Shown here: in pieces, positions 1-64,000 of the stretch
Numbering within the stretch: the first letter of the stretch is position 1
Layout: every line of letters starts with the position of its first letter
From: an uncultured Nitrosomonadaceae bacterium
Lineage (GTDB): Bacteria > Pseudomonadota > Gammaproteobacteria > Burkholderiales > Nitrosomonadaceae
Direction of reading: 5' to 3'
DNA length: 64,000 nt
NCBI GenBank assembly: GCA_943787405.1
Contig: CALSMH010000003.1
Span: 124,001-188,000 of the forward strand
Program-made: the position numbers and the translations under genes
The notes under the pieces: generated by a model
Databases searched by the model: none
The model's input: the letters and a program-made list of their open reading frames with translations, nothing else
Told to the model about the DNA's origin: nothing

Positions 1-970
1 TAATCTTCTCGCTTACAATAATAAAGGGTGGGATAGCATGATTTAGATAATGTTGAGATAAAAATGCTTCTAACGCTTCTGATAATTCATAGCCATCTGC
101 ATTTTTAGGAAAAAAGTTTTTGTCTCCTAAGTGGCGCCCTCCTCTTACCATAGCTAAATTAACGCAAATTTTTCCACCATTAGGTTCCGTAACACATGCC
201 ACGACATCCGCATCTAAAGCTTTCCCATTATCTACAAACTGCTTCTCTCGAACTCTTCGTAAAGTTTGAATTTGATCTCGAAATAAGGCCGCTGATTCAT
301 AATTTAATGCATTAGCGGCGATCTGCATTTTCTGAGCAAGACTTTCAAGCACCTTAGTTTGGTTCCCTTTTAGGAATAATTCGGCATTTTTTATATCCCC
401 AAGATAGGCTTGATCTGTAATCAAATTAACACATGGTCCACTACAACGCCTGATCTGATACAACAGGCATGGACGTGTGCGGTTATTAAACACGCTATCT
501 TCACAAGTTCGAATACGAAATACTTTTTGTAATAGCTGGATGCTCTCTCTTACTACTCCTGCATTTGGAAAAGGCCCAAAATATATACTTTGCTTATCAA
601 GTACTCCTCGATGGAAAACAAGCCGAGGAAAAGAATGCTTTGTGAAAACAAGATATGGATATGATTTATCATCCCTAAATAGTATGTTATACCTAGGAGT
701 TAGAGCCTTTATTAAATTATTCTCTAATAGAAGCGCTTCAGATTCAGAGCGTGTAATAGTAGTTTCTATTCCCGTTACTTGGGATACCATTAAATGTGTT
801 CTGGGAGCTAGATTTGTTTTTTGAAAGTAGGAGGAAACACGCTTCTTCAAGTTAATTGCCTTACCAACATAAATTACCTGATCAGCCGAATTTAACATAC
901 GATAAACACCTGGCTGCGAAGGTAAATTTGAGCAAATAGCTTTGGCATTAAAAACAGAACACGCCGACAA
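1..970 (-). CDS. uvrC: Excinuclease ABC subunit C, 3' end outside window
   Basis: UvrC makes the dual incisions of nucleotide excision repair after UvrA/UvrB load on damaged DNA. Translating the reverse strand from a TTG at 970 gives an uninterrupted protein running off the left edge. Its N-terminus has the GIY-YIG nuclease core: PGVYRM, then VIYVGKAINLKKR with the catalytic Arg region, then a UVR-like segment further on (LNYESAALFRDQIQTL). A GGGGAG Shine-Dalgarno lies 8 bases before the TTG, which decides the start. About 323 codons are visible of roughly 600 expected, so the RNase-H-like second nuclease domain lies outside. It is the last visible gene of a leftward run. Family is certain; the 3' part is unseen. 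Confidence 0.93.
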   Translation of the reverse strand, partial: MSACSVFNAKAICSNLPSQPGVYRMLNSADQVIYVGKAINLKKRVSSYFQKTNLAPRTHLMVSQVTGIETTITRSESEALLLENNLIKALTPRYNILFRDDKSYPYLVFTKHSFPRLVFHRGVLDKQSIYFGPFPNAGVVRESIQLLQKVFRIRTCEDSVFNNRTRPCLLYQIRRCSGPCVNLITDQAYLGDIKNAELFLKGNQTKVLESLAQKMQIAANALNYESAALFRDQIQTLRRVREKQFVDNGKALDADVVACVTEPNGGKICVNLAMVRGGRHLGDKNFFPKNADGYELSEALEAFLSQHYLNHAIPPFIIVSEKI

Positions 971-989
971 AACAGATACTCCCCTTTAA

Positions 990-1178
990 TTACTCTTTCT
1001 TTCCCAACAGCTCCCCTCCGACAGCCCAATTCTCGCGAGGTAGTTCATCAAAAGAAATATAAATAGATGATTTTGGTTTAAGTACAACACGCTCGAGTGT
1101 GTCAGTGACCTCTGCGGCTATTTGTTTCCTCTGCTCATCGCTAAGAGTTCCTGCAATGCGAATATTTACATATGGCAT
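990..1178 (-). CDS. 4-oxalocrotonate tautomerase family protein
   Basis: A 62-residue protein of the 4-OT/DmpI tautomerase superfamily. These enzymes use Pro-1, exposed after Met removal, as a general base in keto-enol tautomerisation and assemble as hexamers. The protein starts MPYVNIRIAG, so Pro is at position 2 before processing, and length fits the family. The pattern GTLSDEQRKQIAAEVT followed by a VLKPKSSIYISFDEL strand is typical. It sits 19 bases upstream of uvrC and 6 bases after the uracil-DNA glycosylase gene, so it is probably co-transcribed. The physiological substrate cannot be told from sequence. Confidence 0.85.
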   Translation of the reverse strand: MPYVNIRIAGTLSDEQRKQIAAEVTDTLERVVLKPKSSIYISFDELPRENWAVGGELLGKKE

Positions 1179-1184
1179 AATTTT

Positions 1185-1862
1185 TTATCCTTTAGTTTTT
1201 ACCCGAAGCGATAAGTTAGTTCTTATTATTTTAAATACCTGCTCAAACATATCTGTAGTCAGGCGTTTAGTCTGCGTATTGTAACGACTACAATGGTAGC
1301 TGTCATATAGAGTAAGATTATTTGGCAATTGATGAATAGATCCATGCCCAAAAGGATAGTCTTTAAACCTCAGTCCTAGCGCCATAATAACGGCCCGATG
1401 CGCTACAGTTCCTAAAGCAAGCAGCGCCACTCCCCTGCCTGCCAGAAAACTTGCAATCTCTCCAGAAAGATACCCATTGCAATTTTTAATTTCATTGGAA
1501 TCTGGCTTATTTTCTGGAGGCAAACATTTGACTGCGTTGGTAATACGGCACCCGATAAGCTCCAACCCATCATTCATTGATATGGATTTCTCATGATTAG
1601 AGAATCCATATTTGTATAAAGTTTGATACAACAAAACTCCTGCAAAATCTCCAGTAAACGGCCTGCCAGTCCGGTTCGCCCCATGCATCCCAGGAGCTAA
1701 TCCAATTATAAGAAGCTTAGCAGAAATATCACCGAAATCTGGGACCGGCCTTGCATGATAATTTGGGTAATTAGTTTTTACTTCATTGAGATAATTTACT
1801 AACCGCTGACATTTATGACAGTTTATTGAGAATTTATCATGCATAGGACTATTGCTTACCAA
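1185..1862 (-). CDS. Uracil-DNA glycosylase, family 5 (UDGb) type
   Basis: Removes uracil and probably other deaminated bases from DNA, starting base-excision repair. The 225-residue protein has the UDGb motif GLAPGMHGANRTGRPFTGD near residues 54-72, with no polar catalytic Asp/Asn at the usual UDG position, and a C-terminal motif resembling SYHxSxxNTQT (here SYHCSRYNTQT). Cysteines in an early CHKC pair and later CRITNAVKC plus KNC would bind the 4Fe-4S cluster of this family. The first codon is TTG at 1862. An ATG at 1844 (residue 7) is an equally plausible start and neither has a strong ribosome site. It lies with uvrC in a repair-flavoured leftward run. Confidence 0.87.
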   Translation of the reverse strand: MVSNSPMHDKFSINCHKCQRLVNYLNEVKTNYPNYHARPVPDFGDISAKLLIIGLAPGMHGANRTGRPFTGDFAGVLLYQTLYKYGFSNHEKSISMNDGLELIGCRITNAVKCLPPENKPDSNEIKNCNGYLSGEIASFLAGRGVALLALGTVAHRAVIMALGLRFKDYPFGHGSIHQLPNNLTLYDSYHCSRYNTQTKRLTTDMFEQVFKIIRTNLSLRVKTKG

Positions 1863-1878
1863 AGACTATAACGGCCAA

Positions 1879-2601
1879 TTAAATAGATAATGGAACTAAT
1901 AACGAAGACTCTAGTAGAACATCAATTCCCGCTGTCGGCATAATAGCTTTAGCAGGAATATTGCTACCTCTACGCCACTTAGCTACTACCCTATGCTTTG
2001 ATTCACCACTAACTAAAAATATAACCTGCCGGGAACGACTTAAACGTGCTGCACTCATAGATACTCTATGTTCTGGAGCTTTTGGTGCAGTAAATACCGC
2101 CAATGTGTCTGATGAACCAACCTCACTCCCCCACTCATGTCCGGGAAATAGGCTTGCCGTATGACCATCTTCACCAAGTCCCAAAAAGGTTAAATCAAAT
2201 TCTCCAACCGACCTCAAAGTGCTAGCGTATTCATATGCAGCAAGGCTTGCGCCAAGCCCAACTGGAATTTCATATAATTGATTCCTAGGAATTGGCACAT
2301 GATCAAGCCATGCCTCTCCAGCCATTCTTGAGTTGAGATTTTGATCTCCAGCTAATAAACAACGTTCATCGCTGAAATAAATATGCCAAGCTGACCAATT
2401 TGTATGGATAAAACGTAATTGTTGATAAATCTTACGAGGGGTATCTCCACCGGAGAGTACAAAATGAAACTCACCTCGCTGTCTAATTGATTTGGTTGCA
2501 TTATCAAGAATTGCGTTAAATGCTACTTGATTCAGCTCAGATTGATCATCAACTGTGTTCCATCTATAGCTTACCAAATTAGTAGAATTCATTGTATCCA
2601 T
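1879..2601 (-). CDS. pgl: 6-phosphogluconolactonase
   Basis: Hydrolyses 6-phosphogluconolactone to 6-phosphogluconate in the oxidative pentose phosphate pathway, in the cytosol. The 240-residue protein has the NagB/pgl fold signatures: a phosphate-binding FVLSGGDTPRKIY, FSDERCL, and LGLGEDGHTASLFPG. Length matches bacterial Pgl of the DevB type. It is followed by the glycosylase gene after 16 bases and preceded by gloB 26 bases away, all leftward. No zwf or gnd is next to it in this window. The start is ATG; a second Met three codons in is possible. Confidence 0.92.
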   Translation of the reverse strand: MDTMNSTNLVSYRWNTVDDQSELNQVAFNAILDNATKSIRQRGEFHFVLSGGDTPRKIYQQLRFIHTNWSAWHIYFSDERCLLAGDQNLNSRMAGEAWLDHVPIPRNQLYEIPVGLGASLAAYEYASTLRSVGEFDLTFLGLGEDGHTASLFPGHEWGSEVGSSDTLAVFTAPKAPEHRVSMSAARLSRSRQVIFLVSGESKHRVVAKWRRGSNIPAKAIMPTAGIDVLLESSLLVPLSI

Positions 2602-2627
2602 AGATTTTCACATTTTTTATATTAAAT

Positions 2628-3392
2628 TTACATCTTATCCTTCCACTCACGGATAGCTGTAAATACGCTAACAGGATCCGTTAAAGGCTTGCCAGCATAA
2701 TTACTGGCACTACGGATAACCTCTGGCTGGTTACAACGTAGAAATGGATTACAAGCTTTCTCCTTTGCAATAGTTGAAGGTAGAGTAGGCAGATCTGATT
2801 TCCGTTGTTTCTCTGCCAAAATTTGTAGTTGTGTTATCGCTTGATTCTCTGGCTCAACTAATCTAGCAAAATTTATATTAGCAAGTGTATATTCATGACC
2901 ACAATAAACCACAGTTTCATCGGGCAGTTTTGCCAGTTTGTTTAATGAAATATACATTTGTTGCGCTGTTCCTTCGAATAATCTCCCGCAACCACATGAA
3001 AATAGAGTATCTCCACAAAATAGTAAGTTTGCGCCATAATAAGCAATGTGCCCCGCTGTGTGGCCAGGAATGTCAAGGATACTAAGTCTAAGTGATAGTT
3101 CGGGCAAGTAGACGCTGTCTCCTTCTTTTAAACAGTGAGTAACTGTAGAAATTAACTCACTTCCAGGGCCATATACTGGCACTTGAAATTGTTGTAGTAA
3201 TTTTAGATTACCACCAACGTGGTCAATATGATGATGAGTGTTTAGTATGGCGATAATCTTTAGTTTTTTTTGTTCCAGAAAATCTAATACTGGTTTGGCT
3301 TCCCCTGGATCAACTACAACAGCATAGTATTGATCATGAATAACCCAAATATAATTATCAGTAAATGCACTAACTGGAACAATATTAAACAT
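2628..3392 (-). CDS. gloB: Hydroxyacylglutathione hydrolase (glyoxalase II)
   Basis: Second enzyme of methylglyoxal detoxification: hydrolyses S-lactoylglutathione to lactate and glutathione using a binuclear metal site. The 254-residue metallo-beta-lactamase-fold protein carries THHHIDH at residues 52-58, GHTAGH further on, the LLFCGDTLFSCGCGRLFEG segment, and YCGHEYT; the family's C-terminal substrate domain is present. It is divergent from the methyltransferase gene at 3491, the same arrangement as gloB/yafS in Escherichia coli. The start ATG at 3392 opens directly on MFNIVPVSAF, typical for GloB. Confidence 0.96.
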   Translation of the reverse strand: MFNIVPVSAFTDNYIWVIHDQYYAVVVDPGEAKPVLDFLEQKKLKIIAILNTHHHIDHVGGNLKLLQQFQVPVYGPGSELISTVTHCLKEGDSVYLPELSLRLSILDIPGHTAGHIAYYGANLLFCGDTLFSCGCGRLFEGTAQQMYISLNKLAKLPDETVVYCGHEYTLANINFARLVEPENQAITQLQILAEKQRKSDLPTLPSTIAKEKACNPFLRCNQPEVIRSASNYAGKPLTDPVSVFTAIREWKDKM

Positions 3393-3429
3393 AGTTTTTT
3401 AAATGCAATTTAAATTTATTTAAAACAAA

Positions 3430-3461
3430 AAGAGCCTTGCAAAGGATATAGCAACGCTCTT
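3430..3461 (-). promoter_or_regulatory. Inverted repeat in the gloB/methyltransferase divergent gap
   Basis: An 11-base stem (3430-3440 with 3451-3461, one internal mismatch) and a 10-base loop. Read leftward it is followed by a T-rich run (TTTTTGTTTTAAA), which looks like an intrinsic terminator. It lies upstream of gloB, so it could terminate transcripts arriving from the right or act as a leader attenuator. The function is inferred from shape only. Confidence 0.4.
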
Positions 3462-3490
3462 ACCTTATTCGCAACATAAGGACATTATAT

Positions 3491-4225
3491 ATGTCAATAC
3501 AGAATCAACAAGAGTGGCTTGAAACTTGTCTTGGACAATATCTCCTAGAAAGAGAACAGCGCTATTTTGACCAAGAAGTAATGGATATATTTGGCTACAA
3601 CGCTTTACAAATTGGCTTCTCACAGCATAATTTTCTTCGTACAAGCCGAATGACTTTTCAGTTTTGTGCAGATACAGAGAAAGGAGCCACACTTTTAGCA
3701 AATGCAGATTTTCTGCCAATTGAGAGTAACAGTATAGACCTTGTTCTTCTTCCACATATTCTCGAATTCAGCTCAAACCCACATCAAATACTACGAGAAG
3801 TGCAGCGCGTATTAGTAGCAGAAGGTCAGGTGATTATCTGTGGTTTTAATCCTTTAAGTCTCTGGGGTTCGCGTAAATGGTTTGGCGCTTCAAGGCATAG
3901 CTTTCCCTGGAATGGAAACTTCATAGCATTACCACGCCTAAAAGATTGGCTAACTCTTTTGGATTTTGAGATGACTGCCGGCAAGCTATCTTGTTATGCA
4001 CCGCCAATTAATCAAGAAAAATGGTTACGAAGATTTAATTTTATGGAGTTCACCGGGGATCGTTGGTGGCCGATCTCTGGTGGCGTATATTTTTTACAAG
4101 CTATTAAGCGAGTTCATGGCATCCATGTCATTAAACCTGCTTGGAAGGACGTACTAAAATCCAAACGTAGAATGTCTCCGGTTGCTAATAAAATAAACGA
4201 CAATATAACCAAAAAAAAAACCTAA
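3491..4225 (+). CDS. Class I SAM-dependent methyltransferase, YafS-like
   Basis: A 244-residue putative methyltransferase. The SAM-binding region is degenerate at motif I (ALQIGFSQHN instead of a glycine-rich loop), but later motifs are visible: an acidic segment at DLVLLPHILEFSSNP and the post-II strand LVAEGQVIICGFNP. Placement between divergent gloB and rnhA-dnaQ matches yafS of E. coli. An AAGGA ribosome site at 3478-3482 supports the ATG at 3491. The C-terminus ends in a lysine-rich tail. The substrate is unknown. The order methyltransferase-rnhA-dnaQ is conserved in many proteobacteria, probably as an operon. Confidence 0.8.
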   Translation: MSIQNQQEWLETCLGQYLLEREQRYFDQEVMDIFGYNALQIGFSQHNFLRTSRMTFQFCADTEKGATLLANADFLPIESNSIDLVLLPHILEFSSNPHQILREVQRVLVAEGQVIICGFNPLSLWGSRKWFGASRHSFPWNGNFIALPRLKDWLTLLDFEMTAGKLSCYAPPINQEKWLRRFNFMEFTGDRWWPISGGVYFLQAIKRVHGIHVIKPAWKDVLKSKRRMSPVANKINDNITKKKT

Positions 4226-4264
4226 ACTATCTTCACGCACGTAATCTAATATGAGAAATAAAAA

Positions 4265-4732
4265 GTGAACAATGCAGATACAAACAATATATCTGATGTA
4301 GTGCAAATTTTTACTGATGGTGCCTGTAAAGGAAACCCTGGAATTGGTGGTTGGGGTGCTTTAATGCAATATAATGGAAAAACGCGAAAGCTATATGGGG
4401 GTGTGAGGCTCACAACTAATAACAGGATGGAGTTACTTGCAGTGATACGTGCCCTAGAAGCTTTAAAACGTCCGTGTAAAGTACATTTACATACAGATTC
4501 AACATATGTACAAAAGGGTATAAGTGAATGGATACACCTATGGAAAAAACAAAATTGGCGCACCTCAAATAAGAAAGAAGTAAAAAATAATGATTTATGG
4601 AAACAACTTGATCAACTAGCGCAGCCACACCAAATAGAGTGGCTCTGGGTTCGTGGTCATTCTGGTCACGAGGGTAATGAACAGGCAGATAAACTTGCAA
4701 ATCAAGGTGTAGAATCAATTATTGATGAGTAG
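4265..4732 (+). CDS. rnhA: Ribonuclease HI
   Basis: Degrades the RNA strand of RNA:DNA hybrids, removing R-loops and primers. The 155-residue protein has all four catalytic carboxylates in context: D18 ([11 protein letters not shown]), E56 (NNRMELLAV), D78 (LHTDSTYV) and D142 (NEQADKLA), plus the catalytic His at about 132 ([10 protein letters not shown]). The first codon is GTG at 4265, with a short N-terminal extension relative to E. coli RnhA. It sits 39 bases after the methyltransferase and 94 before dnaQ, the standard rnhA-dnaQ pairing. Confidence 0.96.
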
Positions 4733-4826
4733 AAATGAAACTCTAAATAAGAATTTGGAGCTTATCAAAAATTATTTTATTAATCATTTTTACTACATTC
4801 TATAGCTATTAGAATCAGAAATTCTT

Positions 4827-5531
4827 ATGAGACAAATTTTTCTTGACACAGAAACTACTGGCCTTGAATCTAAATTAGGGCACCGTATTATTGAAATAGC
4901 AGCAGTAGAAATGATTAATAGGACGCTGACAGGGCGACGGTTCCACAACTATCTAAACCCAGACAGAAAGGTTGAAGCAGGTGCATTACAAATACACGGA
5001 CTAACTGACGATTTTCTTCAGGACAAACAGAAATTTTTTGACATAACCAATGAATTACTTGAGTTTATTGATGGCGCGGAATTAATTATGCACAATGCGC
5101 CATTTGATGTTGGTTTTCTTAATAATGAATTAGGTTTGGTAAAATTAAAGCCATTAGAAAATTATTGTCATTCAATTACTGATACGCTAAAAATGGCAAA
5201 AAAACTACATCCCGGAAAAAGAAATAATCTCAATGCCCTTTGTGAACGCTATCAAATAAATAATTCCAAGCGTGTTCTACATGGGGCTTTACTTGATGCC
5301 GAGTTATTGGCTGAAGTATACCTCGCGATTACACGTGGACAAGAAAGCTTAGTAATGGAAATATCTTTCCCTCAATCTGATATAAACATTAGCCCACAGG
5401 ATATAGAGTTAATTTCTCTGCCGGCTAGTAAAGAAGAATTGGAATTACATACAGAACAGCTCGAATTGATAGACCATGAAAGCAAAGAGGTCTGTTTATG
5501 GAAAAATGTTGAGGAAATCACAACAAAATGA
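4827..5531 (+). CDS. dnaQ: DNA polymerase III epsilon subunit (proofreading exonuclease)
   Basis: The 3'-5' proofreading subunit of the replicative polymerase. ExoI motif FLDTETTG (D7, E9), ExoII motif HNAPFDVGFLNNE and ExoIII motif HGALLDAEL (H152, D157) are intact. The 234-residue length includes the C-terminal extension (after about residue 180) that in family members binds the polymerase alpha subunit. It follows rnhA as in E. coli, although there the two genes are divergent. A second, shorter copy with high similarity lies at 37330-37860; this one is the likely housekeeping copy because of its context and full length. Confidence 0.94.
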   Translation: MRQIFLDTETTGLESKLGHRIIEIAAVEMINRTLTGRRFHNYLNPDRKVEAGALQIHGLTDDFLQDKQKFFDITNELLEFIDGAELIMHNAPFDVGFLNNELGLVKLKPLENYCHSITDTLKMAKKLHPGKRNNLNALCERYQINNSKRVLHGALLDAELLAEVYLAITRGQESLVMEISFPQSDINISPQDIELISLPASKEELELHTEQLELIDHESKEVCLWKNVEEITTK

Positions 5532-5747
5532 CTAATGTAATTAATGCCCATTCACTTCATACTACTTATATGAGTTATTCTAACTTTAAATAAACTACTG
5601 TCCATATCATATATTTCAAGATTCTCAGAAAATAATTTAGTAAAAATAATATACGAAACAGTAAGTGGCACAGCAATCTAGCCAACTTATTGACGGAGAA
5701 TCACGTAAAATGGAAGTCTTTTCAACTAGCGGCAATTTATATTCAAT

Positions 5748-7139
5748 ATGATCCGTACTCGTTTCGCTCCCAGTCCCACTGGCTATCTTCATATCGGTGG
5801 CGCTCGTACTGCACTATTCTCCTGGGCTTACGCCCGCAAGCATGGCGGTAAATTTATATTAAGAATTGAAGATACAGACCTTGAGCGTTCTACCAAACAA
5901 TCTACACAGGCAATTCTTGATAGTATGGCTTGGCTAGGGCTTGATTATGATGAAGGACCTTTTTATCAAATGCAGAGATTAGATCGGTACCATGATGCCG
6001 CAGAACAACTACTACGTTCAGGAAATGCGTACTACTGCTATGCCACCAAAGAAGAATTGGCTATTTTGCGTGACCAGCAACGTGCTGCTGGTCTCAAGCC
6101 AAGATACGATGGTCGCTGGCGTGACTCTAAAAAAACACCGCCAGTAGGGATAAAACCAGTAATACGCTTCAAAAATCCTATGAGTGGTGGTGTGGCCTTC
6201 AATGATTTAGTAAAAGGCCCGATCATCATAGATAATAGCGAGCTAGATGATCTGGTGTTATTACGTGCTGATGGGGTTCCAACTTATAATTTTGGTGTAG
6301 TTTTAGACGACCTTGACATGAACATCAGTCATGTAATTCGTGGTGATGATCATGTTAATAATTCCCCGCGCCAAATAAATATACTTAAAGCACTTGGTGA
6401 ACCGTTACCACAATATGCGCATGTTCCAACAATATTAGGGACCGATGGAGAACGTCTTTCCAAGCGACATGGAGCAGTATCAGTAATGCAGTACTGTGAT
6501 CAAGGTTATTTACCTGAAGCTTTAATTAATTATTTAGTGCGACTTGGCTGGTCACATGGTGATGAAGAAATATTCAACCGAGACCAATTCATTAATTGGT
6601 TTGATCTGGCTTCTGTTAATCGCTCGCCGGCAAGGTTTGACTCAGAAAAGTTACGCTGGATCAACCAGCATTATCTTAAAACCGCTGATGATTCATCTTT
6701 AGTCAATCAAATCAAGCCATTGCTAGAGGAAAGAGGTTGCAATATTTTAGCCGGACCAGAGTTACAAAAGATAGTAGGCATCTTAAAAGAGAGAGTTATA
6801 ACTACTAAAGAACTTGCTGATAAATCGGTAAGCTTCTATATGAGAATAGAGCCCACAATGGAAATTAAAGAACAATATTATAACCCTGAAATAAAGCCAG
6901 TAATGGAGAGTCTAATATCAAAATTTTCCAATATTTCTTGGGACAAAAAAACAATTCAGGACGAAATCAAGGGAGCGGCCACTCTTTATAATATGAAGTT
7001 CCCCAAAATAGCAATGCCATTAAGAGTCATGGTAACTGGCGAAACACAAACACCTTCTATAAATTTGGTGCTGGAACTACTTGGCAGAAAAGAGACGATT
7101 GAGCGCATGCGTAGCCAAATAGCAAGCTTTCCTACCTAA
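5748..7139 (+). CDS. gltX: Glutamyl-tRNA synthetase
   Basis: Charges tRNA-Glu with glutamate. The 463-residue class I synthetase shows the HIGH-type signature PSPTGYLHIGG (residues 8-18) and the KMSKS-type ERLSKRHG (235-242), followed by the anticodon-binding helical domains; length fits bacterial GltX. No strong ribosome site precedes the ATG at 5748, but the protein opens directly on MIRTRFAPSPTG as expected. It is followed 51 bases later by tRNA-Ala and then by tRNA-Glu, its own substrate. A separate GluQ paralogue is at 61137-62057. Confidence 0.97.
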   Translation: MIRTRFAPSPTGYLHIGGARTALFSWAYARKHGGKFILRIEDTDLERSTKQSTQAILDSMAWLGLDYDEGPFYQMQRLDRYHDAAEQLLRSGNAYYCYATKEELAILRDQQRAAGLKPRYDGRWRDSKKTPPVGIKPVIRFKNPMSGGVAFNDLVKGPIIIDNSELDDLVLLRADGVPTYNFGVVLDDLDMNISHVIRGDDHVNNSPRQINILKALGEPLPQYAHVPTILGTDGERLSKRHGAVSVMQYCDQGYLPEALINYLVRLGWSHGDEEIFNRDQFINWFDLASVNRSPARFDSEKLRWINQHYLKTADDSSLVNQIKPLLEERGCNILAGPELQKIVGILKERVITTKELADKSVSFYMRIEPTMEIKEQYYNPEIKPVMESLISKFSNISWDKKTIQDEIKGAATLYNMKFPKIAMPLRVMVTGETQTPSINLVLELLGRKETIERMRSQIASFPT

Positions 7140-7190
7140 GCTCTCCTTTACTTTGGATCAACGCCTCAGTATAATTTGCCTTCTTTTCCT

Positions 7191-7266
<76 letters not shown>

Positions 7267-7300
7267 AAACTATACATGGATAAGTTATAATATGTATTTT

Positions 7301-7376
7301 GTCCCCATCGTCTAGAGGCCTAGGACACCACCCTTTCACGGTGGGTACAGGGGTTCGAATCCCCTTGGGGACGCCA
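7301..7376 (+). tRNA. tRNA-Glu, anticodon TTC
   Basis: A 76-base cloverleaf including CCA. The acceptor stem GTCCCCA pairs with TGGGGAC, the anticodon loop CTTTCAC sits in a CCACC/GGTGG stem (anticodon TTC), and the T-arm is GGGGTTCGAATCCCC. It is 34 bases after tRNA-Ala and probably shares its transcript. It is the substrate of the synthetase encoded just upstream. Confidence 0.97.
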
Positions 7377-7512
7377 TTAAAATCAGGTGTCTGTTGTTAT
7401 TAAGAATAAACAGGCAAGAATAAATCCCACAGTTTATTCCTCATATTCTATAACCTAATTGTAGCTATCATTTTACTAATCTGGATACTAGCTCGTTTAT
7501 GCCTATATTTTA

Positions 7513-7935
7513 TTAGAGAGTTGGCTTGTTATGTTTAGGACAGGCACAATCGGCAAGCTGCTGACAAAGTCTGAAATTCCACAGGTGCCCGGCTGCAACA
7601 AGGCTAGCACCAAGTACAGTCAACAGTTTTTCCCCAAATTCTCCAGTTGTCTCTTCACCTAATATTACCGCTATAACAAGTAATAACAAACCTGCGAACC
7701 CAACAATAAGCAACCAGTTTCGTTTATGCTTCTTGTATCCTAGGGTTAAAGCAAAAATGCTTACGGGTAGAACAGTTATTATGATTAAAGTATGAAATAT
7801 TTCATTGTCCAGCTGCAAAACGATCATACTAGGAAGTATTATCAATAGAAGAGGGAGTGCCAGACAGTGGATAGCACAGATCAGTGATAGGCCAATAGCA
7901 AATTTATCTGTGACCATTTGCTCTCTTTCCATCAA
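7513..7935 (-). CDS. MerC-domain integral membrane protein
   Basis: A 140-residue protein with four predicted membrane helices, resembling the MerC family. It has the paired-Cys first helix (LICAIHCLALPLLL) and a Cys-rich tail (NFRLCQQLADCACPKH). MerC proteins of mercury operons import Hg(II), but many chromosomal relatives in proteobacteria have no mer genes nearby and an unknown metal role. None of merR, merA or merP is seen here. The internal Met at residue 7 (MVTDKFAIG) is a more likely start than the first, though both fit. No operon partner; the neighbours are tRNA-Glu and bamD. Confidence 0.75.
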   Translation of the reverse strand: MMEREQMVTDKFAIGLSLICAIHCLALPLLLIILPSMIVLQLDNEIFHTLIIITVLPVSIFALTLGYKKHKRNWLLIVGFAGLLLLVIAVILGEETTGEFGEKLLTVLGASLVAAGHLWNFRLCQQLADCACPKHNKPTL

Positions 7936-8110
7936 ATCCTATTCCTGTTTTGTTAAGCAACTTTCTATTTGAATCATCTATGACAAGATACAAACCAACT
8001 CAAGATCAGTTACCCTACTTTTTTTAATCGGTTTAAATGATTGTGTCATTTATATTTACATCAGACTTACAAATTAAGACTATGGGCAGACTCTTTACTA
8101 GCTAAAAGTG

Positions 8111-8953
8111 CTACCAAAATTTCCACCAATATTTCTTACCAGAATTCCAAGATATGCTATCAGAATTAGCAATACCTGAAGACTCTTGATTATTGGAGAA
8201 ACTTTTCTGCATTACGCGCTCTGCGTCATCCCGCAAATCATACATTCCCAGTTTATCATAGGCATTTACCATAATTTCTAACGCTTTCTTAGTTGCGGGA
8301 GTCTGAGGATACTCATTAAGTGTAAATTGCGCACGATTTATTGCTGCTACATAAGCTCCTCTAGACATATAATAACGCGCAACAAAAATTTCTCCCATTG
8401 CTACTGTATTAAATAGAAAGTTCATGCGTTTTATAGAATCAGATCTATATGGACTATCAGGGAAACGGGTAACTAATTCCTTAAAGCTTTGAAATGACTG
8501 ATTTGATGCTTTTGGGTCCCGCTCGCTCATTTTTTGATTTATCCAGTTTTTCATTACATACCCTGCCATTCCTTTTTCATCGTTAAAACTTGAAAGTCCC
8601 TTAATATAATATGCATAATCTACATTAGGATGATTTGGGTGTAATCTAATAAACCTATCGGCAGCTACAATTGCTGCTTCCTGATCATCTTCCTTATAGT
8701 GACAGTAAGCCACATAAAGCTGAGCTTGCTGCGCATAACGGCCATATGGATAACGTGCTTCCAGAGCTATAAAAAAACCAATTGCACTCTTCCAATCGGC
8801 ATCTTCCATATCTTGTTTACCCGCATCATAGAATTGGGTTACAGTCCAGCCTTCGGTATTTTCTCCTTTTTTTGTTGTTTTTAACCACCCAAAAGCACAA
8901 CCTGATAGTTGGAATACCAAGAATAAGATTAAACTACGAGAAATTATAGACAT
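8111..8953 (-). CDS. bamD: Outer membrane assembly lipoprotein BamD
   Basis: Essential lipoprotein of the BAM complex that inserts beta-barrel proteins in the outer membrane. The 280-residue precursor has a signal peptide with lipobox LSGC (lipidated Cys19), followed by TPR repeats: an early VTQFYDAGKQDMEDADWKSA helix pair, then ALEARYPYGRYAQQAQL and ADRFIRLHPNHPNVDYAYY as in ComL/YfiO. The gene is divergent from rluD with a 61-base gap, an arrangement shared by many proteobacteria. The C-terminus is extended by a Ser/Asn-rich and Trp/Lys-rich tail. Confidence 0.95.
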   Translation of the reverse strand: MSIISRSLILFLVFQLSGCAFGWLKTTKKGENTEGWTVTQFYDAGKQDMEDADWKSAIGFFIALEARYPYGRYAQQAQLYVAYCHYKEDDQEAAIVAADRFIRLHPNHPNVDYAYYIKGLSSFNDEKGMAGYVMKNWINQKMSERDPKASNQSFQSFKELVTRFPDSPYRSDSIKRMNFLFNTVAMGEIFVARYYMSRGAYVAAINRAQFTLNEYPQTPATKKALEIMVNAYDKLGMYDLRDDAERVMQKSFSNNQESSGIANSDSISWNSGKKYWWKFW

Positions 8954-9014
8954 AATGGCTTCAATAACAGCTTAAAATGATTCTTTATATTATAACGCTA
9001 AATTTCTACAACCC

Positions 9015-9956
9015 ATGTCAATAGAAGATATTCTTGAATTAGAAATTCCACAGGACTACGCTGGACTGCGACTTGATCAGGCTCTTGCGCAGCTACTGCC
9101 AACACATTCGCGTAATCGGATTCAGACATGGATCCTTGCAAAGAGAATAACTATAGACAATCTGAATGCGAACCCAAAAAGAACCGTATGGGGTGGTGAA
9201 AATATTAAAATAAGAATGGTAACGTACCACAATGAAACAACGAATATCGCAGAGCCTCTCGAGCTTAATATCGTTTATGAAGATCAGGCCATCCTGATCA
9301 TTAACAAACCGGCAGGGATGGTAGTGCACCCAGGCAATGGGAATTGGCAAGGTACCATGCTAAACGGCTTGTTACACTATTCTTCAAAATTAGAAGAGGT
9401 GCCACGCGCTGGAATTGTCCACCGTCTTGATAAGAATACAAGCGGGTTATTAGTTGTAGCAAAAACACTTGAAGCACAAACTAATTTAGTTAGGCAACTA
9501 CAGAACCGAACAATGAAGCGGGATTATGTAGCTCTAGTACATGGCTATGTTCAGTTTGACGGCCAAGTAAACTTACCTATTGGCAGACACCCAGTACAAC
9601 GAGTAAAAATGGCAGTTAACAAGAAGGGTAAGGAAGCGCGTACCTATTACCGGGTAAAAGAAAAAATTAATGGCTATACTCTGATCCAATGTAGCCTTCA
9701 TACCGGTCGTACTCATCAAATTCGTGTACACATGCTCTCCATTGGACACCCACTTGTGGGTGACCCTACTTATGGCACCAAACCGAAAAAATCCTCTCAA
9801 GAAATCAGGAAGTTAATTACAGATTTCCCAAGACAAGCATTGCATGCAAAATATCTAGAACTTATTCACCCAGATACTGGTCAGAAAGTAATGTGGGAGT
9901 CTGAATTGCCAAAAGACTTTGATGAGCTTCTACTAACGCTCCGCAAGGCGTCATAA
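9015..9956 (+). CDS. rluD: Ribosomal large subunit pseudouridine synthase D
   Basis: Makes pseudouridines in helix 69 of 23S rRNA. An N-terminal S4 RNA-binding domain (about residues 15-75, GLRLDQALAQLLP onward) is followed by the RluA-type catalytic domain with HRLDKNTSGLLV, catalytic Asp139, and the HTGRTHQIRVHM motif. The 313-residue length fits RluD. It is divergent from bamD and 22 bases upstream of the laccase-domain gene, the conserved bamD / rluD-pgeF block, so co-transcription with the next gene is likely. Confidence 0.95.
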   Translation: MSIEDILELEIPQDYAGLRLDQALAQLLPTHSRNRIQTWILAKRITIDNLNANPKRTVWGGENIKIRMVTYHNETTNIAEPLELNIVYEDQAILIINKPAGMVVHPGNGNWQGTMLNGLLHYSSKLEEVPRAGIVHRLDKNTSGLLVVAKTLEAQTNLVRQLQNRTMKRDYVALVHGYVQFDGQVNLPIGRHPVQRVKMAVNKKGKEARTYYRVKEKINGYTLIQCSLHTGRTHQIRVHMLSIGHPLVGDPTYGTKPKKSSQEIRKLITDFPRQALHAKYLELIHPDTGQKVMWESELPKDFDELLLTLRKAS

Positions 9957-9978
9957 GAATCCCTTTAAATTACCTACT

Positions 9979-10716
9979 ATGAATGATTGGATCACCCCAA
10001 ATTGGCCTGCCCCACTAAATGTACGAGCATTATTTACTACTCGTAGTGGTGGCATAAGCTCAGGCCCATACACAAATTTTAACTTAGGAAACCATGTTGG
10101 TGATAAGGAACATATAGTTCTTCAGAATCGCGCCAAGTTATATAAAGCTCTACCAAATGAACCAAGGTGGTTAGATCAAGTACATGGCTCAACACCAATA
10201 TGGGTAGATAACAATACAAACTCTCTCAGGGGTGATGCAGCATTAAGCAAAAGCAAAAATATTGTCTGCGCAATACTTACTGCTGATTGTTTACCTGTAT
10301 TTCTATGCGATGAAGCGGGAACAGCAGTAGGCATTGTTCACGCTGGGTGGCGTGGTTTGGCGGCAGGAGTAATTGAGGAAGCAGTAGCAGAAATGAGAAA
10401 AGGTTGCGTTCATATTATGGCTTACTTGGGACCAGCAATTGGCCCAAATTATTTCGAAATTGGGGAAAAAGTACGACATTCTTTTATCAAACAAGATAAG
10501 ATATCTATACCTGCCTTTACCCCGTGCAATGGAGTTAATAGCAAAAAATGGCGTGCAGATATTTTTCTATTAGCGCGGCAGAGATTAGCAGTAGCAGGTG
10601 TAACTAAAATTTATAGCCATGAAGAATGCACTTATAGTAACCCAAATAAATTTTTCTCCTACCGACGCGATGGTGATACAGGAAGAATGGCAGGGTTAAT
10701 TTGGCTTGAGAAATAA
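9979..10716 (+). CDS. pgeF: Purine nucleoside phosphorylase / laccase-domain protein (PgeF, YfiH)
   Basis: A member of the Cu-oxidase_4 (DUF152) family. Homologues act as purine nucleoside phosphorylase/adenosine deaminase or correct peptidoglycan stem-peptide errors. The 245-residue protein has the metal-site signatures DQVHGS, TADCLPVFLCD and HAGWRGLAAGVIE, and ends with the usual FFSYRRDGDTGRMAG segment. It follows rluD by 22 bases as in E. coli yfiH. Family assignment is firm; which of the reported activities matters here cannot be told. Confidence 0.92.
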   Translation: MNDWITPNWPAPLNVRALFTTRSGGISSGPYTNFNLGNHVGDKEHIVLQNRAKLYKALPNEPRWLDQVHGSTPIWVDNNTNSLRGDAALSKSKNIVCAILTADCLPVFLCDEAGTAVGIVHAGWRGLAAGVIEEAVAEMRKGCVHIMAYLGPAIGPNYFEIGEKVRHSFIKQDKISIPAFTPCNGVNSKKWRADIFLLARQRLAVAGVTKIYSHEECTYSNPNKFFSYRRDGDTGRMAGLIWLEK

Positions 10717-10806
10717 CATTCTTAATTCTCCAAATATCTAATATGACAATCTGGTCATCAAGATACTCTCGTGATTTTTAGATTAGTTGAAAAATAAAAT
10801 TCCTAA

Positions 10807-10823
10807 ATGCAACTGAGTTGCAT
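10807..10823. promoter_or_regulatory. Perfect 17-base palindrome, candidate operator
   Basis: ATGCAACTGAGTTGCAT is an 8+1+8 perfect inverted repeat 43 bases before the ZIP transporter start. It covers the -35 position of the promoter whose -10 is at 10834-10839. Such placement suggests repression of the metal transporter by a dimeric regulator, possibly a metalloregulator. The regulator is not identified. Confidence 0.6.
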
Positions 10824-10839
10824 AAAATACGCGTATAAT
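10811..10839 (+). promoter_or_regulatory. Candidate sigma-70 promoter of the ZIP gene
   Basis: A consensus -10 TATAAT at 10834-10839. With a 17-base spacer the -35 would be the poor match AACTGA at 10811-10816, inside the palindrome, so the promoter may be weak or activator dependent. Confidence 0.55.
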
Positions 10840-10865
10840 CACGGATTCTTTTATAGGCTGTTTCT

Positions 10866-11660
10866 ATGACCACTTTCTCTTGGATTATTGCTGCAAGCCT
10901 TCTAGGGGGCTCATTAAGTGTAGCGTTTGCTGCGATGCTCACACTGAACACGCGTGCCTCTTGGGTGCAAATGCTGATTTCCTACGCAATTGGGGCACTT
11001 CTAGGCGCCGCATTCCTTAATGCACTGCCAGAAGCACTTGAGCTGTCTAAAAATCCAGATGAGATATCTGCCATTGTGTTATCTGGAATCCTGTTTTTCT
11101 TTATTTTAGAAAAACTGGTAATTTGGCGCCACTGCCATTTTGATGAATGTGAGGCTCATGAGCCAGCAAATAACATTAGTATTAATAGCGCTACAAATGA
11201 TCATGATAGTGGTCGTAGCGGTATGATGGTTATGTTAGGTGACACATTTCATAATTTTGTTGACGGGATACTTATTGCCGCTGCATTTATGGTAGATGTA
11301 CAACTAGGTATCGTCACATCTATAGCCATTATTGCCCATGAAATCCCTCAAGAGGCCGGCAATTTCCTAATCCTACTTAATTCCGGATACTCCCGGCAGA
11401 GGGCGCTGCTACTTAATCTATTATCCAGCATTGCTACACTGATTGGCGGTGTGATGGCTTATTTTATGCTACAAGACATGAATCACCTTATGCCATCACT
11501 TCTAGGGCTAGCAGCAGCCTGCATGATCTATGTGGCAATGTCAGATTTAATACCAGGCTTACATAAACGTCCAGAAATTCGTTCTACTATTCAGCAGGTT
11601 GTGCTAATTATTCTTGGAATAGCCTCTATTTGGCTAACTGGTAGTTTCTTCAACCACTAA
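10866..11660 (+). CDS. ZIP family metal transporter
   Basis: A 264-residue membrane protein of the ZIP (ZRT/IRT-like) family, importing Zn(II) or a related divalent cation. The two signature helices are present: HNFVDG at residue 129 and HEIPQE at residue 158, which together form the binuclear transport site. Between TM3 and TM4 there is a metal-ligand-rich loop with HCHFDECEAHE, typical of the variable cytosolic loop. Several additional hydrophobic helices bring the total to about eight. Its stop codon overlaps that of the convergent gene at 11657. Metal specificity is not deducible, but the palindromic operator upstream suggests metal-responsive control. Confidence 0.9.
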   Translation: MTTFSWIIAASLLGGSLSVAFAAMLTLNTRASWVQMLISYAIGALLGAAFLNALPEALELSKNPDEISAIVLSGILFFFILEKLVIWRHCHFDECEAHEPANNISINSATNDHDSGRSGMMVMLGDTFHNFVDGILIAAAFMVDVQLGIVTSIAIIAHEIPQEAGNFLILLNSGYSRQRALLLNLLSSIATLIGGVMAYFMLQDMNHLMPSLLGLAAACMIYVAMSDLIPGLHKRPEIRSTIQQVVLIILGIASIWLTGSFFNH

Positions 11661-12100
11661 GCAGCATTTGATTTCTTAGAAGATTTCTTAGAAGATTTCT
11701 TAGAAGATTTATTAGAAAAATTTCCCTTATAATCACGAACTGCAATTTCCCCATTTAGTGCAGCAAGGAGAATTTTATTTTTCCTTCTTCGTTTTTCACC
11801 CACGTACCATGAGAAACTAGTTATAGATCCTAGTACTATTAAAAAAATATCTAACAGGCTAACTCCACTAACAAAAATATCAGTTACCCCTTGAATAAAA
11901 GCAAAAACACCTAGCATAACAACCATGATCCAAAATCGATGCCCCCATTTTGATTCCTGGTGCTCGACACACCACTCATCAATACTGTCACGCAATGAAA
12001 TAAGATCTACTTCCTTCATCGCAGTTAGCCTATCAGAGAGTGATTGATTAGCTAATTGCGCTGAAATAAGATCTGCGTCTTTCTGGGCTTTTAAATCCAT
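11657..12100 (-). CDS. Two-helix membrane protein with KSSK-repeat tail
   Basis: A 147-residue protein I do not recognise. The first 50 residues are polar and charged, followed by two hydrophobic segments (about 56-76, WIMVVMLGVFAFIQGVTDI, and 80-97, SLLDIFLIVLGSITSFSWY), then a basic stretch (EKRRRKNK) and a C-terminal tail of repeated SSKK units. The tail is encoded by four copies of a 12-base repeat, so its length may vary among strains. Its stop overlaps the convergent ZIP gene by 4 bases. There is no clear ribosome site. It is probably a real inner-membrane protein, function unknown. Confidence 0.6.
   Translation of the reverse strand: MDLKAQKDADLISAQLANQSLSDRLTAMKEVDLISLRDSIDEWCVEHQESKWGHRFWIMVVMLGVFAFIQGVTDIFVSGVSLLDIFLIVLGSITSFSWYVGEKRRRKNKILLAALNGEIAVRDYKGNFSNKSSKKSSKKSSKKSNAA
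11670..11717. repeat. 12-base tandem repeat, four copies
   Basis: GATTTCTTAGAA occurs three times exactly and a fourth time with one change (GATTTATTAGAA), head to tail at 11670, 11682, 11694 and 11706. It lies inside the convergent membrane-protein gene and encodes the SSKK repeats. The unit length is a multiple of three, so copy-number change keeps the frame. Confidence 0.95.
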
Positions 12101-12144
12101 TAGCGTTGGTGTCCTAATTTAATATAAGGTGGGTCTGACTTTAC

Positions 12145-12166
12145 TTGACCCTCTCATATGGGTCAA
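12145..12166. repeat. Short inverted repeat TTGACCC / GGGTCAA
   Basis: A 7-base perfect inverted repeat with an 8-base loop in the 122-base gap between two leftward genes. It could be a weak terminator for the arsenate-reductase-like gene or an operator for the membrane-protein gene; there is no T-run to decide. Confidence 0.35.
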
Positions 12167-12222
12167 TATATTACATTAGTCGCCTATTTTTTAGGCCACT
12201 ATTAAATAAACAATAATCTGTA

Positions 12223-12573
12223 TCACAATAACTTGTATATATTCTTAGGCGGACGACATAATACTGCTTGATTACCACGCACAACAATTGGCCTCTGAAT
12301 GAGGTCTGGATTCTCTACCATTATCTCAATTAATTCATCATCTGAGAGGTTTCTAGCAACTAGATTCATACTCTGTGCTAACGGCTCGTTACTGCGCAAC
12401 ATTTCATTCACTGATAGCCCCTTATCACGTAATTCACGCAACTGATCTCCTGTTAGAGGCACCTCATAATAATTAACACTTTCAAATTCCTCATTACTAT
12501 CATTAAGAATATTAAGTGTAGCAATACACTTACTACATGTTGGCTTTTGAAAAATTATAATCTTCTCACTCAT
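12223..12573 (-). CDS. ArsC/Spx-family thioredoxin-fold protein
   Basis: A 116-residue protein of the glutaredoxin-like ArsC family. The N-terminal strand is followed by PTCSKC with cysteines at about 13 and 16, an arrangement found in the YffB/ArsC/glutaredoxin group. Later features are a region resembling LTGDQLRELRDKGLSVNEML and the family's MVENPDLIQRPIVV, where the Arg-Pro contributes to the active site. The C-terminus CRPPKNIYKLL is usual for the group. No other ars genes are adjacent, so true arsenate reduction is uncertain; a thiol-redox role is equally possible. Confidence 0.8.
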   Translation of the reverse strand: MSEKIIIFQKPTCSKCIATLNILNDSNEEFESVNYYEVPLTGDQLRELRDKGLSVNEMLRSNEPLAQSMNLVARNLSDDELIEIMVENPDLIQRPIVVRGNQAVLCRPPKNIYKLL

Positions 12574-12812
12574 GAAAATTCCTCTTAAATTACATTTAAT
12601 CTCTATTTTACGAATTAAAAATACCTATCCGGTAAAAAATAGAGGAAATAGATAGAGAAAACAACCTTAATAACATTATTACTATTATTGAGTGCTAATA
12701 TATCAATCTAGGCTAGAATATGGATAATATTCTATTACAACTAATATTCAATTATTTACAACAATACCCTAGAGTGATTACGCGGCAATCACAAAAATTA
12801 TCTCCTTGCTTA

Positions 12813-13529
12813 CTACAGTTTCCGACGTAAATCATTAAGCCGCCCAAGCCCGAAATGAACAAATGTAAGTCCTGATAAAACGGGCGCAAATAAATTTAAA
12901 ATCGGTATAAATTGAGCAAGGCCCGTTAACAAGCCTAGTCCCCATAGTGACGATTGATTAGCAGAAAAAAGCTCTCTCATTTCCTCATAACTGGCATGCT
13001 CGGCTAAGGCATCATAACGAAATAACCGCTGATTAAGATATGCTGCTGCAATAAATGGGATTATTGCCCCTATACCAACTAACCACAAGGGCACAGTCAT
13101 TACCCATATAGCTATAAATACACAAATAGCAAAAAAAGCATTAAGTAAGTTTCCGCCAATACTACCGCCATTCTTACGTTCAAGCTGAGGATAATCACGT
13201 TCAGACACTATACGAATTAACATAGGCATCGCGAATAAAGCCGTAATTACCAGCGCCGTGATAAAAACCAATGGAATAAATAAAATTAAGTGTGCTATAG
13301 CTTGTATTGAATTTGCTATCCATTGTGGTTCAATTCCTTCAAGCCAGGTTTTAATACCAACCAATGTAAGACCGCTTGCGATCCAATCTGAGAAGACTTC
13401 CCAGAAGACTACGCCTAAAGTGAACCAGATAAGAGCTGCTATTACAATTGGCCATAAAACAATCCATAAGATTCGAAACTGGAATAAATCACAGAATGCT
13501 CTTGATAATGCCTCAATCATTGTGTTCAT
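12813..13529 (-). CDS. EI24 / CysZ-like membrane protein
   Basis: A 238-residue integral membrane protein of the EI24 superfamily, to which the sulfate permease CysZ belongs. An amphipathic start (ALSRAFCDLFQFRILWIVLWP) leads into long hydrophobic segments at about 20-45, 75-100, 130-160 and 195-225, with the family's YLNQRLFRYDALAEHAS segment near 165-181. Betaproteobacteria commonly carry a DUF540/EI24 protein of this size separate from cys genes. No sulfur-assimilation gene is adjacent, so sulfate transport is not asserted. The gap to the divergent kinase-like gene is 166 bases. Confidence 0.75.
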   Translation of the reverse strand: MNTMIEALSRAFCDLFQFRILWIVLWPIVIAALIWFTLGVVFWEVFSDWIASGLTLVGIKTWLEGIEPQWIANSIQAIAHLILFIPLVFITALVITALFAMPMLIRIVSERDYPQLERKNGGSIGGNLLNAFFAICVFIAIWVMTVPLWLVGIGAIIPFIAAAYLNQRLFRYDALAEHASYEEMRELFSANQSSLWGLGLLTGLAQFIPILNLFAPVLSGLTFVHFGLGRLNDLRRKL

Positions 13530-13695
13530 ATATTTACCATAATAAAAATATTGATTACATTCAACAAGATAAATATTTAGCTCTTCTCTAAAAATATTAT
13601 CATATTTAGAATATATAGAGCGCGTTCAGTTAATTCTGGTATTTAAAGTTAATATAGCTAGACGCTAATAATGATAGAACAATATACTGGCAGGA

Positions 13696-14766
13696 ATGAA
13701 GCATAATATCTTTGCACGCCACCCAAAAAATTTAACGATCGATTGGGCCCAGCGTGTTGTTAACTTAAATTATCCTGGCATTACAGTTCTAAATATATCA
13801 ACTGTTTCTGTAGATGTCGGAACCACAACAAGAATTCGTGTCCTAGTTGAGCTAGACAAGCCGGAGATTCTTCCTCAAAGATGGTTCATTAAACTGCCAT
13901 CATTAGCTTGGAGAGCCCGGCTAATTACAGCCCTACCTAGGCTTCTTCATACTGAAGTACGTTTTTATAATGAATTAGCTTCGACTATTCCAATCAATGT
14001 GCCAGATTTTATAGCAGCACAAAGTAAGTTTGGAGCTGGCGCAACGCTGGTTCTTTCTGATATAGCAGAGTCTGGGGCATCTCCAGGCATGCCAAGTGAT
14101 GCATTAACAGATATTGAAGCAAGTGAAGTTATCAAACAGCTTGCCAAGCTTCATGCTCATTTCTGGAATAAGGTACACAGCAATCAAACTTATCACTGGC
14201 TAGCAGGGCCGGTACGCCAATTAGAAGATCACTTAGGCACGGCATTATCAGTCCCGTTAATGAAAAGAGGATTAAATTTAGCCGGAGAACTTATCCCTTC
14301 TACACTACATTCTCCGGCTATTCGCTATGCACGAAACCGTCGCAAAGTAATGCGCTTCCTTTCTGGTTCGCCTAAAACACTAATTCATCATGACTGCCAT
14401 CCTGGAAATTTATTTTGGAATAAATCTAAACCCGGCCTTCTTGACTGGCAGCTTATCCGTATTGGTGAAGGAATCAGTGACATTTCTTATTTTTTATCTA
14501 TGGCTGTTAAACCTGAAATTAGACGCTTACATGAGGGCAACCTCTTAACTCTCTATAAGAATGAATTAATAAATAACGGGGTTCCCTCTTCTGAGGTTAT
14601 AGATATGCAGCAACGATATCGTGCTCACCTTATCTATCCATTTGAAGCAATGATCGTAACTCTAGCCGTTGGTGGAATGATGAATCTAGAACATAATCGT
14701 GAGCTCCTGAGACGTACCATTGTGGCCATAGAAGATCATGATGTCTTTTCTGCCATCCCAATGTAA
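13696..14766 (+). CDS. Aminoglycoside-phosphotransferase-fold kinase
   Basis: A 356-residue protein of the APH/EcKL (ecdysteroid kinase-like) superfamily. The catalytic HxDxxxxN loop is HHDCHPGN with His231, Asp233 and Asn238, and a following GLLDWQLIRIGEGISDISY supplies the metal-binding Asp. The N-terminal lobe is less clear, with a TRIRVLVELD strand. The small-molecule substrate is unknown; chromosomal relatives phosphorylate diverse alcohols and are not evidence of antibiotic resistance. It is followed 55 bases later by a gene of unknown function on the same strand. Confidence 0.8.
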   Translation: MKHNIFARHPKNLTIDWAQRVVNLNYPGITVLNISTVSVDVGTTTRIRVLVELDKPEILPQRWFIKLPSLAWRARLITALPRLLHTEVRFYNELASTIPINVPDFIAAQSKFGAGATLVLSDIAESGASPGMPSDALTDIEASEVIKQLAKLHAHFWNKVHSNQTYHWLAGPVRQLEDHLGTALSVPLMKRGLNLAGELIPSTLHSPAIRYARNRRKVMRFLSGSPKTLIHHDCHPGNLFWNKSKPGLLDWQLIRIGEGISDISYFLSMAVKPEIRRLHEGNLLTLYKNELINNGVPSSEVIDMQQRYRAHLIYPFEAMIVTLAVGGMMNLEHNRELLRRTIVAIEDHDVFSAIPM

Positions 14767-14821
14767 AATGCAAGAACTAGATAATTGAATCTTACCAGAT
14801 CACCTTATTGCACCTTGAATT

Positions 14822-15454
14822 ATGAGCATTAATATACTTAACACTCGGCTTGAAGCTATTAACGAGAAATGTGAAAAAAAAATTAAGCTAAAACTCTCTA
14901 AATTTTTTAATGATTTAGACTCAGATAACCCGGAATTCAATACCCCATCTCCTCAGATTATAGAATCATTATGGTTTGATCTTATAGCTGAAAAAGAACA
15001 TAAATTTATCAGTGAAATAACATTGATTTTGAATAATCCTGATACCTATTTAAGTATAGAAGATACATCTAGCGTTGAAAAAACAATTAATGATGTTTTC
15101 TCTGACAGTCAGTATCTATTAAGAATGAGGGAGTTTTACAAACAGCTTGATGAGGCGAGCATAGCAAACGAAACAGCTATTAATTCGAGTGACAATAAAA
15201 TAAATCTAATTGATTCTGCATATCAAGAAGGAGTTTCTAAGATACTACACAAAGCTAGAAATCAAGTCCTAGCTAAATTAGAGTTTTATAAGAAAAATGA
15301 TCTTGGCATGATTGAAATATGGAAAAAATATTCAACGTTAAGCCCACTGGGAGCCATTAGTACTATTCTTTTATTATATTGCACCACCTTACTCATTTCC
15401 TGGATTATAAAAGGCGATACGTTTCAACAATACCTAGAACAATTTGGGTGGTGA
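14822..15454 (+). CDS. Hypothetical protein with one C-terminal membrane helix
   Basis: A 210-residue protein I do not recognise. It is mostly charged and alpha-helical by composition, with a stretch of about 20 hydrophobic residues near 179-198 (ISTILLLYCTTLLISWII) followed by a short tail. This is the layout of a C-terminally anchored inner-membrane protein facing the cytosol. It is Asn/Lys/Ile-rich, like the AT-rich genome. It follows the kinase-like gene on the same strand. No catalytic motif was seen. Confidence 0.55.
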   Translation: MSINILNTRLEAINEKCEKKIKLKLSKFFNDLDSDNPEFNTPSPQIIESLWFDLIAEKEHKFISEITLILNNPDTYLSIEDTSSVEKTINDVFSDSQYLLRMREFYKQLDEASIANETAINSSDNKINLIDSAYQEGVSKILHKARNQVLAKLEFYKKNDLGMIEIWKKYSTLSPLGAISTILLLYCTTLLISWIIKGDTFQQYLEQFGW

Positions 15455-15488
15455 CTAGGGTTAGCTCTGGCGGGGGAAAGCTAATATT

Positions 15489-16109
15489 TTACGTGCTTAG
15501 CCACTCATCAATTTTCTGAAACAATTCATCCTGCAGGCAATATCCTCTATTAAGTACACTGTAACCTGCTGCATTCTGTACTGCTACGGTAGGAAAACTA
15601 TTTACGCCCCATTGGCGCACCCTGTCAAAATGAATAGAAACTTTATTTTTGGCCTCGTCAGACTCAAATACCTGTAAATATGAGTCCATATCAACACCTA
15701 TTTTACCAGCCAACTGCGCCAATATTATAGGGTTAGTCACGTCTTCCTGTTCTACATAAAAACTAAACTGTATTGATTCTAACAATGGAAACACCAAACT
15801 TGAGTTTATTAAAGACATAGCCACCACCCCTCGACATGATGGCTCAGTATCGTATATGAATCCTTCCGGCATCGCTCCCTCAAAAGAGAATGGTTGACCA
15901 GTCCTCTCATTTACAGCTTTCCAATGATTCAAAATCTCTGCCCGCTGTTCAGATGCCATTGCTAACTTCCCAGATCGCAATCCACCCATAACTAACTTAA
16001 TTTTTAATTTTTCACTGTAATTAAGTCTAATTTCATTAATTGTAGGCGCAAATCCCCAGCACCATGAACACATAGGATCAGCAATATACCAAAGGATTTT
16101 TTCGTTCAT
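15489..16109 (-). CDS. DsbA-family thioredoxin-fold protein (FrnE-like)
   Basis: A 206-residue cytosolic protein of the DsbA/2-hydroxychromene-2-carboxylate isomerase superfamily, closest in layout to COG3531 (FrnE-like). The opening LWYIADPMCSWCWGFAP carries a CSWC redox pair at residues 14 and 17, and the cis-Pro region appears as VNSFPTVAVQN. There is no signal peptide, so it is not a periplasmic DsbA. Its role is probably a cytosolic thiol oxidoreductase or isomerase. It is convergent with the preceding gene with a 34-base gap. Confidence 0.85.
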   Translation of the reverse strand: MNEKILWYIADPMCSWCWGFAPTINEIRLNYSEKLKIKLVMGGLRSGKLAMASEQRAEILNHWKAVNERTGQPFSFEGAMPEGFIYDTEPSCRGVVAMSLINSSLVFPLLESIQFSFYVEQEDVTNPIILAQLAGKIGVDMDSYLQVFESDEAKNKVSIHFDRVRQWGVNSFPTVAVQNAAGYSVLNRGYCLQDELFQKIDEWLST

Positions 16110-16238
16110 TAGATGAGTTTATTATCTGTTCTAATTAATTCAGATAATAGTTGGTTAATTTACAAGACCAATAAATTTTGAAAGATCAGAATTATACTGC
16201 TAAAAAAAATAAAAATAATAAATTACAGCATATCTATA

Positions 16239-18050
16239 TTACGAGGCGCGAGATGCTCTCTTTCGATCATGCTCCGATAAAAAACGCTTCCTTATTCGTA
16301 TATTCTTAGGAGTAATTTCAACGAGCTCCTCATCAGAAATAAATTCAATTGCAGATTCTAATGTTAGCTGTATTGGCGGGGTCAAAGTAACCGCCTCATC
16401 AGTTCCAGAGGCGCGTATGTTAGTTAGCTGTTTTCCCTTAATAGGGTTCACTACCAGATCATTATCACGACTATGAATACCTATTACCATGCCTTTATAC
16501 AGAGCATTACCAGGAATAACAAACATCCGCCCCCTATCCTGTAGCTTCCACAATGCAAAAGCCACTGCATCCCCTTGCTCACCAGAAATTAATACGCCAT
16601 TTCTACGTGCAGGAATATCCGGTCGTGCTGGAGCATATTCATCAAATACATGACTCATAATACCTGTACCCCTCGTCATGGTCATGAAATCAGACTGAAA
16701 ACCAATTAAGCCACGTGCAGGTATTCGATAATCAAGCCTTACACGCCCACGTCCATCTGGAACCATATCAAGTAGATCACCACGGCGCACACCAAGTGCC
16801 TCCATAGCCACACCTTGGTTGGCTTCATCTACATCTATCGTAAGCATCTCAAATGGCTCACACTTCACTCCATTAATTTCACGAAATACAACATGTGGAC
16901 GAGATACTGCAAGTTCATATCCCTCACGCCGCATACTTTCAAGCAAAATTGTGAGATGTAATTCTCCACGACCAGAAACTAAAAAGACATCAGTTTCATC
17001 TGTATCTTCAAATCTCATGGCTACATTAGTAAGTAACTCTTTTTCCAACCTTTCTCGTACCTGTCTGCTGGTTACAAATTTACCCTCTTTTCCAGCAAAA
17101 GGTGATGTGTTCACCTGAAAATTCATAGTTAATGTAGGTTCATCAACCATTCGCATCGGCATTGCTTCAGGCTGATTAATATCAGCCAAAGTAGCACCAA
17201 TACAAAGATCTTCAATGCCATTAACTAGTACTATATCCCCTACTGTAGCCTCATCTAGCTGCACCCGCTCTATACCACAAAACCCCAGCACCTGATTTAC
17301 TCTAGCCTTCTTCGGGGTACTGTCTCCTGCCAATATCATTACTTCCTGCTTTGGTTTTAGAGTTCCTCGAGTAACGCGACCTATTCCAATACGACCAACA
17401 AAACTTGAATAATCTAACGCACTAATTTGTAACTGAAGAGGCTCATCTGCATTACCGACAGGAGCAGGAACGTGCTTAAGTACAATATCGAATAATGCAC
17501 GCATATCGGTTTTTGGTTGATCCAGTTCTAACATAGCATAACCATCTAATGCCGAGGCATATATCACTGGGAAATCAAGCTGATCTTCAGTAGCACCTAG
17601 CTTATCAAACAAATCAAATGTAAAGTTCACCACCTTATCTGGACGCGCACCATCTCGGTCAATCTTATTGATTACAACAATCGGGTTCAAACCTAGCTCT
17701 AGAGCTTTCTTTGTAACAAAACGAGTTTGTGGCATTGGGCCTTCAACTGCATCAACCAATAATAAAACACCATCAACCATTGAAAGCACACGCTCTACCT
17801 CGCCACCAAAATCTGCGTGCCCCGGTGTATCCACAATATTAATATGAACTCCTTCGTAGTCCACTGCACAATTTTTGGATAGAATAGTAATGCCTCGCTC
17901 TCGCTCTATATCATTAGAGTCCATTACCCGTTCTGCAATATTTTGATGTGCGGCAAAAGAGCCAGCCTGATGGAGTAACTTGTCCACCAAAGTAGTTTTT
18001 CCATGATCAACATGAGCAATAATGGCTATGTTACGAATTGATCGAATCAT
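16239..18050 (-). CDS. typA: Ribosome-associated GTPase TypA/BipA
   Basis: A translational GTPase active in ribosome assembly and stress or cold adaptation. I place the start at ATG 18050, because [20 protein letters not shown] is the conserved N-terminus. The open frame extends 28 codons further upstream (to 18134), but that part has no family similarity. The product is 603 residues. G1 is at 13-20 (HVDHGKTT); G3 is [12 protein letters not shown] and G4 is [13 protein letters not shown], followed by EF-G-like domains III and V and the BipA C-terminal domain. It is transcribed alone, divergent from the helicase gene at 18394. Confidence 0.96.
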
Positions 18051-18337
18051 ATTTAATATCTCTACGCGTAAAGAGTAAAACCGAGCATTATAGCAGTTCT
18101 CCGATAAGAACGCTAACTCAACACCTCCTCTCAATTAAACACATCCATTACTATGATTCATGTATAATCCGCACATCGAGAAAAAATGATTATTCTCTTT
18201 TTTCGTAGTCATCGTTCCTTACCTCTCCTCGATTTTCAAGTACTCCTCGGAAATTGTGCATGCCCTACCATGGTTAGCAGCGATGTTATATATATGCTAG
18301 CAATACGTATGCGCACAAAATCTTGGCAAACACTCCT

Positions 18338-18378
18338 TGCTTGTGTATTGATTCTTAATGCTTGTGTATTAATTCTTA
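18338..18378. repeat. Tandem 21-base repeat in the helicase leader
   Basis: TGCTTGTGTATTGATTCTTAA is followed directly by TGCTTGTGTATTAATTCTTA, one base different. It ends just before the AGGA ribosome site of the helicase at 18383. It could be an accidental duplication or a leader element. A 72-codon open frame runs through this leader but shows no coding character. Confidence 0.7.
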
Positions 18379-18393
18379 TTTTAGGAAGCCATA

Positions 18394-20046
18394 GTGTCAT
18401 TTGAAAATCTTAATCTACACCCTGATATAAATAGAGCTATTGTTGATTCAGGCTATACCACGCCAACACCAATTCAAGAACAAGCTATTCCAGAACTTCT
18501 AGCTGGTCACGATATAATGGCTTCGGCACAGACTGGGACTGGAAAAACTGCTGCATTTATGTTGCCTTCACTCCATCGCCTCGCCACTCCTTCCAAAATT
18601 AATTGTCGTGGCCCCCGCATACTAGTGTTAACACCAACACGTGAGCTTGCGCTTCAGGTATCAGAGGCTGCCAGCAAATATGGGAAATATATAAACCGCA
18701 TTAAAGTTGTTAGCATTCTTGGTGGTATGCCTTATCCGCTACAAAACAAGCTATTGTCTCAGCCAGTAGATATCCTTGTGGCCACACCGGGTCGCTTGAT
18801 TGATCATATCCAGCGAGGGCGAATAGATTTTTCTCGATTAGAAATGTTAGTTTTAGATGAAGCAGATCGTATGCTTGATATGGGCTTTATTGATGATGTT
18901 GAAAAAATTGCTAGATCCATACCAAACAGCCATCAAACCTTATTGTTCTCTGCTACTCTAGATAGTTCCATAACAAGAGTTGCGAACCGTCTATTAAAAT
19001 CCCCAAAGAGAATCAAAATTGCAGCGCAACAAACAAAAATGGATAACATTGAGCAAAGACTGCATTATGTGGATGACATGTCGCACAAAAAGAAACTCCT
19101 AGAATATTTATTAAGTGACGCTGATTTGAAGCAGGCCATTGTATTTACTGCAACTAAAAGAGATGCTGATACACTCGCGGACAATCTCTCTGCTCAAGGT
19201 CATGTGGCTTCTGCATTACATGGTGATATGAATCAAAGAGAGAGAAATCGCACTCTTACTAAACTTCGGAATGGGAGGCTACGAATACTAGTTGCTACGG
19301 ACGTGGCAGCTAGAGGCATTGACGTCGCTGGAATTACTCATGTGGTAAATTTTGATCTTCCAAAATTTGCTGAAGATTATGTTCATCGTATTGGGCGTAC
19401 TGGCCGAGCAGGGGCGTCTGGAATAGCCGTTTCATTTGCTTCTACTAGTAAAGACGGGCCCCATCTAAAAAAGATTGAACGGTTCACGGGACACCGAATA
19501 ACTTCTCATGTTATTCCTGGCCTAGAGCCAAGGAATAAGCCACGACCTGTTAGCAACAGAACATCAAGAACTACCCCCACAATTGCTCGTAAGCGTAACC
19601 GTAGTGCATCGTGGTCAGATAATAGCAATGGAAGGAGTTTTAGTAGCTCGAACAGAAATCGTTCTAATGAACGGACCTATTCACCATCGAATAATACCGA
19701 CAGTAGGAATCCTAATGATGTAAATGGAAATCGACTGATTAATCGTAGTACTTCGTTGGAAAATAATGGTAACAGTAGAAATTTTAATAGTGCAAAAACA
19801 AATAATTACAATAGCCATCCTAATTCATGGACGAATAATAGTGGCAATAGAAACATCAGCAATCCTAATGGAAACCAATACAATAAATATAGCAACTCAT
19901 CAACAGCAGATAGCAATAGAAAAAGATTTAATGACAGTGGCACTAATGAGCGTCGCAGTAGAAACCGAACTCGTTCATTTAGTAGTGCTAACAGAATAAA
20001 CTCAGATAGAAATGGAAACTCCAATGCCAATGTAAAAATAAAATAA
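18394..20046 (+). CDS. rhlE: DEAD-box RNA helicase, RhlE type, with Asn/Ser/Arg-rich tail
   Basis: An ATP-dependent RNA helicase for ribosome assembly or RNA turnover, often cold-induced. The first codon is GTG at 18394 with AGGA eight bases upstream. The core has the Q motif (TPTPIQEQ), AQTGTGKT (45-52), PTRELALQ, LVLDEADRM, SAT and HRIGRTGR (near 330). After about residue 380 there is a 170-residue low-complexity tail of Asn, Ser, Arg and Gly. The tail is much more Asn-rich than the RG-rich tails usual for RhlE, and probably disordered. It is single-gene, convergent with the haemoglobin gene. Confidence 0.92.
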   Translation: MSFENLNLHPDINRAIVDSGYTTPTPIQEQAIPELLAGHDIMASAQTGTGKTAAFMLPSLHRLATPSKINCRGPRILVLTPTRELALQVSEAASKYGKYINRIKVVSILGGMPYPLQNKLLSQPVDILVATPGRLIDHIQRGRIDFSRLEMLVLDEADRMLDMGFIDDVEKIARSIPNSHQTLLFSATLDSSITRVANRLLKSPKRIKIAAQQTKMDNIEQRLHYVDDMSHKKKLLEYLLSDADLKQAIVFTATKRDADTLADNLSAQGHVASALHGDMNQRERNRTLTKLRNGRLRILVATDVAARGIDVAGITHVVNFDLPKFAEDYVHRIGRTGRAGASGIAVSFASTSKDGPHLKKIERFTGHRITSHVIPGLEPRNKPRPVSNRTSRTTPTIARKRNRSASWSDNSNGRSFSSSNRNRSNERTYSPSNNTDSRNPNDVNGNRLINRSTSLENNGNSRNFNSAKTNNYNSHPNSWTNNSGNRNISNPNGNQYNKYSNSSTADSNRKRFNDSGTNERRSRNRTRSFSSANRINSDRNGNSNANVKIK

Positions 20047-20095
20047 CCCTACACCACACACTATAGAAGTGTAGCAGTTATAACTACCTAGCCAT

Positions 20096-20482
20096 CTACT
20101 CAGGCTGATTGCGCATAAAATCAGCCGTTTGCTCAAATGCTAGCGTCAGACTTTTCCGTAACTGAATTTCTAATCCAATTTCCTCCATCGCTCTATTCAT
20201 ACAAGATAACCACTGATCACGCTCAGCTATCCCAATAGAGAATGGCAAATGTCGGGAACGTAATCGTGGCTCTCCATATTTCTCAATATATAAAGATGGA
20301 CCACCAGTCCAGCCAGACAGAAACATAAATAGTTTGTCGCGTGAATTATTTAGATCTTCTGGGTGTAGTTTTCGTATACCAAAATAATCTGGATCTTCAT
20401 CCATAAGATCATAAAAACAGTCTACAAGACGACGTAAGGCAATTTCGCCGCCTATTAATTTATACGCTTCTGAAAGATGCAA
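20096..20482 (-). CDS. Group II truncated haemoglobin
   Basis: A 128-residue 2-on-2 globin (TrHbII, GlbO-like), haem-binding, for oxygen or NO chemistry or redox sensing. Family features: GGEIALRRLVDCFYDLM at the start, FLSGWTGGPSLY, then RHLPFSIGIAERDQWLSCM, where the His is the proximal haem ligand and the Trp is the conserved TrHbII residue. The length is normal. It is the last gene of the leftward run accA-tilS-radA-ceramidase-like, 39 bases after the previous gene. Confidence 0.9.
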   Translation of the reverse strand: MHLSEAYKLIGGEIALRRLVDCFYDLMDEDPDYFGIRKLHPEDLNNSRDKLFMFLSGWTGGPSLYIEKYGEPRLRSRHLPFSIGIAERDQWLSCMNRAMEEIGLEIQLRKSLTLAFEQTADFMRNQPE

Positions 20483-20521
20483 TTGAATATCCTCTTAAAT
20501 TTTATGCAGAAAATTTATTTC

Positions 20522-21295
20522 TTATAATGGCCTGCGATTTTGTAAAATACGTACGATCTGAAAGACTGCCAGCCCTACAAGTAAATGTTTAACTGAATGT
20601 CCGCTTATTATTTTCCCTAAACTATAAATTTCATGATCTAAAGTTTCTGCAAGTTTAGCAAAGGCATAAAGAATTATTACCACATAGATACCTGCTCCTC
20701 CTGTGTATCTTGAGAAATAATATTTTGAAAGAAAGATAATCGCCAGAATAGAATAAATCTGTACAACAATATAATAATTTAGATTACCCAAGCCAGACTT
20801 TTCACTCCAATCCCAATAAATGACACTTCCCACTCCGGATAAAATCAGAAAAGGTAAGGAGATAAAACCAATATTTGCATTAATACGCTCAATCAATACA
20901 GTAGAAAGTAACGCCACGATTCCAATCGCAATTGGAATCCTATCCCAAACTAACCGAGCATTATCTGGGGCCAAATGATAGTAAATTGAGGCAAGGCTTG
21001 CCATAATCACACTTAGAAATAAAATAAAATAAGGCCATCGTTCTGAGAATTTAATAAAAGTTATATGTAAAAGAAATTCTCGTGGCCGCAGTAACCATAT
21101 AAGACCAATTAACCCAGGAAAGAAAATGAATATATTAGAAACAACATTAAAAAAATTTGGCATGCCAAAAAAAATCCGCTGATCTGCAAATTGATGATAA
21201 TCAACTGACTGGGAAATAGGCGGCATGAATATTGGAATTAATACCATGCCTGCTGATAAAATTCCAAATATCCAATATTGACTCTGACACCTCAT
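20522..21295 (-). CDS. Ceramidase-like seven-helix membrane protein (CREST superfamily)
   Basis: A 257-residue protein with about seven membrane helices. The placement of Ser, His and Asp residues matches the alkaline ceramidase/CREST hydrolase superfamily: NVVSN in an early helix, SIYYHLAPDNARLVWDRIP, and late SGHSVKHL with two His. In eukaryotic relatives these Ser/His/Asp residues bind Zn and hydrolyse ceramide or related amides. Bacterial copies are uncharacterised as far as I know. It follows radA by 32 bases and precedes the globin gene by 39, apparently in one operon. The substrate is unknown. Confidence 0.72.
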   Translation of the reverse strand: MRCQSQYWIFGILSAGMVLIPIFMPPISQSVDYHQFADQRIFFGMPNFFNVVSNIFIFFPGLIGLIWLLRPREFLLHITFIKFSERWPYFILFLSVIMASLASIYYHLAPDNARLVWDRIPIAIGIVALLSTVLIERINANIGFISLPFLILSGVGSVIYWDWSEKSGLGNLNYYIVVQIYSILAIIFLSKYYFSRYTGGAGIYVVIILYAFAKLAETLDHEIYSLGKIISGHSVKHLLVGLAVFQIVRILQNRRPL

Positions 21296-21327
21296 ACGAA
21301 TTCCCGCAGAAATTGATTGTTATCTGA

Positions 21328-22689
21328 TTAAGATGTTGTTTTTAATATATTCGTAACTGCATCTTTTAAGCGCTCTACTAGAATGATTTCAATACCGGGA
21401 ACCGGATGCTTGGGTTTATTGGCTTTAGGAATAATGGCTTGGGTGAATCCTAGTTTGGCCGCTTCTTTTAGTCTTTCCTGACCCCGCTGTACAGGGCGAA
21501 CTTCCCCTGCTAATCCCACTTCACCAAATACAATTGTTTTTTTTGGTAATGGTCTATTTTTCAGTGAAGAAACCATAGCAAGCAGCACCGCTAAATCTGC
21601 ACCTGGTTCAGTAATTTTTACTCCCCCCACAGCATTAACAAACACATCCTGATCAAAGCATGGAATCCCAACATGACGGTGTAATACTGCCAGCAGCATT
21701 GCAAGTCTATTCTGCTCCAACCCTACACTTAAACGTTTAGGACTTAATGCGTGTGACTTATCAATTAATGCCTGAATTTCAACTAATAACGGACGAGTCC
21801 CCTCTTGGGTCACCATCACACAGGATCCCGAAATTTCCTCTTCATGGCGGGCAAGAAATATTGCTGACGGATTGCTTACTTCGCGAAGTCCCTTCTCCGT
21901 CATTGCAAAAATACCTAATTCATTTATAGCACCAAACCTATTTTTAAAAGCACGAATCAAGCGAAAGCTAGATTGGGCATCACCTTCAAAGTAAAGTACA
22001 GTATCTACCATATGTTCAAGAACACGTGGCCCAGCAAGCGTACCTTCCTTAGTAACATGCCCTATTAAAATAATACAGGTTCCAGTCGCCTTAGCCATTC
22101 TCGTTAACTGAGAAGCACACTCACGCACCTGGGCAACAGACCCGGGAGCAGACTGCAATAAATCAGAATAAATTGTCTGAATAGAATCGATTACCGCAAC
22201 ATCAGGCCTGTTTTTAGCCAAAACCTCCTGAATTTTTTCGAGTTGTATCTCTGTCAACAAGTGTACATTTTTTGTAACAAGTGATAGTCGCTTAGCACGT
22301 AATGCAATTTGGCTAGCTGACTCTTCTCCGCTCACATACAGCACAAGCCGAGAATCAGACAAATAACTAAGTGCTTGCAATAATAAAGTAGACTTCCCTA
22401 TTCCAGGGTCACCACCTAATAAAATTACGCCCCCATCAATTAAACCACCCCCTAATACTCGATCAAACTCTATTATTCCAGTTGAATATCTTGGCTCTTC
22501 TCCTACTTTTACTTTCTCAAGGTTTTGAACATTACTAACTGCATTAGCATGAGAGAAACGTGTAGAATTCTTTTCTGCTACAGTCTCCACAAGAGTATTC
22601 CATAAATGGCAATGTGGGCATTGGCCCTGCCACTTAAGAGTTTTACCGCCACACTCAGTACAAGAATAAATTGATTTTGATTTGGCCAT
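21328..22689 (-). CDS. radA: DNA repair protein RadA (Sms)
   Basis: A RecA-related helicase that drives branch migration in homologous recombination. The 453-residue protein has an N-terminal C4 zinc finger (C10, C13, C24, C27), Walker A GGDPGIGKS at 92-100, the RadA-specific KNRFG at 249-253, and a C-terminal Lon-like domain (GGVKITEPGADLAVLLAMV). The length is standard. It lies 11 bases after tilS on the same strand, so the two are co-transcribed. Confidence 0.97.
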   Translation of the reverse strand: MAKSKSIYSCTECGGKTLKWQGQCPHCHLWNTLVETVAEKNSTRFSHANAVSNVQNLEKVKVGEEPRYSTGIIEFDRVLGGGLIDGGVILLGGDPGIGKSTLLLQALSYLSDSRLVLYVSGEESASQIALRAKRLSLVTKNVHLLTEIQLEKIQEVLAKNRPDVAVIDSIQTIYSDLLQSAPGSVAQVRECASQLTRMAKATGTCIILIGHVTKEGTLAGPRVLEHMVDTVLYFEGDAQSSFRLIRAFKNRFGAINELGIFAMTEKGLREVSNPSAIFLARHEEEISGSCVMVTQEGTRPLLVEIQALIDKSHALSPKRLSVGLEQNRLAMLLAVLHRHVGIPCFDQDVFVNAVGGVKITEPGADLAVLLAMVSSLKNRPLPKKTIVFGEVGLAGEVRPVQRGQERLKEAAKLGFTQAIIPKANKPKHPVPGIEIILVERLKDAVTNILKTTS

Positions 22690-22700
22690 TATAAAAATAA

Positions 22701-24080
22701 TTAATCAGAATTTGGGTGCCAACTTACTATTAAACCCGAATCAGAAGCCCCAGCTTGAAAGGCACAATCAACACCAATACCTGGTACCCATACAAGATTC
22801 TCACCACTAAAAAGTAAAGGCAGTGACTCTCTCTCCCACCAAGGAAATGATGCCTCCTGAAGCAAGTTTTTAAGACTACGACGGGGTCGATTACAGTCTG
22901 GACGCATGCGCTCTCCTCCTAATCGAGAGCGGATAAAAATTGGTTCTTTTTTTAACTTTTGCAGATTAATTCCTTTCCCTTTCTCACGTATAAATCTAAC
23001 TGCATCACCTTTATCAGTAATTTCTAATTTTTTTTCACCTTTCCATATGAATTTCCTTTCCTTATTTGGAGGTGTACTTATTTTTCCCACATAAACACTT
23101 CCCTTAAAGCAACGGACTTCGGTGTCTCCAAACGTAATATGTAATTTAGTATCTAAACGAGAAGAGAGTAATTGCCGCAGCATATCCTCTAGCTTAGCCG
23201 CACTAGGAAGAGAGGCACCACGCTGGGAAAGATCATATCGCAACAGATTTTTAGCACGTGGAAAACTTAATTTTCGCAATTTTTTAATTTGGATCTGATC
23301 CAAAACAAGACAATCTTCACTATCAAGCTTTGCAAGGTCATCCAACAGATAACTTGTTTCTGCCATATGCCGACTAGTGCGTAGAAAAATGTTGCGATAA
23401 GAAGGAAACTTTATTTCTAATAAAGGGAAAACTTTATGCCGCAAGTAATTCCTATCAAAAGATAGGTTATTATTACTCTCATCTATAATCCAACTCAATT
23501 TATAATTTTGAGCATAATCCTCAATCTCATTACGAGATACTTCAAGTAACGGCCTGAGAATCTGTGGCCCCAAACCAAAATCCTGCTCATCAATTTTTAA
23601 TACTTGATTTCTAACTACAGGCATTGCACCCAGTCCTTTAGCGCCTGCACCCCTTAGCATCTGTAACAGCAAAGTTTCGGCCTGATCATCGAGATGTTGC
23701 GCTAATACTACATAGTCTGCTTTGATATTTTTAAACTCTTGATAACGTGCGTCGCGAGCGTTAGCTTCTAAGCTTGTACCCGATAATTTTTTTATCTTTA
23801 ATTTGGCAGCCTCAATCGGGATGCTATTTCTACTGCACAAATCAAAACAAAATTTTTCCCATTTATTCGAGTTAGGACTAATGCCATGATTAACGTGGAA
23901 GGCTGTAAATTTAAATTTTAATTTAAAAGAAAGGGGAACAAGAATACTTAGTAAAACGACTGAGTCCAGCCCGCCACTTAACCCTAAAACCAAATGATCA
24001 TCTTTCTGAATCTGCTCGTGTAATACATTTTCAACACGACTAGAAACGTTATTTAGTTGGAGATCCCTTGAATTTGCCAT
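22701..24080 (-). CDS. tilS: tRNA(Ile)-lysidine synthetase
   Basis: Converts the wobble C34 of tRNA-Ile(CAU) to lysidine so that it reads AUA and is charged with Ile; essential. The PP-loop SGGLDS is at 35-40; the [17 protein letters not shown] strand and RDARYQEF and QHLDDQAET segments follow, then the C-terminal TilS domain ([17 protein letters not shown]). At 459 residues it is full length. The assigned start lies 32 bases inside the end of accA, giving tight coupling; no internal start would keep the N-terminal helix. Confidence 0.95.
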
Positions 24081-25017
24081 ATTCCATTAGCCGCCTAGAC
24101 CGCTTCTCTAGTAATTCTGTAAAGGCAATACTTTGTAATTGCTCAAGCGAGCCCTGTAATGAATTACTTACCAATTCCATGGTTGAAGAATAATCTCGGT
24201 GAGCACCACCGAGTGGCTCATCAATAATCTGATCAATGAGCCCCATGGTTTTTAGTCTTGAAGCAGTAATTCCCATAATTTTAGCAGCTTCTTCAGCTTT
24301 ATCTGCGCTTTTCCATAGTATGGAAGCACAGCCCTCAGGAGAAATCACAGAATATGTTGAATATTGCAACATATTAACTACATCGCCTACTGCTACAGCA
24401 AGAGCCCCACCTGAGCCTCCTTCACCAATAATAGTACAAATCACAGGCACTTTCAGTTCCGATAATACAAAAAGGTTTCGGCCGATTGCTTCAGATTGCC
24501 CTCGCTCCTCTGCTCCAATACCTGGATATGCACCGGGGGTATCAATAAACGTTAGCAATGGAATAGAAAATTTTTCTGCTAGATGCATAAAACGTAAAGC
24601 CTTACGATAACCTTCCGGTTTGGGCATCCCAAAATTACGATAAATTTTTTCTTTGGTATCACGCCCCTTCTGGTGACCAATCACCATAACCGTCTGCCCA
24701 TTAAAACGAGCCAAACCACCAATAATAGCAGGATCATCCGCGAAGCTCCGATCGCCATGCAATTCTTCAAAATTAGTAAATAGATGCTCTATATAATCCA
24801 ATGTATAAGGGCGCTGTGGATGTCGCCCAACTTGTGATATTTGCCATGGAGTGAGTTTTTCATATATGTCTTTGAGAAGTGTTCTACTTTTCTTCTCAAG
24901 ACGCTCAATTTCAGTTGAAATGTCCACATCAGAACCATTCTGAACAGAATGTAATTCTTCGATCTTTGCTTCAAGGTCAGCAATAGGTTGCTCAAATTCC
25001 AGAAAAATAGATTTCAT
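24049..25017 (-). CDS. accA: Acetyl-CoA carboxylase carboxyltransferase subunit alpha
   Basis: The alpha half of the carboxyltransferase that transfers CO2 from carboxybiotin to acetyl-CoA, the first step of fatty acid synthesis. The 322-residue crotonase-fold protein begins with the coiled helix [15 protein letters not shown] and contains [33 protein letters not shown] and [15 protein letters not shown], all typical. The partner accD is not in this window. It heads the accA-tilS-radA run; the accA-tilS order is usual in betaproteobacteria. The upstream gap of about 290 bases before the divergent ABC-F gene should hold both promoters. Confidence 0.97.
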
Positions 25018-25308
25018 AGATCATAAGACATAATTTTGAAGCCATCATGATACATGATTTATGCCTTTATCAGCAGTCATGTTTATTTGAGTCCATTAAG
25101 GTCTTAATAATAAAATCTAGAATAGGTACATACTATATAGAAAAGAAGCAGCACATAATTACAAAAAATAATGCCTTATTTCTCACTAAAATATCACTAC
25201 AATTAGGTCTAATAATTTAATTATATTAAGAGAGTCTCGGAATTAGACATAAAACCATATAAAATGGCAGCTTTTTTACGTATGATTTTTGAAAGGTAAG
25301 GAAAAATT

Positions 25309-26913
25309 TTGATTAATACTGCCAATATCACCATGCAATTTGGTGCAAAGCCATTATTTGAAAATGTTTCAGTCAAATTTGGAGACGGTAATCGCTATGG
25401 CCTAATAGGTGCAAACGGCTGTGGGAAATCAACTTTTATGAAAATTCTTGGGGGTGATCTTGATCAAACCTCAGGGAATGTTAACGTTGATATAAACTCT
25501 CGCGTGGGAAAATTACGTCAAGACCAATTCGGTTTTGAAGACCGTGTGGTGCTAGATACCGTGATGATGGGTCATGATGAACTTTGGCTCGTAAAGGAAG
25601 AGCGTGATGCAATCTACGCAAATCCAGAAGCTGAAGAATCAGATTATATGCATGCTGCTGAGCTTGAAACTCGCTTTGGTGAACTTGATGGGTATTCAGC
25701 AGAGGCTCGGGCCGGAGAATTATTGCTAGGTGTTGGTATTCCACTATCTCAGCATCAGGGATTAATGAGTGAAGTTGCTCCTGGGCTAAAATTAAGAGTG
25801 CTACTTGCTCAAGCTTTATTCTCTAATCCAGAAATATTGTTATTAGATGAACCGACAAACAATCTTGATATTAATACTATTCGCTGGCTGGAAGACATAA
25901 TCAATGCAAGTAAAAGTACCATTGTAATAATTTCACATGACCGACATTTCCTTAATAGTGTATGCACACATATGGCCGATCTAGATTATGGCGAAATTCG
26001 CGTTTATCCGGGCAACTATGATGCCTATATGACTGCCTCTACCCAGGTTAGAGAGCGCATGCTCTCAAACAATGCAAAAAAGAAGTCTCAGATTGCTGAA
26101 TTACAATCATTTGTAAGCCGTTTTTCAGCTAATGCTTCAAAGGCAAGGCAAGCAACAAGCCGCGCCAAGCAAATAGAAAAAATAAAATTAGAAGATGTAA
26201 AACTATCCAGCCGTCAGTACCCATATATTCGCTTTGAAGTGGAAGATAAAGATAAACTATATCGATTGGCAGTATCCGTACAAAGCATTAGTAAACATTT
26301 TTCTGGCATGGAGAAACCACTATTCAAAAAATTTAGCATTAATATTGAGGCAGGTGAGAAGATTGCAATTATAGGGCCGAACGGTATTGGTAAAACTACA
26401 CTATTAAGGTCTTTATCTAATGAACTTAAGCCAGATGCGGGAGAGATCAAGTGGGCAGAAAAAGCACGCCATAGCCATTTTACCCAGGACCATGCTAAAG
26501 ACTTTGAAGTAAATGCCTCTCTTACTGAGTGGATGACTCAATGGAGGCAAATAACCGATGATGACCAGGCCGTACGTAGCGTATTAGGCAGACTGTTATT
26601 CTCAGGTGATGAGGTAGACAAATCAGTCAAAGTAATCTCAGGTGGTGAACAGGGGCGTATGCTATTTGGGAAAATTATGTTACAAAAATCAAATGTATTA
26701 CTTATGGATGAACCAACCAACCACCTCGATATGGAATCTATTGAATCACTTAATTCAGCGTTAGAAAAATACACAGGAACGTTAATCTTTGTTTCTCATG
26801 ATAGAGAGTTCGTATCTTCATTAGCAACTCGTATTATTGATATGAGGCCGGATGGGATCACTGATTTTAAAGGTAGTTATGAAGAATACTTAGTTGATCA
26901 GGGTGTAGAATAA
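25309..26913 (+). CDS. ABC-F family ATPase, YbiT type
   Basis: A cytosolic ABC-F protein with two nucleotide-binding domains and no membrane helices; the family acts on ribosomes, modulating translation. The start is TTG at 25309 with an AAGGTAAGGA ribosome site directly upstream. Walker A motifs are at 34-41 (GANGCGKS) and about 357 (GPNGIGKT), the second signature is ISGGEQG, and Walker B motifs are [11 protein letters not shown] and [10 protein letters not shown], with the inter-domain linker rich in Lys/Ala/Arg. The 534 residues match YbiT rather than EttA or Uup. Confidence 0.9.
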
Positions 26914-26937
26914 ATGTTCTCATTTTACTGATATTTA

Positions 26938-26964
26938 GACTAATTCTTCTTAAAAAAATTAGTC
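26938..26964. terminator. Possible bidirectional terminator between ybiT-type gene and ampD
   Basis: An 8-base perfect inverted repeat GACTAATT / AATTAGTC with an 11-base A/T-rich loop between two convergent genes. The position suits a terminator, but the stem is AT-rich and no clear T-run follows, so support is weak. Confidence 0.35.
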
Positions 26965-26989
26965 CTAGGTAGGTAATAATTTCACTTTC

Positions 26990-27556
26990 TTAGAAACTGC
27001 TATCCCCTACCCTCAATTTGGCGAGATGCAGGGCCTCCTGGTAATGATGCCAATCAAAATATGGCCCGGGATCTGTTTTCCGTTTCGGTGCGATATCTGA
27101 ATGGCCGATGATATCTGCAATTGGATAAGCCTTATTTAACTCTATTGTAAGAGCAACTAAAGCTGTATATTGGCTATCAGTAAAGGGGGTCGTATCACTA
27201 CCCTCCATCTCCACGCCTAAAGAAAAATCATTACAACATTCCTTCTCTCTCCAGCAAGACTTACCAGCATGCCAGGCACGCTTACCACAGGGAACAAACT
27301 GGATAATTTCACCACTTCGACGTACAAAAAAATGAGCAGATACTCTTAAGTCACGAATGATTTCATAATAGCTAGTACTTGGATTTGATTGGTTAGTAAA
27401 CAGATCAATCACACCGTCTCCTTCAAATACATCTGGCGGCATACTGATGTTATGTATTACTAATAAGCTGATTTCATTTCCTGGTGGACGATTATCACAA
27501 TTTGGCGAGGAAATAAATTGCACATCAGACAAATAACCTTCTTCATCAACCTTCAT
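26990..27556 (-). CDS. ampD: 1,6-anhydro-N-acetylmuramyl-L-alanine amidase AmpD
   Basis: A cytosolic zinc amidase that recycles peptidoglycan by cleaving anhydroMurNAc-peptides; in some species its loss induces AmpC beta-lactamase. The 188-residue amidase_2 domain has the first zinc His in LLVIHNISMPP (H35), a conserved HAGKSCWR, and GHSDIAPKRKTDPGP, where the second His, the catalytic Lys and the zinc Asp lie. The length is standard. It is convergent with the ABC-F gene and marks the left edge of the accessory region. Confidence 0.95.
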   Translation of the reverse strand: MKVDEEGYLSDVQFISSPNCDNRPPGNEISLLVIHNISMPPDVFEGDGVIDLFTNQSNPSTSYYEIIRDLRVSAHFFVRRSGEIIQFVPCGKRAWHAGKSCWREKECCNDFSLGVEMEGSDTTPFTDSQYTALVALTIELNKAYPIADIIGHSDIAPKRKTDPGPYFDWHHYQEALHLAKLRVGDSSF

Positions 27557-27851
27557 TAGGTGGCCTTTTTACTAGAGAATTAACGTAATTTAATCTGAAA
27601 ATTTTAAATAAAATAATTTTATTTGGCCTAAACCATTTAATTTTATCCCCATAGGCCGAGAAATATATCAAAATCTATTTAAATTAAATTTATCCTAATT
27701 TATATTATAAAATATTAACGATAGCTGAAAATAAATGCGGGGAAATATTATCAGTCTCCGCTCTTCAAGGGAAAAATAACTAGCTCTATTCAGCATACTA
27801 AATACATTAAATTACTACCAAATATACCTCTAATTAACTTACAAGAACATA

Positions 27852-28466
27852 ATGGCCTTTGCAAAAATTCTATATTGGATAACTACAATTATTGCTGTAA
27901 TTTTTCTTTATGGAGGTTTTGTATATTTAATTATTAGTCCGATAGCCCCAAATCAGGAAACACTTGAAAATTGCATGCAACTATTTGGGGAGAAAGAATC
28001 TCCTTTTTCAATCCTATGTGGAAAGCAACATACTGAAATTGTACAACCAATCTTGTTGCATCTATTGCCTTATCTGCCCGCAGGACTAATTCTAGGGTTT
28101 AGTAGACTATTTAACATTAATTTATATATGCCAGCTAACGTCTATCCTAATCGTATTGTCATAGGACTATTTTGGGTAGGTGTAATTGCAGCCATACTCG
28201 CAATTACGTTAACGCTATGGATCTCACTATATCTTGTTGACAAACCACCCTTATTGATTTTTATACCAATGATTATTTTTTCTGGCTGGCTATTTTCTCC
28301 GATATTATTTCAATATTTACTTGCACCAAGAGAGACAGTTCGTCATATGAGTGCACTTAGAGCTGGATTAGCCCTAATGTTTATTACGCCAATATTATCT
28401 GAGAGCTATTATTTCTTAAATTCAACTATTGAAACACTGCTAATAAAATCAGTGATAATTAGTTAA
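27852..28466 (+). CDS. Hypothetical integral membrane protein
   Basis: A 204-residue protein I do not recognise, with about five predicted helices (near 7-29, 71-90, 103-129, 135-155 and 165-187). Two Cys are close together in a non-membrane loop after the first helix (NCMQLFGEKE and SILCGKQ), which may form a disulphide in the periplasm. It is the only rightward gene in the region and is convergent with the vWA operon, 53 bases from its end. The A/T composition and codon use match the neighbours. The role and any link to the operon are unknown. Confidence 0.6.
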   Translation: MAFAKILYWITTIIAVIFLYGGFVYLIISPIAPNQETLENCMQLFGEKESPFSILCGKQHTEIVQPILLHLLPYLPAGLILGFSRLFNINLYMPANVYPNRIVIGLFWVGVIAAILAITLTLWISLYLVDKPPLLIFIPMIIFSGWLFSPILFQYLLAPRETVRHMSALRAGLALMFITPILSESYYFLNSTIETLLIKSVIIS

Positions 28467-28519
28467 TTCGCCCGCATCTCAAGAAATATATTCAAAATGT
28501 AATTTAACAAAAATATTAT

Positions 28520-29476
28520 TTACCTAACAGGTAATGCAATAAAGGTTCCATCATTCTGCTTAGTAAGTTCCCGCATTAAAATAGCAAATCTATCTGTTGT
28601 ATATTGAGAAGGAAAACCAACAGCGTGAATCTTGGCTAAGCGCTTTCCATTCTTTTGAACCCTATTCTTCTTTGTAATATCGGCAATGACGCTATCATAA
28701 GAGCCACCGGTATAATCATCACCAAAGACGTAAATAGCGATTGTATGGCCTCTCTTTTTATATTTCCTCAAGGCTGTCAATACGCCCTCTACAGGGCTAC
28801 TATTAGATGCGCTCTGCCATCCTTTAAATAACTTCATCACACTTTTACGTCGAAATGGAACATCGGGAATCCATTTCCCGCTATAACCCGCAAGAATAGC
28901 TTTGCCCTGGTCATCCAAAATCTGGAATCCTTTTGCTTGAGGGTGAATAGTTAAGATATTAATTATTTGCTGTGTAACACGATCCCAAATAGCCCTCATG
29001 CTGCCAGATGTATCAACTACAAAAATTACATAATCACTATCTACTGGGATGCCACCCACTTCTTCATCACGAGGAGTATTGCTAGTAGAGGGTGAAATTG
29101 ATACTTTTTTTAGAGTAGATTGAACCAGAGAGAGTCCATCCAAATCCCCAGTCAGCTCTTTTTCTTCATTCTCTCTTGTACGCAGATTTTCTAAAGAAGC
29201 TTGCATTTTCCTACCTAAATTTCTACTATCTTCTAGCTTAATTTCATTCAGTTTTTTTCTCTGATCAATTTTTTTCGCTAAACTGCTTACCTGGGCTTTG
29301 AGCGCCAAGACCTGGCTCAACTGATCCTCAACTTGATCAACATTTAACTTAGGATCGTCTCTATCAGTATGAGAAATCAGTACCAGAAGAACTATAGCGC
29401 CGAACCCACAAGTTATAATATCTAGGAATGATAGGTTAAATATATCAAAATCTTTTTTCTTTATTTTCATGGCCAA
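28520..29476 (-). CDS. Membrane-anchored vWA protein with ExbD/TolR-like helix (second copy)
   Basis: A 318-residue protein. A basic N-terminus leads into one membrane helix, about 13-35, with the pattern NLSFLDIITCGFGAIVLLVL. The Asp at 19 is placed like the ion-binding Asp of ExbD/TolR/MotB. A charged coiled coil (about 45-110) follows, then a von Willebrand A domain from about 149 with MIDAS start DTSGS (D155) and GDDYTG later; the usual middle Thr is not obvious. By the helix orientation the vWA domain is in the periplasm. Its start overlaps the end of the other vWA gene by 10 bases, so the two are translationally coupled. It is the last gene of the operon. Function inferred, not known. 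Confidence 0.8.
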   Translation of the reverse strand: MAMKIKKKDFDIFNLSFLDIITCGFGAIVLLVLISHTDRDDPKLNVDQVEDQLSQVLALKAQVSSLAKKIDQRKKLNEIKLEDSRNLGRKMQASLENLRTRENEEKELTGDLDGLSLVQSTLKKVSISPSTSNTPRDEEVGGIPVDSDYVIFVVDTSGSMRAIWDRVTQQIINILTIHPQAKGFQILDDQGKAILAGYSGKWIPDVPFRRKSVMKLFKGWQSASNSSPVEGVLTALRKYKKRGHTIAIYVFGDDYTGGSYDSVIADITKKNRVQKNGKRLAKIHAVGFPSQYTTDRFAILMRELTKQNDGTFIALPVR

Positions 29477-30528
29477 TTCACAGCAGGACTAATAACCAGA
29501 CCACCTGTACTAGCTGCCCAACTCCAGTACTCATTTACAGCACTTGGATCACCTTCAATAGGCAACAAAATAACATTGACTTTGACCTCAGTAAGGCTAG
29601 CGTCTTTAACAGTCTGCCTAAATAACTTTACCCGACATTCACCTGAAATTGATTTAGAGCTTCCAAGTAGTGAACTGCACCCAGAAAAAGGATTTAAATG
29701 GGAATAATTTGATTCGCCAGTAGTAGGCAACCCATCTGTAATAATATAAATGTCAGTAGCGTTAAGTCTCGATACAGCTTGCAATCCTTTATGAAGATTA
29801 GTTGCACCAGCCGGGACAATGGAATCTAATTTTTCATAAAAACCATTAAGGATGCTATCAGTATTAACGCTAACCCATTCAGCTTTACCTAGAGAATGTA
29901 TGGAATTATTAAAAGCAAGTACGCTTAACTGACTCACTTTAGGGGTCCGTGCAAGAAGCCAACGAACTATTTTTTTAGTTCGAAGCCACTTAGGTCCCTG
30001 TTTTTTATTTTGAATAGAACTATTCTTTCTCCTAACTATATTTAATAATTTCTCGTCGGTCATTGAAGCACTACTATCGATCAATACTGCAATCCGGCGA
30101 CCTTCAACTTTTAGACCTATCAAATAATCCTCTTCACCGCCCCGGTCATCTTCTATAAGATCATCTTTGTTCGCTATTGGTCTTGTAGCAATGCTATTCT
30201 TCAGAGCAGTTAACTCTCCTCTTTTATTGTTAAGATTAGACTCTTTTTTTGAAAGCCTTTGTTTAATTTGTGCAAGTTTTTCTTTAAGTTTTCTTATTTT
30301 CTCAGTCTCAGACTGAGATGTATTGAGAAGTTGAACAAGTGTCTGCTGCAATTCTACCTGCTGCGATTCAAGCAACTGAATCTCAACAGTTAAATTGTTA
30401 GCCTCAGCATTAGAATCACTCACGTCATATTTGACTAGGATAAATACCAACACCATCGCGCCAAGTCCACATGACATTATGTCAAGGAATGCGAGATTAA
30501 ACCCTTCTGATCGACGCCGCCTTTTCAC
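29467..30528 (-). CDS. Membrane-anchored vWA protein with ExbD/TolR-like helix (first copy)
   Basis: A 353-residue protein: MKRRRRSEG, then one helix (about 11-33) with the pattern NLAFLDIMSCGLGAMVLVFI and Asp16, then a long coiled coil (about 40-112), then a vWA domain from about 144. The MIDAS is complete: DSSAS (D151-S155), a Thr in AGATNLHKG, and Asp in IITDGLPTTG. Two to three Cys occur late in the domain. The helix pattern is nearly the same as that of the next gene, but the two vWA domains differ strongly. It lies 11 bases after the MotA/ExbB-family gene. I infer it to be one of two B-type stator subunits. Confidence 0.82.
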   Translation of the reverse strand: MKRRRRSEGFNLAFLDIMSCGLGAMVLVFILVKYDVSDSNAEANNLTVEIQLLESQQVELQQTLVQLLNTSQSETEKIRKLKEKLAQIKQRLSKKESNLNNKRGELTALKNSIATRPIANKDDLIEDDRGGEEDYLIGLKVEGRRIAVLIDSSASMTDEKLLNIVRRKNSSIQNKKQGPKWLRTKKIVRWLLARTPKVSQLSVLAFNNSIHSLGKAEWVSVNTDSILNGFYEKLDSIVPAGATNLHKGLQAVSRLNATDIYIITDGLPTTGESNYSHLNPFSGCSSLLGSSKSISGECRVKLFRQTVKDASLTEVKVNVILLPIEGDPSAVNEYWSWAASTGGLVISPAVNWP

Positions 30529-30539
30529 AGATTAATTAT

Positions 30540-31295
30540 TTATTTAATACGAGCAAGTAAATACTGATCACAATAGGATTGGATATCCACGAGCTGTCCA
30601 TCCTGAAGGCGTTGCAATTGATGGAAAATAAACATGAGGAATATGCTAATTAACAAAGCCACGAGTGTTGAATTGAAAGCCACACCAAGACTATTTGTCA
30701 TGCCAGCAATATCGCCTGCAAGCGCCTTGTCTGCTAGAGAAAGCGCTTCACCAATGCCGCGTACTGTTCCAATAAAACCGATTGATGGTACGGCCCAGAT
30801 CAGATAACGAATCATCGAATTCTCAGCATCTTGGCGAATAGAAAGTGCTTCCACGCAACTTTCTATCGCATCAGATAAATTCTGTACATTCTTAGTTCCC
30901 GCATAACGCCACAAAGTAGTACGTAATGTCTGTATTAGAGGTGTTGAATTATGTGCAGCAGAGAGCTCCGTATCAAGCCTTTTAATAACCTCTTCAGCAT
31001 CAAAATTTCCTCCTTTTATTTCTTCGACCATGTCAACTGTGTAAAGATATTTGCTTCGCAAAATATTGCGGCACTTGTTTAGAATAAGGAAACTGCCCCA
31101 GAGCATCAAAATGATACAGAGTTCCTGTTCATAATCTTTGATGACAATTATAAGGTCACGGGGTGCAGATTGGCCTGCTTGTCTTGCTGCTTCAAGTATC
31201 AGATCGGCTTCAGGACGAACATAACCGATATATGCAAGATGAACGAAAATAGCTGAAATAATCAGCACCATGAAACTTTTAATAACTTCAGACAT
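30540..31295 (-). CDS. MotA/TolQ/ExbB family proton-channel protein
   Basis: A 251-residue inner-membrane protein with four predicted helices: about 8-26, 57-74, 160-182 and 203-226. The conserved MotA_ExbB region lies at the third and fourth helices: AVPSIGFIGTVRGIG with Pro170, then LGVAFNSTLVALLIS with the pore Thr210. A charged cytosolic stretch of about 85 residues separates helices 2 and 3, as in the family. It starts 1 base after the stop of the 48-residue gene and ends 11 bases before the first vWA gene. In relatives five such subunits surround a B-subunit pair and couple ion flow to rotation or force. Confidence 0.88.
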   Translation of the reverse strand: MSEVIKSFMVLIISAIFVHLAYIGYVRPEADLILEAARQAGQSAPRDLIIVIKDYEQELCIILMLWGSFLILNKCRNILRSKYLYTVDMVEEIKGGNFDAEEVIKRLDTELSAAHNSTPLIQTLRTTLWRYAGTKNVQNLSDAIESCVEALSIRQDAENSMIRYLIWAVPSIGFIGTVRGIGEALSLADKALAGDIAGMTNSLGVAFNSTLVALLISIFLMFIFHQLQRLQDGQLVDIQSYCDQYLLARIK

Positions 31296-31296
31296 A

Positions 31297-31443
31297 TTAA
31301 ATATCCACAGGAAAAGATGTAGGGGAATTTAGGCTAATAGTAGGCAAGACTGCATACACAGTTGCCACAGCAATAAAAAGAAACACCAATACTAGCGCCA
31401 ATTGGGTAATTCTTTTATGTAATAATCTTTTCAGCTTACTCAT
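31297..31443 (-). CDS. 48-residue single-helix protein of the vWA operon
   Basis: A small gene seen only by reading the reverse strand between its neighbours. The protein starts MSKLKRLLHKRITQ, a basic amphipathic start, then has one helix of about 19 hydrophobic residues (ALVLVFLFIAVATVYAVLP), then a short tail ending PTSFPVDI. Its ATG overlaps the stop of the PEGA gene by 8 bases and its TAA lies 1 base before the MotA-family ATG, which argues for translational coupling and for a real gene. It could be an accessory subunit of the channel complex. No family was recognised. Confidence 0.7.
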   Translation of the reverse strand: MSKLKRLLHKRITQLALVLVFLFIAVATVYAVLPTISLNSPTSFPVDI

Positions 31444-33463
31444 TTTTTCCTCCATAAAGATAACGACCCACTCTAAATCCTACGTCGTCTCGCCCAGTAG
31501 TCAATCCTTCTCTAAATGAAGGTCGAAGTGCGGTAACTGAACCAGAGCGAAAATTGGCTCCTTTTACCACATGTGACAGCCCATTTTCTGCCCCTAATGG
31601 ATTTTCTGAAGTTGTATCTTCTATTGGCGGCATAATTGAATAAATATCATGCACCCACTCACTAACATTACCAGCAATATCATAAAGACCAGATAGCTCT
31701 TTCTTAAAGCTACCCACAGGTGCAGCACTTACATAGCCATCATTATAATTAGGCACATAAAATTTCATTTGGCCTTTAGCACTTTCATCTGAAACATTTG
31801 CAACATTAGGAGGAATAACCATTTCATCTCCCCAAGAAAAAATAGTTTGTTTTGTTTTTCCTGCCTTGCGTGACAGCCATTCCCATTCTGCTTCACTAAG
31901 CAAACGATAACCATCAGTATTTCTATTAAATCCGTTCACTCTCTCATTAACAATTTTATAGAAAGGCTGGAGACCTTCATTCATGCTAAGCCAATTACAG
32001 AAAGATGCGGCCTCATTCCAATCAATCGAGGTTACAGGAACATCATCTGATCCTAAAGACTTTCTTAAACTTGGCTTAAATTTCCCATACTGGCCATTCG
32101 TTATCTCAAAAATACTAGCATAGAAGGATTTTGTTAATCTAATCTTCTTCTGAAATTCATTTGCACGCTGGCCTTTTTGGGAGCGCGGAGCACCCATTTT
32201 CATATACCCTGGATTTATAAATAATTTTAGCTTGATACCTTCCTTGTTAGTTAATTCTCTAGGTGACTCCTGTAATCGCGCCTGATATTCAGTTAGCAAC
32301 TTTACTGATACTTTTTGTACGAACTTTCCTGTTGGGTTTATAGTTTTTAATAGTGATCGATGTCCCTTTTTTTTGAAGAGAATCTTCTGAGTTACCGCCG
32401 GAAGAGTAACGGTTACAGAATTTTTTCCATAATTTTTATTATTAATCCAGATCGTTGCAGGAGGCGAAGAAGAAATTATTACTTTTCCAAATTCTGGTTT
32501 TAGCTGAAAAGATATTTCCCTAGCCTTACCTGATGTAAGTTGAATTTTTTTGGTACTCGGGTAATAGCCTTGTTTCATATAAATAAATTGATGTTCCTCA
32601 TTCGTGTTGAGGAAGAGCGGCCCCTTCGATAGACTACCATTTACAATAAGCCTTCCGCCTTTTGGAGTTAGTTTAGGAATAACTTTTGCCTTTATTCGTG
32701 CAAGCTGGTAATTACGTTTCACATTTGGCACAGTATGGGTAATCTCAAATTTATCGATTGAATCAACATAGTTGTCAGCTGTAACTCGCAAAGAATGCAC
32801 ACCACCATTCAGGTTACTTTCTAAAGGAGTCTTTCCAATCAGTTCCTCATTAAGGAAGACTTTAGCACCTTTAGGTCTAGTGAGAATATTGAGCCTGCCA
32901 TTAATCGGTTGCAAATCAACATGCAACTCTGTCTTCTTCTGTCGTTTAATTTCAACCGTCAAATCTTTAGGTAGAAAAAAAGGATTGCTAATATTAATTG
33001 TATAGATTCCTGCCTCTAACTCCAGATCGAGCATAGCAGAGCGCGTCGTATCACGATTGTTGATCTTCCAAACAGTCTCTAACAAATTGTCCTTATCTCC
33101 CACTATACTTATAACCAGATGCCCAGGTAATTCAGCTAATTCAAGTGAGAAATTTTTACCTAAATAAGCTGAACCAATATTTTCTGTGGCATCTTTGAAC
33201 CCAGGCGAAGATACATTAATAGTGGGATTTCCAGAGAGTGAGTACACTACATTTCCAATGTTAAAACTAAAATTATCTATTGCTCGTATTGTAGCCTGAT
33301 CACTTGCTTCCAATGGCATAACTTCTATTCTTGTTCCACGAGAATGAATAATCAACACAACTATAAGTAAAATAATGCTTGTCACCACTAAACCAGAAAG
33401 AATATATATTCTTTTCTGCTTATTTTGGGCCTTGTCTAATTTATTATTAAATTGGCTCATCAC
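31436..33463 (-). CDS. PEGA-repeat / SUMF1-domain membrane protein
   Basis: A 675-residue protein anchored by one N-terminal helix (about 19-39). Then come an extracytoplasmic region with several PEGA-like beta repeats (clear at about 188-255, 268-322 and 325-390, e.g. GKTPLESNLNGGVHSL) and a C-terminal SUMF1/FGE-type sulfatase-modifying domain (about 410-670) with MKMGAPRSQKGQ, YRLLSEAEWEWLSRKA, LYDIAGNVSEWVHD and GFRVGRY. The two C-terminal cysteines of active formylglycine-generating enzyme are absent: RPSFREG stands where a Cys pair is expected. So it is probably a binding domain. The start GTG overlaps the preceding gene by 17 bases. Confidence 0.85.
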   Translation of the reverse strand: MMSQFNNKLDKAQNKQKRIYILSGLVVTSIILLIVVLIIHSRGTRIEVMPLEASDQATIRAIDNFSFNIGNVVYSLSGNPTINVSSPGFKDATENIGSAYLGKNFSLELAELPGHLVISIVGDKDNLLETVWKINNRDTTRSAMLDLELEAGIYTINISNPFFLPKDLTVEIKRQKKTELHVDLQPINGRLNILTRPKGAKVFLNEELIGKTPLESNLNGGVHSLRVTADNYVDSIDKFEITHTVPNVKRNYQLARIKAKVIPKLTPKGGRLIVNGSLSKGPLFLNTNEEHQFIYMKQGYYPSTKKIQLTSGKAREISFQLKPEFGKVIISSSPPATIWINNKNYGKNSVTVTLPAVTQKILFKKKGHRSLLKTINPTGKFVQKVSVKLLTEYQARLQESPRELTNKEGIKLKLFINPGYMKMGAPRSQKGQRANEFQKKIRLTKSFYASIFEITNGQYGKFKPSLRKSLGSDDVPVTSIDWNEAASFCNWLSMNEGLQPFYKIVNERVNGFNRNTDGYRLLSEAEWEWLSRKAGKTKQTIFSWGDEMVIPPNVANVSDESAKGQMKFYVPNYNDGYVSAAPVGSFKKELSGLYDIAGNVSEWVHDIYSIMPPIEDTTSENPLGAENGLSHVVKGANFRSGSVTALRPSFREGLTTGRDDVGFRVGRYLYGGKNE

Positions 33464-34868
33464 AAATTATTTTGACAGAATAGCTCTGCTTATTATATGG
33501 AATTAAAACTTGCAATAATTTAGATTTAAAACCATTACGAGTTCCTTCGAAGGTGTAGTAACCTGGCTTCAACTCTATGATTTTATTATAAATAAACCCT
33601 AATTTCCCTATGCTGCGCACTTGAATATCAGTCTTATTATCAGACGTAACTATGACAGAAATAAGCTGATTAAATGTCGAGATCAGTTCATTAAGTTGTT
33701 TTATTTTTTTTCTAAGTCTAGAGCTATGTTTTGAGAAATGTGATGCATGCTTTAGAATTTTTTTTGTTTCCTTAAGAACGCCATTGTCTGTAAGGCGATA
33801 AGGGGATTTCTCATATTGAGCAAGAACTGACTGAAGCCTTAGAATTTCTTTAGCAAGCTTTATCCCTTTAATTGCCTCCTCATTACTAGGCATATTTTTT
33901 TTGGCTTTTTCAAATTTAGCCATTGCTCGTACCCAATTGTCCTCGCGAGTTGCCTGCTCTGCTTGCTTAAGTGCTTGCTCTGTTCTATAAGATTTTTCTT
34001 CTATTAATATCTGCTTCAGAAGAGCTTTTAGTTCCGGGCGCTCTGGATAAATTTTTTCTGCTTTCTGGTAGTGATACCTAGCTTTTTTCGTTTCATGATT
34101 CTCTATTTTAGAAAATCCTAATGAGATATGATTATCAAATTTATTGTTTCTAATCATTCTTTTTATTAATTCTAAACGCTCAGCTTCTACTGGTCGTTTA
34201 GAATTAATCTTTAGAATTTCCTCCAAAGAATTAGATTCATTTAACAGATTATTTTCTGCGCGAGCAATATTTGCCTTATTTAAAAACGGAAGAATCTGCT
34301 GAAGTTTTTCAATATTTTGCTGAAGCACTTGGGCTTTTGTAGATTGCGGGGCAACTACCAGAGCCTTTTCAATATAAAGCTTTGCCTCATGATAGAGATC
34401 ATCTGAGAAAAATGAAGTGGCTTTTTCTATATTATCTTTAAATATTTTATCTGACTCATCAATAACTTCTATTGCTTTAGTCGTTAGTGACTTAATGCCA
34501 GCTAGCGCATTAAAATAATCACCATTACTAAAATAGAGCATCATATACTCTTCCTGCTCATTAAGTTCAAGTAAAGTCTTCTGATTCCAATCTTTCAAAT
34601 TAGCTGCATAAAGACGGGGCTTCAACTCAGATTTGTATCTTTGAAATAGCTCTTTAAATTCCTCCCGAATTATTGATAGGTCTGATTCAGATATTTTTTT
34701 TATTTTAGATACTGAAGCAGTTGTATTTTTTGGTGTGGTAGATTCAAAATAAGGCAGGCTTAGTAGTATAAGAGCGCTTGCAACAATAATGATAAAAAAG
34801 CCAATTAATACTTGCAATATTAATTTAGATCTGCGCTGGCGTGCCTCTCCTAACTTTTTCTCAAGCAC
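33447..34868 (-). CDS. TPR-like coiled-coil membrane protein
   Basis: A 473-residue protein with GTG start. A basic N-terminal part is followed by one helix (about 20-42, IGFFIIIVASALILLSL), then a long alpha-helical region with TPR-like units (for instance EAKLYIEKALVVAPQSTKAQ and KARYHYQKAEKIYPERPELK) and a C-terminal beta-like part from about 405 (TSDNKTDIQVRSIGKL, then LKPGYYTFEGTRNGFKSK), which resembles a PEGA-type strand pattern. It is probably extracytoplasmic and membrane-tethered. It overlaps the next gene by 17 bases and follows the lipoprotein gene by 14. It is likely a structural partner of the PEGA/SUMF1 protein. Confidence 0.75.
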   Translation of the reverse strand: MLEKKLGEARQRRSKLILQVLIGFFIIIVASALILLSLPYFESTTPKNTTASVSKIKKISESDLSIIREEFKELFQRYKSELKPRLYAANLKDWNQKTLLELNEQEEYMMLYFSNGDYFNALAGIKSLTTKAIEVIDESDKIFKDNIEKATSFFSDDLYHEAKLYIEKALVVAPQSTKAQVLQQNIEKLQQILPFLNKANIARAENNLLNESNSLEEILKINSKRPVEAERLELIKRMIRNNKFDNHISLGFSKIENHETKKARYHYQKAEKIYPERPELKALLKQILIEEKSYRTEQALKQAEQATREDNWVRAMAKFEKAKKNMPSNEEAIKGIKLAKEILRLQSVLAQYEKSPYRLTDNGVLKETKKILKHASHFSKHSSRLRKKIKQLNELISTFNQLISVIVTSDNKTDIQVRSIGKLGFIYNKIIELKPGYYTFEGTRNGFKSKLLQVLIPYNKQSYSVKIICDEPI

Positions 34869-34882
34869 GTTATTTTTAATAT

Positions 34883-36127
34883 CTATAATTGAACATCAGG
34901 AGTCTTTTCTTCAGAATAAATTTTTTGCAAGAAAATACGCCACTGCATAAATTGCTCCTTAGCATTACCAGTCAGCTCAACACTTTTTTTATTAAATGCA
35001 ATAACCTTTGGGGCAAATTCAAGATCAACTGATTTTCCTAATTCATTTAGCGTGTCACGGTGTACATTTGCCTCCTCACTTGTTTTAAAACTTTGTCCAA
35101 TTAACATAGCACCCCCCACTCCACCAGCAAGTAATCCTAATGTTGAGGCAGTCTGGGTGGCAGCTGAGTTAGAACCTGCGCCTGCAACTGCTGCCAAAAC
35201 ACCAAGCCCTATAAGTGCAGCACCGCCAACAGCCTGAGCTAGCGCTTTACGATTTGCAGAACGCTTTGCCTTAATTTCCAGCAGACTTTGACTCTGCCAC
35301 ATCAGATAACTATCATTCATTTTTGAGGAGAAAGAAGCATAGTTGTTTTGTAGGCCATCAATAAACAGCTGATCCCGAACTCTAATAGCTTTCACACGCC
35401 GAAACATCGGATCCTGGTTACTTGGTTTACTTACAAGATTGAATTGATCCTCTTCCAATTCGATATATTGCATAAATTTACTATCCGAAAAATTGGCTCC
35501 AAACCTAATATCAGATAGATAATGGAGATCTTCTAATTCTTTAGACTCATGATCATCTAGTTCCTCAATAATTTTAGCTGCTATTTTCTCAAACAGAGGG
35601 TCATAAGAGTCCTTCCCTTTATTCCTGTAATTCTTATGAAAAGCATCAGACACCTCATGGTCAAAAGATTCATCCAACCATCTTCGATTACTGATATCAA
35701 TAACCTCTACAGCTACTTCAACCTCTTCACCATTTGATTCTTTAATCTGGCCAAGTATATATAAATCACCAGTAGCTGTTCTATCTGGGGTAACACGGAT
35801 TGAGCCAAATTGTTCTGTCTCATCTAGCTTTTCTTTGAGTTTATAAGCAAAACGGTTAGCTTCCGCCCTTCGTATCTCCGGCCAGATATTTTCATCTTCA
35901 TAATCTTGCTCTTGAGGTAGGCCCGGATCAAAAACTGGGATGATTACATCAAGCTTTGGATGAGGTTGAACCGAATTAGTTGCTTTTTGTTCAGAATATG
36001 ATGAAGATAATGAAGGGCCAACACCTGTCGATAGCTTTGTATTATTAGTGGCACATCCTGAAAACAGGAACACTTGGAGACTACAGACAGTCACAATTAA
36101 ACTGATATCAGATTTCTTAAAAAACAT
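34883..36127 (-). CDS. Large lipoprotein with glycine-rich hydrophobic segment
   Basis: A 414-residue precursor with a lipobox FSGC near residue 25 (VFLFSGCATNN), so probably attached to the outer membrane. A mixed alpha/beta domain follows, with a predicted curli-assembly CsgG-like pattern FGSIRVTPDRTATGDLYILG; this likeness is only my impression. At about 305-350 there is a Gly/Ala zipper (AVGGAALIGLGVLAAVAGAG, then LLAGGVGGAMLIG) that could span or insert in a membrane. An AGAGAG ribosome site precedes the ATG. It lies 15 bases after the secreted-protein gene and 14 before the TPR gene. Confidence 0.75.
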   Translation of the reverse strand: MFFKKSDISLIVTVCSLQVFLFSGCATNNTKLSTGVGPSLSSSYSEQKATNSVQPHPKLDVIIPVFDPGLPQEQDYEDENIWPEIRRAEANRFAYKLKEKLDETEQFGSIRVTPDRTATGDLYILGQIKESNGEEVEVAVEVIDISNRRWLDESFDHEVSDAFHKNYRNKGKDSYDPLFEKIAAKIIEELDDHESKELEDLHYLSDIRFGANFSDSKFMQYIELEEDQFNLVSKPSNQDPMFRRVKAIRVRDQLFIDGLQNNYASFSSKMNDSYLMWQSQSLLEIKAKRSANRKALAQAVGGAALIGLGVLAAVAGAGSNSAATQTASTLGLLAGGVGGAMLIGQSFKTSEEANVHRDTLNELGKSVDLEFAPKVIAFNKKSVELTGNAKEQFMQWRIFLQKIYSEEKTPDVQL

Positions 36128-36142
36128 AATTTCTCTCTATTA

Positions 36143-36727
36143 TTATTCGGTTAATCCTTTATATTTCCTATATTCATCCCATAGTAATTTTCTTTTTTTA
36201 GGGTCGCTTTCATTTTCAGCAGCACGTCGTATTTGGGCTGCGAGCGCGCTGTCATTATCTGCTGAAGGAATGTCATCAGGAAGCTTTCCGTTTGCAGTTG
36301 AAACGCTGCCCAGATAATTCCTATTTTTAATATCTGTAGTTTGCAAAGTCAAATTATTTTTTGATTCTTCTTGAACACTATCTTCAGCAGCAGGTAATTC
36401 GGTCCCGGACATAGCTGAATTAGCAACAGCCTCTCCTATATTCTTGCCATTTGAACTTTCAGCTGCCTCGTTAGCGCCACCAGAATTTTCGTTAGTATTA
36501 TTAGTTTCTTTTTTCTTGATTTCTTGATAACACAATTTATATTTATTTAATGCCCTAGAAAAAGACTCATCCATTTTGTTAATACGTTCACCCTTAGTTA
36601 GAGTTGGATCATCTGAATAATCTATTTGTATATTTGTGCAATCAACTGCCAACTCAAGGCTTTCTTGAGTATATGCCGTTGAATGTAAAAAAAATATAGA
36701 AAATATAGCGAGGATAAATTTTCTCAT
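36143..36727 (-). CDS. Secreted Asn/Ser/Glu-rich protein, first gene of the vWA operon
   Basis: I place the start at ATG 36727 because MRKFILAIFSIFFLHSTAYT is a signal peptide; the frame is open 7 codons further to a TTG at 36748. The mature part of about 175 residues starts with a Cys-containing segment (ELAVDCTNIQIDYSDDP) and then becomes low-complexity (Asn, Ser, Glu, Gly, Ala). It has a second Cys near residue 66 in YKLCYQEIKKKE, so a disulphide is possible. The end is charged (DPKKRKLLWDEYRKYKGL). No family was recognised. It is the first gene of the co-directional set; no promoter was convincingly seen upstream. Confidence 0.65.
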   Translation of the reverse strand: MRKFILAIFSIFFLHSTAYTQESLELAVDCTNIQIDYSDDPTLTKGERINKMDESFSRALNKYKLCYQEIKKKETNNTNENSGGANEAAESSNGKNIGEAVANSAMSGTELPAAEDSVQEESKNNLTLQTTDIKNRNYLGSVSTANGKLPDDIPSADNDSALAAQIRRAAENESDPKKRKLLWDEYRKYKGLTE

Positions 36728-36783
36728 GATCTCATAGATATTTGGCAACTAATTTTCTGTTTAATGGGCAGCCCTAGCCTCTC

Positions 36784-37002
36784 TTAATACTCAAAATCGA
36801 CTGTCCCAATTACCTTTGACTTAGAATCAAAAAAAGCTTTCTTTTTTCCATTTAGTATAGTTGCCACCACCATAAATTCCTTAAATGTATCTAAATTCAC
36901 TTTATTGAATCTAACATTTCCCTCTTTTTTAATTGAAAATTCACCATTATTTTTTTTAAAATTCCAACCCATTCTATAGTCTTCAATAATTTCTTTTGGC
37001 AT
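36784..37002 (-). CDS. Small hypothetical protein
   Basis: A 72-residue acidic/basic mixed protein, no membrane helix or signal peptide, no recognised motif. An AGGGGGAAAGG purine run directly before the ATG is a strong ribosome site, which is the main reason to accept it as a gene. It lies 57 bases upstream of the secreted-protein gene on the same strand and may belong to the same transcript. Confidence 0.5.
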   Translation of the reverse strand: MPKEIIEDYRMGWNFKKNNGEFSIKKEGNVRFNKVNLDTFKEFMVVATILNGKKKAFFDSKSKVIGTVDFEY

Positions 37003-37329
37003 CCTTTCCCCCTAATATTTTATTATTTAATGTAATTAGCATCACAAGATCATGTTAGGCTTTTAGCCTCTAATTGGCAAACAGATGAGCAGAATAATTT
37101 TGCCAGAAGTCCTTCTCTCCTATTTTAAGAGTGCTTCTTATCTAGAAGAGTTTATATCCTGATGAAGTGAAGCGTCTGTTAAATGATAAACGTTGATATT
37201 AGTCAAATATTCCTGAATCTTTTACTTCTTAATTTGGAACAGAGAATCTGAAAATGCTTGTAATTAAAAATGAGGCAGCTATTAGCTTCTATAAGAGAAA
37301 AAGACTGTAATTAAACCCAAGAAAAGACA
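37003..37329. other. Gap with no gene seen
   Basis: About 327 AT-rich bases between the small protein gene and the second dnaQ-like gene. No convincing frame, RNA gene or repeat was seen. It may hold the promoter of the vWA operon; I could not pick a clear -35/-10 pair reading leftward. Confidence 0.5.
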
Positions 37330-37860
37330 TTATTTATATTTACTTGCCTCATGTTTATCTGTCATGGCAAGGTATACCTCAGCACATAATTTTGCATCAA
37401 TTATTGCACCATGCTTAACACGTTCGGAATTATCTACCTGATAACGCTCGCATAAGGAATCAAGTTTATTACTTTTACCAGGGTGTAATTTCCTAGCAAT
37501 TCTCAGTGTGCAAATAATGGAACTACAGTATTCTTCTAAGGGGTGTAACCTTGCTAATCGCAATTCATAATTAATAAATCTAACATCAAACACAGCGTTA
37601 TGCGCTATAAGCTCAGCTCCAGCAATAAACTCCAAGAACTCTTTAGAAATGTCTTGAAATTTAGGCTTATTTTGAAGAAATTGGGTAGTTAATCCGTGAA
37701 CTGTTAATGCCATTGGTTCACTTTCACGCTCAGGGTTAAGGTAACAGTGAAAACGGTTTCCCGTTAATTTTCGATCAAGCATTTCTAGGGCGCCGATTTC
37801 AACAATACGGTTCTCGCCTCCCATGCCTGTGGTCTCTGTATCAAGAAAAACTTGGCGCAT
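37330..37860 (-). CDS. DnaQ-like 3'-5' exonuclease, short paralogue
   Basis: A 176-residue DEDDh exonuclease with the same motifs as the dnaQ at 4827: FLDTETTG (D7, E9), HNAVFDVRFINYE and HGAIIDAKL. Over the catalytic part the two proteins agree in well over half of positions by eye, and both begin MRQ(I/V)FLDTETTG. This copy stops where the polymerase-binding C-terminal extension of the other begins (176 versus 234 residues). It is intact, so it is not a pseudogene. It could proofread for another polymerase, trim DNA ends, or be a decaying duplicate. It lies 33 bases after a nuclease gene on the same strand. Confidence 0.88.
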   Translation of the reverse strand: MRQVFLDTETTGMGGENRIVEIGALEMLDRKLTGNRFHCYLNPERESEPMALTVHGLTTQFLQNKPKFQDISKEFLEFIAGAELIAHNAVFDVRFINYELRLARLHPLEEYCSSIICTLRIARKLHPGKSNKLDSLCERYQVDNSERVKHGAIIDAKLCAEVYLAMTDKHEASKYK

Positions 37861-37893
37861 GAAAATTCCTAATTAATTTTTTCATGGCGCATT

Positions 37894-38313
37894 CTATCTT
37901 TTATTTCCCCTGCGGTATTCCCACGGTTTAATAGGCTTATTATCAGCCCACAACCCTTTTTTTGAGGCCCTAGCCTTATCCTGAATAGAATAGAGACTCT
38001 GATCTCTAACATACTTATCATATACCCACGCCATTCCACGTTTTACCTGTTCCTCGTTAGCATCAACTCCATCACATATAACTCTTGCAACAGTTCGCCC
38101 GTATCTATCTTTTGTTTGTGGTTTAATTTTTGCTTTTTTCTGAAGACACATATTAGATAGGGAAAGTTTGGAGCGACTACCAAAGGGCTGCCTCTTCTCC
38201 GGCGCGTCAATCTCAGAAAGCCTTATTTTCATCTTTTCACTGCCTTTACATAGGACTGTAAGAGTGTCTCCATCAGCCACACCAACAACTAAACACAATA
38301 GAATAGTGATCAT
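37894..38313 (-). CDS. Secreted staphylococcal-nuclease-like (SNase) protein
   Basis: A 139-residue thermonuclease-family protein with a short hydrophobic N-terminus (MITILLCLVVGVADGDT), so probably exported or membrane-held. The SNase fold signatures are VADGDTLTV, IRLSEIDAPE (catalytic Arg and nearby Asp), a central RYGRTVARV (second Arg) and MAWVYDKYV. Small Cys-containing members of this type are common on plasmids, phages and integrative elements as well as chromosomes. It is next to the short DnaQ paralogue on the same strand, giving a nuclease pair. Confidence 0.85.
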   Translation of the reverse strand: MITILLCLVVGVADGDTLTVLCKGSEKMKIRLSEIDAPEKRQPFGSRSKLSLSNMCLQKKAKIKPQTKDRYGRTVARVICDGVDANEEQVKRGMAWVYDKYVRDQSLYSIQDKARASKKGLWADNKPIKPWEYRRGNKR

Positions 38314-38465
38314 TTATTTCAATCCAATTTCATTATGAATTCACCCTTCATTATATCCATATGGATTGCTAATATCCCCTAAATAATAGGAATTAAAATA
38401 GTTCATTTCAGTTTATTTTACTGATTTAATAACTCCATATTTGTGATTCAATCTATAAAACTGCT

Positions 38466-38489
38466 AATAATGATTCTCATCAATCATTA
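38466..38489. promoter_or_regulatory. Fur-box-like inverted repeat
   Basis: TAATGATT (38468-38475) and AATCATTA (38482-38489) form a perfect 8-base inverted repeat with a 6-base spacer. The 19 bases from 38466 match 13 positions of the classical Fur consensus GATAATGATAATCATTATC by my count. It lies 44 bases before the start of the secreted 121-residue protein. Iron control is an inference. Confidence 0.5.
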
Positions 38490-38532
38490 GTGGGAGTACT
38501 ATTTGTGTAGAGCTATTTAAAAGGAGATTTAA

Positions 38533-38898
38533 ATGAAAAAAATAATTTTATCTTTTTTATTACTGATCACATTTTCAAGCTCGAGCTTTTCTGCAGAAAA
38601 AGATTACAAAATGTGCAGCCTTGCTGGCTATTTTGATGGAGCTAAAAAAGAATTTATGTATGGAATAGCTATGCGCATTGTTATAGAGAAGAAATTGATG
38701 AATAAAGAAGGCACTAACGCAACAGACACTATATGTGAGGCCTTGTATGAGAAAGCTCAGGATACGGGAGTAGCTGACCTCAAAAGAGGAAAATATAAAA
38801 TTAAATTTATTGATGAAGTTAAATTAGCAACTGAGGTAAACGTTTTTTCTAATAAGGTATATGACGTAATAATCTCTAGTATTAATTGGGAAAAATGA
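38533..38898 (+). CDS. Small secreted hypothetical protein
   Basis: A 121-residue precursor with a clear signal peptide (MKKIILSFLLLITFSSSSFS, cleavage likely after the following Ala). The mature part of about 100 residues has two Cys (KMCSLAGY and DTICEAL), which could pair in the periplasm, and a C-terminal beta-like part. An AAGGAG ribosome site is well placed. I do not recognise the family. The Fur-like element upstream and the rhodanese gene 56 bases downstream suggest a two-gene unit. Confidence 0.65.
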   Translation: MKKIILSFLLLITFSSSSFSAEKDYKMCSLAGYFDGAKKEFMYGIAMRIVIEKKLMNKEGTNATDTICEALYEKAQDTGVADLKRGKYKIKFIDEVKLATEVNVFSNKVYDVIISSINWEK

Positions 38899-38953
38899 TA
38901 TGTTATCGCAAGTAGTTTATTTGAGAGTATGAGTTTATTACAGAGGAGTTATT

Positions 38954-39301
38954 ATGATAAAAACCGCCGCCGAATTGATAGCTAAAGCTCAAACAATGAT
39001 TAGCTGTCTTGATGTGTCATCCACCAAGACGTTATATGAGGGCTCTAAGAGTATTATTATTGACGTAAGAGAACCTGAAGATGCGGCCAGTTCCAAACTT
39101 AATGACTCTATAAATATCCCCCGTGGCTTAATTGAAATGAAAATATCAAGTATTTGTCCTAAACCAGATACGTTGATATTACTCCACTGTGCTGGTGGAG
39201 GCCGTGCCTCACTATCAGCTTTAACACTCCAAGAAATGGGTTATACCAATGTCCATGCAATTACGGCAAAGTTTGAGGACATAAAAGATGCTTTAGGATA
39301 A
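38954..39301 (+). CDS. Rhodanese-like domain protein
   Basis: A 115-residue single-domain rhodanese, a sulfur-transfer or thiol-handling enzyme of the cytosol (no signal peptide). IIIDVREPEDAASSKL and INIPRGLIEM are the family strands, and the active loop is HCAGGGRASL with the catalytic Cys. A GAGGAG ribosome site is well placed. It follows the secreted-protein gene on the same strand. The sulfur donor and acceptor are unknown. Confidence 0.88.
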   Translation: MIKTAAELIAKAQTMISCLDVSSTKTLYEGSKSIIIDVREPEDAASSKLNDSINIPRGLIEMKISSICPKPDTLILLHCAGGGRASLSALTLQEMGYTNVHAITAKFEDIKDALG

Positions 39302-39362
39302 ATAAATAATAATTATGCTTTTAAATCTAGATTCGCAATAAAGGGACAAAAATTTCTCTAAA

Positions 39363-39677
39363 TTAAGTTTCAGATGTTCCTGAAACTAAAGTTTTTAATT
39401 CATTAGGAGTGTCCCAGTGGACTATATTTAGTGCCCACTCCGCAAATGAATCTAGATAAATCTCGGAATCTATATTTTCACTGTTTGTTGAAGCAACGCG
39501 GATGTTTCCCATAAAGAAAACGATTTCTATAAGCAACTTAAGGCGCCCTTGAAAATCGTCTCTTTCCTTATCCCGATGCGTCATCTTGTCTGGGTCAATA
39601 CCGAGTGATAAGGCACATGCCTGTCCGATTGTGACAGTAGGCTTTTTCAGCCAGAGATCCCAATCAATATTACTCAT
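39363..39677 (-). CDS. Hypothetical protein of a mobile-element-associated type
   Basis: A 104-residue protein starting MSNIDWDLWLKKPTVTIGQA; the start at 39677 has a purine-rich AAGAGAAGAAAG site, while the frame stays open to 39722. The opening W-W-x-KP-x-VTIGQACALSLGIDP pattern is, from memory, shared by uncharacterised proteins found near integrative elements and phages. No catalytic motif is seen. It lies about 100 bases downstream of the 3' end of tRNA-Ser on the same strand, a place where mobile elements often insert. Confidence 0.55.
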   Translation of the reverse strand: MSNIDWDLWLKKPTVTIGQACALSLGIDPDKMTHRDKERDDFQGRLKLLIEIVFFMGNIRVASTNSENIDSEIYLDSFAEWALNIVHWDTPNELKTLVSGTSET

Positions 39678-39778
39678 ACTTTCTTCTCTTAGACTAATAT
39701 TATATGGGTTGGAATGTGGCATAACTAACTGTTAATGCCAAAATAATGGTTAATTAACAGCCAGTTATCCAGCTTAAT

Positions 39779-39871
39779 TGGCGGAGAGAGAGGGATTCGA
39801 ACCCTCGATAAGCTTATAAGGCCTATACTCCCTTAGCAGGGGAGCGCCTTCGACCACTCGGCCATCTCTCC
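39779..39871 (-). tRNA. tRNA-Ser, anticodon GCT
   Basis: A 93-base class II tRNA with long variable arm, encoded CCA included. The acceptor stem GGAGAGA pairs with TCTCTCC, discriminator G, and the anticodon loop CTGCTAA sits in a CTCCC/GGGAG stem (anticodon GCT). It lies just downstream of lysC, an order common in betaproteobacteria, and may bound the accessory region at its right end. Confidence 0.96.
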
Positions 39872-39943
39872 TTATGAGGAAAGGCGAACAGAATAACGGT
39901 TTACAACATTCTGGTCAAACCGATACGCTGTCTTATTCTTATT

Positions 39944-41173
39944 TTAAGGTGCCTGATCTAGATCAAAAGCTTTATGAAGTATCCGGACTGCTAGTTCCAT
40001 ATATTTCTCATCCACAATTACAGAAATTTTTATTTCAGAAGTAGAAATCATCTGGATGTTGATACCCTCTTCTGCCAAAGAACGGAACATTTTACTAGCA
40101 ATACCAACATATGAACGCATACCTACACCAACAATAGATACCTTCGCTATTTTATCGCCACCGACAACGTCTCGCGCGCCGATATCAGGTTGAACCTGAT
40201 TTTTAAGCATATCCATTGTTCTTTCAAATTCATTCCGACTTACAGTAAACGAGAAATTTGTCATGCCGTCATTACCAATATTCTGGATTATCATATCCAC
40301 GTCAATATTTGCATCGGCCACAGGACCAAGAATCTGGTAAGCAATGCCTGGCCGGTCTGGTACACCCAGAACAGTAATCTTGGCTTCATCACGGTTGAAT
40401 GCAATACCTGAAATAATCGCATGTTCCATATTTTCATCTTCCTCAAAAGTAATCAGAGTACCTTCTCCCTCTTCTTCGAAACTTGAGAGCACCCTTAATT
40501 TCACCTTGTATTTACCTGCAAATTCGACGGATCGTATTTGAAGAATTTTAGATCCGAGACTTGCTAGCTCCATCATTTCTTCAAAAGTAATAGTCTTTAG
40601 CCGCCTTGCTTCTGGGACAACACGCGGGTCAGTGGTATAAACACCATCTACATCAGTGTATATCTGACACTCCTTAGCTTTAAGCGCTGCTGCCAACGCT
40701 ACACCAGTCGTATCAGATCCACCGCGGCCTAATGTCGTAATATTGCCAAATTCATCCGCCCCCTGAAACCCAGCTACCACCACAATATACCCTGCATCTA
40801 AATCTGCCCGGATTCTACTCTCATCAATCTGGAGTATGCGCGCTTTGTTATGGGCAGCGTCTGTTAGTATCCTTACCTGAGTCCCAGTATAACTTTTCGT
40901 TTTGTAGCCCATCTCAATCAGAACCATTGATAACAAAGCTATGCTGACCTGTTCACCAGTAGATACCAGAACGTCCAGCTCTCTCGGGTCAGGAATACCT
41001 TGTATCTCTTTGGCCAAAGTAAGGAGGCGATTAGTTTCTCCACTCATAGCAGAGACTGCCACTACGATTTGATGCCCTGACGATTGAAATTTTGCTATTC
41101 GACAAGCAACATTTTTAATGCGCTCAATACTTCCAACCGAAGTCCCTCCATATTTTTGAACGATAAGTGCCAC
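39944..41173 (-). CDS. lysC: Aspartate kinase
   Basis: Phosphorylates aspartate, the first step toward Lys, Thr, Met and diaminopimelate. The 409-residue monofunctional enzyme has KYGGTSVGS at the start, the amino-acid-kinase loops (GFQGADEFGNITTLGRGGSD) and a C-terminal pair of ACT domains (ITVLGVPDRPGIAYQIL and KVSIVGVGMRS), where Lys and Thr feedback binds. The length is typical of the LysC/Ask family in betaproteobacteria. There is no lysine riboswitch in the 138 bases upstream that I can see. Confidence 0.97.
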   Translation of the reverse strand: MALIVQKYGGTSVGSIERIKNVACRIAKFQSSGHQIVVAVSAMSGETNRLLTLAKEIQGIPDPRELDVLVSTGEQVSIALLSMVLIEMGYKTKSYTGTQVRILTDAAHNKARILQIDESRIRADLDAGYIVVVAGFQGADEFGNITTLGRGGSDTTGVALAAALKAKECQIYTDVDGVYTTDPRVVPEARRLKTITFEEMMELASLGSKILQIRSVEFAGKYKVKLRVLSSFEEEGEGTLITFEEDENMEHAIISGIAFNRDEAKITVLGVPDRPGIAYQILGPVADANIDVDMIIQNIGNDGMTNFSFTVSRNEFERTMDMLKNQVQPDIGARDVVGGDKIAKVSIVGVGMRSYVGIASKMFRSLAEEGINIQMISTSEIKISVIVDEKYMELAVRILHKAFDLDQAP

Positions 41174-41311
41174 GATTATTAATATCTCTCTTTAAAAATT
41201 GTTCTTATAGATATATAGATACTACCTGATTCTCGGAAGGAACACTAAATGTGTATATGAAATTTCACAAAAATAAGCTGATCGTAAGGGCTTCTTAAAT
41301 AAATGAAGTAG

Positions 41312-42154
41312 TTACATATTAGTTTTAACTGTTAAGCCAAGAGAATTAATTTCTTTACCAAAAGATTCAATCCACTTTCTAGTAACTTTTGTAAGGCGTG
41401 GCGACTCGGGCTGCATTGAAGAACGCGCTAATCCATAAAGAAGAACCCCTTGAATCAAGGCGCCTTCCTGTAATAAATTCTCAACAAATCCCAGGTAAGC
41501 TTTAATTTCTTCTCTTGTAGGAGGATTACCATCTATTTTAAAAACACATGTCTGAATCCAAGTAGGACATAATGATGCGGATAGTTTTAGGTTCCTATAG
41601 ACTTGTCTAGAACTCATACGTGTATTATTAACTTGCTGTCTCCTTTCACGTATAACGCTGTCTAATTTGAACCAAATTTCTCCGTTAATTTCTGCTAATC
41701 GCCTAAGTCCCGCCTGCACATTTTCCCTGTCAATCAAACTCCCATTTGTAATCAATACCACCTTAAGGTCTTTAAGCGAATCAAAGCTTAGCTTTACTCT
41801 TCCAATTACATCTATTACTTGCTTAAATTCTTTAGCACTAGTAGGTTCTCCATTACCTGATAAAGCAACATCAGTAATGCGCCTTGCATCTGGTTCTACC
41901 TGTTCCTGCATAAATGAACCATATATTATTTCCTGCAAGAAATTAGATAGCTCTTTTTCAAGTCTAGCCAAATTAATTGTTGGTGCTGAGCCACGTTTCA
42001 ATTCTGGCACCTGACAATAAATACAGCGCCAATTGCAGGCACTATTAGGGTTAAGATTAATTCCAACTGATACACCTCCGGCACGACGTGAAACAACTGG
42101 ATAAACATAGGTTAGCCCAACAATATCACGACTGTGATCAGTAATATCCAACAA
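41312..42154 (-). CDS. Radical SAM protein
   Basis: A 280-residue radical-SAM enzyme of unknown substrate. The iron-sulfur motif is CNWRCIYC (C-x3-C-x2-C), with a GNGEPT segment that usually contacts the SAM amino group. The order LTYVYPVVSRRAGGVSVGIN before the cluster motif is shared with a group of uncharacterised bacterial and wybutosine-synthesis-like proteins. The start is TTG at 42154, an AGGG site lying about 10 bases upstream. It stands alone between lysC and dnaB on the same strand, 269 bases after dnaB. Confidence 0.85.
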   Translation of the reverse strand: MLDITDHSRDIVGLTYVYPVVSRRAGGVSVGINLNPNSACNWRCIYCQVPELKRGSAPTINLARLEKELSNFLQEIIYGSFMQEQVEPDARRITDVALSGNGEPTSAKEFKQVIDVIGRVKLSFDSLKDLKVVLITNGSLIDRENVQAGLRRLAEINGEIWFKLDSVIRERRQQVNNTRMSSRQVYRNLKLSASLCPTWIQTCVFKIDGNPPTREEIKAYLGFVENLLQEGALIQGVLLYGLARSSMQPESPRLTKVTRKWIESFGKEINSLGLTVKTNM

Positions 42155-42423
42155 CTTAGAAGAGCCCTGAGATGTTGCAATCTTACCTATATTAGTCTCC
42201 AGTAAATTAAACTTCGATACTTCACCGTACTCCTTTCCACACTCCTTCCCACACTACTCAATGTCATCACCTGTATGGCCAACCCGATATGCTACAGAAA
42301 TAACTCTGCCTGACAACATTATCACTGATAAAGATGGCTAATCAAGGTAAGGCAATGGATTGTTCGGAAATAAAGAGTATTGAAAAGGATGCCCAGTCAG
42401 TCTTGACTGAAAATTAAATTTCC

Positions 42424-43812
42424 TTAGTACCGTGAAGATGGGGCAAAACTTTCAAATCTTGTGTACTGTCCTAAGAAAGTAAGATCAACTTTACCTATAG
42501 GACCATTACGCTGTTTTCCAATAATAATTTCAGCGATTCCTTTATCTTCTGTTTCAGGGTTGTATACCTCATCACGATAAATAAATAGAATTAAATCAGC
42601 ATCCTGCTCAATGGCACCTGATTCACGTAGGTCTGACATTACCGGACGTTTATTAGGCCGTTGTTCTAAACTACGATTCAACTGTGATAATGCTACTACT
42701 GGGACTTGTAGTTCTTTAGCCAATGCCTTTAAAGAACGTGAAATCTCTGATATTTCAGTTGCTCGATTCTCACCATGGGCGGGGGAAGACATTAATTGTA
42801 AATAGTCGACAATAATTAATCCAAGGTCATTATGTTGACGATGAAGTCTACGTGCCCGCGCTCTTAGCTCTAAAGCATTCAACGCCGCACTCTCATCAAT
42901 ATATAATGGCGCATCATTCAATTTACCAAGTGCATTTGTAAGTTTAGACCAATCCTCATCCAACAAACGTCCGGTACGGACCTTATGTTGATCCAACTGG
43001 CCAACCGAGCCCAGCATCCGCATTGCTAACTGTGATCCGCCCATTTCCATACTAAACACTGCCACTGGTTTTTTTAGCTCGAGGGCTACATGCTCAGCAA
43101 TATTCAATGAAAATGCTGTTTTTCCCATGGATGGCCTACCGGCCACAATAATTAAGTCTCCTGGCTGAAAACCAGATGTCTTCTGATCAAGATCATTAAA
43201 CCCGGTAGCAATACCCGTTACATCACTTGGATTTTCTTGACCATAAAGTACTTCTATACGCTCAACCACTTCTTTAAGCAATGGTTGAATGTCACTAAAA
43301 CCCTGCTTCCCACGTGCGCCTGCTTCTGCAATTTCAAATACCTTGGACTCAGCCTCATCTAATAAATTAGCAGCAGAACGCCCGGCAGGATTATAGGATG
43401 AATCAGATATATCCACTCCAACCTGTGCAAGTTTACGCATTACTGACCGTTCACGTACTATCTCTGCATAGCGCCGGATATTTGCTGCTGATGGCGTATT
43501 CTGAGCCATCGTGCCAACGTAGGTAAGCCCCCCTACATTTTTCAAATCAGCAGAAGTTTCAAGTGATTCAGCAACAGTCACCACATCAGCCGGTTTGTTA
43601 TTTTCAACTAACTTACTGATATGTCGATAAATTAAGCGATGATCCAATCGATAAAAATCTTCCTCATTAATAACATCGGCCACTCTATCCCAGGCCTCAT
43701 TATCTAACAGTAGTCCACCTAATACCGACTGCTCAGCTTCAATTGAATGTGGTGGCGTCTTAAAAGAATCAGCTGACTGATCGCCAGCCACAGTTGATAG
43801 AGTTTGGACCAT
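42424..43812 (-). CDS. dnaB: Replicative DNA helicase
   Basis: The ring helicase that unwinds DNA at the replication fork. The N-terminal domain opens with PPHSIEAEQSVLGGLLLD; the RecA-like domain has Walker A AGRPSMGKTAF, DYLQLMS (Walker B) and QLNRSLEQRPNKRP. At 462 residues it is full length with no intein. It lies after rplI in the common rpsF-rpsR-rplI-dnaB order, separated by a strong terminator. Confidence 0.97.
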   Translation of the reverse strand: MVQTLSTVAGDQSADSFKTPPHSIEAEQSVLGGLLLDNEAWDRVADVINEEDFYRLDHRLIYRHISKLVENNKPADVVTVAESLETSADLKNVGGLTYVGTMAQNTPSAANIRRYAEIVRERSVMRKLAQVGVDISDSSYNPAGRSAANLLDEAESKVFEIAEAGARGKQGFSDIQPLLKEVVERIEVLYGQENPSDVTGIATGFNDLDQKTSGFQPGDLIIVAGRPSMGKTAFSLNIAEHVALELKKPVAVFSMEMGGSQLAMRMLGSVGQLDQHKVRTGRLLDEDWSKLTNALGKLNDAPLYIDESAALNALELRARARRLHRQHNDLGLIIVDYLQLMSSPAHGENRATEISEISRSLKALAKELQVPVVALSQLNRSLEQRPNKRPVMSDLRESGAIEQDADLILFIYRDEVYNPETEDKGIAEIIIGKQRNGPIGKVDLTFLGQYTRFESFAPSSRY

Positions 43813-43878
43813 AAAATTAGGATAGACTAATATGTCAAATGAAAAGTAATTCTACCACTTGCTTCTATAAGGAGAAAT

Positions 43879-43905
43879 AAAAAAGGGCTGTTCCCAGCCC
43901 TTTTT
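43879..43905 (-). terminator. Rho-independent terminator after rplI
   Basis: Stem GGGCTG/CAGCCC extended by A/T pairs, loop of 4 bases (TTCC on the + strand), and a run of T on both sides. Read leftward it is GGGCTGGGAACAGCCC followed by TTTTTT. It ends the rpsF-rpsR-rplI transcript before dnaB; by symmetry it could work both ways. Confidence 0.88.
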
Positions 43906-43930
43906 ATTAATTTAAAATAGTGTTCCTGGC

Positions 43931-44386
43931 TCAGGTAGTCGCTTCACCCAAAACTGATACAGTAATATTCACCGATACGTCACTATGTAAGACAATAGTT
44001 AACGGATGGTCACCCACTTGTTTCAGAGGTCCATCAGGCATACGAATCATAGTTTTATCTACCTCAAAACCCTGAGCCTTCAGCGCATCAACAATATCAG
44101 CACTTGTAACCGATCCAAATAACTTGCCGTCAACTCCTGTTTTTTGGGAAATCTGAATCATCAAACTATCGAATTTAGCTGCATAAGCTTGAGAATCGGC
44201 TAATAATTTCGCCTGCTCCTTTTCGAGCTCAACACGCTTAGTTTCAAACTCTGCAATACTAGCATCTGTTGCTCTCTTTGCTTTTCCTTGGGGAATTAGA
44301 AAATTACGAGCATAGCCATTTTTTACGTTCACCACATCACCAAGTTGCCCAAGGCTAGCTACTTTTTCCATCAATATAATTTGCAT
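43931..44386 (-). CDS. rplI: 50S ribosomal protein L9
   Basis: A large-subunit protein that binds 23S rRNA near the L1 stalk. I place the start at ATG 44386 ([19 protein letters not shown], the conserved opening), with GAGGGG upstream; the frame is open 23 codons further, without similarity. The 151-residue product has the N-terminal domain, the long connecting helix ([19 protein letters not shown]) and the C-terminal domain. It is 10 bases after rpsR. Confidence 0.96.
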
Positions 44387-44396
44387 ACTGTACCCC

Positions 44397-44678
44397 TCAG
44401 TGTAAATCGGTATATGGCAGCAGAGCAAGATATCGCGCCCGTTCAACAGCCCCACCTAATTGGCGTTGATAATGTGCTTTTGTGCCGGTAATACGTGCAG
44501 GAATTATCTTGAAATTTTCATTGATGAAATCTTTAAGTATCTCGATATCTTTATAATCTACCTCTTTAATTCCTTCTGCAGAGAAACGACAAAATTTTCT
44601 ACGTTTAAACAGTGGACGATTTGCACTCTTATCCTTGTCTTTGTCTCTTCCTTTACGCTTAGTTATAAAGCGACCCAT
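44397..44678 (-). CDS. rpsR: 30S ribosomal protein S18
   Basis: A small-subunit platform protein that pairs with S6. The 93-residue product has the conserved core [32 protein letters not shown] and [17 protein letters not shown]. The basic N-terminal extension ([16 protein letters not shown]) is about 15-20 residues longer than in E. coli. It stands between rpsF and rplI; priB, normally between rpsF and rpsR in betaproteobacteria, is missing. Confidence 0.97.
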
Positions 44679-44788
44679 AATTTATTCCTATTTTCTGATT
44701 ATATTAAACATACATTACCAAACATATAGCATGAATTACTGACAGATTTATCTCTCTTTGCTAGTAATAATTCAGTAAATTACTTGGT

Positions 44789-45163
44789 TTACCTTCCAAC
44801 GTTAATTTCTACAGCTTCTTCCGTTCGTGAAGCAGGTCGAGTTTTATCATCCCTCATCATTGGCGAAGGTGTAACTACGGGACCATCCATCCTAATAGTA
44901 AGATAACGAAGAATTGCATCATTGAATTTGAAAGCATGATCCAGCTCATCCAATGTTTCCTGATCACATTCAATATTCATTAATACGTAATGTGCTTTAT
45001 GAAGCTTCTGAATTAGATATGCAAGTTGGCGACGTCCCCAGTCTTCCTGGCGATGAACTTTCCCGTTCTTAGCAGTTACCATCCCATGGTAACGCTCAAT
45101 CATTGCCGGCACTTGTTCACTCTGATCAGGGTGCACAATAAAAACAATCTCATAGTGGCGCAT
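44789..45163 (-). CDS. rpsF: 30S ribosomal protein S6
   Basis: A small-subunit protein, partner of S18. I place the start at ATG 45163 ([19 protein letters not shown]) because of an AAAGGAG ribosome site and family similarity; the frame is open 32 codons further upstream. The 124 residues contain the [20 protein letters not shown] and [11 protein letters not shown] segments. The C-terminal tail is acidic and basic mixed, as usual. It heads the S6-S18-L9 operon. Confidence 0.97.
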
Positions 45164-45363
45164 GTATACTCCTTTCGGGTAAAGTCTCCCGCTGCATGAA
45201 TACGGTGAGACAAGGATTAATATGGATGGCATTTTAACTAAAAAAGGAAACAATATCAATCAGAAACGTCACTATACTAGTAAAATTACAACCTAATTAA
45301 TAAACCAGAGTTTGAATCAGTATTGATGCCGAATACTTTAACAACTGTAATTCTTCCAAAATT

Positions 45364-46116
45364 CTAATTTCCCTTACTCATCCTTTGCCGATAAGTCTCA
45401 AATAAACATATACCTGCGCTAACTGAAACATTAAGGCTCTCAACGCTACCCAGCATAGGAATTGAAATTAATTGATCACATGTTTCTCGAGTAAGTCTCC
45501 GCATTCCGCCACCCTCTCCACCTAACACCCATGCCACAGGACCATTGATTTTAGCAAGCTGAAGATTGCTGTTCGTATTAGCATTAACATCAGTCCCAAG
45601 TATCCACACGCCATATTCCTTCAATTTACGTAGTGTACGGGTAAGATTAGTAACGGAAATATATGGAATGGAATCAGCGGCACCACTTGCTACTTTATAC
45701 ACTGAAGCTGTAAGCCCGACAGAACGATTCTTTGGTGCAACTACCGCATGAACACCGAAAGCATCAGCCACACGCAAACATGCACCCAAATTATGCGGGT
45801 CCTGAACACCATCCAGAATTAGGAATAATGCTGGTTCAGTCAGGGTTTCCAGTACATCCTCAATATCAATATGATTACAAGTAGTGTCAATATTTGCTGC
45901 AACCCCTTGATGACTAGTGCCGCCTGACATAGCACTAAGCCTTGCTCCATCACATAATATTAAGTGAATTTTCTGGTCTTCCGTAAGCTTTATTAAGTCA
46001 CGGGCACGTTGGTCTCGACGGCTGGAATCTAAAAAAATCTCTTTGACGCTGCTTGGATTTTGCCGTAAACGACTGGTGATTGCATGAAAACCAAATATAA
46101 GACGAATGTTTGACAT
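45364..46116 (-). CDS. rlmB: 23S rRNA (guanosine-2'-O-)-methyltransferase RlmB
   Basis: A SPOUT-fold enzyme that methylates the ribose of G2251 in 23S rRNA. The start is taken as ATG 46116 ([17 protein letters not shown]); the frame is open 10 codons further. The 250-residue product has the N-terminal L30-like domain and the knotted C-terminal motifs [27 protein letters not shown] and [14 protein letters not shown]. It lies next to rnr on the same strand, as in E. coli rnr-rlmB. Confidence 0.96.
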
Positions 46117-46220
46117 TAAATTGAGTAATACGATTCCTAGAGGCAATTAAATAAAATGTTAACTGTTATCTAATTTAACTGAAAATTAGTCAAATTAATT
46201 TATAAAAATATATCAAAACC

Positions 46221-48392
46221 CTATTCATTTTTGCCAGCTGGAATAAAATCAATCTTACTACTTTCTAGATCAACTCGTATAATTTTAACCCTCATCCGAT
46301 CACCGAGGCGGTATCGTCCACCACGCTCTCCTATAAGCATATGCTTCACAGAATCAAAATTAAAATAGTCTTTGGCTAAATCAGAGATGTGTACTAAACC
46401 CTCAACATAAACGCCATCTAATGCAACAAATAAACCAAAGCCAGTAACGCCACTAATAACTCCCTCAAAACATTCTCCAATTTTGTCTTGCATATAGAAA
46501 CATTTAAGCCAGGACTCTACATCTCGACCAGCTTCATCAGCACGACGCTCTGTCTGTGAACAATGCTTACCCAGTTCATGCCAGTTACCTGGAGAGTATG
46601 TTGTCCCATTAAGTGCTGCCTTGATTGCCCGATGTACGAGAAGATCTGGGTAACGACGTATAGGTGAAGTAAAGTGGGTATAAGACTCATATGCCAATCC
46701 GAAATGCCCAGTATTGTCTGGACTATAAACCGCCTGGCGTAGTGATCGCAGCATTACAGTCTGGAGTAATTGCGCATCGGGCCTGTCTTTAATTTTTTCT
46801 AATGCCTTAACATAATCCTTTGCATGAGGGTCAGATTCTCCACCTAGCTGCAAGCCAAATTCTTTTAGGAAATTACGCAGAGCATCAAGTTTCTCTAATG
46901 TGGGGCCCTCATGAATACGATAAATTGTAGGCTGTTTATTCTCCTGTAAAAAACCAGAAGCACATACATTGGCCGCCAACATACATTCCTCAATTAATCG
47001 ATGGGCATCATTTCTTTGTACTGGCAATATCTGCTCAATCTTATCCAATTCATTGAAAATCATTTGTGTTTCTATGGTTTCAAAATCAATTGCGCCCCGC
47101 CTCTTTCTTGCTCTAAGTAATACCTTATATAATTTGTAAAGTAATTTGATATGCCGCACTATATTTGTGTGCTGTTTAGCAACCTCACCCTTCGGGTTAC
47201 TAATTATTTCTGCTACCTGATTATAGGTAAAACGAACATGAGACCGCATTACTGCAGAATAAAAACGGTAACTATTAAAGTATCCATCAATGTCGATAGA
47301 CATCTCGCATACCATGCACAAACGCTCGACTTGTGGATTAAGCGAGCATAGTCCGTTTGATAGTGCTTCCGGCAGCATTGGAATTACTCGTCGAGGAAAA
47401 TACACAGAGTTTCCACGATCAAGTGCCTCTTGATCAAGCACATCGCTTGGTTTTACATAATGACTAACGTCAGCAATTGCAACATATAACTTGTAGCCCT
47501 TCCCTTCACGTTCACAATATACTGCATCATCAAAATCTCTTGCCGCCTCACCATCTATAGTTACCAGTGGAAGATGACAAATATCTTCTCGCCCTGATAG
47601 ATCTTTTTTAAGTACTCTCTTAGGAAGCTTAGCAGAGAATTTCTCTACTTTACGTGTAAATTTATATGGCAAATCATGCTTCCTAAGGGCAATTTCAATC
47701 TCCATGCCAGGTGCAGTATAGTCCCCTAGAATTTCAACAATACGTCCAATAGGCTGAGAATTTTTATGAGGCTGTTGAATAATCTCTACCGTTACAACTT
47801 GCCCCGCTCTAGCGTTCATGGACTCTTCTTTTGGTATCAGAACATCCTGACTAATTTTTTTATTCTCAGCTGTTACAGAAATAATGCCATATTCAATATG
47901 CAACCGTCCCACCAATTGCTTTACAACTCGCTCCAATACCTCAACAATGTTTCCCTCTCTACGCCCACGCCGATCTGCTCCAACATCACGAACCATCACG
48001 ATGTCTCCATGCAAAACCTTTCGCATCTCTTTCGGACTAAGAAATAAATCAGTGGCGTCGTCATCAGGAATAAGAAACCCGAACCCATCTGCATGCCCCT
48101 GTACCTTGCCTTTGACAAGATCTAATTTTTCTACCACATAAATGTAACCTTTTCGGTTACACATAATTTGTCCTTCACGCATCATTGCAGATAATCGCCT
48201 GCTAAAAGTTTCTTTTTCTTCTTGTTCAATATCTAGCAAACTATGTAGGGCTAGCTCGGTCACTGGAATACCCTGCCCATTTAATATTTCTAGAATAAAT
48301 TCTCTACTTGGTAACGGATATTCGTACAGCTCCTTTTCCCGTTTTATATAGGGATCAAGCTTACGAAGCTTACTTCCTTTGTTGTTTGACAA
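46221..48392 (-). CDS. rnr: Ribonuclease R
   Basis: A processive 3'-5' exoribonuclease that degrades structured RNA. The 723-residue protein has an N-terminal winged-helix part, cold-shock domains (GHADGFGFLIPDD), the RNB catalytic core with GEAARDFDDAVYCE (the acidic metal site) and SPIRRYPDLLVHRAI, and a C-terminal S1 domain (GVISGVTGFGLFVALDGVYVEGLV). It lacks the long Lys-rich C-terminal tail of the E. coli enzyme, ending soon after S1. It is divergent from tRNA-Leu, 62 bases away. Confidence 0.97.
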   Translation of the reverse strand: MSNNKGSKLRKLDPYIKREKELYEYPLPSREFILEILNGQGIPVTELALHSLLDIEQEEKETFSRRLSAMMREGQIMCNRKGYIYVVEKLDLVKGKVQGHADGFGFLIPDDDATDLFLSPKEMRKVLHGDIVMVRDVGADRRGRREGNIVEVLERVVKQLVGRLHIEYGIISVTAENKKISQDVLIPKEESMNARAGQVVTVEIIQQPHKNSQPIGRIVEILGDYTAPGMEIEIALRKHDLPYKFTRKVEKFSAKLPKRVLKKDLSGREDICHLPLVTIDGEAARDFDDAVYCEREGKGYKLYVAIADVSHYVKPSDVLDQEALDRGNSVYFPRRVIPMLPEALSNGLCSLNPQVERLCMVCEMSIDIDGYFNSYRFYSAVMRSHVRFTYNQVAEIISNPKGEVAKQHTNIVRHIKLLYKLYKVLLRARKRRGAIDFETIETQMIFNELDKIEQILPVQRNDAHRLIEECMLAANVCASGFLQENKQPTIYRIHEGPTLEKLDALRNFLKEFGLQLGGESDPHAKDYVKALEKIKDRPDAQLLQTVMLRSLRQAVYSPDNTGHFGLAYESYTHFTSPIRRYPDLLVHRAIKAALNGTTYSPGNWHELGKHCSQTERRADEAGRDVESWLKCFYMQDKIGECFEGVISGVTGFGLFVALDGVYVEGLVHISDLAKDYFNFDSVKHMLIGERGGRYRLGDRMRVKIIRVDLESSKIDFIPAGKNE

Positions 48393-48454
48393 GGCAATGA
48401 TTTCCTATAAAATTGCGGCTCTACTTATCATCACGATTTTGAATACTAAACATT

Positions 48455-48541
48455 GCCCAGGTGGCGGAATTGGTAGACGCACTAGGTTCAGGTCCTAGCG
48501 GTGGCAACACTGTGGAGGTTCGAGTCCTCTCCTGGGCACCA
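48455..48541 (+). tRNA. tRNA-Leu, anticodon CAG
   Basis: An 87-base class II tRNA with encoded CCA. The acceptor stem GCCCAGG pairs with CCTGGGC, the anticodon loop TTCAGGT sits in a CTAGG/CCTAG stem (anticodon CAG), and the long variable arm is followed by the T-loop GGTTCGAGTCC. It is just upstream of rnr on the opposite strand. Confidence 0.97.
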
Positions 48542-48648
48542 AGCCATTGCATTATGCCATTTTCAAAAGAAAGTAAGAAGCTATTGAATAGGTTAGTTCT
48601 AAAGCAATAAAAATTTGGGGTAATGGTAGCAGCACTCCTGCTATTACA

Positions 48649-48674
48649 TTTAAAGCCTTTCAAAAAGCTTTAAA
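48649..48674. terminator. Possible terminator between tRNA-Leu and the ABC gene
   Basis: A perfect 8-base inverted repeat TTTAAAGC / GCTTTAAA with a 10-base loop. A second imperfect hairpin (GTAA..TAGCAG / CTGCTATTAC) lies just before it. Position between convergent tRNA-Leu and ABC genes fits termination; sequence support is modest. Confidence 0.35.
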
Positions 48675-48724
48675 TCACCTAATCCTCTGTAAATAATGCT
48701 ACAAAAGATAAGCAGAGAGTAGCG

Positions 48725-50503
48725 TTAGACTGATAATCTGATATCACTATTAGATAGTGTAATGACCCTGTCTGAGGCATTAGCTAAAGCAGGCTGATGG
48801 GATACAGCAATAATAGTGTGGGTTTTAGATAAAGTTTGTAGCGTTCTGCAAATGGTTTGCTCACTCTGTGTGTCAAGGGCACTGGTTGGCTCGTCAAGCA
48901 GTAAGAGCCTAGGCTGATGAGCAAGCGCTCTTGCAATCGCTACACGCTGACGTTGCCCCCCCGATATAAGCCCCCCTCGTTCTCCGACAATAGTATGCAT
49001 ACCTTCTGGTAGATTATTGACAAATTTTAAAGCTCCCGCCTGCTCCAAAGCTCTCTCAGCATCAGCTTCAGCTAAATCCGGCGCGCCTACAAGGATGTTA
49101 TTTAAAATAGTGTCATGCAATAGAATTGTCTCTTGAGACACGTACCCTATTAATCTTCTCCATTCCCAAGCATTGATCTCTCTTAAAGCTACTCCATCAA
49201 TAAATATATCCCCAGACTGAGGTTCTGCCAACCCACAAATGAGATCAATAAACGTACTTTTCCCTGCCCCAGACTCCCCTATAATTGTCGTGAGAGAATT
49301 TATTTTAATTTCCACATTCAAGTCTTGAAAAATATTTTTCGTGCCGTAGTTAAATTTAATATGCCTCACACTGACCCCCTGCTTAAGGGTTGGATGCAAT
49401 GTGCCTGTTTTTATCTCTGCGGCAGAACGAGCAGCCTCGGATGCCCCCCTTATTGCCCAATAAGCACTTTCATCTGCCACAAGAAGTTGGTAGCGTCGTT
49501 GCATTTTACTCAATTGAGAAAGTATCCGAACAAATAATATGACCATCGCTGTTACTGCCGGAATAGGAAGCTCCATGATTACTAGCATCGTATACAGACC
49601 TCCTGTCGTAAAAACAGCTAGCAAAGGTTCTTGTGCACACTTTAAACCTTCTTTGCTTATTACTTCCCGACGAGCAACCTTTTCTAATTGTTTCGTTTGA
49701 GAACGCAAGACAAAATCTGCATCCTTATCTCGTGCCATAGCTTTTAATGATTTTACTGAACCAAGCACATCAGCCAAGTAAGTCAATAAGCTCTTTAATA
49801 AAATCGTTTGTTTTGAACCTGCTTTACGTGTAACACGAATTATCTTGTACATTGCGGATAGAAAAATTATGCCTGCTATCAACGAAATTAATGCCACCTG
49901 CCATGAAACAAACATAGCAATAATAATATAAATAGATACCTGTATTGCCAACGAAAGTACAGCTGCAGCTTGTTCAAAACCATTCGCTGCTCGTTTAGCC
50001 TCTGTAGCAATTGAGTTGGCTATCGATCCTACAGGCTGGCGCAGGTAATATTGCCAGCTACTGGCAAGCATTGCCTCTAAATACTCTAAACGCAATGCTG
50101 TTGCTATATAAGCAACTGTGTACCCGATTTGCCTGTTTGCTACTAATAACAACAAATTTTTACAAACGATCCCAAAAAGAATAATAGCCAGCATTGTTCC
50201 TATTGTGGGGGAAAGGTTCACCTCATCAAGAATTTGCACAACAAATTTACCTACAGGCGAATCGACCTCTTCTCCTACAGCAGTTGATAACATAGGAAGA
50301 ATGGCGGTAAGGCTAAGCGCCTCTGCAACCCCTGCAGCCAAAAATGCAATCAGTACATAAAAGCTTCGTTTGGGAAAGACCTTGAAATAAGTTATTAAAG
50401 TACTCATAGGTTGTACAAAACTGTTTGGTCTATTTAATAAGTTTTTTGTAAAAAGGTATGGCCTAAAAACAGAATTAAGGGCCGCCGCAGAAACATTTAG
50501 CAC
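48725..50503 (-). CDS. ABC exporter (fused membrane and ATPase domains)
   Basis: A 592-residue half-transporter of the type I exporter class (MsbA/HlyB-like). Six membrane helices lie in the first 350 residues and the ATPase in the rest: GESGAGKST, a Q-loop in IGYVSQETIL, signature LISGGQRQR, Walker B LLLLDEPTSALD and H-loop in VSHQPAL. The first frame codon is GTG at 50503, where a GGAG lies too close to serve. ATG at 50407 (MSTLITYFKVFPKRS), which gives 560 residues, is a likely real start. No peptidase domain. The substrate is unknown, and there are no sugar or secretion genes adjacent. Confidence 0.87.
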   Translation of the reverse strand: MLNVSAAALNSVFRPYLFTKNLLNRPNSFVQPMSTLITYFKVFPKRSFYVLIAFLAAGVAEALSLTAILPMLSTAVGEEVDSPVGKFVVQILDEVNLSPTIGTMLAIILFGIVCKNLLLLVANRQIGYTVAYIATALRLEYLEAMLASSWQYYLRQPVGSIANSIATEAKRAANGFEQAAAVLSLAIQVSIYIIIAMFVSWQVALISLIAGIIFLSAMYKIIRVTRKAGSKQTILLKSLLTYLADVLGSVKSLKAMARDKDADFVLRSQTKQLEKVARREVISKEGLKCAQEPLLAVFTTGGLYTMLVIMELPIPAVTAMVILFVRILSQLSKMQRRYQLLVADESAYWAIRGASEAARSAAEIKTGTLHPTLKQGVSVRHIKFNYGTKNIFQDLNVEIKINSLTTIIGESGAGKSTFIDLICGLAEPQSGDIFIDGVALREINAWEWRRLIGYVSQETILLHDTILNNILVGAPDLAEADAERALEQAGALKFVNNLPEGMHTIVGERGGLISGGQRQRVAIARALAHQPRLLLLDEPTSALDTQSEQTICRTLQTLSKTHTIIAVSHQPALANASDRVITLSNSDIRLSV

Positions 50504-50978
50504 GCTCCAAATTTTCTTATTTTTATAATGCGATTTGTTCAGTTAGTCTATTATCTCACCAAACTCAATTTCTCGAATACGAAATACTAGTATAACTGTC
50601 TTATAGTTAAAATCATTCATTCACATCTAATAATCTCGATTATTCTAGTCATATTTCCAATCCCAACCTATATCAGAAATTTATCTATTAGGGACTATAG
50701 TTTCTTGGTTTAACTCTACTAAAACAACTGTCTTGTAGCACTTTTTCTTGACAGCAACATAATTTTTACATTATATTTTTGGCGAATATATCAATAATGA
50801 AGAGAAATGTCACATTATTGCATGCTCTACAACAACAGCCTGCCAATAATTACTGCGCAATGCTTTGCTATGTTTCTCTCGTTGGCCTGAAAGGTCTATT
50901 TATTATGCAATAAATGGTTCTTTTATTTCTACTGCTACTATTCTCAGGAATTCCTATTTCATAAAATAAGGAAAAATA
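50504..50978. other. Intergenic region with lptE promoter, otherwise no gene
   Basis: A gap of about 475 bases between the divergent ABC exporter and lptE. It holds the strong promoter at 50748-50777. A 38-codon frame from 50798 (MKRNVTLLHALQQQPAN) has no ribosome site and no recognised motif, so I do not call it. Nothing else was seen. Confidence 0.6.
50748..50777 (+). promoter_or_regulatory. Sigma-70-like promoter toward lptE
   Basis: TTGACA at 50748-50753 is the full -35 consensus. TATATT at 50772-50777 (or TTATAT at 50771-50776) is a good -10, at 18 or 17 bases spacing. It reads toward lptE, about 200 bases before its start. Confidence 0.65.
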
Positions 50979-51455
50979 ATTATAAAAAAATTAATCTCTT
51001 CTTTAATGTGCCTGATTCTCTTGTCTTGTGGATTTCATCTTCGAGGTCTGTCATCTATGCCATTTGAATCACTTTATATTCAGGCCAGCAATCCATCAGT
51101 TACTATCGATATAAAACGAAGAATTGAGGCATCAAGCAAGACAGCTGTTCTAGATAGCCAGAAAGATGCCCAAGCTATATTGGTAATTGAGAGTGCGGAG
51201 CTCCAGAAAAAAATTCTCTCAGTTTCTGGCACTGGGAGAGTCCGAGAGTACCAATTACGCTATACTATTTCATTCCGAGTCAATGATCAGAGAGGAAGGG
51301 AGATTGTTCCTGACACCAAGGTCGAAGTCAATCGAGTTCTGCCATACTCAGATTCGGCAATTTTATCCGCAGGCGCAGAAGAGAAAATGCTTCTTAGAAA
51401 TATGAAAAAAGATGCACTCCTCAAACTGATGGACAGACTAGGAAAGGTAAAATAA
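50979..51455 (+). CDS. lptE: LPS-assembly lipoprotein LptE with ATT start
   Basis: An outer-membrane lipoprotein that plugs LptD and guides LPS to the cell surface. The family core GFHLRGLSSMPFESLYIQA, GRVREYQLRYTISF and AEEKMLLRNMKKDALLKLM is present. The first ATG in frame, at 51006, would leave only MCLILLSC. Extending to ATT at 50979, which has an AAGGA ribosome site 6 bases upstream, gives IIKKLISSLMCLILLSC, a normal lipoprotein signal with lipobox LLSC. So translation probably starts at the rare codon ATT. Total length is 158 residues. The usual partners leuS and holA are not beside it. Confidence 0.8.
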   Translation: MIKKLISSLMCLILLSCGFHLRGLSSMPFESLYIQASNPSVTIDIKRRIEASSKTAVLDSQKDAQAILVIESAELQKKILSVSGTGRVREYQLRYTISFRVNDQRGREIVPDTKVEVNRVLPYSDSAILSAGAEEKMLLRNMKKDALLKLMDRLGKVK

Positions 51456-51822
51456 TTTAATTATAAGATATTGATTTTCTCGATCCATCATTTTTTGGCT
51501 CCGCATAAAAATGGGGGATTTAGTATCACAGCATCGCGGATCATTTCTTTGCTAAGGCCAGCGATTTATTTCTTCAGTCAAGTTAGCTCAGTATCGGTTG
51601 ATGTCAATAATTGGCAAAATTCATACTGTAGAAGAGTAGTGTTCTTGGTATTTTAATTTCTCCCGGTTGTATGCCCGTTCCATTGCATCAGATTATCTTC
51701 AGGTTTTTCCTATGGAACTGGCCATATAAATATTAAAATTGCCACAGATTATTTTTTGTTGGAATCAACTGAGGCGCAAACCCGCAGAAACATATTTTCA
51801 TCGCTAGCACTCACAAATAACC
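51456..51822. other. Gap with no gene seen
   Basis: About 367 bases between lptE and the Nramp-like gene, where holA is often found. No part resembles DNA polymerase III delta. A 61-codon frame (51471-51656) lacks features of a gene. It may hold an lptE terminator and the Nramp promoter; I saw no convincing hairpin. Confidence 0.55.
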
Positions 51823-53112
51823 ATGTCAATGACAATACAAAATAAACTACTCAACGGCCTACTTTCACGCCTAGGCCCAGGTTTATTATATGCTGGCGCT
51901 GCCGTTGGTGTGTCCCATTTGGTGCAATCCACCCGTGCTGGTGGGATGTTTGGGTTTGAATTAATAATTGCGATTGTCATTATTCACCTGATCAAATACC
52001 CATTTTTTGAATTCGGCCCACGTTACACGGCAGCAATGGGCAAAAACCTTTTACACGGCTACAAAAAACTTGGCAAATGGGCGGTCTGGGTCTATTTAAC
52101 CATGACCCTATCCCACATGTTCATAATTCAGGCAGCCGTTACCGTTGTAACGGCTGGGTTGATCACCTATATTTTTGGGCTTGAGGGACTCGGTGGCCAT
52201 GACCCACAAATGGTTGCCGCCATTATCAGTAGTCTATTACTATTAATCTGCTTTATTTTATTAGCCGGCGGCCATTACGCTTTACTAGATAAATTTGTCA
52301 AAGTCATTATTATCCTGTTGGCTGTTACGTCTGTTGCTGCGGTCATCTCGCTATTATTTGACAATCCAGGTCATTATGAGTCCGCTACGGTTTTCTTTAG
52401 TTTCTCCGATACGGCTCATTTGCTCTTTCTCGTGACATTTCTAGGCTGGATGCCTGCACCAATGGATATTTCCGTGTGGCATTCTATTTGGTCTGAAAGC
52501 AAGAATGAAAACGACGGTAAAATTGCCAGTATGAAAGCCGCCATATTTGATTTCAGGGTGGGTTTTATTGGAACCGCCTTGTTAGCCATATGCTTCTTAC
52601 TGCTAGGCGCTTTGCTCATGTACGGTAGCGGCGAAACATTTGAAACGGGCGGTGCAGCCTTTGCAGGCCAACTACTGGGCATGTACGAGCAAACTCTTGG
52701 CGAATGGGCCTATCCGATTGTCGCCGTTGCGGCATTGACCACCATGTTTAGTACCTGCTTGACCTTATTAGATGCCTTCCCTCGCACCATTGGCACGTCA
52801 CTGGAGCTACTGTTTCCTGAGCAAATTAAACATCACAATAAGCGCAAGACTTATCTAGTCTGGCTGTTAATTACCATCGCAGGCACATTAACAATGCTGT
52901 TCTTCTTCCTCACTTCAATGGGGGGCATGATAACGGTTGCCACGATTATCGCCTTTGTCGCCGCCCCTATTTTAGCCTCGTTGAATACACTCGCAATGTT
53001 TGATAAAGACATTCCTAAACAACACCGTCCCGGGAAATTCATGTTGGCATGGTGCCTGTTGGGCTTAACTGCGTTGATCGGCTGCTCGATTAGTTATCTA
53101 TTCTTACTCTAA
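51823..53112 (+). CDS. Nramp-like divalent metal transporter, divergent TM1
   Basis: A 429-residue inner-membrane protein with about 11 helices of the Nramp fold. The conserved DPGN of helix 1, where metal binds, is replaced: the segment reads GAAVGVSHLVQSTRAG, with GVSH at that place. Helix 6 keeps a Met-Pro (GWMPAPMDISVWHS). So the metal or even the substrate may differ from Mn/Fe transporters. Base composition is clearly higher in G+C than the neighbours (about half by counts on two lines, neighbours below 40%), and codon use differs, which suggests acquisition by transfer. No strong ribosome site; starts are MSM. Confidence 0.82.
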   Translation: MSMTIQNKLLNGLLSRLGPGLLYAGAAVGVSHLVQSTRAGGMFGFELIIAIVIIHLIKYPFFEFGPRYTAAMGKNLLHGYKKLGKWAVWVYLTMTLSHMFIIQAAVTVVTAGLITYIFGLEGLGGHDPQMVAAIISSLLLLICFILLAGGHYALLDKFVKVIIILLAVTSVAAVISLLFDNPGHYESATVFFSFSDTAHLLFLVTFLGWMPAPMDISVWHSIWSESKNENDGKIASMKAAIFDFRVGFIGTALLAICFLLLGALLMYGSGETFETGGAAFAGQLLGMYEQTLGEWAYPIVAVAALTTMFSTCLTLLDAFPRTIGTSLELLFPEQIKHHNKRKTYLVWLLITIAGTLTMLFFFLTSMGGMITVATIIAFVAAPILASLNTLAMFDKDIPKQHRPGKFMLAWCLLGLTALIGCSISYLFLL

Positions 53113-53339
53113 TATCAGGTAATCAGGATCCCACCACTCTATACTAATCCTCCACAAGCTGTCAGTGATGCAGGGCTGTGAGAGCTCTAGCAAAATAGAG
53201 TGAAAAATTAACCGAGTAATTAGCTAACTTTATAAAAAAATAACAAAGGTGCTGGAAAATCAGAGTACCTAGAATACAAATTGAATAATATAAATATTGT
53301 AGCTATTAATTTGTTCGTATTAATTTTTTAATTAAGCTA

Positions 53340-54284
53340 CTATGCTACTCCCGCATCATATGCCTGCTGGTCAGCGTGATAGCTAGAACGCACCATTGGC
53401 CCACATGCAGCATTACGAAAACCCATCTCGTTTGCAGCATGCTCCAGCTCTTTGAAACTATTAGGAGACACATAACGCATTACAGGTAAATGGCCTGTAC
53501 TAGGCTGTAGATACTGACCTACAGTTAATAACTCTACGCCATTCTTACGCAAGTCAATCAGCACCTCATGGATTTCATCATCTGTTTCACCTAAACCTAG
53601 CATTAGTCCAGATTTAGTATGAACTTGAGGACAGCCTTCCTTAAAATTCTTTAGTAGTTTCAGCGAGTGAGCATAATCTGCTCCAGGCCGACATTGCTTA
53701 TATAAACGCGGGACGGTCTCAAGATTATGGTTTAATACATCAGGTGGACATGCTGATAATTTCTCTAAGGCAACCTCCAACCTTCCTCTAAAATCTGGCA
53801 CTAATATCTCAATCTTTGTACTGGGGGAATGTAACCGTATCTCTCTTATACAATCAACAAAATGTTGGGATCCTCCATCGCGCAGATCATCTCGATCTAC
53901 ACTAGTAATGACTACATATCTCAGACCCATAGCTGCAATTGATTGTGCCAAATGTAAAGGTTCTTTAACATCTGGTGGTAATGGCCTACCATGGGCAACA
54001 TCGCAAAACGGACAACGACGGGTACAAAGATCACCCAGAATCATAAATGTGGCAGTTCCTTTCCCAAAACATTCTCCGATATTGGGGCATGATGCTTCCT
54101 CACAAACCGTATGTAATTTCTGTTCCCGCAGGATACGCTTTACATCATAAAATTCCTTGCTACTGGAGGAACGCACTCTTATCCAAGGCGGTTTGCGAAG
54201 TGCTTCCTTATTAGAATCAGGTATTATTTTGATAGGATTACGTGCTGTCTTATCAGCACCTTTCTGTCGAATTTGGTCTGTCAT
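53340..54284 (-). CDS. lipA: Lipoyl synthase
   Basis: A radical-SAM enzyme that inserts two sulfurs into octanoyl groups on E2 and H proteins to form lipoate. Both iron-sulfur motifs are present in the 314-residue protein: [12 protein letters not shown] (auxiliary cluster) and CTRRCPFC (radical-SAM cluster), with the C-terminal RSSYHADQ, whose Ser is a cluster ligand. It overlaps lipB by 4 bases; dacA-dat-ybeD-lipB-lipA forms one leftward operon. Confidence 0.97.
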
Positions 54285-54946
54285 ATAGCCACGCCACCTT
54301 TTACTTTAAAAATTCTTGCTTTCAGTTTTCCTGAAAGTTTATTAGTTAAGATTTCCAACCCGTCATTTATCCCAAGGTCGCTAGTTTGTGTAATTTCCAA
54401 TCCAGAATAACCACATGGATTAATTGCAGAAAATGGGGCTAGATCCATATCAACATTAAGTGCTATCCCATGGTAACAGCAACCATTTTTAATTTTTAAA
54501 CCTAGAGCTGCTATTTTTGCATTTTCTACATAGACCCCGGGCGCATCTTCTCGGAATTTAGTATCAACAGAGTATTCTTCTAATAAATCTATTACTGCAC
54601 CTTCCATTTGTCTAACTAATTCTCTTACACCTAATTTAAGCCGGCGCACATCAAGCAACAGGTATGCAACAATTTGACCTGGTCCATGATAAGTTATTTG
54701 CCCACCTCGATCTGTTCTAACAACAGAGATCCCATCATTCCTAAGTAAATGTTCCATTTTTCCAGCGACCCCAAGAGTATAAACTGGCGGATGCTGTAAC
54801 AGCCAAATCTCATCAAATGTATTTTTTGTACGCGCTAATGTAAAGTCCTTCATTTTCTGCCAAGTAGAAATATAATCTACTATTCCAAAGTGTTTTATAT
54901 TGACTCTTAAATTCTCTGATCCCAAACTGGAATATGAAGTATCCAT
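54281..54946 (-). CDS. lipB: Octanoyltransferase
   Basis: Transfers octanoate from acyl-carrier protein to lipoyl domains, giving the substrate for LipA. The 221-residue protein has the family motif [18 protein letters not shown] and the catalytic Lys-Cys pair (KIAALGLKI and [12 protein letters not shown]). It overlaps lipA by 4 bases, so the genes are translationally coupled; ybeD is 43 bases upstream. Confidence 0.96.
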
Positions 54947-54989
54947 ACTTAATCGAAATAACTCAAATAATTTTATATAAATCTATGCT

Positions 54990-55256
54990 TCAAAGTGCCA
55001 TTAGTACCATTGGATGGTCGCACAATTCCTGATATAGCGCATCTAATTGAGATTGAGAGACCACGTGAACAGTACATGTAAGGCTTAAATATTTATTCTT
55101 TTTACTCGCCTTTGTTTCAGCACTTTTATCATCAAAATTAGGAATATGGCGATTAACTATCATCAATATTGATTTTGTGAATTCCTCTTCATTTTTTCCC
55201 ATAATCTTAATAGGAAATTCACAGGGATAATCAATAAGTGTAGGTGGAAATGTCAT
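54990..55256 (-). CDS. ybeD: DUF493 family protein YbeD
   Basis: An 88-residue protein of the DUF493 family, with a ferredoxin-like fold resembling the ACT domain. The openings LIDYPCEFPIKIMGKNEEEF and KYLSLTCTVHVVSQSQLDAL match. The role is unknown; it is regularly placed between dacA and lipB in proteobacteria, and so here between dat and lipB, which suggests a regulatory role in lipoate or cell-wall metabolism. Confidence 0.9.
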   Translation of the reverse strand: MTFPPTLIDYPCEFPIKIMGKNEEEFTKSILMIVNRHIPNFDDKSAETKASKKNKYLSLTCTVHVVSQSQLDALYQELCDHPMVLMAL

Positions 55257-55268
55257 GTTAGTTATTTC

Positions 55269-56123
55269 TCATACCGACTCTCTTCGCATTATAGAGGTCT
55301 TAAAATTCTGGTAGTGTTGGTACAACTGTGCAAAGATCTCACCCGGCCTTCCACTACCAACCTTCTTTCCATCAAGAAGTGTAATAGACAGAATTTCTTT
55401 AGTTGATGATGCCAATATAATTTCATCTGAAGAACGTAGATCATTTTCAGAGATTTCTCTAATTTTATATGGCATCTGATATTTAACCGCAAGCTCTAAA
55501 ACGACATCATATGTAATTCCAGGGAGTATAAAGTTACTCTTAGGCGAAACTAAAAGTATTTTATTCTTTACAATAAAGATACTACTTGCCGAGCCTTCGG
55601 ACAGAAAGCCATCCCTTAAAAGTAAGGTCTCTGTTGCATCAGAATCTGATGCCATCTGACGTAGCAACACATTTGGCAGCAAGGAAATTGCCTTAATGTC
55701 ACATCTTGACCAGCGATTATCATTAGCGGTGATTGCAGAAACACCAGTAAGAATTAACTCTTTTGGCGCCACTATTAAAGGAGAACTCATAACAAATATA
55801 GTGGGTGCCACATCCTTTGGGAAAGCATGATTTCGTGGAGCCACACCACGGGTTATGTGCAAATAAACAGATTGATCCTCACCCTTGTTACTTGCAATAA
55901 CTTGTTCTATCAATTTTTCCCACTCAATATCAGTATGAGGGTTTTTTAATTGAATTCCATCAAGGCTTTTTTGTAATCGACGTAAGTGTTCAGCCAAACG
56001 GAAAGGTATATGCGAGTAAACGGGAATAACCTCATAGACCCCATCGCCAAAAATAAATCCTCTGTCAAGGACAGAAACACGAGCATCTTCGATAGGAACG
56101 AAGGAACCATTTAAATAGATCAT
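55269..56123 (-). CDS. dat: Class IV aminotransferase, D-amino acid aminotransferase type
   Basis: A 284-residue PLP enzyme that probably makes D-Ala or D-Glu by transamination for peptidoglycan. MIYLNGSFVPIEDARVSVLDRGFIFGDGVYEVIPVY-type opening residues (positions 1-36) are typical of class IV, and DIKAISLLPNVL carries the PLP Lys. The later EGSASSIFIVKN is also a family signature. It lies between dacA and ybeD, an order common in betaproteobacteria. A branched-chain or 4-amino-4-deoxychorismate specificity cannot be ruled out but fits context less well. Confidence 0.88.
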   Translation of the reverse strand: MIYLNGSFVPIEDARVSVLDRGFIFGDGVYEVIPVYSHIPFRLAEHLRRLQKSLDGIQLKNPHTDIEWEKLIEQVIASNKGEDQSVYLHITRGVAPRNHAFPKDVAPTIFVMSSPLIVAPKELILTGVSAITANDNRWSRCDIKAISLLPNVLLRQMASDSDATETLLLRDGFLSEGSASSIFIVKNKILLVSPKSNFILPGITYDVVLELAVKYQMPYKIREISENDLRSSDEIILASSTKEILSITLLDGKKVGSGRPGEIFAQLYQHYQNFKTSIMRRESV

Positions 56124-56158
56124 ATATGATTATGAATAAGATTAATAACCATACGGAA

Positions 56159-57313
56159 TTAATTAGCCAATAACAGAATTTCATCCCACATGCGGCCGAA
56201 GAAACTCGATTTTTCAACAGATTCTAGAGCTATTAACGGATATTTTCCCATTATTTTTCCATCAAATATAAATTTAACTACTCCAACCTCTTGCCCTACA
56301 TTTATTGGTGCGATCACTGGTTGTTTATACTCCATAGTAGCTTTTAATTTAGACGCCTGTCCCTTAGGCAATGAAAAATAAAGATCATGGTTAAACCCTG
56401 TTCTAAGTATTTTTCGTTGGCCTTTCCATAATTTAATAGTAGTCACTTCTTGTTTTCTTCGAAATACACGAACAGTGTCATAAGATAAAAAACCATAATT
56501 CAATAGACGTTGGCTTTCTATAGTACGTACACTAGTAGATTTAGCTCCAAGTACAATTGAGATTAACCTTCGATTATTTCTCTTTGCTGAGGCAACAAGA
56601 CAATACCCTGCAGCCTTAGTATACCCAGTCTTAAGCCCATCTACATTTGGGTCTAACCATAGAAGTCTATTACGATTAGATTGTGAAATTTTATTATATG
56701 TATATTCTCGCAGAGAATATAGTGGGTAATACTCTGGAAAACGCCTTATTATGTCAGATACGAGTAAGGTCAGATCATGGGCAGTAGTAAAATGATCTGG
56801 ATTTGGAAGGCCGCTAGTATTGGTAAAATGTGTGCCCTTCATTCCAAGTCTTTCCGCCTCTTTATTCATCAAATTTACAAAATTCTCCTCTGAACCGGCA
56901 ATAGCCTCTGCCAAAGCTATGCTAGCATCATTTCCTGACTGTACAATTAGCCCGTTAATTAATTCTTCTATTGTTACTGCCTTACCTGGCTCTATAAACA
57001 TTCGCGAACCCTCTGCACGCCAAGCTTTTTTCGATACAGGAACAATTTGTTTTAAGGAAATTCGTTTTTGCCTAAGAGCTGAAAAAACAATCTGTGCCGT
57101 CATCATTTTAGTAAGTGATGCAGGCTCAACACGTTTAGAAGAATTCTGGCTGACCAAAGTCTGCCCACTTTGGAAATCAGTAAGAATATAAGTATCTGTA
57201 GCAATCGATAATTCAGATAAAGACTTTGTTTTTATCTGCGATTGATTCTTAGGTTGTTGAGAAAATATTGGGAATGAAGCAAAAAAAAGTGCAAATAAGA
57301 TTATATATTTCAT
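56159..57313 (-). CDS. dacA: D-alanyl-D-alanine carboxypeptidase (PBP5/6 type)
   Basis: A low-molecular-weight penicillin-binding protein that trims the terminal D-Ala of peptidoglycan stems. The 384-residue precursor has a signal peptide (MKYIILFALFFASFPIFS). The three catalytic motifs are SLTK in EPASLTKMMTAQ, SGN in VQSGNDASIAL, and KTG in VDGLKTGYTKAAGY. The C-terminal PBP5 domain ends with an amphipathic stretch (FFGRMWDEILLLAN) that would anchor it to the inner membrane. It is the first gene of the dac-dat-ybeD-lipBA run. Confidence 0.96.
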   Translation of the reverse strand: MKYIILFALFFASFPIFSQQPKNQSQIKTKSLSELSIATDTYILTDFQSGQTLVSQNSSKRVEPASLTKMMTAQIVFSALRQKRISLKQIVPVSKKAWRAEGSRMFIEPGKAVTIEELINGLIVQSGNDASIALAEAIAGSEENFVNLMNKEAERLGMKGTHFTNTSGLPNPDHFTTAHDLTLLVSDIIRRFPEYYPLYSLREYTYNKISQSNRNRLLWLDPNVDGLKTGYTKAAGYCLVASAKRNNRRLISIVLGAKSTSVRTIESQRLLNYGFLSYDTVRVFRRKQEVTTIKLWKGQRKILRTGFNHDLYFSLPKGQASKLKATMEYKQPVIAPINVGQEVGVVKFIFDGKIMGKYPLIALESVEKSSFFGRMWDEILLLAN

Positions 57314-57487
57314 TGTAATTGAATAGAATTATTTTTTATAAAACTAATGAGAATTTATATACAAAGCAACTCTTTGAAGAAAAATTTTCTGAGAAATGCC
57401 ACGGAGCTCTTTCTTACTATTTTTACATTTACTTTGACCCAATATTGAAATAAAACAGTAAAGAATGACAATGTATCTTGTCTATTG

Positions 57488-57766
57488 CTATTTACCTAGG
57501 CACAAATTGTACCCATCTTTCCAGCCATTCCTATATTGATTTTCTTTGGCAAATCGTTTCTCATCCTTTAATCCATACGTAGACCCCTTAGCAGTTTCGC
57601 ATCCATCAATATAACCATCTTTAAAATCAGGTCGGTACCCAGCAAGATTATACGTAGGACGAGTACTTGATACCAATGGATCAGGAGTTTTTATTTCTTT
57701 ACTGGCGTTTGGTGATGCACAACCTGCGATCACTAAAATAGTCATTATTACGATTAAACGCCCCAT
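57488..57766 (-). CDS. Small lipoprotein with repeated DGYxDG-type motif
   Basis: A 92-residue precursor with lipobox IAGC (Cys16), so a lipoprotein. The mature part has DFKDGYIDGCETAKG and NGWKDGYNLCLGK, a pair of similar segments each with a Cys, which may form a disulphide. An AGGAGGT ribosome site is almost perfect. Small lipoproteins of this pattern are found in various proteobacteria without known function. It stands alone between dacA and sucD. Confidence 0.75.
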   Translation of the reverse strand: MGRLIVIMTILVIAGCASPNASKEIKTPDPLVSSTRPTYNLAGYRPDFKDGYIDGCETAKGSTYGLKDEKRFAKENQYRNGWKDGYNLCLGK

Positions 57767-57903
57767 CTATCATTACCTCCTATGTCCCATAAGATTTTTC
57801 TAAGAAGAGTAGGAGTAAACTATAAATCAATAAGTAGTTCTGCCTTCACATCTTAAATAAGAAGATAGCTAAGCCTAAATATTTCAATCCTAGAAATTAA
57901 ATT

Positions 57904-58782
57904 TTATCTTAACACTGACTTTAGTAATTTCCCCATCTCTGCTGGATTGCGAGTTATTTTTATTCCACATCCCTCCATCGTTTCAATCTTTTCCTGAGCA
58001 GTACCCTTGCCACCAGAGATAATGGCACCTGCATGCCCCATTCTCTTACCTTCTGGCGCCGTAACTCCCGCAACAAATCCCACCACTGGTTTCGTCATAT
58101 TTTTCTTAATCCAGGCAGCACACTCTTCCTCATCAGAACCACCAATTTCGCCGACCATAAGTACTGCGTCAGTATCGTTATCCTCATTAAACATTCTCAT
58201 TACGTCAAGATGCTTCAACCCATTTATCGGATCACCCCCAATGCCAATGCAAGTTGACTGCCCCAAGCCCTGCTCCATTAATTGAGCAACTGCTTCATAA
58301 GTCAACGTTCCGGATCGGGACACTACACCAATACGACCTTTTTTATGGATATGCCCAGGCATGATCCCTATCTTAATTTCATCGGGCGTAATAATACCAG
58401 GGCAATTAGGCCCGATCAGAAAAGTCTTATGTTCATGCATCTTATAACGAGTTCTGATCATATCGCGCACTGGAATACCCTCAGTAATGCAAATTACCAA
58501 ATCAAGTCCCGCATCCACTGCCTCATCTATTGCTGAGGCAGCAAAAGGTGGTGGCACATATATTACTGAGACTGTTGCTCCTGTAGCTTGCTTTGCTTCT
58601 TTAACAGTTGCAAAAACTGGAATCTTTTCAAAACGCTCACCCGGTCTTTTTGGATTCACACCTGCAACAAAACAATTTTTTCCATTTGCATATTCTATAC
58701 ATGATTTTGTATGAAACTGGCCGGTTTTCCCAGTAATCCCCTGAGTCATTACTCTTGTATCTTTATTAATTAAAATTGCCAT
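57904..58782 (-). CDS. sucD: Succinyl-CoA ligase, alpha subunit
   Basis: The subunit that binds CoA and is phosphorylated on His in the TCA cycle step succinyl-CoA to succinate. The 292-residue protein has the CoA-binding [26 protein letters not shown] and the active loop [14 protein letters not shown], with the phosphorylated His. It lies 2 bases after sucC on the same strand, forming sucCD. Confidence 0.97.
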
Positions 58783-58784
58783 GA

Positions 58785-59954
58785 CTACTCTCCTCTAGAT
58801 GCAGCTGTCACGACATTTCGTGCTGCATCATCCATACTATTTGCTGAAATAATTTCTAACCCAGATTCAGTTAATATACGCTTGCCGTGACCAGCATTAG
58901 TTCCTTCCAGACGAACCACTAAAGGCAAGGTTAATTTAACTTCTCTGGCGGCTTTAACAACACCACTAGCGATAACATCACATCTCATAATGCCACCAAA
59001 TATATTTACCAAAATTGCCCTTAAATTTGCATTACTAAGCATTATTTTAAATGCCTCTGTTACTTTCTCAGTAGTTGCACCACCTCCTACATCAAGAAAG
59101 TTTGCTGGGTTTCCCCCATAGAGTTTAATAATGTCCATAGTAGCCATTGCAAGACCCGCGCCGTTTACTAAGCAACCAATATTACCGTCAAGCGGTACAT
59201 ATGAGAGATCATACTTCGATGCCTTAGTCACCAATGGGTCTTCTTCATCAAGATCACGTAATACTTCAATCTCTGAATGACGAAATAATGAATTATCATC
59301 AAAACTCATTTTCGCATCTAACGCAAGAAAGTGATTCTCGGTGGTCAGTATCATTGGATTAATTTCAACTAATGATGCATCTGTACTATTAAATAGTTTA
59401 TATAAATTTTTTAATAATGTAGTAATTTCAGACAAATCACATTGTGGAAAACTTATGATTTGAGAAATTTTTTTTATATCCTCATTTGTTAATCCTTCTA
59501 TCGGATCAATTAATACTTTGTTAATTTTCTCTGGAGTTTTATTTGCCACATCTTCAATATTCATGCCGCCTTCTGAACTTGCCATTAGACAGACCCTTTG
59601 GCTACTACGGTCTACTAACATCCCAACATAAAATTCTTTCTGTATAGAAGCGCCCTGCTCAATAAAGAGTCGCCGAACAACCTGGCCATTCTTGTCAGTC
59701 TGATGTGTAACCAATTTCATTCCAAGTATCTCTTCTGCATGATCTTTAACATCATTTAGTGATTTCGCAATCTTTACTCCACCACCTTTACCGCGCCCAC
59801 CAGCATGAATCTGTGCCTTTACGGCCCATATCTCCCCCCCCAGCTTTATTGACGCCTCAACTGCCTCCTTTACGCTAAAGCATGCAATCCCATCTAGTAC
59901 AGGAATACCATTTTTTCTAAATAAATTCTTAGCCTGATATTCATGAATTTTCAT
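58785..59954 (-). CDS. sucC: Succinyl-CoA ligase, beta subunit
   Basis: The ATP-grasp subunit that binds nucleotide and succinate. The 389 residues open with [36 protein letters not shown] and LEINPMIL-type segments follow (here LVEINPMIL), with [11 protein letters not shown] near the C-terminal end. The gene is followed at once by sucD. The next gene upstream, a hydroxyacid dehydrogenase, ends 23 bases before it, so it may be co-transcribed. Confidence 0.97.
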
Positions 59955-59977
59955 ATTCTATATTCCACTATATTTTT

Positions 59978-60928
59978 TTAAGTAACTAGATTCTGTGGGT
60001 TCCCTGCAACCCACTCCTCAATATTATTAATTAACTGTTCTGCTAATAATTGCATAGCTCCATCTGAAGTCCATGCCACATGTGGAGTCAAAATAAAATT
60101 GGGGCGCTTCATATTAAGTAACGGATGACTATTTTCAGGTGGTTCAGTAGTTAAGACATCAAAACCAGCACCGGCAATTAAGCCTTCATCTAGCGCTTGG
60201 AGTAATGCTCTTTCATTTACCAAGCCCCCACGTGCAGTATTGATTAACAATGCATTACGTTTCATTATCCTTAGCTCGTTAATTCCGATCATATCACGAG
60301 TATCCGGAGTCATTGGACAATGAAGTGAGACTATATCGGAGCGAGCCAACAACACTTTGAAAGGAACAGATTCTACGTTATCCTTACTTAAAGATTTATA
60401 ATTTGAAAATATCACACGCATACCGAATCCTCGGGCAATTGCCGCTGTAGCCTGGCCAATTGCACCATTTCCGACGATGCCTATAGTTGCGCCATATAAA
60501 TCATAGATATCATGAGTAAACAGACAGAATTGATCTGATTTCTGCCACACACCATTCTCAATATCCTGACGATAAGCAATCAAATTTCTACGTAAAGAAA
60601 GGATCATCATAAACACATGCTCCGGAACTGTGCGCACTGCGTAATTCCTAATATTAGCTACCTCAACTCCATGAATTTTACAAGCAGCTATATCAGCACA
60701 GTCATAACCTGTTGCTGCAACTGCAACCATTTTTAATTTAGGCAATTTAACGAGCATCTCGTCGTTCAGTTGTACTTTATTAATAATTGCAATAGTAGCT
60801 TGCTGAAGGCGAGGTACAATCTGATTAAATGAGGTCTTAGAATATTCTTCATATGTATGCTCAAAATTTAAGCTTCGTACTTCCGCCTTAACAGAATTCC
60901 GATCAAGAAAAACAACATGGTGTTTCAT
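59978..60928 (-). CDS. D-2-hydroxyacid dehydrogenase, glycerate dehydrogenase type
   Basis: A 316-residue NAD(P)-dependent dehydrogenase of the D-isomer family, probably a hydroxypyruvate/glyoxylate reductase (HprA-like). The Rossmann motif GIVGNGAIGQ, the catalytic Arg in LINTARGGLVNE, a Glu further on and the catalytic His in LTPHVAWTS are visible. Placement before sucCD hints at carbon metabolism, for example glycerate or glyoxylate handling, but the substrate is not fixed by sequence. Confidence 0.88.
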   Translation of the reverse strand: MKHHVVFLDRNSVKAEVRSLNFEHTYEEYSKTSFNQIVPRLQQATIAIINKVQLNDEMLVKLPKLKMVAVAATGYDCADIAACKIHGVEVANIRNYAVRTVPEHVFMMILSLRRNLIAYRQDIENGVWQKSDQFCLFTHDIYDLYGATIGIVGNGAIGQATAAIARGFGMRVIFSNYKSLSKDNVESVPFKVLLARSDIVSLHCPMTPDTRDMIGINELRIMKRNALLINTARGGLVNERALLQALDEGLIAGAGFDVLTTEPPENSHPLLNMKRPNFILTPHVAWTSDGAMQLLAEQLINNIEEWVAGNPQNLVT

Positions 60929-61136
60929 GTCTATCCTCTTTTAATTTAAATTAATAAATATATGAATAATAATCTACAATGGCGTCAAAATGGCCAAGTG
61001 AAATCAGATTTAATAATTTCCCAGAACATGTAATAATACCATTCAGATATGTGAACACATACCTCGTTCACAGCTCTCTGGAAGAAATAATACATACAAA
61101 ACAATGTTTTAAATAATATTAATTTATGTCCTTCCT

Positions 61137-62057
61137 TTGATAAAAAACACCACCTCTGTTCTAGGCTATCGTGGTCGATTTGCGCCATCTCCAACCGGGG
61201 GGCTACATTTTGGTTCGTTAATTGCTGCTGTAGGTAGTTATTTGGATGCAAAATCCTATGGTGGCGAATGGTTAGTCAGAATCGAAGATTTGGATAGGCC
61301 ACGTGAGGTGCCTGGTGCATCCTATAAAATTCTTAAATCCCTAGAAACCTTAGGAATGGAATGGGACCACGAAGTAATCTATCAGGATCAAAGGAAAGAT
61401 ATTTATGAAAGTGTACTTACTATGTTTAACAAACGTAAGTTAATTTATCCATGTACCTGTACACGTAAAGAAATATCCAACTCAAGTATCGCAGGAATTA
61501 GTGGTCAGATATATGCAGGAACATGTCGAAATAATATACAAAAAGATGGTTACTTTGGTGCGGTTAGAATTAAAACAAATAATACTATTATAGAGTTTAA
61601 AGACACTTTACATGGCCTAATTAATCAGAATCTTCAGAATGAAACAGGTGACTTTATACTACGTAGAGCTGACAAAATTTACGCTTATCAATTAGCTGTT
61701 GTAGTAGATGATTTTGCACAGGGTATTACTAATGTAGTGCGTGGCGCAGACCTACTCGACTCTACCCCACGACAAATTTATTTACAGAAATTATTAGGCT
61801 ACTCTACACCAACATATACACATTTACCTGTTGCAGTGAACAATAATGGGGAGAAGCTTAGCAAACAAACAAAGGCAGCTCACCTTGATATATCAAGTCC
61901 AGTAAAACAATTAATGCAAGCAGTAAATTTCCTTGGTCAAGAGCCACCAATTGAATTGCAAAAGGAGAATATAATGTCCTTCTGGGAATGGGCCTTTGTA
62001 AACTGGAATCCGAAAAGAATTCATAAAAAGAGAATCATCCAGTTTCCTGACAGATAA
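61137..62057 (+). CDS. gluQ: Glutamyl-Q tRNA(Asp) synthetase
   Basis: A GltX catalytic-domain paralogue that attaches Glu to queuosine in the anticodon of tRNA-Asp. The 306-residue product lacks the anticodon-binding part. The HIGH-type motif is FAPSPTGGLHFGSL and the KMSKS-type is GEKLSKQTK; a zinc-site segment YPCTCTRKEI is followed by AGTCR. The start is TTG at 61137, without a visible ribosome site; no better in-frame start was found. Confidence 0.93.
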   Translation: MIKNTTSVLGYRGRFAPSPTGGLHFGSLIAAVGSYLDAKSYGGEWLVRIEDLDRPREVPGASYKILKSLETLGMEWDHEVIYQDQRKDIYESVLTMFNKRKLIYPCTCTRKEISNSSIAGISGQIYAGTCRNNIQKDGYFGAVRIKTNNTIIEFKDTLHGLINQNLQNETGDFILRRADKIYAYQLAVVVDDFAQGITNVVRGADLLDSTPRQIYLQKLLGYSTPTYTHLPVAVNNNGEKLSKQTKAAHLDISSPVKQLMQAVNFLGQEPPIELQKENIMSFWEWAFVNWNPKRIHKKRIIQFPDR

Positions 62058-62219
62058 AAAGTAAAAAATAATAAATAACAATTACTTAAGGCGCTCATGT
62101 TCGATGATAGCATTTAAGAGAATTAGGAATAATTTAATAAAATGATATAGAAACGAATGAGTAGACTAATGGCCTTTTCTGAATGGTAAAATAAGCTATA
62201 GGATCAACAGGGAGAAGAT

Positions 62220-63380
62220 GTGTCTTTTTTGCCATTTTATATACCGCAGCGTAAAAAACTGAAAATTGTAATTATTGGAGGTGGTTATGCTGGTATCGCA
62301 GCCCTGACTTCTTTTGTACGTTATATGCCAGATGCGAATATAACAATCGTTGATCCCAGGTCACACCATATCAAAATTACACACCTTCATGAGTCATTTA
62401 GATATCCGTTACAAGACTTTATGGTTCCATTCTCCTCCCTAGAAGAACGTTTCGGTTGTCGCCACATCTGTGGTGAATTACAAGCAACAGAAGACAATAT
62501 TTTGCAATGGAGAGATGATAAATTTATAACTATTCATAAAGAAAAAATAGAATTTGATTACATTTTAATAGCATCAGGAGCAGCTTTTGGTCGAAATTCT
62601 CAGGAAAATAATGTCTACGATATAAGTACTTTTCTGACTATATCTGGATCTGAGCTATTAAATCGTAGTCTAGAAACAATTGACCAAGAGAAACCATACA
62701 TTTCAGTAGTAGGTGGAGGTGCAACAGGTATTCAATTCCTCTTTGAAATTGCTCATTTCATCAAGCGAAAAAAAATGGAATTAGGTCTTAGGCTAATACA
62801 CAGCAATGATCGAGTTCTTCAACAGTTCCCTGAAGGCTTCTCTGAATATACTGAAGCCAGAATGTCCGAGCTTGGTGTCGATTTTCAGCAGAATACATAT
62901 TATCAAAAACAAACTGAAAACAGCATATTCCTAAAATCAAAAGAGACAAAAGAAGAGTTTGAACTTCCTTCCAGAATGACATTACTCTTCCTAGGTAATA
63001 ACCCAGGAAAAAGGCTATTCGCAAATACTTTTGGTCAAGTTATAATAGATAGCCAACCAATAAGAAATATTTTTTTAGCAGGAGACTGCTCTAATTATGA
63101 TTCATGTGGTTCGAATACCATGTCAGCCCAGTCTTCAGTTCGTAAAGGTAGGCTTGCCGCATGTAATATTTTACGGGATTCAAGTATACTGAAGATATTT
63201 GAACCTTATCTTCACCAGGATCTTGGCTACGTTATTAGCCTTGGGCCAAAAGATGCAGTAGGATGGCTAGCAGTAGAAAATAATGTGGTAGGTGGTACCC
63301 CTGCGCTGCTCCTAAAAGAGCTAGTAGAATCTCAGTATGATCTACTACTAGCAAAAGGAATAGACACCTATTTGATGTAA
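62220..63380 (+). CDS. FAD-dependent pyridine nucleotide oxidoreductase, NDH-2-like
   Basis: A 386-residue flavoprotein of the pyridine nucleotide-disulphide reductase fold. The FAD-binding motif is VIIGGGYAGIAAL and the second Rossmann motif is SVVGGGATGIQF; IFLAGDCSNYDSCGSN is the second FAD site near the C-terminus. No redox-active Cys pair is visible, so a type II NADH dehydrogenase or sulfide:quinone-like role is possible. The first codon is GTG at 62220, 5 bases after GGGAG; an out-of-frame ATG overlaps it at 62218. The next gene follows after 27 bases. Confidence 0.85.
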   Translation: MSFLPFYIPQRKKLKIVIIGGGYAGIAALTSFVRYMPDANITIVDPRSHHIKITHLHESFRYPLQDFMVPFSSLEERFGCRHICGELQATEDNILQWRDDKFITIHKEKIEFDYILIASGAAFGRNSQENNVYDISTFLTISGSELLNRSLETIDQEKPYISVVGGGATGIQFLFEIAHFIKRKKMELGLRLIHSNDRVLQQFPEGFSEYTEARMSELGVDFQQNTYYQKQTENSIFLKSKETKEEFELPSRMTLLFLGNNPGKRLFANTFGQVIIDSQPIRNIFLAGDCSNYDSCGSNTMSAQSSVRKGRLAACNILRDSSILKIFEPYLHQDLGYVISLGPKDAVGWLAVENNVVGGTPALLLKELVESQYDLLLAKGIDTYLM

Positions 63381-63407
63381 TCACTTGTATTTGAATGGAG
63401 GTTTTTT

Positions 63408-63887
63408 ATGTTTGGCTTAAATAAAGATACGCCCGTAGTGGGTAAAGCTGACATTAAGGTCGAGTCCCCCTGCAAAGAAGTATTTAGTTTTGTTGGCGCT
63501 AACTTTATAAAAAATTATCCAAAATGGTCACCAGAAGTGGTTGAGCTAGAGTCACTAACCGATGGAGTTGTCAAGGTCGGAACTATGTGTCGCCAAGTTC
63601 GTATTGACCAGGGAAGGAGATCTGAATCAACTTTTAAAGTTACAATCTTTCAACCCGGCAAACGTATTTGCTTTGAAGGAGTCTCAAATCCTTACCGGTG
63701 TGATTATGTCCTTGAAAAAGGCACGGGGGCTTCTGCAAGTCAAATTCATTTTACTTTTGAATTACTTAGCCTTGAACTATTCATGAGACCATTTGAAAAA
63801 CTTATTCGATTGGCAGTTCAAGACGGTACAGAAAAAACTGTAAGGAACATCAAGAAATTGGTTGAATCTAAAGACAATAAGATTTAG
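63408..63887 (+). CDS. SRPBCC (START-like) family protein
   Basis: A 159-residue protein of the SRPBCC/polyketide cyclase-dehydrase fold, a hydrophobic-ligand binding domain. The opening DIKVESPCKEVFSFVG, then KNYPKWSPEVVELE, and the C-terminal helix (PFEKLIRLAVQDGTEKTVRNIKKLVES) fit. The ligand is unknown. An ATGGAGG ribosome site precedes the ATG. It follows the flavoprotein by 27 bases, so the two are likely co-transcribed. Confidence 0.82.
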   Translation: MFGLNKDTPVVGKADIKVESPCKEVFSFVGANFIKNYPKWSPEVVELESLTDGVVKVGTMCRQVRIDQGRRSESTFKVTIFQPGKRICFEGVSNPYRCDYVLEKGTGASASQIHFTFELLSLELFMRPFEKLIRLAVQDGTEKTVRNIKKLVESKDNKI

Positions 63888-63956
63888 GCTTAACAACTAC
63901 AGCTGATAATTTGTATAGTTCTACAGATATGATTCACAATAACTTTGGAGAGAGAA

Positions 63957-64000
63957 ATGAATTTTACAGATGAAAAAGATCCCGGATTAATTCCTCAAAT
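63957..64000 (+). CDS. Start of an unidentified gene, cut by the window edge
   Basis: The ATG at 63957 is preceded by GGAGAGAG, a good ribosome site, and opens the frame MNFTDEKDPGLIPQ up to the edge. Fourteen full codons are too few for identification. Confidence 0.55.
   Translation, partial: MNFTDEKDPGLIPQ

Follow-up and report, generated by a model that had tools for sequence, protein, structure and literature searches.

To our knowledge, ion motors of the 5:2 type perform few jobs, namely those in flagella, Ton, Tol, gliding/T9SS and Zorya. A further arrangement is described in section 8 of a survey (PMC12204202; Mol Biol Evol 2025, Fig. 4c-d): a TolQ-like gene with two heterologous vWA genes of the pore-helix type, TolR/ExbD being absent. 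In that section, the core is given without a system name or function, AlphaFold3 models lead to the inference that the vWA pair is inserted in a pentamer of the TolQ-like protein, and the family (TolQ with paired TPH-vWA proteins) is placed mostly in Proteobacteria and Verrucomicrobia. A possible gliding role is proposed there for the first, related family of vWA transducers.

We analyzed a stretch of 64,000 nucleotides from an uncultured Nitrosomonadaceae bacterium (hereafter the window) and found an operon that shares with this family, as described in section 8, a MotA/TolQ/ExbB channel adjoining two heterologous vWA proteins, both anchored by a TM segment and carrying a proton-binding Asp. 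The likeness to that family, whose query came from Idiomarina, is one of description. The vWA gene pair adjoins the tolQ-like gene in the window and at other loci, and tolR/exbD is absent from the window products. The section text and legend mention no PEGA/FGE, lipoprotein, secreted or small-peptide partners for the family, whereas the operon has them; they give a TPR gene just for the first, different vWA family, while the operon carries one (g6). The preliminary description of this DNA had called the operon unrecognised, which is too strong for the motor core that section 8 contains. To the core as published in that section, we add the complete module together with an extended version from Gammaproteobacteria, an FGE domain without catalytic cysteines and a small protein with a fixed C-terminus.

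Organization and conservation of the operon

As stated in the preliminary description, eight genes (g1 to g8) are packed leftward between positions 28520 and 36748. All eight minus-strand ORFs were present as positioned in the ORF listing of the window, and the MotA_ExbB, FGE-sulfatase and PEGA domains scored above cut-off. With the ORF start taken as the first start codon following a stop, the genes are separated by gaps of 1, 11, 14 and 15 bases or overlap by 10, 17 and 20 bases, the last overlap shrinking to 8 if g4 begins at its second Met. By hydropathy, g1, g2, g4, g5 and g6 each have a membrane segment at the N-terminal end. Promoter and terminator scans gave a signal no better than that of shuffles.

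Across 397 genomes from the phylum, the g3 profile matched 12 and the g7 profile exactly these 12, among them the one that holds the window. A vWA profile matched 11 of these 12, the locus of the twelfth being cut off by a contig end. The preliminary description had named, as what would refute it, channel and vWA homologues regularly found without the PEGA, TPR and lipoprotein genes. This did not arise in the 397 genomes: none had the channel and vWA genes without the lipoprotein gene, bar one weak generic vWA match. All seven large genes stood in one order at 43 of 48 evaluable named loci, drawn from 80 that were kept. Because gene order and content recur beyond the host, in other genera and other phyla, the gene set is more than a chance assembly. 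The eight genes are a real conserved unit, and the operon is scattered among proteobacteria as a kept-together set. Its carriers include the harmless, cultured Methylophaga aminisulfidivorans MP and Bowmanella denitrificans. A lone g3-like channel on a phage-like contig of a viral collection (locus L179), where no other genes of the set were detectable, is a counterexample to the set always staying together.

An extended gammaproteobacterial version of the operon adds two lipoprotein-looking proteins. Its extra protein ends in an FHA-type domain, with an E-value of 7e-10 in 1 of 19 members and of 0.003 when the profile was compared with FHA structures. At one locus (L013), g5 also had a weak FHA match at its start (E 0.0033, below cut-off). 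Such domains would suit a signalling or proprioceptive complex, in which the channel and the vWA heads report envelope tension and do no work. We consider this improbable, as the compact version, to which the window belongs, is without the FHA-bearing extra gene and the motor residues (see below) are strictly conserved. When neighbouring genes were clustered by BLAST, none of the 40 largest clusters, to which functions were not assigned, stood out as another family with a constant position next to the compact loci. No adhesin was noticed recurring next to the operon in the same clustering.

The channel and the pair of vWA proteins

The product of g3 (30540..31295, minus strand) is a MotA/TolQ/ExbB-type channel, the putative ring subunit, which scored 47.7 bits against PF01618 (MotA_ExbB; cut-off 22.9). 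Thr177 and Thr210, which we take to be the pore threonines, were invariant in 30/30 rows of an alignment whose rows, like those for g1 and g2, were picked for diversity. Against solved structures in the PDB, the g3 profile gave a weak match to a MotA chain (E 0.96).

The membrane-anchored proteins g1 (28520..29476, minus strand) and g2 (29467..30528, minus strand) each have one N-terminal TM segment by hydropathy, a coiled coil and a vWA domain that is probably periplasmic. In Pfam, VWA_2 fell below cut-off in both (E 0.0026 for g1 and 3.3e-5 for g2). We accepted the assignment nonetheless, because the metal-site residues are kept in the 28 and 29 relatives chosen, respectively. Asp19 in the TM helix, D155/S157/S159, S226 and D253 of g1 were each present in 28/28 rows; Asp16 in the TM helix, D151/S153/S155 and D265 of g2 were each present in 29/29 rows, and T243 in 27/29, with Ser in the other two. 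As judged from these residues, the predicted metal sites are intact in both vWA domains. The g1 profile had coiled-coil matches in the PDB, while that of g2 matched 8s05_A (E 0.0032) over part of the vWA region. At about 73 of 78 loci, g2 ended in W-P. The g1-g2 pair is not universal, since no g1 was detectable in the stretch fetched at L088, L094 and L098.

The PF01618 channel, the conserved threonines and the single-TM partners with an Asp are features of the MotA/TolQ/ExbB 5:2 superfamily. Since neither the channel threonines nor the TM Asp of g1 and g2 varied in the rows examined, an ion-powered, envelope-spanning machine, as first proposed, is still the best reading, and searches of Pfam, NCBIfam and PADLOC agree with the earlier statement that the set fits none of Mot, Tol-Pal, Exb and Zorya. 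Overall, the preliminary interpretation is partly supported, its suggested roles in surface assembly, adhesion or defence being guesses. The operon resembles MotAB/PomAB in its MotA-type channel and TM Asp partner, but its partners bear vWA heads, whereas those of the stator bear an OmpA-type peptidoglycan-binding domain. Pfam found no TolR, ExbD, TonB, TolA, TolB, Pal or OmpA domain in the seven large products. The operon thus differs from ExbBD-TonB, having neither the ExbD periplasmic domain nor TonB. It is like Tol-Pal in combining a PMF motor of the inner membrane with partners that are periplasmic or lipoproteins, but is without TolA, TolR, TolB and Pal domains, the TolB of the host being encoded separately. 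Because the host has this TolB of its own and four further MotA_ExbB matches (two with identical scores), the operon represents an additional machine.

The metal sites kept in both vWA domains would also fit a machine for surface adhesion or gliding, in which the vWA heads grip an outer-membrane or surface ligand. In Myxococcus gliding, the vWA protein CglB engages a ligand; the named hosts of the operon, however, are not gliders as far as we know. The gliding hint in PMC12204202 for its first, related vWA family points in the same direction as CglB. We nevertheless find this reading unlikely, as the vWA heads are tethered by N-terminal helices and would lie in the periplasm, and as the neighbour clustering brought no recurrent adjoining adhesin to notice.

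Like ZorAB of Zorya, the operon has a MotA-type channel that would serve outside motility, and g3 resembled ZorA weakly (E 0.0015 in PADLOC and 0.093 in NCBIfam), as might be expected of a Zorya-related system for defence against phages. These matches were far below cut-off or partial. ZorB, ZorC and ZorD were unmatched among the operon products in NCBIfam and PADLOC, the products include no nuclease or helicase, and none of 72,556 plasmid records matched g3 (E 1e-10), a result on which plasmid carriage was also rejected. We therefore set the defence reading aside as very unlikely, a weak similarity to ZorA being all that PADLOC and NCBIfam yielded.

The envelope proteins

The product of g5 (31436..33463, minus strand) is membrane-anchored and contains three PEGA stretches (PF08308, E 3e-26) and an FGE/SUMF1 fold (FGE-sulfatase, PF03781, E 1.4e-32), both above cut-off. 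Cys was absent in 86/86 rows at both aligned positions 640 and 645, presumably those of the FGE catalytic cysteines, and on this ground we rejected an active formylglycine-generating enzyme. The best NCBIfam match of g5 was GldK (77 bits, E 1.7e-21, cut-off 350). A motor operon containing an FGE-fold protein recalls GldKLMN of T9SS/gliding, but the FGE part is here carried by a PEGA-bearing, membrane-anchored protein without lipobox, and GldL, GldM and GldN were unmatched among the window products in NCBIfam. The GldK match, together with the missing cysteines, is consistent with a functionally narrower version of the motor proposed below, a Tol-Pal-like or T9SS (GldKLMN)-like machine, whose motor would pull or cycle outer-membrane lipoproteins for envelope upkeep or remodelling, or energise surface-protein export, the FGE fold of g5 being a GldK-like ring piece. 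The two lipoprotein-looking proteins of the extended version also argue for it. We regard this as quite possible, although the balance is against it: the GldK score is far below 350, TolA, TolB and Pal were, like GldL, GldM and GldN, unmatched in the window products, and the 40 largest neighbour clusters, functions unassigned, held no extra family at a fixed place by the compact loci.

The membrane-anchored protein g6 (33447..34868, minus strand) has a small domain at its C-terminus in addition to TPR repeats. Its TPR_2 match was below cut-off (E 8.5e-5), while a relative (L076) scored above it. The lipoprotein g7 (34883..36127, minus strand) has a lipobox, FSGC, from residue 22 and a glycine-rich hydrophobic segment at residues 299-317. 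It matched no Pfam family above cut-off, and its best PDB match was an unrelated chain (E 1.4). In hhalign, full-length g7 gave 88.8% for CsgG and 0.1% for TolB; trimmed g7 gave 1.8% for CsgG and 3.0% for TolB-N, these being the two best E-values among 11 comparisons. We rejected TolB on these values and withheld the claim of CsgG, for which 88.8% needs the signal-peptide region. The N-terminal domain of g7 is possibly CsgG/TolB-N like. The product of g8 (36143..36748, minus strand) is probably secreted or periplasmic and has a low-complexity middle; a probable signal peptide was read by eye, although no hydropathy segment exceeded the threshold. Searches of g8 against Pfam (above cut-off) and NCBIfam yielded no family, but its own family profile was found at 63 of 86 loci, the relatives having a similar C-terminal stretch.

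The small protein g4 (31297..31455, minus strand; 52 aa) has a hydrophobic N-terminal segment and ends in F-P-V-D-I. A C-terminus of the form [FWM]-P-x-[DN]-[IM] was present at 82/82 judged loci. Among 19,874 ORFs of the locus stretches, 85 had this end and no non-g4 ORF bore it. In the host genome, the DNA pattern F-P-x-D-I-stop matched g4 alone, and a reversed control pattern also gave one match. Other host proteins with this peptide, as possible clients, were thereby rejected.

Proposed mechanism

We favor a self-contained trans-envelope motor of the 5:2 type, driven by protons (or sodium), with a vWA heterodimer as axle and g4-g8 as partners, and assign it a probability of about 0.68. In this motor, the inner membrane would house a ring of g3, of the MotA/TolQ/ExbB type, and g1 and g2 would stand in for ExbD/TolR/MotB. 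Their single helices with an acidic residue would sit as a heterodimer in the pore of the ring, and the two unlike vWA heads would be held out in the periplasm by coiled coils. Ions passing through the ring would turn or stroke the pair. The proteins g5 and g6 would be periplasmic scaffolds tethered to the inner membrane, while the force would pass to g7, whose likely place is the outer membrane, and to g8, as a periplasmic partner. The fixed C-terminal peptide of g4 would be displayed in the periplasm, where one partner must read it. We know of no phenotype for the operon.

A more specific version, which we put forward as a speculation and think rather unlikely, is that the operon encodes a PMF-driven trans-envelope machine of a new kind, whose vWA axle is engaged, as by a clutch, by g4 as a dedicated short peptide, membrane-anchored or secreted. 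The free carboxylate of P-x-D-I would then serve as the acidic ligand and dock at the metal site in one of the vWA heads, as with integrin ligands, but in the periplasm.

The conserved C-terminal peptide of g4 offers a direct experimental handle on the connection between motor and load. With its partner genes defined, the conserved, self-contained eight-gene module, carried by 12 of the 397 sampled genomes of the phylum including that of the window, opens the motif given in section 8 of the 2025 survey to deletion, purification and imaging as a whole.

Organization of the operon

Open reading frames in the window formed a packed block of eight genes at 28520-36748, all on the minus strand and numbered here g1 to g8 from the low-coordinate end. 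In 5' to 3' order, the block starts with g8, whose product is probably secreted, followed by g7, a lipoprotein with a lipobox recognized in the hydropathy analysis, g6, a TPR protein (Pfam match below the cut-off), g5, which combines PEGA stretches with an FGE/SUMF1 fold (Pfam, above the cut-off), g4, a protein of 52 amino acids, and g3, a MotA/TolQ/ExbB channel (Pfam, above the cut-off). The seventh and eighth genes, g2 and g1, encode vWA proteins with Pfam matches below the cut-off. The g5 product has an N-terminal membrane segment, and such a segment was also found by hydropathy in g6, g4, g2 and g1.

The block is flanked by ordinary chromosome genes. One flank encodes an Amidase_2 (AmpD-like) protein and an ABC-type ATPase, and the opposite flank encodes an exonuclease and a homologue of staphylococcal nuclease. 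The exonuclease gene adjoining the operon (37330-37860) is a second copy, the other one being found elsewhere in the host genome (G000:C3:128827-129345); a close relative of the operon-side copy was present in only one (G001) of seven other same-genus genomes searched. Contigs C4 and C6 of the host genome carry two MotA_ExbB matches with identical scores, possibly an assembly duplicate.

Conservation of the gene set

The channel gene g3 was present in 6 of 8 genomes of the genus, the host included. G003 and G006, same-genus genomes with no g3 match, retained the AmpD-side flank followed by different genes, a pattern consistent with gain or loss of the operon block. Among 53 genomes from elsewhere in the family and order, only G046 contained g3. 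Its locus, L013, comprised g8, g7, g6, g5, g3, g2 and g1, arranged as in the window, with 22-40% identity, as well as a g4-like ORF between g5 and g3 ending in F-P-V-D-I.

A search of named genomes using the alignment of the channel indicated that at least 565 stretches encode a relative, the best 80 of which were used. By their record titles, these 80 loci came from Alpha-, Beta-, Gamma- and Zetaproteobacteria, from sulfate-reducer groups now placed in Thermodesulfobacteriota and from one bin labelled Acidimicrobiaceae. Iterated profiles recovered the remaining operon genes next to the channel in relatives. Forty-eight of the 80 loci, from Alpha- and Gammaproteobacteria, unclassified proteobacterial bins and two Desulfobacteraceae, had room on either side of the channel and could be evaluated; the seven large genes were complete, in a single order and on a single strand, in 43 of them. 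Among the exceptions, L044 had all seven genes, but in two blocks on opposite strands, and g8 was not detected in L054 by a profile search of the locus. In L088, L094 and L098, an insert of about 4.7 kb separated g5 from g3, a profile search of the stretch did not detect g1 near the locus, and the locus edge cut g7, leaving g8 out of view. The vWA genes g2 and g1 were found in 48/48 and 45/48 evaluable loci. The eight-gene module is a real, conserved unit. In another locus (L180), g3 has moved behind g1, and a peptide ending in F-P-A-D-I still directly follows g5.

The preliminary description had treated the eight genes as one set. In a sample of 397 genomes spread evenly over the phylum of the window, which the named relatives indicate to be Pseudomonadota, the g7 profile (E 1e-6) and the g3 profile (E 1e-20) matched exactly the same 12 genomes, including the host and with seven from one genus (g131), and the g2 profile matched 11 of these. 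In this sample, channel and vWA homologues were therefore not regularly found without the lipoprotein gene. In the twelfth genome, G182, g7 and g3 lie on a 4672-base contig beginning within g7 and ending within g3, so that the vWA genes are out of view. The additional g2 match outside the 12 genomes (G074, E 2.5e-7, 86 profile positions in a 727-residue frame) looks like a generic vWA domain. A counterexample was a lone g3-like gene (L179:7488-8333) in a 9.5-kb contig from a viral collection, which by Pfam carries phage tail sheath, baseplate J, baseplate V/spike and Na+/H+ antiporter genes, and on which no other module gene was detectable. The window's channel had no match among 72,556 plasmid records.

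Compact and extended versions of the module

A midpoint-rooted channel tree of 73 rows, in which bootstrapping had not fully settled, separated a compact group (42 rows, including the window) from a second group of 31 rows, with branches of 100/100 each. In addition to L013, the second group comprises 30 loci from Gammaproteobacteria or unclassified Proteobacteria. All these 30 loci have an extra gene after g3, which occurs in 35 of the best 80 named loci (all within L060-L099) and in no compact locus; it is missing from L013. Other companions of this extended version, in counts affected by contig ends that cut several loci, were two small proteins after g1 (25/80 and 24/80), both resembling lipoproteins, and, ahead of g8, a TPR gene (24/80). 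An FHA domain was found in 1 of 19 members of the extra protein (E 7e-10), and the profile of this protein matched FHA structures (E 0.003) and, weakly, the Hsp70-like Ssz1 (E 0.063); we treat 'Hsp70/actin-like plus FHA' as no more than a lead.

Outside the genus, the nearest channels to that of the window (7-row set, 100/99) were three from Thermodesulfobacteriota and one from a bin of Gammaproteobacteria. This suggests transfer between phyla, a reading to be taken with caution, as the relatives in question are metagenome bins.

Accessory proteins g5 and g4

Cysteine was found in 0 of 86 rows at the two aligned g5 positions that we take to be those of the catalytic cysteines of formylglycine-generating enzymes. 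Among NCBIfam models, this domain best matched GldK, a component of the type IX secretion motor, at 77 bits, the cut-off being 350. The FGE domain of g5 probably serves for binding or as a scaffold. In L013, the N-terminal region of the PEGA/FGE protein (10005-12356) resembles an FHA domain (E 0.0033, below the cut-off); this region is absent from the window protein.

We examined 83 loci for g4 and judged 82, leaving out L069, which has no g5. All 82 contained, between g5 and g3 and on the same strand, an ORF whose last residues fit [FWM]-P-x-[DN]-[IM], an expression widened after inspection of tails missed by a stricter form. Proline was present in 82/82 tails, the last residue was Ile in 80 and Met in 2, and the penultimate one Asp in 79 and Asn in 3. 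The stricter form, F-[PA]-V-D-I, had matches in 65 of 79 loci, where it ended 65 of 19,019 ORFs. Over 86 loci, the wider one terminated 85 of 19,874 ORFs, all 85 located between g5 and g3, although relatedness among many of the loci makes these motif counts non-independent. Within the host genome, F-P-x-D-I-stop was matched at g4 only, and a reversed control pattern gave one match. The tail in a further genome, L182, is Y-P-V-D-I, which indicates that the first motif position is not strict; in L094 and L098 the small protein ends in W-P-T-D-I. Outside the C-terminus, neither the length nor the sequence of g4 was constant. With its flexible tether and its fixed, free C-terminus, g4 is a candidate docking peptide, and we would guess that a vWA metal site recognizes its acidic end.

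A putative trans-envelope motor

The preliminary description had called the operon unrecognised. This no longer holds for the motor core, since section 8 of a 2025 survey (PMC12204202, Mol Biol Evol) describes TM-tethered vWA genes of Proteobacteria and Verrucomicrobia, mostly in heterologous pairs, which co-occur with tolQ homologues without tolR/exbD and whose products have an Asp in the pore helix; their function is given there as unknown. Such a set of genes is the core of the present operon. Gene clusters are shown in Fig. 4c of the survey; in the section text and legend, no partner of the PEGA, FGE, lipoprotein, secreted or small-peptide kind is named for the family. Term searches of PMC9389320 and PMC12505986 gave no match to vWA or PEGA. 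Our literature searches, which covered open-access journal papers, gave no paper on the full gene set among the matches listed, and no published account of the full module, the docking-type peptide or the extended version was met in them.

In the channel, T177 and T210 were invariant in 30 chosen rows. The Asp of the N-terminal membrane helix was invariant in both vWA proteins (28/28 g1 rows and 29/29 g2 rows). The metal site was conserved in g1 (D155, S157, S159, S226 and D253, each 28/28) and in g2 (D151, S153, S155 and D265, each 29/29; T243 in 27/29, with Ser in the other two). The two proteins resemble each other weakly (18-20%) and are distinct families. Furthermore, g2 (29467-30528) and its relatives end in Trp-Pro in about 73 of 78 loci (73/78 for each position). 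The conserved channel threonines, helix aspartates and metal sites fit a MotA/ExbB-type ring, whose stoichiometry and ion flow we infer, and which would hold a g1/g2 vWA heterodimer instead of ExbD, TolR or MotB. Judged from this anatomy, the module is most likely a trans-envelope motor.
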